Of a stretch of DNA of 64,000 bases, positions 1-64,000 are shown in pieces. Every line of letters begins with the position of its first letter. Position 1 is the stretch's first letter. Source of the DNA: Paramacrobiotus metropolitanus (lineage: Eukaryota > Tardigrada > Eutardigrada > Parachela > Macrobiotidae); the NCBI RefSeq assembly GCF_019649055.1, contig NW_026570223.1:1674001-1738000 (forward strand). Direction: 5' to 3'. The notes under the pieces were generated by a model. That model was not told the DNA's origin. It worked only from the letters and a program-made list of their open reading frames with translations, and ran no database searches. The translations under genes were made by a program, and so were the position numbers.

Positions 1-2501
1 GACATCATCGTGCCATAAATACTTTAGCGTCCTGGCTGCGTGGGCCAGCGGGGCAAGAGTCAGACGGTGGAATGTGTAGAGAATCCCGGACATGTAGGGC
101 GGGAAGTGCTTCTCCGGGAAGTCGGCCACCGGGACAGCCCATTTGTTCTTCGGGTCACGGATCACCGGGGCCCCGGCCGGCCAGAAATGCCCGAGGATGG
201 AGGGTGTTTTGTCCTCGGCGTGCCGCAAACTACTGAGGAGGAGGGGTGGATTGATAAAGCAGTCGTCGTCGGCTTTGGCCACGAAGGTGGCTTGTGGGCA
301 GTGGAGAAGGCTCCAGTGAATCAAGGCCAAACCTATCGCGAGTACCGTGATAGATCAAGAGGAATAAGAAATAGCGAAGAAAATATGATGTAGTTCAAAA
401 AACAGAATATTTTATTTACTTTATGTACGAGTACATCTGAAGCGTGCCAAGCCATACGCATTATTTCCATTTTCCGAAATGTATGTAAGTCCAATCACTT
501 ATGCCATTGTACTACGAAATACTCCCGTTCACATATCCTTGGCGAAATGAGAGTGTTAGCTACGAGTAGTCTCTGCATAATTGCATTCAAGCGGGCATTC
601 TAATACACATAAACTGTATCTGTATTCAACAGTTTACAATTGCGTAAATTTAAAAAAAAGTTTTTTCCATGGGAGTTACTAGGTAGAAAAAACTCATACC
701 GTATCGTACGGCGGTACGGGCATGGCCACGTTATAAATTTCGAAATTCTTTCTCTGTTTGCTTAGCGCTATGCAGAACCAAATCTGTTGTCTGTAAACTG
801 CTGCATATAACCAACTAAAAAATTTGACCGAGCTGACTACCAGCACAGAGCACACACAGTGACCGTATTTAATCTGGTACAACCCTGATAGCAGCCGGAA
901 AGAACATTATTCTAAACATCCACTGGCAGCTAGGACAATATTTACCTTTGCGTGTGGCTTGACCGTAGTCGTCGACGAACGCCTCTGTCTGAATAATGTC
1001 ACCGGTGCGAGCGGCCTCGTCAGCGATTCCCCTCTGAATAGCCCCGGACACAGTCAGACCGACAATAAACAACAACCGAAATCCCAGCGGCACACCGCGG
1101 CCCGCATCCGGTCGGCCGTGTGAGCAGGTGTGCCGGTGTGTGCCGCTTTCCACGGCCAGTGAGCCGTATGTGCGTCGGATGGTGTCCCGGCGGAGAAAGG
1201 CGTCGGGACGCGTGAAGACGATGAGCAAGACAAACGGCGGCGTGCTGTTTGAGCATGGCAAGGGTGAGATGGCGAAACGGTCGAAGGCGTCGTAGGAACT
1301 GATTTCGGCTGGTGCCGATGTTGAGGAGGATAAAGGATCTGCAGGCACGGCTGGATTATTGACATTTTTACTTTTATTCATTATAATTTTGTCCGTTCTA
1401 ACACGGTTTCATACCTATCCCAATAAAACTAATTTCCACAAAAAATTTTCGTATTGCTGTACTTGTCAGATCACCTCATGGCCTTCTAAAATGCATCTAT
1501 GATCTCTATTCAGTTCTCGTTGCATTCTGTTATACACCGTAAACAGTAAGTGAAGACATAATAATTAATATAGCATTCGCAGTTCACCCATAAAGGACAC
1601 TGATTGCAATGCTACAAGTTACAGCAAAAGAAAGAAAACTTTCGTATCTTGGATAACAAAATTAAAACGAATTAAGTAAATTAAACCCAAACATTTTTAA
1701 CCAAAATCTGCGAGCATTATCATCTACACTAAAACCGAAGAAACATGAATTCTGTCAAGCAAATGGGATAAGTACTTACTACAACACCCGCCTGGTTGAG
1801 AGTCTTGAGCACGCCATTGTACTCGTACTACGATCAGACGAGCAATATCTATACGAATTACGAGGTACAGTTTATCATTAATTTACGCTCGCGCCGCATA
1901 ACAACCATTCCCAGTGGCGGCGGTGAAGTACCGTAACTTGAAAACAGAAAACATCTATTCCTTTCAACCAAAATCCTCAAAAGTGACTACAGACTACAAG
2001 TTTACAACAATCAACTTACAACGCTGTATTAACAATTTAACATAAGCAATTCAAAAATAAAATGCACACTTCACATTATGCATTTATACAGGTACAGATC
2101 TGTACAATACAAACATACAATTTCACAGTACACTAAATAAATTAAGTTAACATTACCAATTTTGGGTTATTGTTAGCTTTATAAAAATTTCGCCCTGCTA
2201 CACAACAGTATACACATTACACACCTTTACTGATGAGCCTGTGTTTTTCCTCCACGTCTTCCCGGATCTGGGGATCTTCACGCGGCGGACTGTCCGGACT
2301 GTCAGCCTCCCCATTCCCGATGGAGAAAAAACGGTATTCCGGTGTCCAGCAGCCGGCCCATCCGAACGGATTCTGCGCGGCTCCTTTACAGCTGAAGGAA
2401 ATCACGCCCAAGCAAAAACACACTGCTCCAATTAATATTACGAACAGCAGAGCGAAGCCAGGTCGACACGCGAGTCCCATTTGATGATTTCTCCCATCCA
2501 A
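1..2501 (-). CDS. beta-1,3-galactosyltransferase-like glycosyltransferase (GT31), C-terminus beyond window
   Basis: Three exons can be joined with matching phases: 2501-2225, 1350-946 and 332-1, the last running off the left edge. Exon 1 encodes a short cytosolic start, then a hydrophobic signal anchor (FALLFVILIGAVCF) typical of type II Golgi enzymes. Exon 2 carries the GT31 core start (RRDTIRRTYGS, RLLFIVG, DEAARTGDII, VDDYGQATRK). Exon 3 carries HCPQATFVAKADDDCF, where the DDD triplet is the metal and UDP-sugar binding DxD motif, followed by PPYMSGILY and WHDDV, which match the family's PPYCSG and EDV motifs. Family knowledge says these enzymes add Gal or GlcNAc in beta-1,3 linkage in the Golgi lumen; the exact acceptor cannot be read. 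The start is either the ATG at 2501 or one eight codons later. Confidence 0.85.
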
Positions 2502-2504
2502 CGT

Positions 2505-3293
2505 CTCCCGCCTTCACGGATGTCAAATTCTGCGGTGATGGAGAGCAGTGTTTATATTACCTCATCAGTATATAGTGGGAACATGTGCGGAAAACCGCAA
2601 AAACCAAAGGATAAGTATCACGTAGTTTACCATTCTCGGTGTGCACACTTTGACAGTGGACACCTCGCGTCAGCAGGTCTGCTTTTGCTTTCTGTCATTT
2701 CCGATTGTAAACTATCGATCGATATCGCTTTCCGTTTGCCAAATTCCATTAAAAAGAAGTGGAATTCCATAAAGTAGTTTGAAACTTTTTAATGCCAGCG
2801 GCAAGTTAAAGTGTCCTTTTATTTGCCTTCAGGCTTCATGGATTAGTTAAAAACAAATTTTCACTGTTTTAGTTTTTAATTGAAACCCGATGTTTTTACA
2901 AGACATAACAAATTTCGAAATGAATTGCGTAGTACAGAAGCGGATGCCTCGCTAGACGGTACCAATTACAACCTAATACTGGTATTGGAATTTACAAGTA
3001 CAGGTAGTGTAACGAGTGTGTCTCCACGGAGAGTGAAACTGCACTTCGCCATAAGTTAACCCCGTTAATCCACAACTTGCCGTTACACAAACCAACAGCC
3101 ACCCCCACACCGTAAACAAAACGCAATTTTGCCCTGGCAAATTCCCCAATCAATGGCAATCATCCACATCGATCACGTTTCCGTTTCATTTTGTTCCCAG
3201 CCAAAAAATCATCTGTTTGGCTGTTCCGTTTACTCCGTACCCTGTAGTATTTTTATCCTCCCTGTAAACACCTTTGAACAGATTCCCTAAAGA
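2505..3293. other. intergenic, divergent promoter region
   Basis: This stretch separates the leftward glycosyltransferase from the rightward ABHD12-like gene. A 98-codon open frame at 2481-2777 has no recognisable motif and no splice support. I see no RNA gene or repeat. It presumably holds both promoters. Confidence 0.5.
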
Positions 3294-4337
3294 ATGGCGT
3301 TTCTCTCTCCAGCCCATATAAGATCATACGTTCTGTATCCCCTCTACCTGCTATTCCGCGCGCTCTTCATGTTCGCTTCCTTCGTTGTTATCTCTGGTCT
3401 GGTGCTAAAATTTCTCTTTTCCTTCTTCCCGTGGACAGTATGCTTCTTCTGCTATCTGAACCACGCCACCTGGCCCCCCAAATATATCATTGACTTCAGC
3501 AATCTCTCCATGCACAGCCTACAAGGCGATAATCTGTATCTGCGCTCCAACGGCATCACCCTCGGTGTGTGGCGCATCCCCCCGGAGGGTCCGTTACTGC
3601 CTTCCGCGACGGAGCTCCCCGTCATCCTCTATGTCCACGGGAACGCCGGGACCCGCGCGTCCTTTACCCGCGTGGAACTGTATAAAAATCTCCGGAAAAT
3701 GGGTTTTACCATCGTGGCGTTTGATTATCGGGGGTACGGGGATTCCAGTGGGGCGCCGTGGGGGGAGCACGATCTGGTGTTGGATGGCTACGCCGTGTAC
3801 GAGTGGATTCGCAAGGAATACCCAGAGAAGGAAGTGTTCATCTGGGGACATTCACTGGGCACGGGTGTCTCCACCCATCTCGTCCAGCATCTGGAGGGAA
3901 TGGGCCATGCCGTCGATGGACTGGTGCTGGATTCCCCGTTCTCCGATATGCTGGATGCGGCCCGCAAATTCCCGCTGTTATCGCCGTTTCACATGGTACC
4001 CGGATTCACCGACAGCTTCACCAGCGCCATGCGGACCATGAGCATCAACCTAAATAATTCCGCGGCGATTTTAACGCTGAAAGTGCCCGTGTTGATTCTG
4101 CACGCCGAGGATGATCGGATTGTCCCGATTGAGCTGGGACGGAAGTTGTACGCCACGGCTAAGCAGCGGCCGGAGCCCGTGGAGTTTGTCACGTTCCGGG
4201 CGGAGCTGGGCTACGGGCATAAAGGGATTTATCGGGATCCGGATCTCCCGCGGATTGTCAACGATTTCTTTACGGTGTGCCGGCAATACCGGGATTCCAA
4301 GCGGGCGAATATTCACATTGAGAAAGTCGAAGCTTAG
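3294..4337 (+). CDS. ABHD12-like serine hydrolase (copy A, intronless)
   Basis: A single open frame of 347 codons encodes a membrane-anchored alpha/beta hydrolase of the ABHD12 family (lysophosphatidylserine or monoacylglycerol lipase). A hydrophobic segment spans about residues 15-55. The oxyanion motif HGNAG starts at residue 115, the nucleophile lies in GHSLGTG (Ser187), the acid lies in HAEDD (about residues 273-274) and the histidine lies in GYGHKGIY (His309). RGYGDSSG and IWGHSLGTG are family hallmarks. Human ABHD12 has about 398 residues, so this one is somewhat shorter but complete. The absence of introns contrasts with the neighbouring copy B at 5563-10748, which has two. All catalytic residues are intact, so it is probably active on membrane lysolipids; the substrate is inferred from the family only. 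Confidence 0.92.
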   Translation: MAFLSPAHIRSYVLYPLYLLFRALFMFASFVVISGLVLKFLFSFFPWTVCFFCYLNHATWPPKYIIDFSNLSMHSLQGDNLYLRSNGITLGVWRIPPEGPLLPSATELPVILYVHGNAGTRASFTRVELYKNLRKMGFTIVAFDYRGYGDSSGAPWGEHDLVLDGYAVYEWIRKEYPEKEVFIWGHSLGTGVSTHLVQHLEGMGHAVDGLVLDSPFSDMLDAARKFPLLSPFHMVPGFTDSFTSAMRTMSINLNNSAAILTLKVPVLILHAEDDRIVPIELGRKLYATAKQRPEPVEFVTFRAELGYGHKGIYRDPDLPRIVNDFFTVCRQYRDSKRANIHIEKVEA

Positions 4338-5562
4338 ATTTTCTGAAAATAATTCTGGTCATTTTTGTGGGGATTGGTTGGAGTCGTGGTTTGAGACGCA
4401 CAGGGGACAGAGATATGCATTCACTGCATACCCCGCGTAGGTCGCAGCTGACTGGTCAATACTCGGGATTTTAGTCATTTTCAGTTATCCGGATCTTCGT
4501 TACAAAGTGTGTTGGCGCAAATGCCATTGGACCAATGACGCTGTTATTTATTTATTGCGGTTTGGGTGGGTTGGGATGGATTCTCCGGAATGATGCTATT
4601 TGCTTATTTGGCTGTGTTTCCGTTTTGATGGTTCTAAAGAGGGCTTTCGGTTGTCGCCGTTCGTTTACTTGGCTGGTAACTAGTTTTTTTTTTTATTTTC
4701 AAACGACTGTTCCTTTTTCTGCGGTTGCAAACGATGCCTGGCTTGGATATTGCTGACTGCTGTAGTATCGCTGTTAGTTTTGCTGTTTTACTATACACGG
4801 TTGGGCCCATGCACCCGAATGCCGAAGCTGTACAACTTGCGGAATACTGATCTTTTAATAAATGTCATTCAAATTAAGGCGTGCTGGTGCTGATGGGCGT
4901 TTATCTTTTCATTTGATTTTTATCTAAAGTTTGTTATTATTATTATATTGACGGTTTTTAATGACTGCAGAATCATCGTGCATAGGTATTTTCACCGTTG
5001 CACTCTGATGAGAGCATGCTGTATGTACGAAATAAATGGTTTTACATCGCTTCTTTTCTAATTTATATTTAAACATTTCGCTTACTGTAATCGCCGGTTT
5101 TTCTTATTATACTGTACAATATTCAAGGTTCCGACTTCCGAAGTGTTGGTGAGGCTTAAATTATTACGGTTCACTGCCAAACGCCTTGCCGTGTTATAAG
5201 GCAAAAGTGGGCATATGACGTAGTGTGTTGGCTTCGCGCAACAACTCTGTCCACACGAGTATACTCATATTTTGGTAGCAGTCTGTGCGACAGCAATGTA
5301 TCATATCAGCTTTAATGGAGCGCCAAATTAATTTACTAACAATTTTTTGTCATTTATTATAATCATATTACGCTTTTTGTGGTATTTTATGTCAATAGTA
5401 TTCTTCTTTTAAAAACTTTCTTATAATCTTTCAACTTGGTGGGCAGCACTTGAAGTGCTTTCTAGATTGTTGGCAAGGCCTTGTGTGACTAGTTTTAATT
5501 TTGACTGATTGCTAATAATAAAATAAAACTCCTGGTATTTCTCTTTCGTTTTATCGTACTCC
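4338..5562. other. intergenic between ABHD12-like copies
   Basis: AATAAA at 4857-4862 and again near 5029 could serve as polyadenylation signals for copy A. Open frames here are short and without motifs. No RNA gene or transposon was recognised. Confidence 0.4.
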
Positions 5563-8500
5563 ATGGCGTTCAGTTCGTACAGCCCGCACTCATTTGCAAA
5601 AGACATCTCCATTCTGCTGACGAAGATCCTCCTGGGATTCGCTACCTTCGTCCTCTCGGTCGGCCTCATCTTCGGCTTCCTCTTCAAATTCCACCCCTCC
5701 TCCGTGGGATGGGTGATCTTCATGAATCACATTCATTTTCCGCCGTTCCGCAACTTCTCCGATCTGGCGGTGTACAATCTGCAGGGCGAGAACTTCTTCC
5801 TGGACAACGGTCCGGTCGCGCTGGGCGTCTGGCATCTGACCGAGGATGCAGCGACGCCGTTTGTCTTTGAGAAGCAGGCGCAGTGGACGGAACGCCCAGT
5901 GGTGATGTACATTCACGGAGCGCAGGGCTCGCGGGCCGCCTATCATCGCATCCAGATGTACCAGTTGCTGCGGCGCATGGGCTGTCCGGTGGTGACGTTT
6001 GACTATCGGGGATACGGGGATTCCAGTGGAGTGCCGACGTCCGAGTTGGATCTGCTGGATGTACGTATGTAAGCACTTAGCTAAGCAGTAACAAGCAGCT
6101 TGCTGCGTCTACATTAATTGTAACGCAGTTTTAGCATTTTTGTAGTACTTATTTCTTTTTTCCATATATTTGCTTTTCAGATAGGTGTATATACAGTATT
6201 CAAATAAAAATTTGAATAAGTGTAGAAGGTTTGTTTTTGTTGATATTTACATTAAATTTTCGTTTTTTTTGTTGTTTGACTTTTGATGAATGCAGCAAAA
6301 TTGATTGCTTTTTTGAATTTTGATGCTTAAATTGTCGCAAATTTGCAGTTTTGGTTGAAAATGTACTGTATGTTTAAGTGCAGCCAAGTACAGCGAATAC
6401 TTATTTTGACGAACCGAATTGCTATAAAGTGTAGGAGTTTTGGAGGTTTTAAAAATACAAAGGAGGTGAGAAAAACACAATTATAGATACATCATATAAT
6501 TACAGAGTACACAAATGCAATACGGTACCAAAAGCTGTCGTGTAACATTTTCTGATTTTAATTGCACTGCGGTAGCAAACAAAAGTAGGCAAAATATTTG
6601 CGCAGCGGGTCACGCCACTCAACCGTGGACACAAGTAAAATAGCTCAGATTCAGTTATTTACTGCGCGATAGGAGGATGGCGAAAGAAAGATGAAGAATG
6701 CTTGGACATTTAGCGATTATGCAACTAGTCACTGATAAGGAGTATAATACAATATAGTACAACAAGCAGTTATCAATATGGCGAACTGCGAAGCAAAAGC
6801 AGAGAAAGCCACATTTGCTGATGATGGATTATTTGATGGAGTCCAGAACGCGCGAAATGTCTCCGTTGTAGTTAGTCAGCAGACGTCGCAGCAGATTTCC
6901 CTCATTGCGAAATCCCATATCTTCCATAGCGTGCAGTGCCGCTTCAATGCGCCCTTCTAAAAACAGCAAAATCACCATTTTTAAATCAGAACTGAAGTTT
7001 GTTGTGGTACTTTTTGAATAACAACACGGTGATAAAATATAATATTGATCATCCTGCAATTTATTCAGCGTTAACCTAAGCGTTGGGTTATTGCACGGAA
7101 ATTAACAGACTACTTTGAATAATAATATTTATTAATTCACGGTTCATAAGTATTCGTTTATCGGTGCATAAGTATCTGGAAAAATGTAACTTACCACCCT
7201 GTGGCTGTGTTGGCGTCGGCGCCTGGTTATCCGGCGTCGCCTGCTGGAATTCCTTCTTCTCTTCGGTCTCCACGGGCTCAGCCTGCAGATGCGTCCATCC
7301 GCCTTCCACTTCCTGGCTGACCTGTGGCTCAGCATCCTGCACCACCGTCTCCGCCACCATGGTCACCGGTTCGGCGACCGGTGTGGCCGTCACGTTGACC
7401 GGCTCATCTTCCTTCTTCTCCTCCTCTTTGTTCTCCGCCGCCGGCGCAGCAGCGGCGGTGGCTTCTTGAGCCGCCTGCTGGGCGACGTTCATGGCTTCAG
7501 TTACCTTCCTAGCCACATCGCTGATGACCTCGTGTAGTGGACGGTCGATGTTGATGTCCATCTCCACGGTCTGGTCGACCGGGCCCTGTCCGCGGTTCAT
7601 CATGTGGCGGAAAAACGGCGGAACAAAGGGCGGGACACCGTTGAAGGGCGGCATGTAGGGCGGTGGCATGGTCGGGGGAGCTCCGGGCATGGTTGGTGGT
7701 GGGACCATGCCGGGCATCCCGCATGGGCCACGCGCTGAGCGCGGACCACAGCCGTGATGACGGTGACCGCGATGGCCTTCGCGAGTGCCGTATCCATGCG
7801 CAAACAGCTTCTGCAAACAGTTAATACAATTAGTTAAATCATATCACAATAATTACATGATTAAACGTTAAGATAGTCGTTATTAAAATATTCCTGTTAA
7901 GAAAACCGTCAAAAATTGAAATTTTTCGTAATTCATTAAATTTTATCTAATATTCTAATATAATATTAGATTTTATTAAGATGCATTATCTTACCTTCCA
8001 TTCGTGGGTGCGTGGAGTGCGCACAGCCAGCATGTCGTGTTCGGGATGCTTGCCCTCGCTCATGCACTTCTCGCACAGATCGTAATCCGGGCACTCCATG
8101 CACTTGTAGCGGGTGCCGGCCACCTCGCCCTGGCATCCGTCGCACGTCACCTGACGGTGCACAGCCTTGGGCTCGTCCGCGTTGGACGGCTTGTTGGTCG
8201 GGCGCAGGTAGACGCGCAGCGGGGCCCCGTTGGCGCGCGACTCACGGGCATCCTTCAGTTCATCGTCGGAGCCACACACAACAAAGTCGCCTTCCGAATC
8301 TAATAAAATATACCATGTAACTAATAAATATGTGTGCGAATATAATTTATTAAAATATAAAAGTTAATGCAATCGTCTCTAATCTCTATGGCGCAACTAC
8401 GGAATTTTCAAACATTTTAAAAATTTTTATCTTTCAAAACATTTAACTAAATAAGATTATTCGTTACATAAAAACTGGTACGGATACGGAATACTGAAGC

Positions 8501-10748
8501 ATAAAGTCACTTAAAATTAACTAACCTAAGTTTACCGTAGAAGAAATGATCACGTTATTCACAATCCGTAAATAAAAACCAGAAACTGAGACATCGACTT
8601 TCTTTAAGACGACCTTTCTCTTTCGTCTGGTAGCGGTTTGTTTTGAACTGGCCTGAGTTTCACTTTTAAAAAAACATTTCTCAGACCCTTCATCGTTATT
8701 TCGATAAACATAAATCTTACCTTGCCAAAACAGGCGAAAGTTATCGCGGCCAACGAGATGGCGAACACGTTGCTCCAGCGCAGCGTAGTTGGTGTTGGCT
8801 TCCAAATTGAAACGGCGGATTTCGCCCTCAGGTTCAATGTAGAGCTTCACTTGCACGGCCATTGTTTGACGCGATGAAAAATATTACCAACGATAGGAGA
8901 AAAAAACGCTTAGCACAGATTCCTCCTTTTGAGTTAAAATTCGCAAAACGTGCTGAGGTGAGCGTCTGAGCGAAGTCTGAACCAAACAAACTACAGATGA
9001 TTTTGCCCTGCACGAATCTGGTGTTTATATGCGGAGCGAAAGCGCTCAATCACGCTTATCGAGGATGATTCAGCATGACGAGCATAGTGCCATGTTGTAG
9101 TTAGCAGGATGCCGTAGCGGATTGGTGGACACGTGAAATTTGTTTTTAGCTAGCCAATTAGCACAGGCAGTGGGCTGAGTCACCGTGCTCATACGTACAC
9201 GGACGCTGCTGTGTGATATCAGAATCAGAGCGTGTCTTGACGGTTCGGGAATGTGTTGGAAAAAGTGGTCATCTTAAAATTTCGTTTGCCAGTCATTTTA
9301 TGATGTCATTTATTTTATTATAAAAATATTTAATTTTTAGTAAGAAGGTTTTTCTGCAAGTACGGAGATTTATGTGTATGTTAACGTTGTGTTTTAATTT
9401 GGAACTGAATTATGTCCAGCATTTTTCTCGAAACAGATGCTACCAAAAAGAATTAAATGGTAATTTCGGCTGCAACAGAATTGAAAATGGCATCTTTGCT
9501 TGAAAAAAATTATTATCATCGGTTTGCAGAGAGCAGTGCAAAAGAAAAAAATCCGCACTTACATTATGTACAGCAACGTTTTGCAGAAAATGATTCTGTT
9601 GCGTGTCGCAGCCGTACCAACTCAAATTAAACGAGGCCGTATTTTTCTCACTCTCCATGAATTACGAAAATTAATAATAATAAATGTGTAGGATGCATCC
9701 GCGGTGTATCGGTGGGCCGTGAAGAAATATCCCAACCGTCCTATTTTTTTCTGGGGCCATTCCCTGGGCACCGGTGTATCGGTGCGCCTGGTGCAGACTC
9801 TGGAAGCGGCCAGCTCACGCATTTCCGGTCTCATCCTAGACAGCCCATATTCCAGTATGTTCGATGTGATGCGATCCAGTCCGCTGTTATTCCCGTTCCA
9901 TCAAGTGCCGGCGTTTACGGAGATTTTGTTGGACGCTCTGGAAGAGGTGCACATGACGCTGAATAGCTCGGAGAGGGTGCAGCACACCCGTGTGCCTCTG
10001 CTTATCCTGCACGCGGAAGACGACTGGGTCATTCCCGTCAGTTTGGGAAGGTAATACAAATTAACCTAGATTCCTCGGTCATTGTATCTTTTAAATGATT
10101 TGTTTTGTCAGTACAGTATGGGTGTTACGTCTCCATTTTCGTTTTGTAATTTTCCGAAACCATCGGCTTACAAAATTAATGGTATATCGCGTGCAACAAC
10201 TCATTCTTTAATTCAATACTTTTCTGGTACTTTTTAACTTTTACGTCGTTTTTGGTACAAGCAGCCCTTTTCAAAACTATTATTCGAAAATCAGAGTACA
10301 TTTTCAAAACTGTTATTCGAAAATCAGAGTACATACTCGTACCTACAGTGTAGTAGATATTTTTTGTAATTGCATTAGCAACTAGCCGTATTATACGTAG
10401 ATGGTGAAAAAAATGTAGTGTAACGGCAAGTGCACAATCTTGTTTAATAACAGTTATGAATTTTTTTTAATTCTGTGACATCTGGTTATTCTGGCTACAA
10501 GTGCTGAGTAGCTGTAAGAAAATTCAACCGGTGATTTAAATTGTAGGAAACTGTATGATGTTGCCAAACAGCGAGGAGCGAATGTGGTGACGGAATTCGT
10601 CGAGTACAGCCGGGAGTTCAAATACGGCCATCGTGGTATTTACCGTGATCCCAATTTGCCGGTTATTGTGGCCGATTTTATGTCGCGGTCGCTCGAATGG
10701 AGAGATTCTCCGCAAAGTTTCGAAGTCGACATTGAACCGCAAACATGA
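5563..10748 (+). CDS. ABHD12-like serine hydrolase (copy B, two introns)
   Basis: Exons are 5563-6060, 9692-10050 and 10547-10748, with phases 0 and 2 matching. The protein is about 353 residues, the same length class as copy A. It has an N-terminal hydrophobic segment, HGAQGSR as the oxyanion region, RGYGDSSG, nucleophile Ser190 in WGHSLGTG, the acid in HAEDDW and the histidine in YGHRGIY. The predicted role is hydrolysis of lysophosphatidylserine or monoacylglycerol at a membrane, as for ABHD12. The first intron (6061-9691) is 3.6 kb, very long for this window, because it contains the complete SQSTM1-like gene on the other strand. Short open frames inside the intron are not part of this gene. 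Confidence 0.9.
6829..8862 (-). CDS. SQSTM1: p62/sequestosome-1 autophagy receptor, nested in an ABHD12-like intron
   Basis: Four exons (8862-8721, 8299-7995, 7810-7195, 6956-6829) join in frame to exactly 396 codons plus stop. The domain order is that of p62. A PB1 domain comes first, with a basic patch (EIRRFN) and an acidic OPCA-like stretch (DSEGDF..SDDEL). A ZZ zinc finger spans about residues 95-140 (CDGC, CMECPDYDLCEKC). A Gly/Pro/Met-rich linker follows, then an LC3-interacting motif GGWTHL near residue 321, and a C-terminal UBA (MEDMGFRNEGN) over about residues 355-396. Known family role: it polymerises through PB1, binds ubiquitinated cargo by UBA and links it to Atg8/LC3. I see no clear KEAP1-binding STGE motif. 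Human p62 has 440 residues. Possible Nrf2-type and E-box sites lie upstream. Confidence 0.93.
9130..9135. promoter_or_regulatory. E-box CACGTG upstream of SQSTM1-like gene
   Basis: A perfect CACGTG lies about 270 bases upstream of the p62 start codon. TFEB/MITF-type factors bind this core (CLEAR motif) in autophagy genes of other animals. The flanks do not match the full CLEAR consensus, so function is inferred. Confidence 0.4.
9174..9182 (-). promoter_or_regulatory. antioxidant response element (TGACTCAGC) upstream of SQSTM1-like gene
   Basis: Read on the gene's strand the bases are TGACTCAGC, an exact fit to the ARE core TGACnnnGC bound by Nrf2/CncC with small Maf. It lies about 310 bases upstream of the p62 start codon, inside the ABHD12-like intron. 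A second, imperfect Maf-type site (TGCTGAATCA) lies at 9066-9075. Mammalian and fly p62 genes are known Nrf2/CncC targets through such a site. Confidence 0.5.
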
Positions 10749-11317
10749 TTGTGAATTCCCGGATTATGCTGTGAAATTGCCAAACTACCTGCTGTGAATT
10801 ATACTGATTGCTCAAATTTAAATTCTTTCTTTTTTGCCGTTTTCCAGTTATTATTCGAATTTGTATACCTGTTTGATTGTTGAATACTCGTTTGTGCCTT
10901 TGTGCTCGTCTATAGTTTTTACAGTCTTGTTTTCTTTGTATGGTAACATACGATTATTTGGTGATTGTTTCGAATGCATTTGCAGATAGCTGGAAAAGAA
11001 TAAAAGAAGTCGTTCTTGCGAATTTAGTTTTATTCGTATATACAGGTATGCCACCGTCACTATACAGATACAGAAAATAAATACAGTACAGTAACATTAT
11101 GCACATAACAGCAAAATTCCATGCACCCTTATCATTTAGTTTTATCCTCGTGTGCACCGGCCAAACCCAACCAAAAAACACAATGAAACTTTTATCAAAA
11201 AAACACCACATAACAACGACGCCGCTCTGTGTAAAACTTTACCAAAAGGAAACTCGAAGCCCGATCCACGCCAATCAAAAAAATACTCTTCGCGAGCCCC
11301 TATTTCTCACCCACCCG
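10749..11317. other. convergent intergenic, 3' ends of ABHD12-like copy B and OTUD7-like gene
   Basis: Both neighbours end here. The stretch is AT-rich with AATAAA-type signals on the plus strand near 11000 and 11080. No gene or repeat was recognised. Confidence 0.4.
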
Positions 11318-14300
11318 TCACCTGAGGGCGACATTCTTCGACCGGTAGCACTGGGAGCACAGCCACTCATTCTTCTCCCGCCCGAAAAACGGACAGTTCT
11401 CCGTGGCACACCGTCGCACTTCGCAGTCCTCCTCCACCGGGCGGAAGCGCGCCGAACTGATTTCCATCGGGTTGGGCCGGGGCAGCTGCGGCGTGCTGTT
11501 CCCCCTCACCGTCTTTAGATTATTCAACACCGGCAGCTCCTCCTTGGCGTTACTGGCGTAGAAGGTGGATTTGCCGATGGTGGTCGTCTCCCGTTGGGCG
11601 CGCATCTCCTCCACCTGCGTTTTCTGCCGATTATAGCAGCCCGCGCACAGATAATTGTTGGCTAACGAGCCCAGATTGTCGCAACCGATGTTGGCGCACC
11701 GCAGGCTGCCGTTGGGCAGCTGGAGATTGTCGCGCCGTTCGCGGTCTTTGAGATGCTGAGCGAAACGGGCGCGTGCAGCGGTGAGGTAATTACTTATCAT
11801 CTCCGAGTGGAACGATGTCTCCTCATCGCATGATAGCAACGAACCTGTAAGAAAATTATCAGCTTATTAAATGAGGAAACTGGTAATCGAAAAAAAGAAG
11901 TCCAATCCTTTTAAGCAGTACTTTACAATTCAGTCTCTATGGCAATATCTACAGGGAAATAAAAGCGCCTGTCCTTCCACTACAACTCCGTCCACATTGG
12001 AAGTAATATGTATTTATTGTATTACGTAATATCAGGCTGTGCTTGAGGCCTACAATTTTTTCAACTGAGCACTCAACATTGGGACTCGTAAATAAATTCA
12101 GAATAATGCAACATTCACAATTTCACAACTCCAGCTAATAAAGTTAGTAACTGAAGCTCCAGTTATGACATAATTTGCAGCGCAATTGCTTACCTAGAAC
12201 CGCACTAGACGCATTCAGCATACCGCCTTCCGGAACATCCTTCACAGTCTCCATCTTCCACCGGCAACTCCCATTTTCCCCTATCGTCTCCACCGACCCC
12301 ACCTTCTCCTTTTCCTCCACCACCCCGTTGACCTTCTGCTGCAGCTGCTGGGCCACCGCGTTCTTCTCCTGCGCCCCCTTCACCACACCCACATCGTTCT
12401 CCTCACTGGTGCGCCGCGTCAACTTAGAGATGCTGCGCTTCAGCTTTTGTTTGACGCTCTTCATATGCTTCCCAATCCCCGTTTTCCCTTTACTGACATC
12501 ACTCCGCCCGCCCGAAGAACTCTCGCTCTCATTGGAATCCGCCGTGGAGCGGCGATCATCCACACCCGCATTGGACGACACACTGTCCTTGCCCTTGCCC
12601 ACCGCCGTCACTTTCACCAGATCCAGGTAGGTGAGCAGGACGTGCAGTTTTTCGGCGGCGGAGATGTTGGTCAACCGGTGGATCACCTGCGGATCATTGT
12701 CTTCGTGGCCCCATTGGAAGGATTCGCCGGGGTCCACCAGGAAGAGGATGGGAAGGAGTTGGCCTTGGCTGTCGGTCACCGGTATAACGGCAGGGAGGTC
12801 GGCGTCGGCGGTCGGGGTGTCGCGTTTCATGGGGACTAGAGCGGAGAAGTGGGCCGCGTCGTAGGCTAACACCAGAGGTGACCTGTTAGAAAAAAGCGTA
12901 TGCAATTCGTCATTTACGAACTTTCTGTCAACGCATTATAGCCTCAAACCAATTCTAATCTATAAAAATAAAAAGAACAAAAAGGGAATTTGTTGATCCA
13001 AAACAGATTTATTGATACGTTGATATAGAAAAAATTTACACTGCCTACTCGTAAAACATTGGCTATGGTTATATCACGGTTTTTTCTTCATAAAACCTTA
13101 AGCCAACAGTTAAACGGTAATCGAGCAACCAAAGGTGCATCTGCACTACGTTGCAACCTGCAGTACATTAGTCGGAATTCACCCCATGACGATGTCATTT
13201 CAAATATGTGCGGCTGTAACTGACGGAAAAAAATGATTTCAGTACATGATGGCTAACTATGTATACTCGTATTTTCGTTGCAAATGCTTCTAATAAACCG
13301 TTCTCCACTACAGTAATTTCCTCAAAGATATAAGTTTCCTAGTTTTACCGTCGGCAATTTTTGGGATCGCATCCCAGGGGTAGGTAGATCCCTCCGAAAG
13401 GAATCGGCGCCAAGGGCTCTCCGGCACTATCCCGCAGATACACCTCGGCAATGACGATGATGGGTCGTTTGATGGCGTAGGCCAGTGCAAACACATGCAC
13501 CTCCTCAAGACTCTCATACTGAGTATTATCATCGGTGCTATCATGACAGGATGCCGGACCAGTTGTCTCGCTCTCCTTCTCTTCAACCACTGCCAGGCCA
13601 CTGGAAAACAACAACAGGTGAGCCGTACTGGATTACGGTCAAGTGCACACTACCGGTTGGATGATGCGCCTGCCGCCATCGCAACCTAGTCATGTGTCGC
13701 ATGCTAATCGTGCACATAGAAATATCAGCTGCTTGTATCGGATACGGATCACTTCATGTGCATCGTATAACAGTTTTTCCGTCAAGCCCAGATGAAACCG
13801 ATATAAACACCAAGTTAATTAAGCTAGTTGCCTTAGTTGTTTCATTCAAATTACTTAATTCTGGCAGTAATCCGAATACGTTGAGATGACTGTATGAGGA
13901 TGAATTTTTCGAAGACCAAAATAAGCACTTCTATGAATAATAAGAAAGAATTAACAGGGTCAGTCAGTTTTTTTTTCAAACGGAAAACTTTCAGCAGCTC
14001 TGCATCGATCCATTTCTATCACTATGTACCGAAATAGTAGCCAGTAGTGCGAAAACGTGACTAACGCTATTATGAAATATTTTAACACTAATTTTAATCT
14101 GAGACAGCAACATTGACGGTTCAGTGTTCTACTAATTTTACAACCACACTAAAAAAACAGCATTCACTAAAATTAACCAATCCGTTACCGAGATATGTTA
14201 TGCGTAATGCAAGCTGCACGCTCAATAATTCAGGAATAGGTTACTCCGGATGGTGACACTAGACTATGATATTTCAACGATCCGCTTGTTTTACAACTTC

Positions 14301-16729
14301 CATAGAGTCGTTCATTCCATAAAAGTAAAAACAGTGCAATTATACAACAACATATAAATAAATAACTTACTTTTTCTTGGGAGAATTCTCGCAACAAATA
14401 TAGTTGTGCACCCTGCTGCGCGGCTCCGTGGAAGACAATTTCAGGATATTGAACCATTCTTTATCCCATTCCGACTCGGTATAAGTTAGGCCACTCTGAA
14501 ACATAAAAATATTATGTCTTAAAATACTATATGCAAAGCTGATAACGATCAAAGATCATCAAGCATACAAAGGCAAGCAGAACAAGCTGAAAAGAACAGT
14601 TACTGCTCACTAACAAGAAGTTTTCATATTATTGACACTGTACACAACTACTTGTAGTTGTAGCGAAAACGCCTTCCAAAATCCCATGTAACACTGGTTG
14701 CCTGAGACGAAAACCTTCGTGCTACTATTTAGTTGCTTAATTAATTAGTAGCATGACCCACCTGTTTGTTCAAAATGGTTTGATGCCATCGCCACCGCCT
14801 ATAAATGGCCGCCTCGTACTCACTACGGCTGAGGATGTGGTTCAAGGATTTCCGCAGCGTCAGTAGTCGATCATGGAAGCCCCAAATGCCCAGGGAGGCG
14901 GCATGCAGCAGACAGTTCCCGTCGCCGGTGGTGGCCAGCGGAAGTAGGCGTTGGCAGGGTTTCGTATCAGCCCACCAATTCAGCCGACCTATACACAGAC
15001 CCCACGTTAAGTACTTATCATGTGTACCGTCACCGTGTTTATTTTATATCATACGACCTATTTTTCGGCCAACATCACATTATTGCAGTTTGTGCAATGC
15101 GCCGCGTGTTGATTATGCCCGTTCATCAAAATCGTTCTCTTGCTAGACAGTCTAGAAATCGTCACATGCATTACCTAAGCGACCAGACAAACATAATTTT
15201 TTATGGCTTCTTTGCTGGCTGGCTTAGAAGGTGTAGTGCAGCGCCTGCCAATCCTAACTTCATGCGATATTTATGCCATCTTACATAAGCAATGAATAAA
15301 TTTCATACAGCGGATGGCCTTTTTAAAAAATAAAGCGAACTAAAATTTACAGAAGAAAAAAATAACAATGCTTAAAGTACTTCTCGCACATTCTCAATAT
15401 TAACGCTGCAATGCGACAACAAGCTTACTGTTATTGCATACTAAGTTTTTGCGAAATACTTTGTAAACTTCAACAAACATTGCTAACGGAACGTTGCTGC
15501 CACAAAAACAATGTAGAAAAACTGTTATGGAAAAACTGCATATAATCAGTTTGAATCAACTAAGATACAGAGTTACGGTACAAGTACTGCATCTCATGGC
15601 CATGTCACAGAAATTATTAGACAACTTTCCACAACAGAATACTGAATAATAAGCGTTCACTGCAAACGAACCTGCTTGTTCCAGAGAGACCAATGTAGCC
15701 GTCTCAATGAGATCATTCTCCACAAATGCACGAAAATCTTCCGGCTGAATAACTGTCAAATCCGGAAGAGTAAAGGTATGGTTAGGCACACAGGCTGGGT
15801 CATCCAGGGTGAAACCTTTGGCTACTTCACTGCGGGCACGGGTTACCAGCGCCAGATTCTCCGATGCCCGCGATATTCCTCGACTCCACTTACGCCCTGC
15901 ATAACACAATTATAAATAAATAATTGTTAATTACAAATATTTGGGATAACTCAAGAGCACTTTGCATTTATCGCACCGCACGTCACTTCATACTTCATAC
16001 CCCATATTAATCAAAAACTAAAATTTTAAAACTTAAATTTCGCAAAATATAACAAGTAAAACATGGAACAAGCAAAAACCAAGATCACAGATAAACTTTG
16101 TAAGCAAAAAAAGCAAAGATGTAATTTTCTCGAAATTTGACAAAAAAACAGTTCTACTTTTTCCAGTTTTTTAAACTTTACAAAGTACTTGAAGTACTAG
16201 TATATGCGCGAGCACTAAGTTCTCGATAACGCAAGAACCAATTAGTATTTACAGAGCCATCCATCTACGTCCTCTACGCAACAGTACAGCAAACGATGCA
16301 CACTGCTTACGAGAATTGCCGATAGCAAACCGCAACAATTGCACCTGCCCACATTTTACAAAGCTCGCATTTAAAATTTCGTCAACTATCAAATTTTACG
16401 TAATTATCACGCTTTGCCGTTGATATTTTACCGGCTGTGTCCTCCGAAATCTCCACCGCATCATTTTTCTGGAGAATAGGTCGTCCAACGGGAATAATGA
16501 TGTTGCCCGCGCTGTCCACTCGTCCAGCCGGTTGGTCAGGGAATCGTTTCGGTGAGGGCAACGAGGGGCTGGTCTGCTTGATTCCCTCGCGGAGTCTGGC
16601 TGTCTTCAAGGTGGTGACGGCTTTCAGTGCCTCCTGGGGGTCCCAGGAATGACTAAGGAGGATATCCTGCGCCACCGCCGGCTCCAGTCCTGTCTCGTTG
16701 ACAAACTCCGATAAAATGATGTCAGTCAT
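11318..16729 (-). CDS. OTUD7: OTU deubiquitinase, Cezanne/OTUD7 family, with two A20 zinc fingers
   Basis: Seven exons (16729-16432, 15896-15672, 14988-14762, 14495-14371, 13600-13349, 12882-12194, 11844-11318) join in phase to 780 codons. The N-terminus is a UBA-like helix bundle ([17 protein letters not shown]). The OTU domain has the catalytic cysteine near residue 200 in [15 protein letters not shown], then [27 protein letters not shown] and FGGIYLPL, and the catalytic histidine near 387 in DAAHFSAL. A low-complexity Lys/Ser linker follows. Two A20-type fingers (C-x4-C-x11-C-x2-C) lie near residues 655-677 and 751-772. Cezanne enzymes cleave Lys11-linked ubiquitin chains in cell-cycle and NF-kB control. 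Human OTUD7B has one A20 finger, so the second is unusual. The donor of exon 1 is my best phase-consistent choice. Confidence 0.92.
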
Positions 16730-18782
16730 CTACGACAAGCACAGGTTAACCCATGTTAGCAACTCGTAAAGTATGGAAAACAAATTGCATTAATCATTGA
16801 TCCTGTTCATGGAAACGGCGCCGTAAAAGCATTCTAATCAGCTTCTGGTGAATGTTATCGTGAAACCACAATCAAGCCCGGCCCAAAAATATTAATATTA
16901 TGCAATGATACTCGTAGAAACATTTTGCTATCTGGAAAATATCCGCTTGGCACAGCACATTCGCAAAGGCCCGACTAAAGACATGTCCTTTTTTTAACAG
17001 TCAAGTTTCAACGATCAAAAAGCCATTTTCCAAATTATTATTTAAATAAATGCACAAATCGTGAAAAATTACAGTAAAATACAGGAAAAAAGGACGCCAG
17101 AAGATGGCCATCTTGAACAAAACCCGACAAAAAACGCCGCTCATAGTAGTTTTACCCAGTCAGCGGAAGCCGCAAAGCAAAGGCGAAAGCAGTTAAATCC
17201 GAAACATTATTTGATGCTTTTCGGCTATTTTATAAATAAATTAACAATAAGTAACACCCGTGTGTTGTATCGACAGTAAATAATTATAGCTTGTTCAAAG
17301 AAAATGTCGAAATCTCGAACAATTTGACTTTTATTTGAGCTCGAAAATCTAGCTTGCTGAAAGCGTTCATCGCGATTACAGTGAACTACTAAATTCACAC
17401 AAATCTCCGATGCCCAAAGGCTAACTTTAATAAATAACTGGTCGAAAATGCATAGTCTGACTGCTTAAATAACAAATTTAAATATCTGAATTTCTCATTT
17501 TGCGGTGAATGCTGAGAATAATATATTCTTACTGATCTTACAGTCTTTTACTGCCAAAAAGTACTATGCCTTCAAGGCTTAATCAATCAGTCCGAAACTG
17601 GCATGCAGAGTGGCATGCCTTATGGTATCAAACTACTTACTTCATAACTTCAACCCAAACAACAATGTGTGGAATCAAAAGACAAAAATCAACAACAATA
17701 TATTTTTGCCGCTGCCTGCCCAACAGGCGAAGAACACGATTTCGACCACACCTGTCACCTAGATTTTATGATACGTATCTTTTAAGTTTAACTATCGAAT
17801 GGGGAGAAGCTCCATTATTAATTAAAAAGAAAAGCATTTCCACCATGTTCTGACATTAGATGATTAGTGGTGTTTAACAGTTTAACGGTTTAAGCACCTT
17901 GTTCCTTGTTACCTTGTAACGCAGGAACCATTCCTCAGACGCTATTTATTCCCCCACGGCAACGGTCACAGCAAAACGGAAATACAATAACAATAACCAG
18001 GAAATTCTATTCCAACAGGTAGCAATGATAATAATCATAAAATCACATGAACGGGATGATAAGCTCCATGAGGAATCACACAAAAAACCGCAAACCGCGG
18101 CTTCCGTTGATCCGATTTTACACAGGGTGCATTCAAACAATCGCTACCGAATCCAACAACATTTCCACTTTGCATCCTATCAATCGATATGTAGATTTTT
18201 CCGCTAAACTCAAACAAAAAAGAATAACCATAAAAAGCAAAGTAAAAACAAGTGGAGAAAAACTAACACTGACCGTAAGCGTAAAACAAACGAAATACAA
18301 CAGTCAACGACTCAACATAGAAACCAAATCAACTGGAAGTTTTAAAATCCTGAACATTTGTAACCAGGGCCCTGCCGTCTTTTGGTTTTTTTCATAGACC
18401 GTACGGCGCCGTTTAGTCGCCATTCGCATTTCAAGTTCAGGGGTACAGGAATGCGCTGCCTTTCGCAGTAAATACCCATAAGCTATCCTCACAAGCCTAA
18501 ACATTTGGCGCAGACTGTGCGTTTTCCAGCACCTCCACTTGCGCATACCGTATGCGCAAGTGTACGTTTGCCGTACGCCAATGCGTACGCTATGCGTCAC
18601 TGCGCAAACATGCCCAGGCAGTCGGTAGCGATGATTTCATCAGACAGCCTCTGAAAAACATTTTTCAAACTGTTTTAAAATCAGATAAATCACCGATTCT
18701 GGAGTTTTCAGTCTTCTGTGATATGGTTTTATAGTTTATTTTGACAGTTTATTTGGTTTTTATAACTATTTAATCGGAAAGA
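16730..18782. other. 2 kb divergent intergenic region between OTUD7-like gene and ABCF1
   Basis: The open frames here (for example 17061-17279 and 18304-18600 on the minus strand) have no recognisable motif. The stretch presumably holds both promoters. A strong palindrome at 18536-18562 is listed separately. Confidence 0.45.
18536..18562. promoter_or_regulatory. 27-bp palindrome with NRF1-like half sites upstream of ABCF1
   Basis: Arms of 13 bp (CACTTGCGCATAC and its complement) surround a single C. Each arm contains TGCGCA, the half site of NRF1/ewg. Further GCGTAC and TGCGCA motifs follow to about 18610. It lies about 220 bases upstream of the ABCF1 start and is probably a promoter element; it has not been tested. 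Confidence 0.4.
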
Positions 18783-21700
18783 ATGAAGGGTAAGAAGGAC
18801 AAGAAGAATAAAGCCGACGCAGACGAAGCTTCTGCATCTGTGACTGTGAAATCCGAACAGATGGACGACTCTGCCGAGGAGACCAAAGTCAAGAAGGACA
18901 CCAAAAAAGAAAAACCACCGCCTGCCAAACAGAAACCGCCCGCTAAGGACGACGTAGCCGATATGTCTGAGGAAGAGGCTAAGCCTAAGAAAGACAAAAA
19001 AGCCGGAAAAGAAAAACCCAGCGCGAAGCCAGATAATGAAGAATCCGATGATGCAGCCAAAGCAGCAAAAAAGGATAAAAAGAAAGATAAAAAGAAACCC
19101 ACAGCTGCCCCCGAGGAAAATGATGAGTCCGAACCCGAGATGAAGACGAAAAAGGATAAAAAGAAGGAGAAGCCCAAACCAGCGGAAGAAACCCCTGAAG
19201 ATGAACATTCTGAAGAGGAAGGTAAAAGTAAAAAAGACAAGAAGAAGAAAGGAAAAACTACCGAAAAATCCGAGGACGGAGAAAAGGTAAAGGTGAAAAA
19301 GGGGCAGAAGGATGTGGAGGCTGGGGATCATCTGGAAGATGACGATAAGGGGAAAAAGAAAAAGGAGAAGGCCGCAAAAAATAATGAGGGTGAAGAGTCA
19401 GAAGACGAGGTGAAAGAGAAGAAGGACAAGAAAAAGGGAAAACCGAAGGGAAAACTGGGAAAAGCTGGAGCTAAAGTGGACAAGGAGGAGGCATCGGATG
19501 AAGAAATGGCCGCGAAAAAGAAGGGGAAACCCGCAGTAAAATTTGTGGAGAGTGATGAAGAGTCGGATGAGGAGGAGGTTAAACCAGTGCCGAAGGGAAA
19601 AGGTACGGGGAAGAAGACAGCTGCTCGTGTAGCTAATGCTTTTGCTGCGCTCGATATCGAGGATGATGATGACGATGAAGAGGATGAAAAATCGGAGGAT
19701 GATTCTGAAGATGATGAAAATACCTCGAAGAAGAAAGCAGCTCAAGTCAAAGGTAAATTCTCATAATAAATTTCTTAATATGCTTGTTTTGCAATTTCTG
19801 AAAATTAAATGTTACCGTTTTGCTTAAATTTTACTCTGAGACAACATAACCAGAGTCTTGAAACATTTTTGAAAACACACTACAGAAAACGCACCCGTGA
19901 AATTTTTCCTAAGCGATTACATAACCTGGAATGCGTTTAGATACTTATGTTCCAGTACGCATGGAGTTTTTTTTCTTGAAGTAGCATCTGAGAAGTAATC
20001 AATATTTTGGTAAAGACTAAGAGATGAAAATTATTAGTCCTTGCTACTGGTAAAATTTTATTACTTTTTTGAATGATGAAATCTGGAATCGACATACTTT
20101 CGGATTCGGATCTGCTAGATGGCTCTTTCTAATTGGTTACCACTTTTGAGCAATTGTTCATTCGGATTTTTTTTACAGCCGAACCGGTTGAGGAGGGCCC
20201 CAAGCTTACGCGGAAGGAACGCTTGGCGAAGGAGAAACAGGCGAAGTACGAAGCGGAATTGGCCAGCCGAGGGCCTGGCGCTTCTTCCGGTGGAGGCGGA
20301 GGAGATCAGTTTAGTGTGTCGCAGCAGACGAGCAAAGTATCTTCGCAGAATCTGGAAAATGCCGTCGATATCAAGGTTTGTTTTATCACCAAATACTTCG
20401 GTAACCTTGTATGTGTTGTGCTTGACATTATACCTCACTTCGGTGCATGTTAGAAACAGTAGTGAGTTTTGATTTTTTTTCGTTTAGATCGAAAAATTCT
20501 CTATTGCTGCTCGCGGCAAGCAGCTGTTTGACAATGCCACGTTATCGATTACTCAGGGACGGCGATATGGTTTGGTCGGACCAAATGGGTAAGTTTTGGA
20601 CGAGCTGATTTGAAGTTTTTACTTTCCGGATGCATATGATTCGGATGCATATAAGATGACTGATGAATGACTGTAGTTGCACACTCGCTGCTGATCTGCG
20701 TTTGACATAAATTATGATTAGTATGCTGCTTCTAGGCATGGAAAAACAACCTTGCTACAACACATTGCCGGTCGTCAGTTAGCCATTCCTCCTAATATCG
20801 ACGTTCTTCTCTGCGAACAGGAAGTGGTAGCTGATGCGACACCCGCTGTTGATGCGGTGTTGAAAGCTGATACCAAGCGGTTGGAATTGCTGGCGCTGGA
20901 GAAGACGCTGACCGCCGATTCCGCTAAAGGGGATCTGAAAGCTACGGAGAAACTACGGGACGTGTACGAACAATTGGCGGCTATCGGAGCGGATTCCGCT
21001 GAAGCCCGAGCGCGTCGTATCTTGGCAGGTGAGATCAGATCAGCCAACAACAAACGAAATTCTGTGGGAAATATACGGATTACAAGTTGTAGCTTGATTA
21101 ATTGATGTTATTTTTAATTTTTACTTTGCGTTGATTTTGCCCTGCTATAGAAGGAATTCGGTTTTTGCTGCTGTGGACAATGTAAAAAAAAACTAAAACA
21201 ATTTTGAAGGCAAGCTTGCTTCTAGGTCTGGGTTTTGATGTGGAGATGCAGACTCGTCCAACAAACCAGTTTTCCGGTGGTTGGCGTATGCGTGTATCTT
21301 TAGCACGAGCTCTATTCATGGAGCCGACTCTCCTTCTCCTTGATGAACCGACAAACCATTTGGACCTGAATGCCGTCATCTGGTTGGACAATTACCTGCG
21401 GAATTGGAAGAAAACCTTGCTGATTGTGTCTCACGACCAGAGCTTTTTGGACAATGTCTGCACGGACGTGGTGCATTTGGACGAAAAGAAACTATACTAT
21501 TATCGCGGCAACTACACCCAGTTCAAGAAAATGTTAACCCAAAAACGGGCGGAACAGCAGAAAGAATACGAAAAACAGGAGAAGAAATTGCGAGAACTGA
21601 AGAGCTCGGGCAAAAGTACCAAACAAGCTGAGGAAAAGACAAAAACAGCGCTGGCGAAGAAACAGGAGAAGTCGAAGATTGGCAAGAAAAAGAACCAGGA

Positions 21701-23429
21701 GGATGATGAGGATCAGGGTCCACAGGAGCTGTTAACGCGCATAAGAGAATATATGGTGAAATTCCGGTTTCCTCAGCCGACGGATCTGAACCCTCCCATT
21801 CTGGGTGCTTTCAGTAAGTGTTGGCTTTGGATGCACACTTTCGGTTACTGTTTGTCTGTTATCAACTGTTTGCTTCCATGACAAATCATAAGCGAGCATA
21901 AGTAGGGTAAAATCAATATAGAAAATTTAGACTGTATCCGTAGCGTAGTGGTTAGAGTTTAGGTATTGCTGTTCCGACAGCACAGGTTCAAGCCCAACAA
22001 GGAAAAATTTTATTCCTGTTTACTGCGCTTCGTATGTCAGAAAATTATCGAATAAAATTGTAGTAGTGCGGCTTGCTCGATGATGACAATTATTTAGATG
22101 ACGAGTCCTAAACTATGTGCGGACATGAGGCATTTGTCTGAAAGAGCTCGCTTTTTGTTTGGATTTAGCTTTTGTTCTGATACTGGTGGTACTGGTTGGT
22201 ATTGTGTAGTAATTTTATATAGTGTTAGTATGTACCGGTGTTAAGTTAAAATCGAGTCTTATAATATAATAGTGACATTTATTTTGTTTTACGAAACAGA
22301 CGTAACATTCGGATATGCCAATCAGCCGAACATTTTCGAACGTCTGGATTTTGGTATCGACATGACGTCCCGCGTGGCCATTGTGGGGCCGAACGGTGTG
22401 GGCAAAAGTACCCTGCTCAAGCTTTTATGCGGTGATATCCAGCCGGTGCAAGGCGAAGTGCGGCGGAATGCCCGTTTGCGCATTGGGCGCTTTGATCAGC
22501 ACAGCGGAGAACATTTGAGTCTGACCGAAAGTGCGACGGAATATCTGCAGCGGTTATTTAATCTGAATTACCAGGAGGCTCGACGGCGGTTGGGACAGTT
22601 TGGATTGGCGGCGCATGCGCATACCATTAAGATTTCCGATTTATCCGGTGGACAGAAGTCGCGTGTGGCACTAGCGGAGTTGGCGGGGCGGGCTCCGGAT
22701 GTGTTGGTATTGGATGAACCGACGAATAATTTGGATATCGAGTCGATTGACGCCCTGGCAGAAGCCATTCGGGAATTTTCCGGAGGTGGGTTCGCTTAAT
22801 TAATTGATGTATTAGGAAGTGCGCTAGCACGGTGGCAGTGAGTTCTGAGTCGAACCTGTCCGTCGTTTGTAAAATGGCGGCCTGCCACGGCTGTGCATAA
22901 ATTCTTTCGTTTTTTTCCTAAGAGGCCTGATCAAGCATTACGTTAAATTAATCGAATCTGTAATCAGTCCCCAAATGCATTCGATAACGTTTTTTCCATG
23001 AAGTGTAAAAAGGACAGGTTTTTTTGCGTGAATTTGGTTAGCATTTGAGTTAGGTTTCACGTATTTGTTTTGTGTGTTTTTTAAGCCCCTGTCTACACGT
23101 TCGAGTACAGTGTAGGTTCGGTTTTGGAAACGCATTACTTTGTTATATTTACGAGTGTGTTAGCTTGAAAATGTATGTTAATGTAGCGTGCTGTTCCTTT
23201 TTCTATGATCATTCCCTGTTTTACAGTATGTAATTATTGTCTTATACGAGGTATCTTACTAGGTGTGATTTTGGTAAGCCACGATGAGCGATTGATTCGT
23301 GAGACCGAATGCCAGTTGTGGATTATCGAGGACAAAACGATAAACGAGATCGAAGGAGATTTCGATGATTATCGTGGAGAAGTTTTGAAAGCGTTAGGTG
23401 AAAGTGTTGTAGGACCGAACGCCTCTTAA
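18783..23429 (+). CDS. ABCF1: ATP-binding cassette protein ABCF1 (ABC50), translation factor
   Basis: Seven exons (18783-19752, 20179-20375, 20488-20588, 20736-21028, 21226-21813, 22300-22785, 23263-23429) join in phase to 933 codons. The first exon is a long Lys/Glu/Asp-rich low-complexity arm of about 320 residues, like the eIF2-binding N-terminus of ABCF1. NBD1 has Walker A GPNGHGKTT (split by an intron after GPN-G), signature [15 protein letters not shown], Walker [13 protein letters not shown] and H-loop VSHDQSF. A charged coiled-coil linker follows. NBD2 has [29 protein letters not shown] and VSHDERL. There are no membrane segments, as expected for ABCF. The family role is in initiation of translation with eIF2 and ribosomes. 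Intron 5 carries a tRNA-derived repeat. Confidence 0.95.
21937..22145 (+). repeat. tRNA-derived SINE copy in ABCF1 intron 5
   Basis: The RNA polymerase III A box TAGCGTAGTGG is at 21941-21951 and the B box GGTTCAAGCCC at 21985-21995, 44 bases apart as in a tRNA. Between them a hairpin GCTGT-TCCG-ACAGC replaces the anticodon arm. The T arm and acceptor pair poorly, so this is not a functional tRNA. The tail contains GATGACGAGTCC (22097-22108) and GAGGCATTTGTCTGA (22127-22141), both found again in an RpL18A intron at 44103-44157. The two copies define a repeat family. Confidence 0.6.
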
Positions 23430-23771
23430 AATATTATATTAACTAGTAATGATGGATAATTTCTTCGAATGTGACGGTGTTCTTTGTGCACGATTCTGGG
23501 TTTGGAAAACTGGTGATGCTGAGTTGGCATAGGGTTGGATTATTAAAAATGTTTGTGAACCATCCACGGTCTGATTAGCCAATGTTATTTATTACATTCT
23601 GCCGCTAAATACGTTACTTAACTTTTTTTACAAACAATACCTTATAATAAGCACACGCACACTGGCAGTCAAAAAGATCGCCATCCAAATGCCAACTATT
23701 GTTCACATAACACTGGTCATCCTTGCTACGTTATCCACAATAAGCTTGCACGGAGCAAAGAAAAACCGTAT

Positions 23772-24436
23772 TTACTTCTTCTTGGATTTCAGTTCTGCAG
23801 CTTCTTCTTGGGCTTTCTTCTTGAGGTATTCAGCATGCTCGGGAGAGGCTAAGTATTCTGCGTACTCATGCTCGTAAAACTTGGGATCCTTTCGTACCAA
23901 CTTTGTATGAGTCGTTTCCGCCCAGTCGTAAATAGCGTATCCGATAAAGAAAGCTGCAAATTAAAACCGATACAGAATCATTCCTTGTTTAGGTTTGTTA
24001 CACTTCATAAAAACGTGCAAACTGAATCAGTAAATCATTACAAACGACTTTATTAAGAACAAACTATTTTAAAAATCATAAAAATATTCATTAACTTTCA
24101 AAACCGGAAGGACCTGCAACTTCTCTGTTCACCGCGTAATAAGCAGAGAAACCGTAACAGGGAACGCACAAATTAAACGTTGCTGGTACACCGAAAATCC
24201 CCAAAGAATCGAAATATTCATTTTAAATGTGACAACTCCGTTAACTTACGGATTCCAATTCGGAAAAACTGTCCTTTGATACGGCGAATAGTATTAGGGA
24301 CTCCATGGCTTATCCATCCGGCGAATATTCGCTGCTCGAAGGGCGACAGAGAATGGGTGATCACCCCTCGAAAGTGCGCCATGTTGCCCCACACATCATG
24401 GCCGACGCCAGGCGGGCCGTGACCGCCACCACCCAT
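23772..24436 (-). CDS. UQCRQ: cytochrome b-c1 complex subunit 8 (UQCRQ)
   Basis: Two exons, 24436-24250 and 23953-23772, join in phase 1 to 122 codons. The core HSLSPFEQR, GVPNTIRRIKGQFFRIG and FFIGYAIYDW matches the small complex III subunit that sits beside cytochrome b in the mitochondrial inner membrane. The single membrane helix is the FFIGYAIYDWA region. The N-terminus has a Gly/His/Pro extension (GGGGHGPPG) and the C-terminus a charged extension ending in a lysine run, so the protein is longer than the roughly 82-residue mammalian form. A TTTATT (AATAAA on this strand) lies at 23588-23593. The gene is head to head with ferritin, 438 bases apart. Confidence 0.88.
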
Positions 24437-24874
24437 GATGCCCAAAAGTCCTAACAAATATTCAATCAAAATCAAAACTGGAAGAAAGGTGAAGTCGCAA
24501 AAATATTCGCAAATTCAGATCACAATGCGACTGCGCTCTCGATGGCAATCCTGGATTTTTGAGTGTAAAGCTTGACAGACGGCGTCAGCCCCCTTGCTTG
24601 GAGGTCTTAACGTAACTGCCCTGCCTTCTAAATAATCTGACAAACAATGGTCTGCGAAAGAGACGAACGCCCATACGACGGCTGTTTAGTTCATCAGATT
24701 TATAAAAATGTGACGTGCAAAAACGATAAAATCCGAAAAATGTTGTTCGATTTTTAAGATTTCGTTGTTTTTGTAAGTAATTTTGTCCTTTGGTGGTTAG
24801 GTTTGCATAGCAGATACAGAAAATCTTTAATTTTTGGTTGAATTGATCATATCTGTGCTGCATCGGCTACAGAA

Positions 24875-26183
24875 ATGTTGCGATCCTTAGCCCGATTGTG
24901 GCCACATGCCCGTCTGGTATCGGGCACGTCTTTCCTAGAATCCCGCGCAGCCGTGCCTCTCCTTCACACCGTGTCTTTCTCTTCCCACAAAGACGCTCGC
25001 ACTCCAGATTCCTCCCCGAACCCCCATGACTGCGCGACCGACCATCTCGGGCAGAGTTCCTCGAAGAAAACCCACTCGCTGGCCCGTAGTAACTTCCACA
25101 AAGACACGGAGCAGGCGCTGAACAAGCAGATCAACCATGAACTGTCGGCGCACTACACGTATCTGGCCATGGCCGTGTACTTTGACCGCGATGATGTGGC
25201 ACTGCCCGGCTTCTCCAGTTATTTCTTCGATAAGAGCCTGGAGGAGCGCGGGCATGCCATGATCTGTGCGCGCTACCTGAATAAGCGCGGCGGTCGAGTG
25301 AAGTTGGAGGATATTAAAAGCCCGAAGAAGTGCGAGTGGAAGACGGGATTGGAGGCGATGGAAGAGGCCCTGGAGATGGAGAAAAGCGTCAATGAAACGC
25401 TGATTGAACTGCACCGGATCGGCAGCGAACACGGCGATCCGCAGGTAAAAAAAATGCATCTTTTTTGAATCTCAGCAAGTTATCGCAGCCTTCTGCTTGC
25501 GAATCTTTTAAGCAAATTTTAATTTACTTGAACATTTTCCACAGAGGCAGGGCTTCTTATGCCTATAATCTTATTAGAGCTTGCATGTATATAGTTAATT
25601 TTATTATTTTGTAATTTTTATATCCTTGCGTTTTCATGATTGCATCGAAAAGACCGGAAAGGATATTATTTTGGGGTTTTTTCAAAAAATGTGTTTTATT
25701 AATTGTGACCCTCGATGCTCGTACAGAGTGTACTGTATATCTACATGTACATACTATAGAAGTATGCACAAATCACGACAGACCAATAAAGCCGATTTGC
25801 AGGTACTACCATACACGGTGCCACAGCAGTGTCAGTTTTTAGTTTAAAATTTTAAACCATGGTTGTGAAATAAATGCAGCTAAATGTTAGACATAACTGA
25901 CATATATTTAGCAGTACGCAACATGAATGGAATAATTAGCGAACAGATTCAATGTTCATGTTTTTATTTCCAGCTGACCACTTTTGTGGAGGATAATTTC
26001 TTCCAAGAGCAGACGGAAGACATAAAAACCCTGGCGAATTACGTCGGCATACTGCGTAAAGTCGGGCAGGGACTGGGTGAATTTGAGTTTGACTACGAGA
26101 TTCTACGGAAGCAAGGCGAACTGAAGAAATTTACGGCGGCCGCGGAAAAGAAAGGCCCTAACAATCCCGTGCCCGGCCCGTGA
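24875..26183 (+). CDS. ferritin, heavy-chain type, with mitochondrial-like leader
   Basis: Exons 24875-25444 and 25974-26183 join in phase 0 to 259 codons. The ferritin fold starts near residue 72. All ferroxidase ligands of human H-ferritin can be aligned: Glu in INHELSAHYTYL, Tyr in HYTYL, Glu-Glu and His in SLEERGHAM, Glu in LEMEKSVNE and Gln in FFQEQ. It is therefore an iron-oxidising H-type subunit. The first 35 residues are rich in Arg, Leu and Ser and have hardly any acids (MLRSLARLWPHARLV), as in a mitochondrial presequence. No secretory signal peptide is evident, unlike many arthropod ferritins. I found no convincing iron-responsive element before the start codon. The C-terminal tail after the last helix is longer than in human FTH1. 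Confidence 0.93.
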
Positions 26184-27348
26184 AAAGCTTTAACAACGGC
26201 GCATCGCATTTCATTTCTTGGTGATTTCCGGTAGTGGTTTAATTAACATTTCACTACAAATCTTGAAAAGTTAATGCTTTTTTGTACGCTTTGATCGCTG
26301 GGATAAAGTGACCTTCACAACCTGTATAATTTCAGATTTAAATGCCGAATTTGCGAATGGGTTTTTCCTTACTATTCAAGTGATAACGTTTTTTTCGGAA
26401 GTGTAGGATATGAACATGAGCTCCAAACTATTGCAACTGTTAATGATAAAAATCATTGTGGACATATCGCCCATGTGTTGTGAACTGGTGAAATCCACTT
26501 CTTCCGATCCGGAATTCTTGCGTATTGCATGGAAATAGTCAAATAGTGGTAAATAGTGGCATCCTATAATTCATATTATTGCACATACTTTAGGATTTAG
26601 GAGTAAGTTGCTTACGAATTACGATGCAAGCCTCGAAAGTGATAACTTGTAAAGCTGCAAATGCTAATTTATTTCGTATCCTCTCTGTTGAGTCTATTCC
26701 AACAATTTTATGCAAAATAATTACAATGATACCATAACCGATGAAAATGTTGGAAAACATTAACTTCCACTGTGTGCTTCAGTTCAAATTCTACGTAAAA
26801 TTTAATGATTACGGAGGAAGTTGCGCTGGCTTTACATGGTAATTTAATCAGTAGTATGATATTTAATTAATACAGTTCATGTTTGGCGTAATAAAATTGT
26901 AATACGAATTATGCAATACATAGAACAATGTCTGCGTGTTTGACCAGTAAGTGCATGTTCCCCAGCTGTGCGACAGGGAGGCCCCGCTGCTCCGCGGGGG
27001 TATTTCTCGGCATTGCATGCCTGGGAAATAATCGCTCTAAATGCCAAAAACTATTCCACAGCGCATAAAACAGACGTCATCATGGAAACGTAAAGCAAAC
27101 AGTCTATGAATCCTGATTAATAAGCGCAAATTGTCGTTAATCAGTTTGAACGGCAGGTTCCGGTTATAGTTGGTTTATAGTTCTGGAAAATTTTTGCATA
27201 TTTAATTATGTATCTCATATCTAAGAATGCAGAAGCAGTATATATATCATGCTTCGAAACTACACGGGAAATGGTTAGGAATAGCACAATACAAGTGCTG
27301 TAAATATAGATATTGCTGGAATATATTTGTGTATTGTGCTTTTTTATC
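26184..27348. other. intergenic, no gene recognised
   Basis: This AT-rich stretch between ferritin and the first lectin-like gene has no supported open frame. A GC-rich hairpin CCCCGC-(6)-GCGGGG lies at 26982-26999. I see nothing else in it. Confidence 0.4.
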
Positions 27349-28385
27349 ATGGCCGCACAACGGTTCTACGTACTCCTCGCCGGTGTGGTAAGCATTATTT
27401 GTTTGAAAACTAACCCTAGCTACATTTTACCTAATTTGCAATAAAACAGAATCAGTTTTTGCAGCAATTGTGAGCAACGAAATACAGATATTACCAGAAA
27501 TAATTTCTGCTCTATTGTGATACACGCAGTTTTAATACTTGATTCATGTACCCAAGCTATTAAATAATGTGATTGAGCTATTTTTCGATGTCTTTGGAAA
27601 CTTTTCTAGGCTGTTTTGCTGGTCGGCATAAAAAGCGACGTGAAGACAGTGAAGCCATTAAACGGCAACCGTATCCGCACGGTGGAAATCCCGGAGAATG
27701 AACCGATGACCTTTGAATGCAGCAATGCCAATCAGCCGTATATGGACCTGAAATCCGCACTCTTCCTGGAAACTTACGTCTTTGATAAAAAACAGCAATC
27801 ATGCCGGCTGACCCCGAGCTTCTGCCAGCCCAGTTCCAATCTACTGCGCCTTCCGGACGGGATTGCACCCATGTTCAGCGACTGCTTCAACCAGCGCACG
27901 TGCACCTTGTCCTTTGATAAGACGGACCGGATGTCTTTGGGTCAGTGCGGCCTGGCCACGCCTATGCGGCTGGTGGTGACCTACAACTGCTCCGATGTGC
28001 AAGTGGAGCTGCCCAAGCCGGACGAAACACTGAAGAATGTAAGTCAAATGTGTATAGTACATTATTATTTTATTATCGAAATTACGTAGTCAAGTGCGCA
28101 GCGTGCATATAAAAATAGTTACTTACTGCTTGCGCATTTTGTTTATCTCATGACTGGCTTACTGTACATGATAACGACGTTCTAACGACTTTCATAAACC
28201 CTTGTAATTACGAGGGTTGTAAGCACAACAATGATTACTGCACTTGTTTGGAGTGCAAAACCGCATCATAAGCACATCATCATTGTTGATTCTTAATTAT
28301 TGTTAACCAATATGGCCTGTTGTAGGCATTGTTTGATAGCCCCTCCTGCAACATGAACTCCAAATTGCGACGAGCTTGCGGCTAA
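27349..28385 (+). CDS. small secreted SUEL-type lectin-like protein, copy 1
   Basis: Exons 27349-27387, 27610-28038 and 28326-28385 join in phase 0 to 175 codons. The first exon and the start of the second encode a signal peptide (RFYVLLAGVAVLLVG). The body is one cysteine-rich domain with the D-galactoside/L-rhamnose-binding (SUEL) pattern: MTFECSNANQ, SALFLETYVF, CFNQRTCTLSF, GQCGLATPMRLVVTYNC. The last exon is only 20 codons and ends in a cysteine-rich tail finishing Cys-Gly-stop. Copy 2 next door has the same exon plan and the same Cys-Gly end. The role is unknown; a secreted carbohydrate-binding protein is inferred from the domain. Confidence 0.72.
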
Positions 28386-29235
28386 CGACTCTGAGTTTAT
28401 TGTCATCCTCAAATATATCGGCCAACTCCCTAGTCTAATCCTTAAATAATGGTCATATCAAGGTTATATTGTCAGGATATGAGTACTTCTAGTGTACTTA
28501 CTTTCGAAACCAGTAATGAATACTTGGACTTACGTGTACGTACTTTATAAACGAACGTCGAACTACAAATTAATAAAGGTACCAAACATATTTTGGTAAT
28601 CTACACAGATGAATGTTGAAATTTATGGATATGCGCTTACCTAAAGCCGGCTAAAGGTAAGAGTTCCAAAAACGATTGCGCACATGCTCACTTGTACTGT
28701 ACCTACTCTAAACTTAAACGATCTCACAATATTGTCTGTCGTCGGCATTATATGTAAGTTCCCAGCGTGATTAACTCCATGGAACAATACCATAAAAATG
28801 AACTAAAATCGTTTTATCACCGCCAGGCGCGCCACTAAACCGAACCTTTGTCAGGAAATTTAACCCCGAACACGTTACGGATCACAAGTACAGACTCTGT
28901 ATGTCGATCAACTAGCACTGTCGTGTTTTGAATTTTTTTATTAAATTGTTGAGTCCATTACCATTTGGTCCAATCCAATGCCGATAAATTCACAAAAAAT
29001 AATGTTCTCGTAATTCATGTGGGTTGTAAAACTTTATGACCTTTGTGTATACGGTCTTTCTTTAAGTTCCGGTTTATAATGGCTGGCATGTAACCGGTGC
29101 AGCAAGGTAGTTAACAAAGTCTCATTTCTCGGTTTTACTCAACATCACGCATTATAATGTCCTGCACTTTAAACACTGCTCAGAAAACAGTCGCAGATAT
29201 TTATGTACTAGTACCGTTTACACATCACCCAGAAG
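28386..29235. other. intergenic between lectin-like copies 1 and 2
   Basis: I recognise no coding, RNA or repeat feature here. Confidence 0.35.
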
Positions 29236-30561
29236 ATGGCCGGATGGTACACGCATATGAAACATTTATATGTCATTCTGGTAAGACAAAGTTTTTAATT
29301 TGTTTTCATGTAAAATTAAAATAATGCTTATATCTATATCAAAATTGTTTGTAGGGTTACTATCTTACGTACAATAGGGTGCTTAGCGTCTTATCAGTGT
29401 TGCCTATTAATTTCATTTACACATGCTACAATCTACAATAATACGATACTAATGTTATACGAGCATTAATTGTAGACTCTTGTACGTTCATAACATTATA
29501 TACGAGTAGATATTGTTCTTGTACCGGTGCACGTGTATATATGTACTACGTGTTATTGACGATTATAGTACAGTTCGATTCATACTTTCGAAACTTTTGA
29601 TTAAGCATAACTCTAAAAAGCTCAGGATTGTGGATGTAGATAATTGGCGGCATTTTTGCCGCTCACGCCGTCAGCACAGTCGTCACATCGTACTCGGATG
29701 AGCGCGAACGCATTGTGGAGTTCGCTGAGGACGAGGATGTGGAACTGCAGTGCAGCACCAACACGGAACCCTATATGAACATAGTCTCGGCGCGTTTCAT
29801 GGAGTCCTACCAGTACAATGTCAAGTCCGGACGCTGTCAGATCTCGCCGACCTTTTGCCAGGGTACTACCGTGCCGATTATGGAGTCGCAGCTGGGAAGC
29901 TGCTTCAATACACCGTCCTGCCAACTGCGCTACACCAGAGCCGACCGGCAGAGAGCGTCCAACTGTGGATTATCGATGCCCATGCGACTGGTGGTGAGTT
30001 TCAGTTGCCATCACAAGCCGGTACCGAAACCGCCACCACAGAAACAAGTTAATGTATGTCGATCTACTGTGTGCACAATATAATTCCAGTAAACCTGATT
30101 GAAATTCTTAAGAAAACTAACGATTAACAATATCGCATGTGGAATGATACGTGATAGTGCCAGTTCATAAAGGTAAACACGTATCCGATTCGTGAAATCA
30201 GAAATAAAATTGAAATCATAGAAAGTAAAAGTCTACGGACTGTAAGTATACGGACCGTGGTGAAATACAAACAAAACTGAAAGTGAAAGCACAAAGCATT
30301 TATTTCTTATGCAGAATTGTAATCCGTTCATCATTTATTCAACGTTTACAGTTATGAACTAACAACATTAATTTGAATAAAGTGTAAAATATAAACATTA
30401 AACATACAGTTACGATTTTTATTTTCTTCAGTTATTTTAAGAATTCGGTTGCACGCAGGAAATCGTTACAATTTAACGGCTTACAGTTGTTTTTTTGTTT
30501 GCAGAGTATGTACAACTCTGCCACGTGCGGACTGTCATTTTTCCGGAAACTGTGCGGCTGA
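29236..30561 (+). CDS. small secreted SUEL-type lectin-like protein, copy 2
   Basis: Exons 29236-29280, 29640-30053 and 30505-30561 join in phase 0 to 171 codons. The signal peptide spans the first junction (HLYVIL then IIGGIFAAHAVS). The domain has ELQCSTNTEPYMN, ARFMESYQYN, CFNTPSCQLRY and SNCGLSMPMRLVVSFSC, closely parallel to copy 1. A Pro/Lys linker (KPVPKPPPQKQ) precedes a short tail exon that ends Cys-Gly-stop. The tail exon is supported by phase, acceptor and its similarity to copy 1. It is a tandem paralogue of unknown ligand. Confidence 0.72.
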
Positions 30562-31111
30562 TAAAATATTTTCAAGGCATGGTCAAACAATCTTTGCTGT
30601 TCTTTGTTTTATAAAAAGAGCTACATTGAGTTTGTCCTTGAAACCATGCACTTTCATCTGATGTCTAACAAAACCGCTGCAACGAAATAAAAATCCAAAT
30701 ATGACAGTTTAACGACAGTATCTTGAAGATCGCAGTGACTGGCAGACGGACGGAAGTTTCTTTTTATCTCCCTGCAAAACGGCCAGCGTTAAGCTTGATT
30801 GATTCGTACATATTAACTGGATTCATTTGCGTAAGAAAAAAAAATATTAGTAAAGAATTTATCAAGCTTCGTAATAGTTACTTGCACTGCAGAACGTCTG
30901 TTTAGGTATATAGCAGCCGGAATACTACAATCGTTAGCCGTCATCATGATAAGCCTATTTATTATTGATCATGGTTTACTTCAAGTTTACTAGGAAAGCG
31001 CGCTAACAAGCCAAACAAGCCAAAACAATACAGAAACATGCAAAATAATTTTCTACGATTAAACTCATTAAACGAACAGTTACCTCGAGTTTAACCGTAA
31101 TGTAATGTTAC
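30562..31111. other. convergent intergenic or 3' part of lectin-like copy 3
   Basis: By analogy with copies 1 and 2 a short terminal exon of the leftward copy 3 should lie here, but I could not identify one with confidence. Nothing else was recognised. Confidence 0.3.
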
Positions 31112-32163
31112 CTGTTTGTTGACGCTGACCACTTTGGACCGGACGCAGCGGTACATCACCACCAGTTTCATCTTGGTCTTCCCACAAGAACTGCCCAGAT
31201 CCTGCTTACTGGCGGATAACACACAGGATTTCTTCCCATCACAAGCCCACGATAAGAGCTCCCGGACATTGTCGCCGTTGCAGGGTGCGCGGCTGTCGGG
31301 CGTCGACCGGTCCGGCCGGAAGTAGGAGTTGCCGATAATCAGGGACGGGAAGTTGGGACTGCAGGCGATGGTCTGGCTGGAGCCTTCCTTTATTTCCAGG
31401 GCTTTGTGGCCGGATAAGGGAATGTCTTCGGTGGGGGATGAGTAAACTCCCTGCAGAGATGAACATGCTGGTACAGATACTTACAATACTAAGTTTACGT
31501 GATATGTAACTATGTAAAGGCATATTTCTATATGACTATAACCATAATTAAAAAGCTTAGCAGAAAGCCGAAAAGCATCTGTCATTAAATTATCAGTCAA
31601 GGAAAAAACGGTATGCAAAGGAAAACAAGGATTATTTTGCTCTGAGCTTTGCACAAGTAATACGCTAGCCAAAGCGTAGATGTGTTCTGCCATACAACGT
31701 GAATGATAATAATCGGCATCTGCCACTGCGCTACAAAACTACGTTAGTTATAATTTGTTCTCGTCGACACAGATATTGAACCTCGATTATGCATACGAAC
31801 TTTAACGAATTATTGTAGAAAGCACATTAGTCAACAATCTTCAGAAAGTCGTCCGACAGCTATTATATATTTAAATTTCTCAAACCACGGCCGTCGGACA
31901 GTAATGAGCCAGTGACCTATGTACAGAGAATGTTTGACAAAATGAATATCATTATATCAAAAAAATTTAATTAGGTGTTCGGAAAATACTGGCTATACTA
32001 ACGTAAGTTAAAACGCACTATCGTAAATGGCTAAAATGAAGAAAAGCCGGAAAATGTTAAAAACTATTCCAAAAGTCAGTTTCAAAAACCCGTTCTGACT
32101 TACCGTGCCCCCAACTGACACAAGGACGAAAACAAGGAGCAACTTCGGATATCCCATTGTCAT
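31112..32163 (-). CDS. small secreted SUEL-type lectin-like protein, copy 3 (last exon unresolved)
   Basis: Exon 1 (32163-32104) encodes a signal peptide (KLLLVFVLVSVGGT). Exon 2 (31450-31112) encodes one domain with TIACSPNFPSLII, NSYFRPD, CDGKKSCVLSASK, SCGKTKMKLVVMYRC. Both junctions are phase 0, the same plan as copies 1 and 2, but on the opposite strand. The domain is more divergent than between copies 1 and 2. The frame after NKQ runs into a GTAACA donor, so at least one more exon must exist below 31112. Function is unknown beyond predicted secretion and lectin-like fold. Confidence 0.62.
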
Positions 32164-33108
32164 TCCAAGCATTCAGCCACCAATACCGTGGGATTTGTCT
32201 GCTGCCAGTCGAATCACTTCGTCATGCCGTTCAAGGGAGGAACGCAAAATAAGTTATGCGGAACAACAAAGAGCAGCCGAAGCCGCTGCAGCGCGGGGCC
32301 AACAAACACGTGCAACGGTGGCGGCGGTGCAGGTGCGGCATTTCGGGTGACATTTCACGTTTATTCGTCCTGAGAAGTAACAGTTGAATGGAACGCTCTG
32401 TTCGACGCCTGCGTCGAAAAAGCCTCAAGGTATCCACATCACAAACAAATCCATTTCAATATTACGGAACGCAACAGCAAACCAGAAAATCATTAATCAG
32501 TTACGCCACTTACGTAACCCCACAGTTACACCTTGCCCATCAAAAGCCCGCGTTTTGTTAACTGGCGCTCTCTGCCTCTGAACTTATGTTCCAAAGCAGA
32601 ACTAGAAGTATGATCAACTTCTCCCTTATTAAAGAGATATGTATTTTAGTAAATAATAACGGAAGAACTCATATTTTTACTTATTAGCATGCGCTTCCGG
32701 ACATATCTTTGTCATTTATCCAATCCAATATCTCATATACTCGCAATGACATTATATATATCAAAATATAAAAGTGTCCACATTTAAATATCGAGTTCCT
32801 TCCAGGAACTATCCAAAAATTACCGATTCTCAGAATAGTATTAGAAGTAAAGCGAAAGCCCGTCTATTTAGTTTCAAACTCAACGTAATTTCAAGCTATA
32901 AATATAAAGCTGCCCAAACAAAAGCAACCCATAACAAATCCAATCCGTGAAAGATCTGTCCAACAGGAAATATCATCCACCACTCACAATTGTCAATCAT
33001 GTGAGAAACTTATCCCTCGCAATATATATCACAGCACACTCTCCTTGGTTCCTACAAATTAATGCCAAATTAGTCACGATGCGTTCATTTAATTTTTTAA
33101 ACGTCAGA
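32164..33108. other. intergenic, no gene recognised
   Basis: The stretch contains the likely promoter of lectin-like copy 3 and the 3' flank of JMJD6. The open frames are short and without motifs. Confidence 0.35.
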
Positions 33109-35915
33109 CTAACGTTTTGCATGATTCCCATTATAATCCAGACTGCCTTGTCCGCTGTCCGGTGAATCCCGCGAACGTTTGCTCATCATTCCGCCCTTCC
33201 TGGGTGGTTCGCGCTCCGTCTCACCGTCACTTTCCGAGGAGCTGCTGGAACTGGATGAACTGGACGATGAAGAGCAGCTGCTACTGTCATCCGACTGGAC
33301 GCCGGTGTTACTGCTCAGATCCACTTGGTCGGCGATGGCCGCGATTTCCGGCCGGCATTCTTGCAAGGTTTTGTACCACTGGCGGGCCAATTTAGGCCGG
33401 CCACGGGCGGTCTTGTGCCAGACAATGGGGAAATTTATCACACTACGAAAAAACTATGTACTTCCAATTTCAATTCTGCACGTAAAAATGCACGTAAAAA
33501 ACTTATCCAGCAATTTAACGTAGATTTCTGTTGCAAAAATAAACAGGCAAGATTTCGCACCATTTTAGATTAACATGCGGACCGGTATTGCCCGCAATTT
33601 AGTACTGTACAGGAAACATCAATGTTTGAATAAAAATATTATCCCACACTAACCTAGCAAAATTCTGTGTCACGGCTACGGTATCAGTGAGATTCACAAC
33701 CACATGCCACCAGCCACCTGGAACAAAAACTGTTTCGCCGGGATGCTGTAGAATTTCCAGCTGAAAGACAAACAGACAAACGGGTAAACTCGGGACGGTA
33801 AAACTTTATATTGGTGAAGGAAGCGAGACAAAACCGGCGAAGTTAGAAGGATACGGTTGTATTACCGCATAATCAAAGAAAATTTAAGAGTTCATCTCAA
33901 ACAGTATACGGTCAATATTCATAAAAACAAGGAATTTTTGTAAAATAATACCAGTGACCTTGTTTATAAAAACATTCAATCCAAAAACATATTTGGTTAA
34001 ATACCGTTAAAACTATTTCGATTTCAAAGGTTGCATTAGGCGTAAATTACAAATCTGATAGAGGCAATCACCGGGACCATTGGCCATACTACTACGAAAT
34101 CCCTTCATTTTGAGGTAATGCAGAACTAAGAAGCATGGGATGAAGTACACCTGATTATAGTCGAATGACTCGTATCACTGGCTGCGAAATGAAAGAATGA
34201 TGTCTGTAGTAAGTTAACTAATTTGGTTTGGAAAGAGTGCAAATTATTAAGCTTCAACAAAACCGATCTAACAGCGTACCGCTCGGTACTGGGCTGGCCA
34301 ATCCGGACGCTGGGTTTTGGGATATGCATACTGGAACCAGGACACGGCTTCGTTGGTTTGTCGCGGTGCATCCATGCGGGACACCTTGAGCAGGTCCTTT
34401 GGCACACAGGTAGGCAGCAAACACCACCGTTTATAGCCATGCACTAGAGCATTCCACGCACTGGTCCCCAGTGGATCAATGTGGATGCCCGTGCCGGAAC
34501 GGGCTGGTCCCATGACGAACCAGCGATAGGGCGGACGCCGTTTCCGTTCGGCATAATTAAACAGATCATCCGCAAAATATTCCGGGATGGTGTAATCTTT
34601 CACCAGACCATTTTCACCGGTACGCTGTCAACAAATGTTATTCTGCATAATCGAACAACATAAACGTTGCAAATTAACGCCGATACTCGCTAAAGGAACC
34701 GAATATGTTAACTAAATGGATATTACTTTATTTAAATCGTAAAAAAAACCGCGGTAACGGACGATTTAAATGCTCAAATAAGAATATCCCCGATAACAAA
34801 AATATCCCGATTTGTTTTTATAAAACTATCCTAAGAACAACAAACGCACGTTAATTAAACATGATAAAAATTAAAAATCAATAACTTTTATCCTACACTT
34901 TCAGCTATTTTTAGTTAACCTGTAATATATACAGGGTGAGAAAATTTCGCGTACACCACTGAAATCCTTTTTCGCTGACCTCAACGAAGCTGCTGTCAAA
35001 AATGTACAATGGACTATCATCATCCGTGTTGGCATAATATCGCAAATAATGATCCATTTTAAATCGCACTGAATAGCCGTCATCATCCTCGCCCACTTTG
35101 AACCGTTCATGGCCATATTTTTCCATTAATTCCTGCACAATCAAAAATCAAGATTTAACCCGAAGTATGTCGCATGTCAATACTGAACACTTAATCATGG
35201 CAGCGTAATGGCTTATATTTATAACAATGCACACGAAACTGCAAATTTCGAGAAATCAGTTGAAAATCATTCACTTTATTTGCTACTTAATAATTATCCA
35301 AAAAATTTACAAAACGTTAACAATTTTTGGACATGCGCACGACGCAGATTCGAACACGAACAAGTAAAATAATCTACACGCTATACTTACAATTGCATTT
35401 GATCGTGCAAATGCCGGGCGCAAATTTTTTCCCGAAATTTCAGTGGAATTTAATCGAAAATTATATATTACCACCTGTGTTTACCTTTGGGGTCCAAGCA
35501 GTTACGGCTGGCCAGTTCTTCTGTGCATTGCGAATAACCACGGGTGTGTAGGTTGATTCATACTTCTGGATGAATTCATCACAAGACACCTGGGCAGCAT
35601 CTATCCTGCTAACGTTATCCTTCACGCTAGCTTGCGAAATATCGAAGTTGGCTGCGAAGCGCAATGCATTCCAGTCAGCGGGCGTCTTCAGCTCTACAGT
35701 AAAACTGGATAACAACATCTTTTCACTATGGCTGTAGCATGTGATAAGCATAAAATTCTGGTGAAAGGAAATGCGAAAACAAGACAGCCCTTTCGCTGCT
35801 GACGCACATTTGCTTTGAATCAGAAACTTCGGATTTCGCATTCCACTAAAGGCAATTTCTAAGTGGCAAAGGCTGTAGACTCTTACCAGATCGTGAAGCA
35901 ATTTTTGCGCTCCAT
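33109..35915 (-). CDS. JMJD6: JmjC-domain oxygenase JMJD6
   Basis: Exons are 35704-35485, 35132-34980, 34624-34280, 33760-33654 and 33442-33109, plus a short first exon most likely starting at 35915. The order of matches follows JMJD6: [91 protein letters not shown] and [20 protein letters not shown]. The iron ligands are the His and Asp of HID and the His of WWHVV. The C-terminus has a poly-serine run, also present in the human protein. JMJD6 is a nuclear Fe(II)/2-oxoglutarate dioxygenase that hydroxylates lysines of splicing factors. The choice of first exon is uncertain; the rest is firm. Confidence 0.9.
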
Positions 35916-36504
35916 AACTTCTCCGCAAAATCGTCAGTGGGGTTCGCATTCATCACTGAAACCTTGCAATCTCCATTCTCCATTGCGTACAACAGCCGTA
36001 AAGATTTTTACTGATGCTGGACTTAAAAGAAGTGCTGCGTTTCATTAAGTTTCTATTAAATCTATACGAATGCAAATTAATTATCAATTCTTTTTATCCA
36101 AAAACTTATTAACAATTTAAGTGACTTTAACTGTTAAAGTTAAAGTCTTTAACATTTCAATTTTTCAAAAACGAAAGAAGCAACGCAGCTGGCGTAACGC
36201 GCCAGCCCGTTTAGTAGGGAAAATCCCTCAGACAGAACTATGGTTCGTTACGCCTCTTAAACCAGACCGTTTTAAGCGGAACGTTACTTGTGGTTTGCCA
36301 CTCCACACTGGTCGACGTCTGTCGCCTCTTTGAGTTGTTGAAGACCGCAGTCCACTGAACAGTTTTTTTTCTGTTCATTAGTCAGTGCTCCACTTCCCGG
36401 TGAATTTCTTTGCATATTTTTTCCGTCTTCGAGTTGGAATTTACAAATCGATTTTTCTCCCTCTCACGTCTAAACAGTTTGTTGTTCCAACAGATATCGT
36501 TAAA
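35916..36504. other. divergent promoter region JMJD6 / SLC22
   Basis: The two genes point away from each other over about 590 bases. No repeat or RNA gene was recognised. Confidence 0.4.
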
Positions 36505-39500
36505 ATGGCCGACGATCCAGAAACCGAAGTTGAATCCTCAGTAAAAAGTCTTTTCTTTTCCGACAAGGTACCGTAACTTTTTCCTTGTGTTTTGGTTTTC
36601 TGTGCTTTGCCTTCCGTTCCATGTTTTTGCTGACGCTAGCAGCATAAGGTTACCTGCATTTCAATAATTGCACTATTGACATTCATTCTAACGCTGATAA
36701 TGAATCCCACTCTGACGCTTTTCGGCTTGTAGAAAAAAAGAGCAAAGTTCCTAAACCGATTTTCTCCAAATTTCCCAAGCGGAACGTGAAGGATGTCGGG
36801 GAATTGTTCGATGATCTGATCCATGCACTGGGCGGCTATGGAATTTACCAGCGTCGTATTACCTTCCTGATTATCCTACCCCTGTTCTTTTTTGTGGCTT
36901 TCATCAACTGTATTATGGTAAATAATTTGAATAATAAAATTTTTGGAAAAGTATTCATGTTCGACCACAAGAAATAGCGGAATGGTTACGTAAAAATATC
37001 CTGCAACTTCTCTGTTCAGTCATTCACCTTTCAAACCTTGATGAACAGTGAATGCTCCGTTGCGCTGTATTAAAAGTATGTCAAGTCTGTCCAGCGACCG
37101 GTTATATTGTTTTTGTTTAGGGATTCGTCGTGTCCGCACCGAGTGACTATTTCTGTTTAATCCCCGAGTTAACTAACGAATCCCTGACGACATCTGGCAT
37201 CCTTCTCCATCCTGCCATCACCGCCACGGATCGGCGCCTGCTCATGCCAGCCGATCCCGCGCTGTCGCCGCCGCATTCCGGTTGTCTGCAGTACAACATC
37301 AACTACACGCGGGTCTTCCTGGAACACAATGCCTCCTTGGCGTCGTTGACAGCGCACCTCAATCACACCTCTGTCAACCTGACGACCACCGGCTGCCAGC
37401 ATGGCTGGGAATTCCAGATGCATCAGTGGGATCAGAGTGTGGTGACGGAATGGGATCTGGTGTGTGATTGGTCCGGTGCACCGATGGTCGGCCAGGTATT
37501 TATGGTGCTGTTCTTCGTCCTGGGGATCGGCGTGGGCGGCTTCTGCGCGGATAAATGGGGACGGAAACCGGTGTTCTTTACGGCGCTGTTTGTGTTTATC
37601 ACGTTCGGGTTGAGCGCGGCGTTTGCACCGACGTACACGGCGTTCGTGATTCTGGCCATGCTGCATTCGCTTGGATCGGGGCCGCTGTATTACATTTTGT
37701 ATACCTTAGGTGAGTGAACATTTTTCCTGAAATTTTTGGGCATTTTTTTAGTTTTTAAACAGTTCATTTAATTGCTAGTGTTCATTGGCTTTGTTTTTAA
37801 CAGTTTTTTATCGTTTGAAATGCGGGAATATAAATCGTCCATATTATAACTGTTTCTGTTCGTCGTGGAATATAATCGTCCACTTCAGCTTTCTTTTCTT
37901 ATTTCCTTTAACTCTGTAGTTTTATTTCCATAGAATCATTTCAACACAAGCAGTTCATTGAAAGAAATCAAAGAAAACTTTTGGTTGAACGTAATCTGTT
38001 TCTGTGATCGTCGGAAATCTGACTATTCAATAGGTGTTGAGAATTTGACCTTGCGTTCCCGTGTGACTTACGTCGTCTGGTTGAGCGTGGTGTATGCGTT
38101 CGGGTCAATGGCTTTCATCCTTCTCGCCTACTTCATGCGACACTGGCGGACGATGACCATTATCGGCACCACGCCGTTTTATCTACTGTTCATCTACTGG
38201 TTTTTTATGCCCGAGTCACCACGGTTAGTGAACACCCTTAAATTCCTAAACATCGAATTTGTTCAGTAATTTGCCTCACGGATATTTCAGTGCATGGATG
38301 GATAGCAGTAGATTTATAATTTATAACAATCAATTAAACGCTATGCAAGAAGTAAACCTATTTTGTTACCCATTTTGGTTGATTTTACAGATGGCTGTTA
38401 GTGCACGAACGTTTCGAGCAAGTTGAAAATTATTTTCGCAACATTGCCCGTGTCAACGGTGTGACCTTTGATGAACCCGCTCAGAACAAGCTCAAGAAAA
38501 TTTTTACTCAGTGCGAACGGGAAGTGAATATCGACCACCATCATGTAAGAAAGTTTGTATTATTTTTTGTGTATTATTACTGTTGCGAATTGACGTGAAT
38601 GTTTGAAGATTTCTCATCTGATTGCCTTGGTGGAGTTGTAGATGACACGCTGGGAACGTGCAGCATGGACGCGTCTCTTTACCACACCGCCCATGCGACG
38701 CAAAACCTTGCTGTTGGTATATCTCCTTTGCACGCTGCAGATCTGTTACGGAGGCCTTCGACAGCTGACACCGTCATTCAGTGGCGTGGGAGCGGACGAG
38801 TATTTTAACACTTTCATTAACTTCCTGGTCGAAATTCCCGGCTACGTTCTGACGGCGCTGTTGTGTGATCGTTTGGGTCGACGGGTCACTCTGCTGATCT
38901 TGTTTGCTGCGGCTTTTATCACCTGCCTTCTGACTCTGGCTTTCCCGTCCAAGCACGAATACTTCTGGGGCATTGTGGCCATTTTCCTCATCGCCAAAAT
39001 ATTTTTTGCAGGTGAGTAGTTGTTTGCCGACTGGTCATCAGGCTATCGCATTGCTTTGAATTGCTGGAAAAATGCGGAAAATATTGAATATCCATGCACT
39101 TACGCTTTCTAAATTTTATTGAATTAAATATTTACGTTATAAAGAACCAAGTGCTCATAATAATAGCCTCATTTATGTGATTTTGCATGACATCTACTTA
39201 CAATGTTAGCACTTGAGCAGAACATGCTTACATAAGCTTATTAATATTCGTTTTGGTTCTTATTTATTTGTATATCTGCTAATTCTATTTTACTCTTTGT
39301 TTAGGAGCGTATATCGTGGGTGAACTGTTGAGTTACGAGACATTTCCCACCGTGATTCGCCTGCAAGGTGTGGCCTTTGTGGAAAGCATCGCTTATCTAA
39401 TTTCCCACATTAGTTACCTCATCGTCAAGCTGCAGTTTCATAGCATGGTCCTGCCGATTGTGATTTTTGGCTGTATGGGACTGGTGGCGATGTTGTGCGT

Positions 39501-40950
39501 CTTCTTGTTACCGGAAACCGTTAGCTATGCTTTGCCTGAAACGGTGGAAGAAGCTGACATGCGCGGAGCCTATTTCCGAATGGCTCCCAATCTGCGTATT
39601 CCGGAAATGAAGAAGCTGCGATTCTCCGTTTCATATCGAAAAAAGAAAGACCACACAGAAATTCCAGAGACCATCGAAACGGCAAGGCCCGGCACCGTGG
39701 TATGTCGCCATATTGCATTATCTAAAAAAGAATATGAATTAATAGGTTTTAACTTTTCGTTTACAAAGTCGGGATAGTTCTAGTGAATTTACTGAATATT
39801 GGTTCAAATGATTAGGTACGATATTTTAAATAATGATCACTTAAAAACGTACAAAGAGACAAAGGCAGGTATTTAGGAAATTCGTTTGCTTGGATTGTTT
39901 AAGATATTTACGTTTCAGTGGCATTTACAAATTACAACGTATTCCTTCTGATGTTTTACCGAAAGATTGCGATATACAGAACAGTGTGTTGATTATACAG
40001 AACGGTGTGTTGAAGGTAGTATAGAAGTATCGTAGATATTAAAAAATGTGTGTTTGTAGACGCTTAAAAACTTTAAATCATCGGACAATGCAAATCTGCC
40101 CGTGGCTCCCATTGAAAAGGTCCAGACGGTCAATTTAAATGAAAAAGTCAAAAGCCCGTACACGCACGTTCGGAATGTGGAGGATGTTGAAGTGATCACG
40201 AAACCTAACGAAACTGGGACGTTTGTGCGAGAGGTAGATGAATATCGCAGAAAGGATCATACGGAAATCCCTGAAACCATCGCAGCTACAAAACCCGGCA
40301 AAGTGGTACGTCGCCATAATATTGCAATATGACAGAATGAAGGGGATTATTTTGTGAATTCACCGGTACATTGAACTTTTGATACGAATTTTGGAAACTC
40401 GTATTTAGTGAATATTTATGGGAAACTGACCAGAAATTGCGCGGTGAAGGTCTGAAATTTAAACCAGAAATTTTTAAAACCAAACAAAGGCATAAAGATT
40501 AAATTTATACTTAACTCGGTCAACGAATTTGTTCGGAGATGTTTACAGTTTCACTTCCAGCGATAATTACAGCTGTATTACAGCAGACGCTTTACCGTTT
40601 CTTATGGGAGCGTTACTGATTCTGCGAGTGAATTTTCGGTACAATAATGCGTCTGCTCATTGTCAGAAAACCTTTGATGTGTGACGATATTTTTGCAGAC
40701 GCTTACAAATTATCAACGTTATCCACCAGCGACAGAGCCGGACTCGTTAGAAATTCCCATATCCCGCGCCCAGGCGGTCAACGGAAACGTTAACAGCCCC
40801 ATGCACAACGTTCGGAATGTGGATACTGTTGAAGTGATCACAAAACCAGCATCGGAAATTCCTGGATTTCATAATGGAACCGGGACGTTTGTGCGAGAGG
40901 TGGATGTGGATGTTCATCGTCATGATACCAATGGAGGAAGTCCGGTTTAA
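36505..40950 (+). CDS. SLC22-family organic ion transporter with long duplicated cytoplasmic tail
   Basis: Nine exons (36505-36567, 36741-36917, 37121-37709, 38034-38223, 38391-38544, 38642-39011, 39305-39699, 40060-40305, 40699-40950) join in phase to 811 codons. It has the major-facilitator plan of SLC22. A first helix (FLIILPLFFFVAF) is followed by a large extracellular loop with N-glycosylation sites and cysteines. Then come WDLVCDWSG and DKWGRKPVFF, the motif PESPRWLLVHERFEQVE, and LPETVSYALPETVEEAD after the last helix. Known family members carry organic cations, anions or carnitine across the plasma membrane. The tail after the last helix is about 230 residues, much longer than usual, and exons 7 to 9 carry repeats of the same segments. 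The acceptor of exon 2 was chosen by phase. Confidence 0.87.
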
Positions 40951-41889
40951 GCGATGTTTCTGGAATGTTCTGATATGTGGTGAAAAATGTTTTGTTCAGA
41001 TAAGGTTTTTAATGTTTTAGGCGTTTAAAAATTGTGCGGAATGTTTCCGTCTTTTTAAGTTGTGATCATTGTCAGATCTCGTTGTGAAATGTTTTATTTT
41101 AAACTTCCTAGAAGCTAGTTAAATTTACTGAAATGAGCTTTACGTGCAGATTGCAAAACCGGTTATTTCTCAATATTTTACCGGTAATGGAAGTTCGTTT
41201 GCGTCAGTAAATTCACAATCTGGATTGTTCAGCATAAACTGATTTCTTCCATACAAGTAACCTTCGACGTACAGTCGCATAAATTTATATGTTCTTGAGT
41301 ACCTTAACCTAATTTCTGAAAGCGGCTTATTCAATGAAGAAATCCGTAGAAAGCTGAAAAATTAATTCGGTAGCTACTAGCTACTGAAGCATCTAATTGT
41401 TAGTTGGGCAGATAAGAGCCGGTCTTGCACAGATGTACAGTACTTGATGAAAAGGCTCGAATGAATTAATAGTAAAATTAATTAAAAGTCACCTAGGTCA
41501 CCAAAACCAATTGCTACTCGTAGTACAAGTACACGGCGAATCGTTGAACAAACGTGCCAACGAACCAAACTTTAATGGGACATTTTTGCGCACTGTATAC
41601 GTAATGGTCCCAAATGGCGGCTTCATAATAATGTAATCAGAATAGCTTGAACCGCGAATTTTAGGAAAGACTTGCCAATGAGCAACGACTAGGAACTGAA
41701 ACGCACTTCAACGGCATAAAGTATAAACTATAAAACTCCAAAACGGAATTGCACACCTTTAGAACATATTACATGTACAACCGATACAGTCAACAAAACT
41801 GCACGTTTAACGTAGGAAAAATCATACCAGAAATTCACCACTGAAACCATGCGTAATTTTGCTTCGTCATCGGTCCAGTCCAGAATTAT
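40951..41889. other. convergent intergenic, no gene recognised
   Basis: This stretch lies between the 3' ends of the SLC22 gene and the histone H3 variant. No motif, repeat or histone-type 3' stem-loop is visible. Confidence 0.35.
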
Positions 41890-42420
41890 TCAACCTAAAC
41901 GCTCTCCGCGAAGACGGCGCACCAGCTGCATATCTTTCGGCATAATTGTCACACGTTTGTCATGCACAGCAGCCAGAGTGCAGTCCTCCAACAGGCCCAC
42001 TAAATACGCTTCAGTTCCCTCTTGTAAAGCCAGTAAAGCCGCGGACTGAAAACGATAAATCACACCGAATGTATGAGCGATTTCCTTGACCAAACGCTGG
42101 AACGGCAGTTTGGGGATGAGCAGTTCGGTGGAATTTTGATATTTCCGGATATCCGCCCTCCAACCGGTAGCAGGCGCGTGGTCCGGTGGCGGAGGCGGCG
42201 GCGAAGACGACGGCGAGGATGGCGGCGAACGTCCTGGTCCACGTCGTCGGCCCGTGTTAAAGTTGGGATTTCCCGGGGCAGACATGCGGGCAGCGGGTGG
42301 GTGAGAGCGTTTCCCTCGCGCAGGCTGGTCGTTACGATTTCCACCCGAATGCGCGGAGGCTTGATTCTGCACCTGACGGGGATTCTGACGGGACTTTGGG
42401 GGATTCTTAGTGCGGGCCAT
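41890..42420 (-). CDS. divergent histone H3 variant, candidate centromeric or specialised H3
   Basis: A single intronless frame of 176 codons starts with the canonical MARTK, while the rest of the tail is unlike H3: it is Pro/Ser/Arg-rich, includes a six-proline run and is about 40 residues longer. The Lys9, Lys14, Lys27 and Lys36 contexts of H3 are lost. The fold is intact: [59 protein letters not shown], ending LG. The segment between EIA and RFQS has the same length as in canonical H3, so the longer loop 1 common in CENP-A is absent, yet ALLALQE and the LG end recall CENP-A. A longer in-frame ATG at 42489 exists, but MARTK is the natural start. It is either a CenH3 or a germline or stress-specific H3. 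Confidence 0.85.
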
Positions 42421-43044
42421 TGTTCCTGCTGGATCGCACACAATATTATAATTAAGTGCAAAACGATTTAAAAATGATAACACTGCCAATAAAACCGTGA
42501 AATCGCGAATGGAACTTAGGAAAATGATAATATTGTGCTAACTGGCTGACAAGTGACAACGTGGTTAATAAATTTGTAAATAAAGTGGCAAATCATCACC
42601 GCAAATGTGAAATTGTTCTCGCAAATGATTGCAACACCTGATTCAGTTAGCCAGCGCTGGCCGATGCCCTCTTCGTCGATTTCCGGACAAAAACTTCAAA
42701 AAAAATTAATGACGTATATACCAATACCAGGGCCCAGCCAATGCCATCAGCAGCTCAGCTTTACAGCAAGAATGTGAATCCCATTAAAATAACAAGCGGT
42801 AACACTGGAACTGGAATCATCGATTTGTGCGCACACTGTTCAGATTGGGTATACTGAATATCGATCACCAGAGTGAGTATACAGTGAATATCGCTCATGC
42901 TGCATCTGCCGTGTACCCGTTCGCCGCAAATGACGGTTCGTGGACTGTCGAGGTTTTTTTCCCGTCATCTCCAGGTTGGAAGTTTTTGAGTTCCCTAGCC
43001 TGGGATTTAAGGAATTAACGTATTGAGATCCGAAATCTTTAACC
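42421..43044. other. divergent promoter region H3 variant / RpL18A
   Basis: The two genes diverge over about 620 bases. I see no RNA gene. A weak TATA-like ACGTATATACC lies near 42715. Confidence 0.35.
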
Positions 43045-44517
43045 ATGAAAGCGAGCGGAGATGTAAGTGGAATTTTTATCAGCAGTTGTATACTTCTTGG
43101 CAGTGTCATATGGATAGTCGTTGAAGAACCCGGTGGAGTTCTCCACGCTGAATTTCAGCATCACACGCGTGTTAGGCTTGGATATCTATGCCAGGGCCTC
43201 TTCCTTAATGATGCAAAATCATAATGCAGTTTGTCGCATCCTCTTTCTATGTCATGGAAAGCAGGACTGAACTTCAAAGTGTGATATTGACGCGGTTTTT
43301 GTCCATTGCAGTTGAAGGAATTCAAAGTTATCGGCAGGGCTCTGCCTAAGCCCGATCAGGCCAATCCTCCGCTGTACAGAATGAGGATTTTCGCTCCGGA
43401 CAAAGTCGTGGCTAAGAGCCGGTACTGGTACTTTTGTCGACAGCTGAAGAAGATGAAGAAATCCACCGGAGAAATTGTTTGCTGCGAAGAGGTAAAGTTT
43501 GTTTTAAAAATTCCAGTTTTTCTCTTGAAGTTTTCGCAAGGTTTCCGGTTTACTGCTTTAATTGATTTGATTGTTTTTATTCATTTTCAATCTGTTAAAA
43601 ATAATGCATGGTTTTCAATGAGAAAATTAACGATGTTCTGATTGCTCTAGGTGCCTAACAAGAAGCCCACCAAAATCAGGAATATTTCCATCTTTTTGCG
43701 CTATGACTCGCGCTCGGGAACACACAACATGGTGCGCGAATATCGTGATGTGACTGTGGCAGGCGCCGTCACCCAGATGTGTAAGTGGACTGGCATGATT
43801 TTCAAAACGTTAACTTTCATTTGATTTATACCTTTATCAAGTAAGAAAATCGAGGATTGTTGTATGTAGACCGTGATATGGGAGCCCGTCATCGCGCTCG
43901 TGCGCATTCTATCCAAGTCATCTCCGTTAAGGAAGTTACACCATCCCAGTGCAGACGACCAGCTACCAAACAGTTCCACGTAAGTGCCCGTAATAATCCG
44001 CTAAATTCAGGGCTACCTTATTCACTGTTATAGCTTTATCCATAATACCACTGAATGTTTTGGTGGAGTTTTTTGGCTGTATTGAGCATTGTGATGACGC
44101 AAGATGACGAGTCCAAGATCCCACGGGGATCTATGCGGATTTGAGGCATTTGTCTGATGATGTTCATTTCATAAAAGTCCTGTCTTTTTCGCTCTATTCG
44201 ACTTTTTTACGTGAACGGTGATAAGGAGTATTATACCATTGTTGATTGAACTAATACACCCTTATTTACTGTTAGTAAGATTACGATTTTTCTGTTGATT
44301 GGGAGTTTAGCAGTTTGTTGTTATGTATGGAAATACAACTGGCAGAAGTTGAATTTTGGTAGACGGATGTGATATTTTGCTGCAGTTTATCGTCCTTAAT
44401 TGGTGGTTGGTTCTTTTGCAGGATTCTAAGATCAGATTCCCGCTCCCACATCGTGTCAACACCGATCTGCACAAGCCACGATTTACTACTCGCCGACCGA
44501 AGACACATTTCTCGTAA
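43045..44517 (+). CDS. RpL18A: 60S ribosomal protein L18a (eL20)
   Basis: Five exons (43045-43062, 43312-43491, 43651-43780, 43870-43979, 44422-44517) join to 177 codons, the normal length for eL20. The first exon encodes only MKASGD, then [66 protein letters not shown] and [14 protein letters not shown], which are near-invariant eL20 segments. It is a structural protein of the large ribosomal subunit in the cytosol. Intron 4 (442 bases) holds a truncated copy of the repeat also seen in ABCF1. AATAAA lies 51 bases after the stop. Confidence 0.97.
44103..44157 (+). repeat. SINE tail fragment in RpL18A intron 4
   Basis: GATGACGAGTCC at 44103-44114 and GAGGCATTTGTCTGA at 44143-44157 match the tail of the tRNA-derived element at 21937-22145 in the same order and a similar spacing. 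No A or B box precedes it, so this copy is 5' truncated. Confidence 0.55.
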
Positions 44518-44567
44518 AACAATAGATTTGTTTTCTTTTTGGTGGCTGCAGTTTACTGTGAAAGTGA

Positions 44568-44573
44568 AATAAA
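44568..44573 (+). terminator. polyadenylation signal of RpL18A
   Basis: AATAAA lies 51 bases after the stop codon, a normal distance for a ribosomal protein mRNA. Confidence 0.6.
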
Positions 44574-45870
44574 GATCCCCGAAGTTTGTCGTTGCACCGA
44601 GCAGTTCCGTTATGGTGTAACTTGAGTTGAAGAGTCCAGATCACAATTTTTTTAGTCCTTTAGACCATCCTGCGCGTAAACGATTATCTTGTCTTGTTGA
44701 TTACGCATTTAAAATCGCACGCGTTTTGTCGAGGACGACAACGACTCATAGTAATTTTGGCGCAAACGTGTGACAGGCTGAGGACAGCAAAGATTAGCAG
44801 TTGCAAATGCGCTTCGGGTTTTATACCAATGCAGAAATGATGAGATCCCGGTCATCTACATATTGTACTTATTGCAGTTCCTGACCATAGTAGTGCTTAC
44901 CAGTTACTACTCACACAACAAAGTTAAAAAAAATTCAAACTGACTTTCTTAGGATTTATCTTTTCTGTCAGTGTCAGCACACCGCATTTTTATGCGTACA
45001 TTGCGGTTCTTTTGATTCTGCATGAATTTTAACGTTTTGTGAATTTTGTATTCAGTTACAGAAAAGGCTGAAATTTATTGGTTAAACCGGTGAAAGAAGT
45101 GAAAAAGTTAAATTTTCCGTGATCACTTTGAAACACTCGTGTTGTGCAGAGTAGTTGTACGAGTATATATGAGAAGCATTTAGTTGCAAACAGTTAAGTA
45201 ACTGAAAGCATCGTTTAGTGCACGAAACAAACCTACTCGTAGAGATAGCCCCAGGTGCTTTGTTTGTACAACAAAAATTATGAAAATAAGGCATATTCTG
45301 CCCGCTGACTTATAATAGTACTTACAGTATTTCGACAAAAAATATTCATGAATGAAATTAAGCCTACGTGTTTACTATTTACAGTTTTTAGCATGTTCGC
45401 GAGTTTCCTTACTCTGTCCGGATTTAAACAGCATAGAAACAACTACAAGCACAAGTTGTTCAACTTTGGACATCTGGCAAGTGTCAGCCTTTTTAAACAA
45501 ATCGTCTCATCCACCGCACCCGGTTTGAAAATAACCGGTTTTGCCGGGCTTGGCTTTACATTCCGCTTGCGCAGCGCACAATACTGCAGCTGTACATGCA
45601 TATTATTTACCGTGCCGCGGTTCTTCCGGATGCTTACTTATTTCGTTAGACATTTCTTCACTTTGCCAAGGTGAGAGAAACTCACAAGACTTTTTAGTCA
45701 GACACAACACGGCGTCCGGATACGGCCGATACGCCAACATTGCTAACAGCACGGTATATCCGCATGGTTTACAATACCACTGCAAAAGTTAGACCAACAA
45801 CAAGCCGATTTTTTCCTGTCATCATTCCCGTGTTTTATTTCAACCCATCTGTCCCATCACCACAGCGGCA
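44574..45870. other. intergenic, no gene recognised
   Basis: About 1.3 kb separate RpL18A from the first STARD5-like gene. Several TACTCGTA-type octamers occur (45158, 45234). The open frames at 45348-45792 have no family motif. Confidence 0.35.
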
Positions 45871-47588
45871 ATGGATTTTGTGGCAAAAGCGGCGGAAACT
45901 GTTAAGCGCGTTCTGGAACTGGAGAATCTTGACAATACTTCATGGACTAAAGTGAAAGAAACGGTAAAGACAGCATCGGTTTTCTCAGCCTGATCCTGAC
46001 ATTTTACTGTGTTCTTCATTTTAGAAAGACTGCACGGTTTATTCGCGACCATCCGATGATTTCAAAGGCCATAACTTGTAAGTCGTTTAAGTACCTGTAA
46101 AACAATGGAAAAATTCCGGGATATTACTCATTGACAAACTGGTTGTTTTTCTTTTGCGGGCTTTGCTCGTCAAAACATTTGTAACTACTGGCCGCGCCGG
46201 TCGCCTGTACTTGATCAAATTAATTCATTTTACTTTAGCTTGACCAAATTGCATACTTAATTTTCTACGGCAATATCCATGTACTCGCACTGATATTCCC
46301 TTCGTTGTCTAATACTGCTGTCTGATAACTTTGCCAGTTTCGGCAACACATCACACATGTTTTTGATTACGTATATTTTGATTCACGTTAAACAATTTTG
46401 TACCTGTGTATTTGTACATTATTGGTGTTGCATCGAGAGAATTTTTTATATTTATGCATGCTTTACATTGATGCACAAATTAATAATTTCCTGTAATCCT
46501 ACGGGTAGGTACAAAGCCGAAGGAATAATTCCAGCCGCTGCAGATAAGGTTTTCGCCTTCGCGTATCCGGGTGTAGAGCGACCGAGGCGGAAAGAATGGG
46601 ATTCCTCCATCACCGACAGTAGAGTCATCGAAAAGCCAACACCGGTATATTTTACTGCGGTTAAAATTTAAATAATCAAATTTGATAGCAAACAACCGGA
46701 TTAAACTGGCTAGAAACTCCAGAATAAATTACAGTGACCGACCCAGTTACAGTAATCAACTGTACTCGCACAGACATATTTGTTGATTCCTTATATATGG
46801 CATGGAAAAGCAATTATTAAGGAACTCTCGATCGATAGGCGTGTGTAGCCCATTAAAATTGACGTATGCTAACGTAATTTTTGAATAGGATATCGACATT
46901 ATTCTTTCGCACACGGCACCGGCTTTGATGGGGATCATTAGTGCGCGCGAATTCGTCGATCTCATTAAGGTCACCAGTGAGCCGGACCGGATATTCACTG
47001 CAGCGGTCAGCATCGATCATCCCAACATTCCCCATTCGAAAAACCATGTTCGCGGCTTCAATTATCCACAGTCCATTTTTTGTTACCGCATACCGGGGTA
47101 TGAACGTCTTGATGCTGTGGAAAAGCGCTATCTGTTATTCAATACTGTTACCCATACAACTTAAAAACAGTGATAGGGTATTGGTTTTCCCAGTAACCTC
47201 ATCTTAATGCAATACTGTAGTAGATTCTTATAAAGTCTGTTAGTTTGTTTTTACAGTCGCCGTCCGCACTTTTCCGAAAAAATATACTAGTATTTCTAGT
47301 TTTCATAATATTATGTTTCTAGTTTTGTTATGGTTTTTATAGTTTTACATGCGTGCGTGTACGAACTGACTACTAACAATAAGCTTTTTTTGTATATATT
47401 GGTCATTCACTGGATGGTTTTGTGAGCTCCAAATTTTTAGGAAGCCTAATGAAACGCGTTTCGTCCAGTACGTTCAAACGGACTTGCGTGGAATGCTCCC
47501 CTCATCGGCTGTCGAATCAGCAATTCCTTCCGCTATGGCTAATACATATCCACAATTAAAAACCGCCATTGCGAAGGACGCTAACTGA
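45871..47588 (+). CDS. START-domain lipid transfer protein, STARD5-like, copy 1
   Basis: Five exons (45871-45963, 46025-46077, 46509-46644, 46889-47097, 47441-47588) join in phase to 212 codons, the length of human STARD5 (213). The whole protein is a single START domain: DCTVYSRPSDDFKG, YKAEGIIPAAADKVF, RKEWDSSITD, PALMGIISAREFVDLI, HVRGFNYPQSIFCY and QYVQTDLRGMLPSSAVESA. It has no signal peptide or membrane segment, so it should be cytosolic. STARD4/5/6 proteins bind and move sterols or bile acids between membranes. Copy 2 follows in tandem with the same exon plan and phases. Confidence 0.88.
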
Positions 47589-48558
47589 TGATACTTTTTA
47601 TTGCTAGTTTTATACCTTCTCTTACAATCCAAATGGATCTTGTAATTGGGAACTTTCTCAGAAATGTCTGAATATCTCCGAATCGAAGCTACGTGCAGAT
47701 TAATGTTATACTCAACAGTGCGCTACATTTGCTACTTAGAGTTTGTGCAAAAATAAAAACATTTATCAATGAACATTGTCATTACGTTAGATACGTTATT
47801 TGTACGTACACGAAGGATACAGAATAAATGTTTTGAATTATACTTGTTCATATTACGCAAACTATGCAGTGCAAATGGATCGGAACTCTGAAGTCGACCG
47901 CAGCATTACAAAACTGTAAATAGCCAATCTTACAGTACTTTAATTAAATTGCTTTACCGCTTATTCTGGTACTATACAATACTCATATTTTTAATTGTAC
48001 TTTACAACTGGAGAGTTTACGCAAGCATGCAGGATATGCATTACAGTACTGTATATTATTGTACAAACTGTGCAGTATGCACAGTATGAACAATTCCTAT
48101 ACAAACAGTTAATAAATAGCGTTTGTCGCGTGTTGCATGACCTTTGATCGCTTTTATCGGTAATTGAATAATTCTTCAGATTTTTCTTGCAGCTTGCAAG
48201 CCGTACAGAAACCCTCGATTGTGTGTGCGCATACGGTTGTATTATTAGCCAGGTACATATTGAATTATGTGAGAAATCCAAAATTATGGACGAGGCAGCG
48301 ACGGTACGGAGATCGGCGTTTTACAAACGCGCAGATGTTCATGCGAAATTCTCGATCATACTCCTCAAGAAAGGCATAATATCTGCATCTTCCAAGCCAG
48401 TGTTCCTTTTAATTATTTGAATACTTTACTTTATCGGATCGATTTTCTTGCCTAGGAATACTTGTTCTTCTACCGAAACTACAAAGCAGAAACAGTGATT
48501 AAATTATTTTGTAGCGCTTTCGTATACGTGTCCCGGAATCAACACCTAAATAATTATT
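47589..48558. other. intergenic between STARD5-like copies
   Basis: AT-rich stretch with no supported gene. The open frames near 48164-48420 have no recognisable motif and no link to the START genes. Confidence 0.35.
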
Positions 48559-50332
48559 ATGGATTTATTGGTTAAAGCCGAGGAAACCGCAAAACGTTGT
48601 CTGGAACTGGAAGCCTGCACGACGGATTGGACGAAAGTCAAAGAAACAGTAAGATCACAGATTCACAGTAGTGTAGCACTATTCGCCAACGTAATCTAAT
48701 GATTTATGCTCGTATGTACGTATTTTAGCAATGCTTACACTGATTTCGTGGCTGTTCATTCTTATTTTTTGCATTTATAGCGGGATTGCATTGTTTATTC
48801 CAAACCATCCCCGGATCTGTCTGGACATCACCTGTAAGTTGCAAATTTAGCCGGCTAAAAATACAGTCCGTTGCTGGTCAGCTAGTGCATTATGTTCAAT
48901 TTGGCACATCGTTTTGGTTGGTTGAATAGTAATTAGTGTACAATACCGGTATCCAATAAGCCGGTTTGGAATAAAAATTTTATGACCCATGACAAACTAA
49001 CAATAACAAAAAATACAGGAAACGGTAATTTCGAACTGTGATTTGATTCAGCAACCTGCACAATTCAATTTTGCAATTGAAAATATTCAACAGTATCACT
49101 GCCCGTGACTGCCGGAAAGAATCAGTCACAAGCAATCAAGTTTTGCGTTGATAAATATACTTAGTGCTTTTTCCAGCTATCGTTCGGAGGGATTGATTCC
49201 GTTCAGCCCGGAGAAAGTCTTCGCCTACACTTATGCCGGTGTGGAGAAACCGAAGCGCGAAGAATGGGATCCCACAGTGACCAACACGGCTGTTATCGAA
49301 AGAGTATCCTCAGTACGGAAACAATGTCAGCTATCCTACTCGTAGCAAGAGTAGCCTACTCTGTATATCTAATAAAAAAGTACTCAAGTGTTTAGTAGAC
49401 GTATATGTATACAAGTCACTATACATTATAATTAAACAGAACCGTAATTCTAAAAAGAAGGAATGTTTCATGTACAAACACCTATACAACAGGATGTGGA
49501 TGTGATATTATCCCAAACCGCCTCCGCCGTTATGGGTCTGATTGGAGCGCGGGAGTTTGTTGACCTGGTCAAAATTATACATGAGCCGGAGCGTATCATC
49601 ACCGCCGCCATCAGCATCGAACATCCCGATGTGCCGCATTCCGCGCACCATGTACGCGCCTTCAACCATCCCAGCGCCACATTTTGCTACAGAATATCGG
49701 GGTAATTTCAACTATTTTTTTAAAAAGTGGTTTCTTTATTTTTTCCGTGCTGAGTACCCACTTACGTCCGTACACTAAGTGAAGTTCTTATTGTTTTATT
49801 AATGTTTTCTTAATAATGAGTTAGTAGTTCGACTATAATAATTATTTTAACAATATGGGCATCCTACAATAATTATCACAAGTAAATTAAATATGATAAG
49901 TATACTATACAGAATATGTACCATTGGTATCTACAATGCAAAAGATTGCACCACAATCGTAGTGAAGAGGGATTGTTGCTGGTAGGCAATTTCTACACCA
50001 GAACTTCAGAGCTCCCAACTTTAGAGCAGAATGTTAAGTAAAAGTAAATCAAATACATAAGCGTTTACGTGCTAGACTGCTAGCTATATTTGCATATTTT
50101 TCTGCTGTCGAGTTATGTCGTAATGTGGTTACAGCTTGTTCAGAGAAGAGGATCCCTTCAGATAAGTTTTCATATGGTTTGCAGTAAGCCTGACGAAACC
50201 CGCTTCATCCAGCTCGTGCAAACCGATATCCGCGGCAAAATCCCCACATCCCTGGTGGAATCGGCCATACCTTCCAACCTTGCCGGCACATACTCTCACG
50301 TCAAAAGAGCCCTTGCCAAAGAAAAGTACTGA
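48559..50332 (+). CDS. START-domain lipid transfer protein, STARD5-like, copy 2
   Basis: Five exons (48559-48648, 48781-48833, 49177-49312, 49493-49701, 50185-50332) join to 211 codons. Exons 2 to 5 have exactly the same lengths as those of copy 1 and exon 1 differs by one codon, so the pair arose by tandem duplication. Matching segments are DCIVYSKPSPDLSG, YRSEGLIPFSPEKVF, KREEWDPTVTN, AVMGLIGAREFVDLV, HVRAFNHPSATFCYR and QLVQTDIRGKIPTSLVESA. The predicted role is cytosolic sterol or bile-acid transfer. The substrate cannot be assigned from sequence. Confidence 0.88.
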
Positions 50333-50681
50333 ATACGAGTACAATACACAGAGATCGGAACGAATTCATCCCGCTAATTTATTTGACAAAGTACATAACT
50401 TTCAATTTCAATGGTCATGAAATATTCAGCTTGTCACAAAGCCGAAAAAGGATTAATTTTGCAAACAAAGAACATTAAAGGACTGCAATACAATAAAAGA
50501 AGGAAAACGAAACCGCTGTCACTTGAAGTTAACAGTAACCGAGTAAACTCATTACGGATAATCCAGGCACGATTCGAAAAAAAGTTAAAATCGAACAAAA
50601 AGTTCCACAGTGTGCGTTACAAGAAATGAGCCACAGAGAACAAAGAAAAATTCAGAACCGAGACAGCCACTGTCACATTAA

Positions 50682-53169
50682 TCAAATACCCAAAACAGCA
50701 CTACGACATCCATCAAACAGCCCCGCATCATCATGCATCGTGCACAGAAATCCCGTGCGCACTGCCACATCCTCCTTCATGTCGACGGGCGCGGTGTAGT
50801 CCACCGACTGGCCGCACAATCCCTGCAGGCGCCCACCCATGGCGGACACCAGGCCGTGCCCCGCGCAGATATCCCATTTTTTGATGTTCCGCGTAATGTG
50901 CAGATAGCCGTCCACCGCACCCGTGCACACCTGGACGATCTTGTATCCGGCACCGCCCATTGGCACCAGTTCGAAACTGCGCCCGTGGAAGGCTTTCTCC
51001 GCGAAATGCTGCACTTCGCCAGCATTCATGGGATTCTTGGACACGGCGATACGCAGGACATCGTTCGGACAGGAATCTATAAAAATAAAGGAAATATTTA
51101 TGCGCCCCTAATTTTTTCAGAAGTTAAAGGAAAAGTTTGTTTAAAAAAGTAAGTAGAAAGAAGCCGAAGTAATAGTTTGGTTATTTCACTTTTTTAACAT
51201 TTTTTCTTCATCGCTAATCACTTTTGAAAAAGCTAATATTTATCTTTCTGACATGAGCACTTCACTTGTTACATAAAGGGGGAACTATTTTTCCGAGGAG
51301 ATAAGTGATTAATGATTTACAACTGCCTTTAACTTTGCCTGGAGCCACAGCTCTTTTTTAGTCAAATATAAAATACAAAACTTGTGATGGGAATTTACAT
51401 ACCTTTGGTGTGAACATGTTTCAAATGGGAGCAAACTCCTTTGCCCTCCCATGCCCAGTACGTCCGGCCCTCAGGAAACGGGCAGTGAATGACCCCGGCC
51501 ACCGGTCGCCCTTTGACCGCAATCCCCACCAACACGGTGACGCATTCATACAGTCCCGCTGTGAACTCCTTGGTCCCATCCAGAGGATCAATCCACACCG
51601 CCACATCGCCACTGCGCACCACTTCATCCACCGGCACCGTCTCCGTCAACCACGCCGGAACCTCCTCGTAAAACTTCCTCCCATCCAGATAGTCGGCATC
51701 ACTGTCCAGGCGCAATTCATCCTCCTCGGAGATAATGGTCAGAGAGGGAAAGGCCTGTCTCAGCGTGCCCTTGATGGCCACATGCGAGCGAATATCGCCC
51801 AATGTAACGGGATTGAAGCAGATGCTCTTGCTGCGAGTGGCCAGATGGCCCGAGTTCTGGACGCTGATCACTTCCTGGCCACCGCGTTCCGCTGCGAGGA
51901 TGGCACGGTAGAGTAGGGAGCGCAGGCTGATCGGTTGGTCAGCGGGGCTTTCCTGCTACCAAGACAACTGAGTGTTATTAAATAAGTATAAATAAATTCC
52001 CAAGTAAATTACACAAAATATTATAAATAAATTTCCAGGAAATGTCTGTATGTGGAAGTTATGTAATCAATATTAATGGTTAAAGTGTCTGCTGTCGCGA
52101 TGTCGGTTGCGGCGCTTACATCAGCCAGGAACGTGGGTCTCCACGTGAAGAAGGGCGATGTCTGCGCTGATGAGTGTCGTGGAAGTCTTCTACAGTAAAA
52201 TTGTGCATAGACCAGCAGATCTAAAAACAAACCTAATCTCGTGCTCGGCTAATCACTTACAAGGGTGAAGGTCCGCAGTTTCCACGGCGAAATAATACGT
52301 TGCGCCCACCATTCCACACTTTCATCCAATGCATACTCGGTACTAAAAAATAAAAATTTTGCACAAAAATCATTAGAACATGAAATTTATCATTATAATG
52401 TTACAATAAATCATAAAAAACTACATGTATGTTAAAATAACAATTAATCACTATCCATTAAAAAATAAAACAAACGGTAAACCACAACATTTCACTGTCA
52501 GAACACAGTCAGCTGTTTTATCGATGGTAATAAGTCACCATAAGTGATATGATCTGATATGATCCATGATCTTTGAAAATCTTATTACGTATTATGAATT
52601 ATCAAGTCCGAAAATCATCAAGAGCATCAGCAGGTTAATCAAGTCAGAATTTAACCCAGAAATCGAAGTACTTTCCATCGATAACTTCGGCAGGGCGAAA
52701 AAAACTTTGCGAAAGTTTGTAGACAAAGACTGCGAGTATCCGAAATCCGAATTCTACACCAATGAGTACGTTTAAATTTTCTGAGCTGTATTAAACGGTA
52801 AAAGGACAGCAAAATATCAGCAAGCTTTATAATAAAAAGCTTAATCACATCAACCAGGACCATCTGAGAATCCCGTGTAATAAAAAGACTATTGGTTACC
52901 CATAACGGCAAGTTGGCAACTGATAAAGTACTTACTAACGCTACTCTTTACTATACGACCTAAAACTATTAAATATTATTTTACTTGCTTACATATTAAT
53001 TTTAATATCATAAGTTTGTTAGCTGATACATTATGCAATCGCAAAAGAACAGTAAAACACTGTCTACAGGCACCAGATGTGAGGAAAATGAATTTTACTA
53101 ATTACTCACCTGTTACTTGACCAAGCAATCTCCTTCCGCACAAGCGGCTCTCCTTTCACAACTCTTCAG
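50682..53169 (-). CDS. BPNT2: 3'(2'),5'-bisphosphate nucleotidase 2 (Golgi PAP phosphatase type), 5' end unresolved
   Basis: Firm exons are 51955-51403 and 51076-50682. A phase-matched exon at 52342-52261 and a possible one at about 53169-53110 precede them. The enzyme belongs to the lithium-sensitive metal-dependent phosphatases: TIISEEDE gives metal ligands, then VWIDPLDGTKEFT and KKWDICAGHGL with the WDxxxG motif. LRSLLYRAILAAERGGQEV, GVIHCPFPEG and MGGAGYKIV favour BPNT2 (IMPAD1) over cytosolic BPNT1. BPNT2 hydrolyses 3'-phosphoadenosine 5'-phosphate, the by-product of sulfation, in the Golgi. The upstream exons add a Trp-rich segment (ESVEWWAQRIISPWKL) unlike the human N-terminus. No start codon or signal anchor was found. 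Confidence 0.8.
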
Positions 53170-53984
53170 GTATTTTCAGCGTAAACAGTCCGTTCCCCCT
53201 CATCGTAAGAACCTAGAAAGGTTCTCGACGAGCAAACCCAAACACGTTCACAAGGCAGCAAAACACCGTGAGGCTGAACTGCAGCCTTCACAGACGAAGA
53301 ATGCGTTCAGGGCGACAACGAGCAGCTTGTGGGCCTCCCAACGAAGTCTCGTTCAGTAGATTTCACATAACTGTTGGTAGGTATAAACGAAGGCGGCAAA
53401 ACAAGAACATCAACCAGATGAAAGCTAACAAACGATTGAGTAACACTGTAACAGAATGGAAACAGCCGAAACTGGGGTAACGATATGATATCTGACTACG
53501 ACTACGATACGGTTACAAAATTTTATCGTCACTTCATCGGCGATTTCCGCAAAATCGCACAGCGAAGTATTCCACGCATACACCGCTCTGGTGGCTAGAA
53601 TCTGGAACACTAGTTGGATCTCTGTACGTAGCTTTGATGAACTGCGAAAAATCACAGGGTTTCATTTTCCGCGCCTTAACCCATTTCTCCGAGATGACGT
53701 GTTACAGCAGTTCCGTTTACACTTACCGTCACTAAATGGAGTGGAATTAGCACTACTGGATAACTTAGGCTATACTGCAAACTGGAACTGGCATTGCTAG
53801 AACTACTTCCGGTTCCGCTTCCAACAAAGCACTGGAACTGCCATTGCTAGAAAAATTGTCTGTTGGGAATCCATCCATCACAGCGCGTATGCAGTCCCGT
53901 CGATAATGTGAATAATCAAGCGAGCGAAGCGTTTTTAATTTAAAATGTGTGACGTGACGAACCGGAGAGCCGGGTTCCCGGGGT
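53170..53984. other. intergenic boundary region; unexplained plus-strand frame
   Basis: A plus-strand frame open from about 53480 to 53800 reads through 53591-53800 with ordinary composition but no family motif or splice support. After about 53940 the DNA becomes GC-rich and leads into the hairpin cluster at 53985. The frame could be a gene remnant. Confidence 0.25.
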
Positions 53985-54048
53985 CCAGGGGCGAAGCCCC
54001 TGGCCGGGGTTTGGGGCGGAGCCCTAATATAGTGGGGGCGCAGCCCCC
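53985..54048. repeat. cluster of three GC-GNA-GC hairpins
   Basis: Three perfect short hairpins follow one another: CCAGGGGC-GAA-GCCCCTGG at 53985-54003, GGGC-GGA-GCCC at 54014-54024 and GGGGGC-GCA-GCCCCC at 54034-54048. All have a three-base GNA loop closed by C-G, a class of unusually stable single-stranded DNA hairpin. They lie immediately before the 124-bp tandem array. Confidence 0.75.
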
Positions 54049-54063
54049 GCTGAAACAATTGAG

Positions 54064-55920
54064 AAGGTATTTTAAAATTCAAAACCTAACCCGGTCCTTT
54101 TTGACGAACCCGCCATAGTAATGTACGGGGGGTCCGGAAAATTAGACCCGGTGCGGATTTTTTTAACGACCCCCGGGTGGAGCGTTTTTGGGGAACCGTG
54201 ACGTAAATTATAACCCGGTCATTATTGACGAACCCGCCGTAGTAATGTATGGGGGGTCCGGAAATTTAGACCCGGTGCGGATTTTTTTAGCGACCCCCGG
54301 GTGGAGCGTTTTTGGGGAACCGTGACGTAAATTATAACCCGGTCATTATTGACGAACCCGCCGTAGTAATGTATGGGGGGTCCGGAAATTTAGACCCGGG
54401 GCGGATTTTTTCCGCGATCCCCGGGTGGAGCGGTTTTGGGAAACCGTGACGTAAATTATAACCCGGTCATTATTGACGAACCCGCCGTAGTAATGTACGG
54501 GGGGTCCGGAAATTTGGACCCGGGGCGGATTTTTTTAGCGACCCCCGGGTGGAGCGTTTTTGGGGAACCGTGACGTAAATTATAACCCGGTCATTATTGA
54601 CGAACCCGCCGTAGTAATGTATGGGGGGTCCGGAAATTTAGACCCGGTGCGGATTTTTTTAGCGACCCCCGGGTGGAGCGTTTTTGGGGAACCGTGACGT
54701 AAATTATAACCCGGTCATTATTGACGAACCCGCCGTAGTAATGAATGGGGGGTCCGGAAATTTAGACCCGGCGCAGATTTTTTTAGCGACCCCCGGTTGG
54801 AGCGGTTTTGGGGAACCGTGACGTAAATTATAACCCGGTCATTATTGACGAACCCGCCGTAGTAATGTACGGGGGGTCCGGAAATTTGGAACCGGGGCGG
54901 ATTTTTTTAACGACCCCCGGGTGGAGCGTTTTTGGGGAACCGTGACGTAAATTATAACCCGGTCATTATTGACGAACCCGCCGTAGTAATGTATGGGGGG
55001 TCCGGAAATTTAGACCCGGTGCGGATTTTTTTAGCGACCCCCGGGTGGAGCGTTTTTGGGGAACCGTGACGTAAATTATAACCCGGTCATTATTGACGAA
55101 CCCGCCGTAGTAATGAATGGGGGGTCCGGAAATTTAGACCCGGTGCAGATTTTTTTAGCGACCCCCGGTTGGAGCGGTTTTGGGGAACCGTGACGTAAAT
55201 TATAACCCGGTCATTATTGACGAACCCGCCGTAGTAATGTACGGGGGGACCGGAAGTTTAGACCCGGGGCGGATTTTTTTCGCGACCCCCGGGTGGAGCG
55301 GTTTTGGGAAACCGTGACGTAAATTATAACCCGGTCAATATTGACGAACCCGCCGTAGTAATGTAGTTGGGTCCGGAAATTTAAACCCGGGGCGGATTTT
55401 TTTAGCGACCCCCGGGTGGAGCGGTTTTGGGGAACCGTGACGTAAATTATAACCCGGTCATTATTGACGAACCCGCCGTGTTAATGTACGGGGGGTCCGG
55501 AAATTTGGACCCGGGGCGGATTTTTTTAACGACCCCCGGGTGGAGCGTTTTTGGGGAACCGTGACGTAAATTATAATCCGGTCATTATTGACGAACCCGC
55601 CGTAATAATGTACAAAGGGTCCGGAAATTTGGACCCGAGCCGGATTTTTTTAACGATCCCCGGGTGGAGCGGTTTTGGGGAACTGTGACGTTATCTATAA
55701 CACTTTCATTATTGACGATCCCGCCGTAGTAATGTACCGGGGGTACGAAAATTTGGACCCAGGGCTGATTTTTTCAGCGACTTCTGGGTGGAGAAGTACT
55801 GGGGAACGGTAACGTAAAATATAACCTGGTGATTATTGACGAACTAGCAGTGATATACGGGTGGTCGTAAAATTTGGACCCGGGAATTTTGCCCGCTGTA
55901 GGTTGTGGAGTGTTTTATGG
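54064..55920. repeat. 124-bp tandem repeat array, about 15 units
   Basis: The motif TAACCCGGTC recurs at 54211, 54335, 54459 and 54583, a period of 124 bases, and continues to about 55820. Units from 54211 to about 55570 are near identical; the first and last few are diverged. Each unit contains CCGTGACGTAAATTATAACC, with a CRE/ATF-like TGACGTAA, and a GC-rich GACCCCCGGGTGG. There is no long open frame. It is a satellite or regulatory array rather than coding DNA. Confidence 0.85.
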
Positions 55921-56780
55921 TTACGGGTCCCGTAACAGGTAACTTTTACCGTGAAGAGCGCTTGCAAACATTTCTGTTTACTATCAGTAAAATTACCATA
56001 ACCGCAGTACGTTACCCTAGACGAGGATTACTGCTACCATAACAGATTACTTTTTATGCAACGGGTTATCATTACCGAATTTCTATAATAATTAATCCTT
56101 AGGGTAACGGGTTACCGTTACCGCAACCTGTTTTGTAATGGATTACTATGGCGGGATACTGTCATTGAAACCGTTACCGTAATGGAGTACCGTGCATGTT
56201 ATTGTCACCGTTTTGGGTTTCCGCAACCGTTGCTGCTACCCTTTACATGCTACCCTGCTACCCGAACAATCATTTAATTGTTGCTTAAATAAACTTAATG
56301 TAAAAATCCTGAAAAAAGCTAACCTGAAATGGAATTAGAATGACTAACGCTGACTGACGCCGTTATTCATCGAAGATGAACTACAGAAATTCGCGCTCAC
56401 GAGGCTTGCAAGTTACAAATTTATTTAAAGGAGTACGCTTAGAAAGCGCACATTCGAGAATATTAAACAAAAAAGGATTCTAAGGCTTCTGAGTAATTTT
56501 TTGAAATAGTTTTGAAACGTTGCCATAGCAAAACATCTATTTAAGAAACCCAGCGAATTCAGGAGTCATTACTACTATTACTAACATTAACACTGCATGT
56601 GTTACCTGCATTGCCGCTGTTGTTATTCATATTCTGATGGTTCATCGTTGCGCGTTACCGCTACCGGCGTTACCACTCAAACTAAGCGTTATCAGTAATA
56701 ACTGTTACGTTTGCCAGACTGTAACAATGTACAGTAACTGAGTTTGTTTTTGATAGTGTATCATGTCTCGTTACTGTTGA
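55921..56780. repeat. degenerate GTTACC/GGTAAC-rich region
   Basis: Variants of GTTACCGTTACCG and GGGTAACGG recur in both orientations at about 55920-56260 and again at 56600-56720, separated by ordinary AT-rich DNA. No fixed period is visible. It looks like decayed simple repeat. No gene was recognised. Confidence 0.4.
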
Positions 56781-56786
56781 AACTAA

Positions 56787-56850
56787 AGGCGTAGCCGAAG
56801 GCGACGCCAAAACGTGGCGCTAGCGAGCGCAGCAAAACAAGCGGAGCTGG
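56787..56850 (+). repeat. GC-GNA-GC repeat module, diverged copy
   Basis: GGCGTAGCC, GGCGACGCC, GAGCGCAGC and AGCGGAGCT follow one another, then AAGTAAAACA. The same order of motifs occurs at 58076-58150, so this is a diverged copy of that module in the same orientation. Confidence 0.5.
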
Positions 56851-57053
56851 AAGTAAAACAAAAGGGTTCTATGGTTCTGTTAATCTGAAGGTATGTGACT
56901 TTATTGGTCAAATCAAACTTAAGGCAAAATAAAAAAAGAAACAAGAATTACAACAAGAAAATTTCTTTCAGCTTATCAAGGCCTTACATCGTGCCCAGTG
57001 CCCAGCACAGACGCCGCATTACCCCGTTGAACATCTATCGACAAACGCTGACG

Positions 57054-57873
57054 TTAAAACTCATGCGAGCGTGCTTCGCCGGTTTGCTGCTGAAATCTTT
57101 TTCCCAGTTCTTTGGCAATTGCGATTGCTGACGGCCCCCACGGGCCCAGGGTTTCAAAGGCGATTGAAGCGAACAGGTAGCGGCCAACCAGGTACAAATT
57201 CAATCTGGATTTTTTATCCTCTGCTTGCACGGCGGCCGTTCCCGCTGTGATCGAGTTGGCTTTGACATGTATGGCGCAACCGTGTCTACACATGTCACGT
57301 CCCATGCTAGGCACAATCCACGTTTCCAGGCAAATGCCGTGCAGCCGTCCGGACGGCGCTCCGTGGTGTGAGAAGTACCACGAGGCTCCAGTTTTGCAGG
57401 CACGCCGGCAGATATACATGCTCGACAAATGATGCTATTTAATCCGCCGTGACGCGGGTGTCTTCCAGCGGAGAAGACACATGACAGCCCATGATGCCCG
57501 TAACATCTACGCGTTTGAGACATTTGACGCAATCATGAGGTTCGCAAATTGTGGCGCTAAGGCAAAGACCAACACTGATCATGAGTTCGTCGTCTCCCGG
57601 CAGGTTGCCGATGTGGGCGGAAAGTTGTGCGTTTAAACAGATGCCGGCTTCTGGCCTAGACTGGGCAAGCAGGCGTGCTGTGTTGACTTCATCGCCCTCG
57701 AACACCTGCAACAAAGTAGAAAGGGAAACGTTACACAAAGGCATGTCCCACGGCTTTTGAGACTTCCGGAACGCGGGTTCGGGAATTTCAGCCTGACGGG
57801 CTTTCAGTTTCCAGGACTCCACTGCGCCGGCGACGTCGGTAATATCGTGGGTATGGAGCAGCGCGGACAGCAC
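57054..57873 (-). pseudogene. decayed 3' end of a non-LTR-type retroelement (post-RT region)
   Basis: Three overlapping minus-strand frames (57873-57439, 57532-57200, 57428-57054) carry consecutive pieces of one protein. They read WDMPLCNVSLSTLLQ and EPHDCVKCLKRVDVTG, then TTERRPDGCTAFAW and CLAWDVTCVDT, then SIAFETLGPWG and AKELGKRF. This order is known to me from the region after reverse transcriptase in animal retroelements, and RPDG with WDVT resembles a PD-(D/E)XK nuclease. At least two frameshifts and internal stops break it and no RT core is present, so it is a dead fragment. Exact family is uncertain. Confidence 0.6.
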
Positions 57874-58075
57874 ACCGGAAACAGAATTGAATCGAAGTCA
57901 GGAAGGCTGGTAGGGATAATTCTTCTGAACGGCGGATGCCAATTCCATCTCTGCTAACTGGGAGTGTTACTTGACCCCAAGGCGGGAGTCGTTGTGGTTG
58001 GTCCGTACGTTCGAGATTTTTCTTGCAGTTTCACTTAAGCTTTTTGTTACTGTAACGATACGGTCGCATAAACCG

Positions 58076-58170
58076 AAGGCGGAGCCAAAGGCGACGCCGA
58101 GCTGCGGCGCGAGCAAGCGCAGCGCAGCGAGCGGAGCAGCAAGTAAAACGAGCGGATTCTATTGTACTAG
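58076..58170 (+). repeat. GC-GNA-GC repeat module
   Basis: GGCGGAGCC, GGCGACGCC, AGCGCAGCG and AGCGGAGCA occur in order and end in AAGTAAAACGAGCGG. It is related to the module at 56787 and, inverted, to the four tandem copies at 59655-60310. It directly precedes the duplicated 3' cassette. Confidence 0.6.
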
Positions 58171-58171
58171 A

Positions 58172-58350
58172 AGATATGCCGCTAGTTTAGCGTCAACTCG
58201 GTTTCGGTCCGGTTCGGCTCGGTTTCGGTCCGGTTTTCAGTCGAACCGGTTTGGAGCCGATTGAACCGGTTTAGGGCCGAACTGAATTCCCTTTTCTTTT
58301 GTTTATTTTGCCCCACCCTCTTTTTTGTATGAACATGGATGAACATGAAA
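58172..58350 (-). terminator. duplicated 3' cassette of the IAP gene with AATAAA
   Basis: This block is repeated almost exactly at 60315-60540. Both copies lie directly downstream of a leftward gene. It starts ATGCCGCTAGTTTAGCG, continues with CGGTTTCGGTCCGGTT and GAACCGGTTTGGAGCC sub-repeats and ends with a T-rich and CCCCACCC tract. TTTATT at 58302-58307 gives AATAAA on the gene strand, 55 bases after the stop. It is probably a shared 3' untranslated and polyadenylation module. Confidence 0.6.
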
Positions 58351-58361
58351 TACCACACAAT

Positions 58362-59108
58362 CTAACAGAAGAAAGCCCAACACTTATTGAAAATAACACC
58401 CCGACAAATCGGACACAGTAGCAGCTTGCTTGAACATTTTGCGCAGCAAACTAAATGACCGCAAGGTCTAAACATGATTTCAGAATCATTCTCGTAGCAA
58501 ACTTTACAGCTCAACTTCTCTTTGGGATCTTCGGACGGCGTAGCTGGCGGTGCTTTTCGCAATAGCACACAACACGTTGTTTCGGCTTCTTTGCGTTTTT
58601 TCCGAATGTCACTGATGAATGCTAAGCCTTTTGTCTGTATAAGATACGGACACTTTGGGTAAGTCCAAGCGTGCTCCTCCCACGGGACATCGTCTTTCTC
58701 CCAAGCATGTAGTGCACCTCCACAGTGAAAACAGCGTACACGATCATCCCTACCCTCATAATAAAAGCCGGCCGCAGCCATATTTCTGGGATGCTGATGT
58801 TTGTTTGCTGGCCATTCAGCGTAAGTAGCAAAGCGTGCCTTGTAGTCTTTCATTGCCGGTGAAAACGGAAGTAGTATTCTCTCATCTTCGCCCCTTACAC
58901 AGTCTGGACGGGCTAAGCGGTGTCGGTAGTATGGTTTATACCGTGAGTTCACCCAGTCACCCATAATATAGCCACAGTATGCACAGTGAATTTCGTCATG
59001 CACCCCTTGATAATAAAACCCCTGGCTTGCCAATTCTCTAGGGGCGAGCGACTGGTCCGGCCAGTTTTCAAAACTGTTGAAGCGATTGCTGATCAGTGTC
59101 ATATCCAT
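58362..59108 (-). CDS. iap: inhibitor of apoptosis protein, BIR-BIR-RING (virus-like)
   Basis: An intronless gene of 248 codons when started at 59108. Two BIR domains (about residues 9-72 and 92-158) have complete zinc ligands: CAYC with HRLARPDC, and CFHC with HAWTYPKC. A C-terminal RING (CKVCYENDSEIMFRPCGHLVC..CPICRG) ends the protein. This compact layout is that of baculovirus-type IAPs, which block caspases and ubiquitinate targets. The frame is open to an ATG at 59186, but a TATA box and initiator lie inside that extension, so the downstream ATG is the likely start. The gene shares its 3' cassette with the next leftward gene. It may be viral or captured; it looks intact. Confidence 0.88.
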   Translation of the reverse strand: MDMTLISNRFNSFENWPDQSLAPRELASQGFYYQGVHDEIHCAYCGYIMGDWVNSRYKPYYRHRLARPDCVRGEDERILLPFSPAMKDYKARFATYAEWPANKHQHPRNMAAAGFYYEGRDDRVRCFHCGGALHAWEKDDVPWEEHAWTYPKCPYLIQTKGLAFISDIRKKRKEAETTCCVLLRKAPPATPSEDPKEKLSCKVCYENDSEIMFRPCGHLVCCAKCSSKLLLCPICRGVIFNKCWAFFC

Positions 59109-59118
59109 TTTGACAGTC

Positions 59119-59155
59119 AACTGAACACCTGCAATGGGTAGTTGGGGTTTATATA
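59119..59155 (-). promoter_or_regulatory. TATA box and initiator of the IAP gene
   Basis: TATATAAA occupies 59148-59155 on the minus strand and the initiator TCAGTT 59119-59124, with the predicted first base at 59122, 33 bases from the TATA start. The leader to the ATG at 59108 would be 13 bases. This decides the start codon. Confidence 0.65.
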
Positions 59156-59654
59156 GTGTCTTGGGACTGCGGCGATTCAAGACCACACCTCCAAAACAGT
59201 ATGGTTCCCAGCTATTGGATCATTAGTACGAAGGCCAACCCCCTGTTATACCGTAAGGGTAGAGTATTGGTCGATTATGGTGTTACTGCGTACAAGATGG
59301 TTTGCATGGTACAGTATGTACTTTGACACTGGGGCTCTCTGTTTAGTGTCTTTATCGTACAGGTTTAGCCTGAAACTGTATAAATGAACCGTGTTTGCTT
59401 TGTACTAGTACGAATGTTGTGTGTAATCAACTGTGCATGCTTGAGTGTATTGGGATTAGCATTAAACTGTGTTTGTCATCAGTTCTGAGTAAGTTCTGTC
59501 TAATTTGTGTCTAGTACAGACTGTTTTGAAGTTTGAAATAGGGTGTTGTTGCACAAAGCGAGAAACTTCGATCAAGCAATCAAATAATTCGTTTTCATTT
59601 GCAAAATTGATATCTAAATTTCTATGCAGATTGCAACAAAATTTTGAAATAGAA

Positions 59655-60310
59655 AAAATAAATCTATCGTTCTATTTGATGCTTCAATTGCGGCGCCGCT
59701 CGGATTTGCCTTCGGTTTTCCTCGAAACAATAGTTTGCTAGCAAATTTCAAAATGACAACGGAAATTTCGTCCGTAAAAACAATTTTTTTAATGAAAAGA
59801 ACAACGGAATGCTTTTGTTTTAGTTGCTGCACGCTGCGCTGCGCTTGCTTTCGCCGCAGCTCGGCGTAGCTTTTTTCTCCGCCTTCGGTTTCGACTTCTG
59901 TATCAACACGGTAACAAAAAGTTCAAGCGGAACTATAAGAAGAATCTCTTTTAAATAAAAGAGCAATAGAATCCTTTCGTTTTATTTGCTCCTCCGCTCA
60001 TTATGCTGCGCTCCCTCGCGCCGCAGCTCGGCATCGCCTTTGGCTTTGCCTTCGGTTTCGGTGGAAACGGTAGTTTGCTACCGTATAATCATGTAACAAA
60101 AGGGTTAAGCTGAACTGTAAGAAGAATCTCTTCGGAATAGTAGGACAATAGAATCTTCTTGTTTTACTTGCTGCTCCGCTCGCTGCGCTGCGCTTGCTCG
60201 CGCCGCAGCTCGGCGTAGCCTTCGGCTCCGCCTTCGGTTTCCACTTTCGTATCATCACGGTAACAAAAGTTTAACCTGAACTGTAAGGAGAATCTCTTCA
60301 GAACAGCAGT
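59655..60310 (-). repeat. tandem array of about four GC-GNA-GC modules (150-180 bp units)
   Basis: Four units repeat the order: TTTTRTTTGCT, CTCCGCTC, TGCGCT, CGCCGCAGCTCGGCGT, CCTTCGGCTCCGCCTTCGG, a GTAACAAAA segment and AAGAATCTCTT. Their GC cores lie near 59690, 59820-59895, 59985-60060 and 60165-60240. They are inverted relative to the module at 58076. Short open frames here are by-products of the repeats. No gene is supported in 59190-60310. Confidence 0.65.
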
Positions 60311-60314
60311 ACAA

Positions 60315-60540
60315 GAAGATATGCCGCTAGTTTAGCGTCAACTCGGTTTCGGTCCGGTTCGGCTCGGTTTCGGTCCGGTTTTCAGTCGAACCGGTTTGGA
60401 GCCGATTGAACCGGTTCGGAGCCGATTTGAACCGGTTTGGAGCCGAACCGCCTGAACCGGTTTAGAGCCGAACTGAATTCCCCTTTCTTTTGTTTATTTT
60501 TCCCCACCCTCTTTTTTTTGTATGAACACGAATGAACATG
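60315..60540 (-). terminator. duplicated 3' cassette of the ADP-ribosylglycohydrolase-like gene
   Basis: This is the second copy of the block at 58172-58350. It is longer by extra units of the GAACCGGTTTGGAGCC type. TTTATT at 60493-60498 gives AATAAA on the gene strand, and another lies at 60549-60554, just beyond the stop codon. Confidence 0.6.
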
Positions 60541-60562
60541 ATAACAGATTTATTCATGATAT

Positions 60563-61786
60563 TTACAAGTGAAAAAATAAATTATCAGGAACATTGGTAG
60601 CCGGACAGTTGGGCTTCTTACATAAGTGATCCCAACGCGGATCAGAGAGAGGCTCAAAATTTCTAAGTTCGCATTCGCAGTAATAACATTGAACACAGTC
60701 TAGTGAACCAAAATGAAAAAATCCATTTCCAGCTAATTCCATGGGTGAGGGTTTGAGATGTGGCCAACCCCTGAACGACTCCAAACGCGATCCTAAAGTG
60801 CTGTAGTTGCCGAAATCATCAATTTCGCGATCGGTTAGGGTGTTGCTGGCGTGTTCGGCAAGTTTGTCGGCTAGCGTAATACTGTTCTTATAGCCGTCAC
60901 ACAGTTCAAACCACGCCGATGGTATGCTTTTGAGACCGTGCCAAGCTCCGGCAATAGCGCCCGCCAGGGTTGCGATTCCGTCCGTACATCCACCAACACG
61001 TAGTGTAAGCGCCATGGTTGATTCGAAAGCATTTTTAGGCGATAGATCGGCTCCTTTGATCACGCAGTAAATAGCCATAGGTACAGCTTGCAGTCCCGAG
61101 GAATCATTGCCAAGGGCTTTCACCACAACACTTGTCTCCTGAGGCAGCAGAGTTTTTATGTGCACTAATTTTGATTGATACAGCTGAAGGCTAACGCCTG
61201 AGTCACACAGAGTGATTAACATGTCCAGAAACTGTGCGGGAGTAAAGTTGGGATATTGCAATGCTACGGCAATAGCGTAGGCTTGAAGCTCACATGCCCC
61301 GTAAGCTTCCAACGTAGGATGTGTAAGTTCGGCAATGTTACGTACGTTGCGGATCATTATTTCTGTCTGATGTTTGAAGTACAGGGGATACGCTGAAATC
61401 CACGCAGCAGGACCGTATCCTTTTTGGTATACACGTGGTACGATTTTATTCGGCAATGTGTCAAGGGATTCATAATTGCTCCACTTCCAGTGATGTATTA
61501 TATCTTTTAGCTTTCCAAAAGCCGAACGTATGACGGGGTGTGCATTGTAATATGCGTCAACGCATGCACGAGCGGCACTTGCTGTATCATAACCACCGTC
61601 ATTTAACAATGCGTTACCAAGCGCGTTTGTTAATACAGTTTTTTCGCGATGAGAGCGGTAATCTCGAGTATCAACAAACATTTGCGCTACCTTATGGACA
61701 ATACCATTGTATGCCTTCAAAGGAGCGCACAAGCATTCCCCGAGTAGGCCACCGACTAAGCAACCACGAAATTGATCTTTCTCCAT
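60563..61786 (-). CDS. ADP-ribosylglycohydrolase-like protein fused to a C-terminal BIR domain
   Basis: An intronless gene of 407 codons. Residues 1 to about 320 follow the ADP-ribosylglycohydrolase (DraG/ARH3) fold: FRGCLVGGLLGECLCAPL, GYGPAAWISAYPLYF, ALGNDSSGLQAVPMAIYCV and LRVGGCTDGIATLAGAIAGAWHG. The metal ligands of the family look degraded. The TDDT motif is replaced by HREKTVLT, the acidic residue after GDC is lost, and GGDTDTIA reads GGCTDGIA. It may therefore bind ADP-ribose without hydrolysing it. The last 75 residues form one BIR with intact zinc ligands (CVQCYYC, HLCKKPNC). I know of no characterised protein with this fusion. It has its own TATA promoter and shares its 3' cassette with the IAP gene. 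Confidence 0.85.
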   Translation of the reverse strand: MEKDQFRGCLVGGLLGECLCAPLKAYNGIVHKVAQMFVDTRDYRSHREKTVLTNALGNALLNDGGYDTASAARACVDAYYNAHPVIRSAFGKLKDIIHHWKWSNYESLDTLPNKIVPRVYQKGYGPAAWISAYPLYFKHQTEIMIRNVRNIAELTHPTLEAYGACELQAYAIAVALQYPNFTPAQFLDMLITLCDSGVSLQLYQSKLVHIKTLLPQETSVVVKALGNDSSGLQAVPMAIYCVIKGADLSPKNAFESTMALTLRVGGCTDGIATLAGAIAGAWHGLKSIPSAWFELCDGYKNSITLADKLAEHASNTLTDREIDDFGNYSTLGSRLESFRGWPHLKPSPMELAGNGFFHFGSLDCVQCYYCECELRNFEPLSDPRWDHLCKKPNCPATNVPDNLFFHL

Positions 61787-61795
61787 TTTCTTTGC

Positions 61796-61833
61796 AAATG
61801 ATAATTATTTAACGCAACTCCAGCTTTTAAATA
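61796..61833 (-). promoter_or_regulatory. TATA box and initiator of the ADP-ribosylglycohydrolase-BIR gene
   Basis: On the minus strand TATTTAAA occupies 61826-61833 and TCATTT 61796-61801, with the predicted first base at 61799, 34 bases from the TATA start. The leader would be only 12 bases long. Confidence 0.6.
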
Positions 61834-61872
61834 TGGTCAGAAAAAACAGCTAGCCCCCAGTTTGATTTTTGA

Positions 61873-62077
61873 CCAATCACAACGCTCATTTCCAAATATT
61901 TTTTTTGGTTTTCGGAGGTACGTCACAGGCTGTTTGACCAATCAATATGGTTACACAGTGTATGAGGGTGTAGTTTTTTTCGATTTTTCAACCAATCATC
62001 AACATAGTAAACTGTTTCAAGTCTGCCAGTGACGTATGTGTGAAAAAGGCGGAGTTATGCGAGAATTTCCAACCAAT
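61873..62077. promoter_or_regulatory. bidirectional regulatory region with four CCAAT boxes and two CRE-like sites
   Basis: CCAAT occurs at 61873-61877, 61938-61942, 61992-61996 and 62073-62077, all in the same orientation and 54 to 81 bases apart. TACGTCA at 61919-61925 and TGACGTA at 62030-62036 are inverted CRE/ATF-like sites. The region lies between two divergent TATA promoters of the virus-like block and probably drives both genes. Confidence 0.55.
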
Positions 62078-62115
62078 GGGACGAGAGTTTGGCTTCCTCG
62101 GAAACAATCCGCGAG

Positions 62116-62152
62116 TATAAAAGCGACGCGGCTGAGCTTTTCCAAATCATTC
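62116..62152 (+). promoter_or_regulatory. TATA box and initiator of the PC4-like gene
   Basis: TATAAAAG occupies 62116-62123 and TCATTC 62147-62152, with the predicted first base at 62149, 33 bases from the TATA start. This places the transcript start after an upstream in-frame ATG at 62036 and supports the ATG at 62204. Confidence 0.7.
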
Positions 62153-62203
62153 TGCAAAAAAGTTGAGAGCAAGTTCTATCATCATAATATCACGAGAGCA
62201 AAA

Positions 62204-62650
62204 ATGGATTTCGCACGTATTTTGGATGTTGTCGGTGATCATGACGGCTACACTGTATACAAAGTCAATAGTGTGGTAAGTCTGTTCTGGAATGCTAAAG
62301 AAGTACGGGCATTTCTTGTGTTCGAAGCGAATGCGGATGCTGAAGGCTTGCGTAAAGCATGGAATAAAGGGATCCGATTCGGATACAATGAAATTACCGA
62401 ACTAATGAAGATCTTGAAGAATGGACATCTGAAAGACACGCTGGATCACGCAGCATCCGAAGGCAAACAGGAAAAAATGAAATTCGATGGCCCCGCCTGC
62501 CTGGAGTTGACTCTGAAGGTGCACGAAAAGTACGGGCGTACGATCAGGTTTTCTCAACCAGGACGCTCTGTTCAACTGCCATACATGGGATTTATTGATG
62601 TGGCCCGAATCCTGGACGATAGTTTTAAAGCGCAAGCCCTTATTGTTTAA
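62204..62650 (+). CDS. small protein of the virus-like block, possibly two PC4/Sub1-like domains
   Basis: A 148-codon intronless frame starting MDFARILDVVGDHDG. I do not recognise it with certainty. Two halves seem to follow the same plan, a curved beta region then a helix: YKVNSVVSLFWNAKEVRAF with KGIRFGYNEITELMKIL, and LELTLKVHEKYGRTIRF with RSVQLPYMGFIDVARIL. This order resembles the single-stranded DNA-binding coactivator PC4 (Sub1), where a beta sheet is followed by KGISL and a helix. If right, it would be a transcription or replication accessory protein next to a TBP gene. The upstream TATA and initiator decide the start. The PC4 link is inference by eye only. Confidence 0.5.
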   Translation: MDFARILDVVGDHDGYTVYKVNSVVSLFWNAKEVRAFLVFEANADAEGLRKAWNKGIRFGYNEITELMKILKNGHLKDTLDHAASEGKQEKMKFDGPACLELTLKVHEKYGRTIRFSQPGRSVQLPYMGFIDVARILDDSFKAQALIV

Positions 62651-62783
62651 CTGCGCTTTTCGTTTTTAACATTTTAAAATTGTTGTTGTTGTTGTTATTC
62701 TTGTTTATTACCTGTTAACTACCTTGTTATGCAAAAAAAAAGGCTGAAAAACGCCGTTATTTGCGACAGTCTCAGCAGTGAAG

Positions 62784-62791
62784 TATATAAA
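62784..62791 (+). promoter_or_regulatory. TATA box of the TBP-like gene
   Basis: TATATAAA lies 28 to 40 bases before the candidate start codons at 62819 and 62831. An initiator-like TCAGTC is at 62825-62830, spaced further than in the other genes. The TATA box lies inside the longer open frame that starts at 62729, so that ATG is probably not used. Confidence 0.5.
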
Positions 62792-62818
62792 GCCTTCTTG
62801 CTGACACTGTTGCAAGTA

Positions 62819-63403
62819 ATGCGTTCAGTCATGGAAATCCACAACGTTATCCTGGCGGTGCAGTTCAACGAGGAAGTTGATCTTCAGCAAGTCCTAGAAG
62901 TTTTCGGGAAACATGCTACGAAGGTGAAAAATTTTAACGCAGTCAACATCAGACTAATAGGGCAGTCACCTTCATTCTGCCAGATTTTCCAAAATGGCAA
63001 GGCAATCGTAATAGGCGGTAAGTCCGTTGAAGAATCGAACGGGCTATTAGAACAGTATTTGCGAATGTTGATTGTAAATTGTATCGACGTTACTATTAAG
63101 GAGCGCTTTGTGGCAAATATAGTCTGTACGTACGCTTACAAAGAAATAATAAATTTGAACAAGCTGTATAGCCAAATTTTAAAACAAAAGCCAACGGGTA
63201 TCGCATTCTTCTATGAACCTGAGCTGTTTCCAGCCATCAAACTACGGTTCCCATTATTGAAAACTACCGTTAACGTTTTCCATACTGGAAAGTGTGTAAT
63301 TCTGGGAGCGAGATCACTGTTGCAGATTCAACGCACAATTGAACAAACTAAAAACCTCCTTGAAAATTACACCACTTCGGTGTCGAAAAAACGAGAAATC
63401 TAA
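62819..63403 (+). CDS. divergent TATA-binding protein of the virus-like block
   Basis: The frame is open from 62729, but the start is likely the ATG at 62819 or 62831, giving about 190 residues, the size of a TBP core without N-terminal arm. The two TBP repeats are visible. Repeat 1 runs MEIHNVILAVQFNEEVDL to CQIFQNGKAIVIGGKS. Repeat 2 runs FVANIVCTYAYKEIINL to YEPELFPAIKLRF and VNVFHTGKCVILGARS. The four phenylalanines that kink the TATA box in TBP seem present (NFNAV, CQIFQ, ELFPA, NVFHT). The sequence is far too divergent to be the host TBP. It probably directs transcription of the element from its own TATA promoters. Base composition is more AT-rich than the host exons. Confidence 0.78.
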   Translation: MRSVMEIHNVILAVQFNEEVDLQQVLEVFGKHATKVKNFNAVNIRLIGQSPSFCQIFQNGKAIVIGGKSVEESNGLLEQYLRMLIVNCIDVTIKERFVANIVCTYAYKEIINLNKLYSQILKQKPTGIAFFYEPELFPAIKLRFPLLKTTVNVFHTGKCVILGARSLLQIQRTIEQTKNLLENYTTSVSKKREI

Positions 63404-63493
63404 TCATTTCAGAAACACCATTCGAGAGTTTTTGTGATCGAATATACTGTGAAGTGTTCGATAGTTAGCAGACTAAGTCAGGAGAAATTTAAA

Positions 63494-64000
63494 ATGGAAA
63501 AACTGAGTTTTGATTTTCGATTTAAAACTCCGTGCACCATTTACATTTCCGGGCCAACGATGTCGGGAAAATCGACTTTTACAATGAAACTTTTGCAAAG
63601 TCTTACGGAAAGCTTTAATCCACCACCAGTAAGAATAGTATATGCTTACGGTACGTGGCAAAATGCCTTCCAGGGTTTTGATAAAAATATTGAACTTATC
63701 CAGGGGCTTAGACCCATCTTAGAAGATGAAAATTTTTTTGACAAAGACGTTCCGAGTCTGCTAGTGTTAGATGATTTAATGGAAGAAATTGCTGGAACAC
63801 CAAAGTGTTCGACGATTTTTACTCGTGACGTTCATCACAAAAATGTTTCTGTAATTTTCATTTCTCAAAACTTATACAAACAAGAAAGGAGCATGCGTGA
63901 CATTGCTTTGAATTCTCAGTACTTGGTAATTTTTAAATCAGTTCGCGATGTTCAGCAAGTTAAAACACTTGCACGTCAGTTAGGTATGCCACATATGCTG
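63494..64000 (+). CDS. viral packaging-type P-loop ATPase, truncated by window end
   Basis: An intronless frame of at least 169 codons that runs off the right edge. Walker A is SGPTMSGKSTF near residue 19 and Walker B is SLLVLDDLM near residue 91. VSVIFISQNLY looks like a sensor strand. The segment VRIVYAYGTWQNAFQGF and the late RDIALNSQYLVIFKSVRD are signatures I associate with a family of ATPases encoded by integrated DNA viruses and Maverick/adintovirus-like elements in animal genomes, usually taken as A32/FtsK-HerA genome-packaging enzymes. The family assignment is from memory and cannot be checked here. Its presence argues that the block is a virus-like element and not a set of isolated captured genes. 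Confidence 0.75.
   Translation, partial: MEKLSFDFRFKTPCTIYISGPTMSGKSTFTMKLLQSLTESFNPPPVRIVYAYGTWQNAFQGFDKNIELIQGLRPILEDENFFDKDVPSLLVLDDLMEEIAGTPKCSTIFTRDVHHKNVSVIFISQNLYKQERSMRDIALNSQYLVIFKSVRDVQQVKTLARQLGMPHML

Follow-up and report, generated by a model that had tools for sequence, protein, structure and literature searches.

A Maverick/Polinton-type element with a diverged TBP gene in the tardigrade Paramacrobiotus metropolitanus

Maverick/Polinton elements and animal adintoviruses possess a B-type DNA polymerase (PolB), an rve integrase, a double-jelly-roll capsid protein, an ATPase, a protease-like gene, terminal inverted repeats and a 6-bp target duplication. The genes described for Drosophila-associated adintovirus 1 (14.5 kb) are PolB, integrase, capsid, protease and FtsK, and the main text of that paper mentions neither TATA nor inhibitor of apoptosis (PMC8363768). 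TATA or TBP is likewise not mentioned in the papers on adintoviruses and capsid evolution PMC11071296, PMC11071308 and PMC11244446, and the available part of PMC8905726 does not link Maverick/Polinton to inhibitor of apoptosis. In the literature searched for adintovirus or Polinton together with TATA-binding protein, no Maverick-borne TBP was found. Maverick has been named among the tardigrade transposons, in an account whose accessible part does not include Paramacrobiotus (PMC11071193).

TBPs are known from large dsDNA viruses (PMC7221094, PMC11410667). According to PMC7221094, these proteins have kept the nucleic-acid-binding positions and diverged in the TFIIB contacts, and most such viruses have a TFIIB-like protein. 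Sporadic TBPs are assigned in PMC10675990 to putative mirusvirus-type elements. The herpesvirus TBP mimic ORF24 of KSHV, which acts at late promoters, has four phenylalanines and a more polar DNA face; according to PMC12529657 it has no equivalent of the TFIIB glutamates, makes direct contact with Pol II and works together with five other viral proteins. The engineered triple mutant TBPm3 is described as reading TGTA (PMC4466886). Here we analyze a stretch of 64,000 nucleotides from Paramacrobiotus metropolitanus (the window), at the right end of which lies an element that resembles Mavericks and adintoviruses in the features named above, although its ATPase and protease are assigned by weak matches, and that differs from them by additional genes for an IAP, an ARH-BIR fusion, a PUR-like protein and a TBP.

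Gene content, insertion and rearrangement

Judged from its sequence, the gene block at positions 58172 to 64000 is the left part of a Maverick/Polinton-type, adintovirus-like element of about 23 kb (Table 1). The initial annotation had suspected a DNA virus or Maverick-like element from five genes with open frames and had surmised that capsid and polymerase genes might follow. All five ORFs are real and open, the calls of IAP, ADP-ribosylglycohydrolase-BIR fusion and TBP-like protein agree with the Pfam matches, and to the right of the window we found a double-jelly-roll capsid gene and PolB as well as an integrase and a protease-like gene. The integrase matches rve with 4.5e-14 (Pfam). A relative 68% identical to the capsid gene was modelled as a double jelly roll (pLDDT 88.6), with the capsids of iridovirus, PBCV-1, Sputnik and mavirus as best matches (E 1.7e-15 to about 1e-13). 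The match of the adenain-like protease is weak and under the cut-off (Peptidase_C5, 0.028), and a 159-aa ORF at the penton (minor capsid) position matched no Pfam or NCBIfam family. For the packaging-type ATPase the ORF stands and the family assignment is less firm, since the matches are weak (Pox_A32 0.0029 and FtsK 0.02 in Pfam, both under the cut-off; PHROG ATPase 3.9e-5). The ORFs scanned with Pfam included no recognisable TFIIB-like gene, and a search of viral_contigs for the element TBP and capsid confirmed none. An ordinary host gene cluster is ruled out by the capsid, the integrase and the terminal repeats.

Table 1. Positions of the element features and of the interrupted repeat in the window
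Feature	Position	Strand	Remarks
Repeat X, first part (unrelated repeat hit by the insertion)	54707..58168	+	copies on C5, C43, C76, C8, C47
Target-site duplication TGTACT, copy 1	58163..58168	+	four X copies without the insertion match the joined flanks
Terminal inverted repeat, IAP end	58169..58348	+	lies at the right end in other copies
IAP segment	58169..59518		moved from the right end by inversion
IAP, two BIR and RING	58362..59108	-	Pfam BIR 3.5e-37
TATATAA box	59149..59155	-	41-47 bases upstream of the IAP start codon
Repeat X, second part	59519..60313	-	carried along by the inversion
Target-site duplication, copy 2	60308..60313	-	AGTACA on +
Left terminal inverted repeat	60314..60541	+	
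ADP-ribosylhydrolase-like domain (probably inactive) fused to BIR	60563..61786	-	Pfam 5.1e-29 and 6.1e-14
TATAAAA box before the PUR-like ORF	62116..62122	+	12/12 copies examined, at -81 to -97
PUR-like ORF, 148 aa from the probable start	62204..62650	+	open frame from 62036
TBP-like protein, 224 aa	62729..63403	+	Pfam TBP 1.4e-23, two stretches (two TBP repeats)
Packaging-type ATPase, 211 aa in all	63494..64000	+	ends just right of the window; weak A32/FtsK matches

The immediate surroundings of the block differ from what had been assumed. Its left neighbour is not a host gene; it is repeat X, with tandem copies in this region from about 54087. Nor is the block free of gaps, since the second part of repeat X separates the IAP segment from the remaining genes. 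In the copies of repeat X on the contigs given in Table 1 both parts are contiguous, the second being inverted. When the X flanks of the element are joined, they match four other X copies, which represent empty sites, with 100, 100, 99.2 and 95.9%. Among five insertions compared at both ends, four have terminal repeats and 6-bp target duplications (C199 has none). The terminal repeats, the search for which had been suggested by the initial annotation, are present together with a target duplication and an empty site, and these features argue for a true integration, in a contig of 3.82 Mb.

The IAP segment sits at the opposite end in all five close copies, and an IAP that is a separate host gene was rejected on this ground. 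One insertion and one inversion account for the order between 58 and 61 kb to the base. There is a small chance that this arrangement is instead an assembly error, given that the order found here (C3) is unlike that of the other copies and that repeats lie near the breakpoints; this exact fit speaks against it, as do the target duplication and the empty sites, and an error of this kind would leave the identity of the element untouched. The description of the block as intact-looking fails beyond the window. With its IAP end inverted and PolB split over two ORFs in different frames (DNA_pol_B_2, 8.5e-22 and 1.2e-17) the element is not intact; some other copies have PolB open frames of 998-1392 aa.

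IAP, ARH-BIR fusion and PUR-like ORF

The IAP would serve to block the death of the host cell. The fusion protein aligns with the ADP-ribosyl-acceptor hydrolase ARH3 over residues 5-309 (E 8.8e-24) and differs from it by the fused BIR and by the replacement of five of the six metal ligands: the positions T76, D77, D78, D314, D316 and T317 of ARH (PMC8141533) are R, E, K, C, D and G in the window protein. D78 and D314 are lost in all seven ARH-BIR fusions, and D77 is a conservative Glu in six of them. An active ADP-ribose hydrolase was rejected on these grounds. The hydrolase domain has very probably lost its activity and, next to the BIR, might act as a decoy or serve in binding.

The third gene had been called a possible PC4-like protein. 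Its ORF is real, but the identity with PC4 could not be upheld: neither PC4 nor PUR was found by sequence, there being no match in Pfam, PHROG (E<=0.2) or the PDB sequences, and the predicted fold resembles Pur-alpha most closely, ahead of Whirly and PC4/Sub1 (poor model, pLDDT 57). The model suggests that the protein is more probably PUR-like. The open frame begins at 62036, and translation probably starts at 62204: among 30 relatives, residues 1-48 form a separate match piece in 16 and have no match in 3, while the 11 in which they match in frame with the rest speak against this start. None of 60 candidates outside the P. metropolitanus genome was a homologue. The TBP gene is next to the PUR-like ORF in 81 of 98 PUR-like loci, in a conserved order with the ATPase, and profile comparison places the ORFs preceding TBP in L080, L081, L084 and L086-L091 in another family. 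The PUR-like protein may bind to the single strands of open promoters or of replication intermediates.

Copies and conserved residues of the element TBP

Element-type TBPs are found at at least 197 loci of the P. metropolitanus genome and fall into at least 14 lineages (<80% identity). As host reference we used the canonical TBP at C4:406165-406662, the best Pfam TBP match. The 14 lineage representatives are 22-33% identical to it, which rules out a recent retrocopy of the host TBP. An element TBP lies within 25 kb of 57 of 72 PolB loci (the remaining 15 have no listed TBP nearby), and an element ATPase or PolB is at most 900 bases away at 14 of 20 diverged TBP loci. A word-based search, limited in its reach, turned up just two proteins resembling the element TBP among 99 candidates.

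In all five unbroken comparisons with the next family the dN/dS of TBP was 0.14-0.19, indicating purifying selection. Stops break many of the copies, as would be expected of functionless passengers spread by element copying alone; the low dN/dS values and the intact frames in lineages less than 30% identical to host TBP make such an origin highly improbable.

Among 44 element TBPs the intercalating residues which bend the DNA are all four Phe in 28, and in 13 the only exception is a Tyr at position 116. The TFIIB-contact glutamate E188 is retained in 42 and both E186 and E188 in 36, although only 8 of the 14 lineages retain both. The element TBP resembles ORF24 in its phenylalanines and its more polar DNA face, and by keeping E188 it departs from both ORF24 and the TBPs of large dsDNA viruses, with which it shares the virus-borne setting and the retention of nucleic-acid-binding positions. 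DNA-contact positions have nevertheless changed: L114Q and a replacement of L205 occur in all 44 proteins, T215L in 41, and V203 is replaced by Thr in 40 and by Arg in 4. We matched the element residues to what we take to be positions 194, 203 and 205 of yeast TBP. Five of the 44 proteins combine V203T with L205V, that is two of the three changes of TBPm3; the Ile-to-Phe change I194F, and with it the full triple, is absent among the 44.

A possible role of the element TBP in transcription

In the best reading the element TBP would be a factor that directs TFIIB and Pol II of the host towards the promoters of the element, with a DNA specificity that we infer. The bending residues and, for the most part, the TFIIB contacts are kept, while the minor-groove face is altered and more polar. 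Host TBP would first read the genes with TATA boxes (the PUR-like/TBP pair, IAP and PolB); in a second step the element TBP would bind non-canonical element promoters and recruit host TFIIB and Pol II to further genes, which are probably structural. An element with such a two-step use of host Pol II and its own TBP, rearranged by one inversion, appears to us a fairly likely account and the best explanation of the whole.

Retained TFIIB glutamates beside altered DNA contacts would also suit a protein that acts mainly on the host, competing with host TBP or tying up TFIIB and so weakening transcription in the host, without any particular function at the promoters of the element. We regard this as unlikely, for the bending aromatics, kept in nearly all of the element TBPs compared, would be superfluous in a pure TFIIB sponge, and the conserved gene order with the PUR-like ORF and the ATPase does not favour it either. 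The position beside a possible single-strand-binding protein and a packaging ATPase could point to replication or packaging, with TBP bending the termini; a function of this kind, rather than transcription, seems still less likely, as it would need no TFIIB contacts and E188 is nearly always present.

More tentatively, and with somewhat less than even confidence, we propose that the steering factor is a natural altered-specificity TBP which reads its own promoter class and still borrows host TFIIB and Pol II. This single-protein system, often accompanied by the PUR-like protein, would be retained in at least 14 diverged lineages, which together occupy nearly 200 loci or more in the genome of a single tardigrade. 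If true, a compact Maverick with TBP would show how one protein can suffice for a small nuclear element to make a promoter class for itself. Some of the substitutions fall on positions that are changed in TBPm3, and the element TBPs may therefore offer many diverged sequences of natural origin for the long-studied question of which TBP residues set promoter choice. Our data also suggest that part of the many BIR and TBP genes in the P. metropolitanus genome is element cargo, which bears on how gene-family expansion or horizontal transfer is counted in tardigrades.

The promoter boxes fit the two steps in part. TATAAAA precedes the PUR-like/TBP pair in all 12 copies examined and the ATPase in none; no shared late-gene motif was found. 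In the present element 5 of 13 genes have a TATA-like box within 150 bases upstream, including the integrase (-118) and the capsid gene (-21), and TATAAAA stands ahead of TBP itself in 4 of the 12 copies, so that the split into early and late genes is not clean. Upstream of the ATPase, 65-67 bases before the gene, 7 of the 12 copies have a TTTTTG tract, which is unexplained.

Gene content and selection

All five genes that the initial annotation had claimed in the window (C3:1674001-1738000, the genome comprising 533 contigs and 169.8 Mb), namely an IAP, an ARH-BIR fusion, a PUR-like ORF (then called PC4-like), a TBP-like protein and a packaging-type ATPase, are present with open frames. It had also advised looking for viral hallmark genes to the right, and these were found there (L009, L010): in order we find small ORFs, an integrase (rve match, 4.5e-14), a 159-aa ORF, a 448-aa capsid protein, a protease-like ORF (weak Peptidase_C5 match, 0.028) and PolB. 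The latter lies on the opposite strand from the preceding genes and is split into two ORFs in different frames; in some other element copies the PolB frames are open over 998-1392 aa. The annotation had correctly recognised the nature of the block, a virus-like element, subject to the corrections that follow.

Capsid homologues of Paramacrobiotus metropolitanus also occur on contigs C1 and C31, and several relatives carry the NCBI name 'F54H12.2-like'. For a relative with 68% identity the predicted model (pLDDT 88.6, from an alignment of 45 sequences headed by that relative) gave double-jelly-roll capsids as top solved-structure matches. Two metagenome proteins, P0005 and P0006, are 60-61% identical to the capsid protein; their contigs of 25.8 and 12.4 kb are possibly related elements or viruses.

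Pairwise comparison of the element genes with the next family gave a dN/dS of 0.03 for the PUR-like ORF in six of six loci (L020, L022, L023, L024, L027, L033), 0.14-0.19 for the TBP (5/5 unbroken comparisons) and 0.06-0.08 for the ATPase (4/4 unbroken comparisons). Near-identical copies (L014, L018, L019, L036) gave noisier values of 0.07-0.16, 0.20-0.37 and 0.03-0.92, respectively, and dS was saturated for most comparisons with a third family.

Termini, insertion and inversion

The terminal repeats, likewise suggested as a check, were found together with 6-bp target duplications; the element termini read AGAAGATATGCC... At the C199 copy both ends were compared and no target duplication was found.

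Target duplications (6 bp) flanking element copies
Contig	Duplication	Remark
C3	TGTACT	
C151	TACTAC	
C31	CATAAT	
C70	GGTATA	left repeat truncated; read by eye

Genome DNA searches with the left and right sides as queries showed that in all five close copies (C7, C151, C70, C199, C31) the IAP segment, 58169-59518 in the window, lies at the right end in opposite orientation; the C7 copy is without the other element end. In C3 this segment is on the left, with one part of an unrelated repeat, X, on either side of it. When the X flanks are joined through a single TGTACT, the resulting sequence agrees with X elsewhere in the genome, in four copies, at 100% (120 bases), 100% (119), 99.2% (120) and 95.9% (122, two gaps), and the breakpoints, 59518/59519 and about L011:644, correspond to X interior in those four copies. 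The arrangement is therefore, as judged from sequence, that of an element inserted into X, with a single later inversion that moved the body and part of X across. The element totals about 21.8 kb + 1.35 kb. Since the alignment of the two C3 terminal repeats (228 columns) contains 5 mismatches and 2 gaps and the dS of the C151 copy to C3 is 0.056-0.086, the insertion is fairly young. A tandem array with a copy spacing of 124 bases (window 54087-55884) overlaps the start of X.

An altered TBP and its distribution

Residues were counted, in yeast numbering, in 44 element TBPs, a set in which many sequences are close copies of one another. Kept are the phenylalanines F99 (43), F190 (42), F207 (44) and F116 (30; Tyr in 14), as well as N159 (42), N69 (35; His in 8), P187 (44) and the TFIIB-contact glutamate E186 (36, each together with E188). 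Changed are L114 to Q in all 44, T215 to L in 41 and T124 to N in 27 or I in 16. At the positions which we take to be those changed in TBPm3, an engineered altered-specificity TBP (I194, V203, L205), I194 is retained in 2 of 44, V203 became T in 40 and R in 4, and L205 became N in 22, V in 9, K in 8 and M in 5. Clustering at 80% identity left 14 representatives, with L114Q in 14, V203T in 11, T203 with V205 in 4, E188 in 13, both glutamates in 8, and Phe (6) or Tyr (8) at position 116.

TBPm3 combines Ile-Phe, Val-Thr and Leu-Val changes and recognises TGTA (PMC4466886), and KSHV ORF24, which recognises TATT, requires four phenylalanines and extra asparagines (PMC12529657). The Val-Thr and Leu-Val pair of TBPm3 is found jointly in 5/44 element TBPs. 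The acidic TFIIB contacts of large-virus TBPs are variable, and most such viruses have their own TFIIB-like protein (PMC7221094), whereas E188 is kept in 42/44 element TBPs. From the residue pattern and these comparisons we infer that the element TBP reads DNA differently from the host TBP and that use of host TFIIB would be retained, at least where both glutamates are present. The general kind of element is already known; an altered TBP across a whole family is the part that specialists would not expect.

Excluding the host gene (C4:406165-406662), element-type TBPs occupy at least 197 distinct loci, a lower bound on places, other element genes having been checked at part of them. Among the matches listed, 57 of 72 PolB loci have a TBP within 25 kb (15 do not), 58 and 74 of the 197 TBP loci lie that close to PolB and BIR, respectively, and 75 of 133 distinct BIR loci (from the 150 matches listed, whole genome) have a TBP within this distance; by chance about 2% would be expected for TBP near PolB and about 6% for BIR near TBP. 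The IAP family may therefore partly be element cargo. Within 900 bases on each side of 20 diverged TBP loci, element ATPase or PolB was present at 14 and neither at 6. In a tree of 18 sequences and 173 columns the element TBPs separate from the yeast, archaeal and host TBPs (support 100) and form two groups (support 100 and 61). Two close TBP-bearing copies, at C13:232501 and C13:242006, are oppositely oriented, with about 9.5 kb between them. In other element families (L080, L081, L084, L086-L091) a different ORF of ~150-170 aa immediately precedes the TBP; no Pfam match was found in those scanned.

Proposed mechanism and promoters

Element genes with a TATA would probably be transcribed via the host TBP, after which the element TBP would recruit the host's TFIIB and Pol II at non-canonical sites. 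Single strands would be held by the PUR-like protein, and the IAP and ARH-BIR proteins would keep the cell alive. What the sequences show is the anatomy, the selection and the residue pattern, and the promoter part is inferred. A shared late-gene motif was looked for before the element genes and none was found. Of 12 copies compared (L013-L042), 7 carry a TTTTTG tract upstream of the ATPase start, at a constant distance of 65-67 bases.
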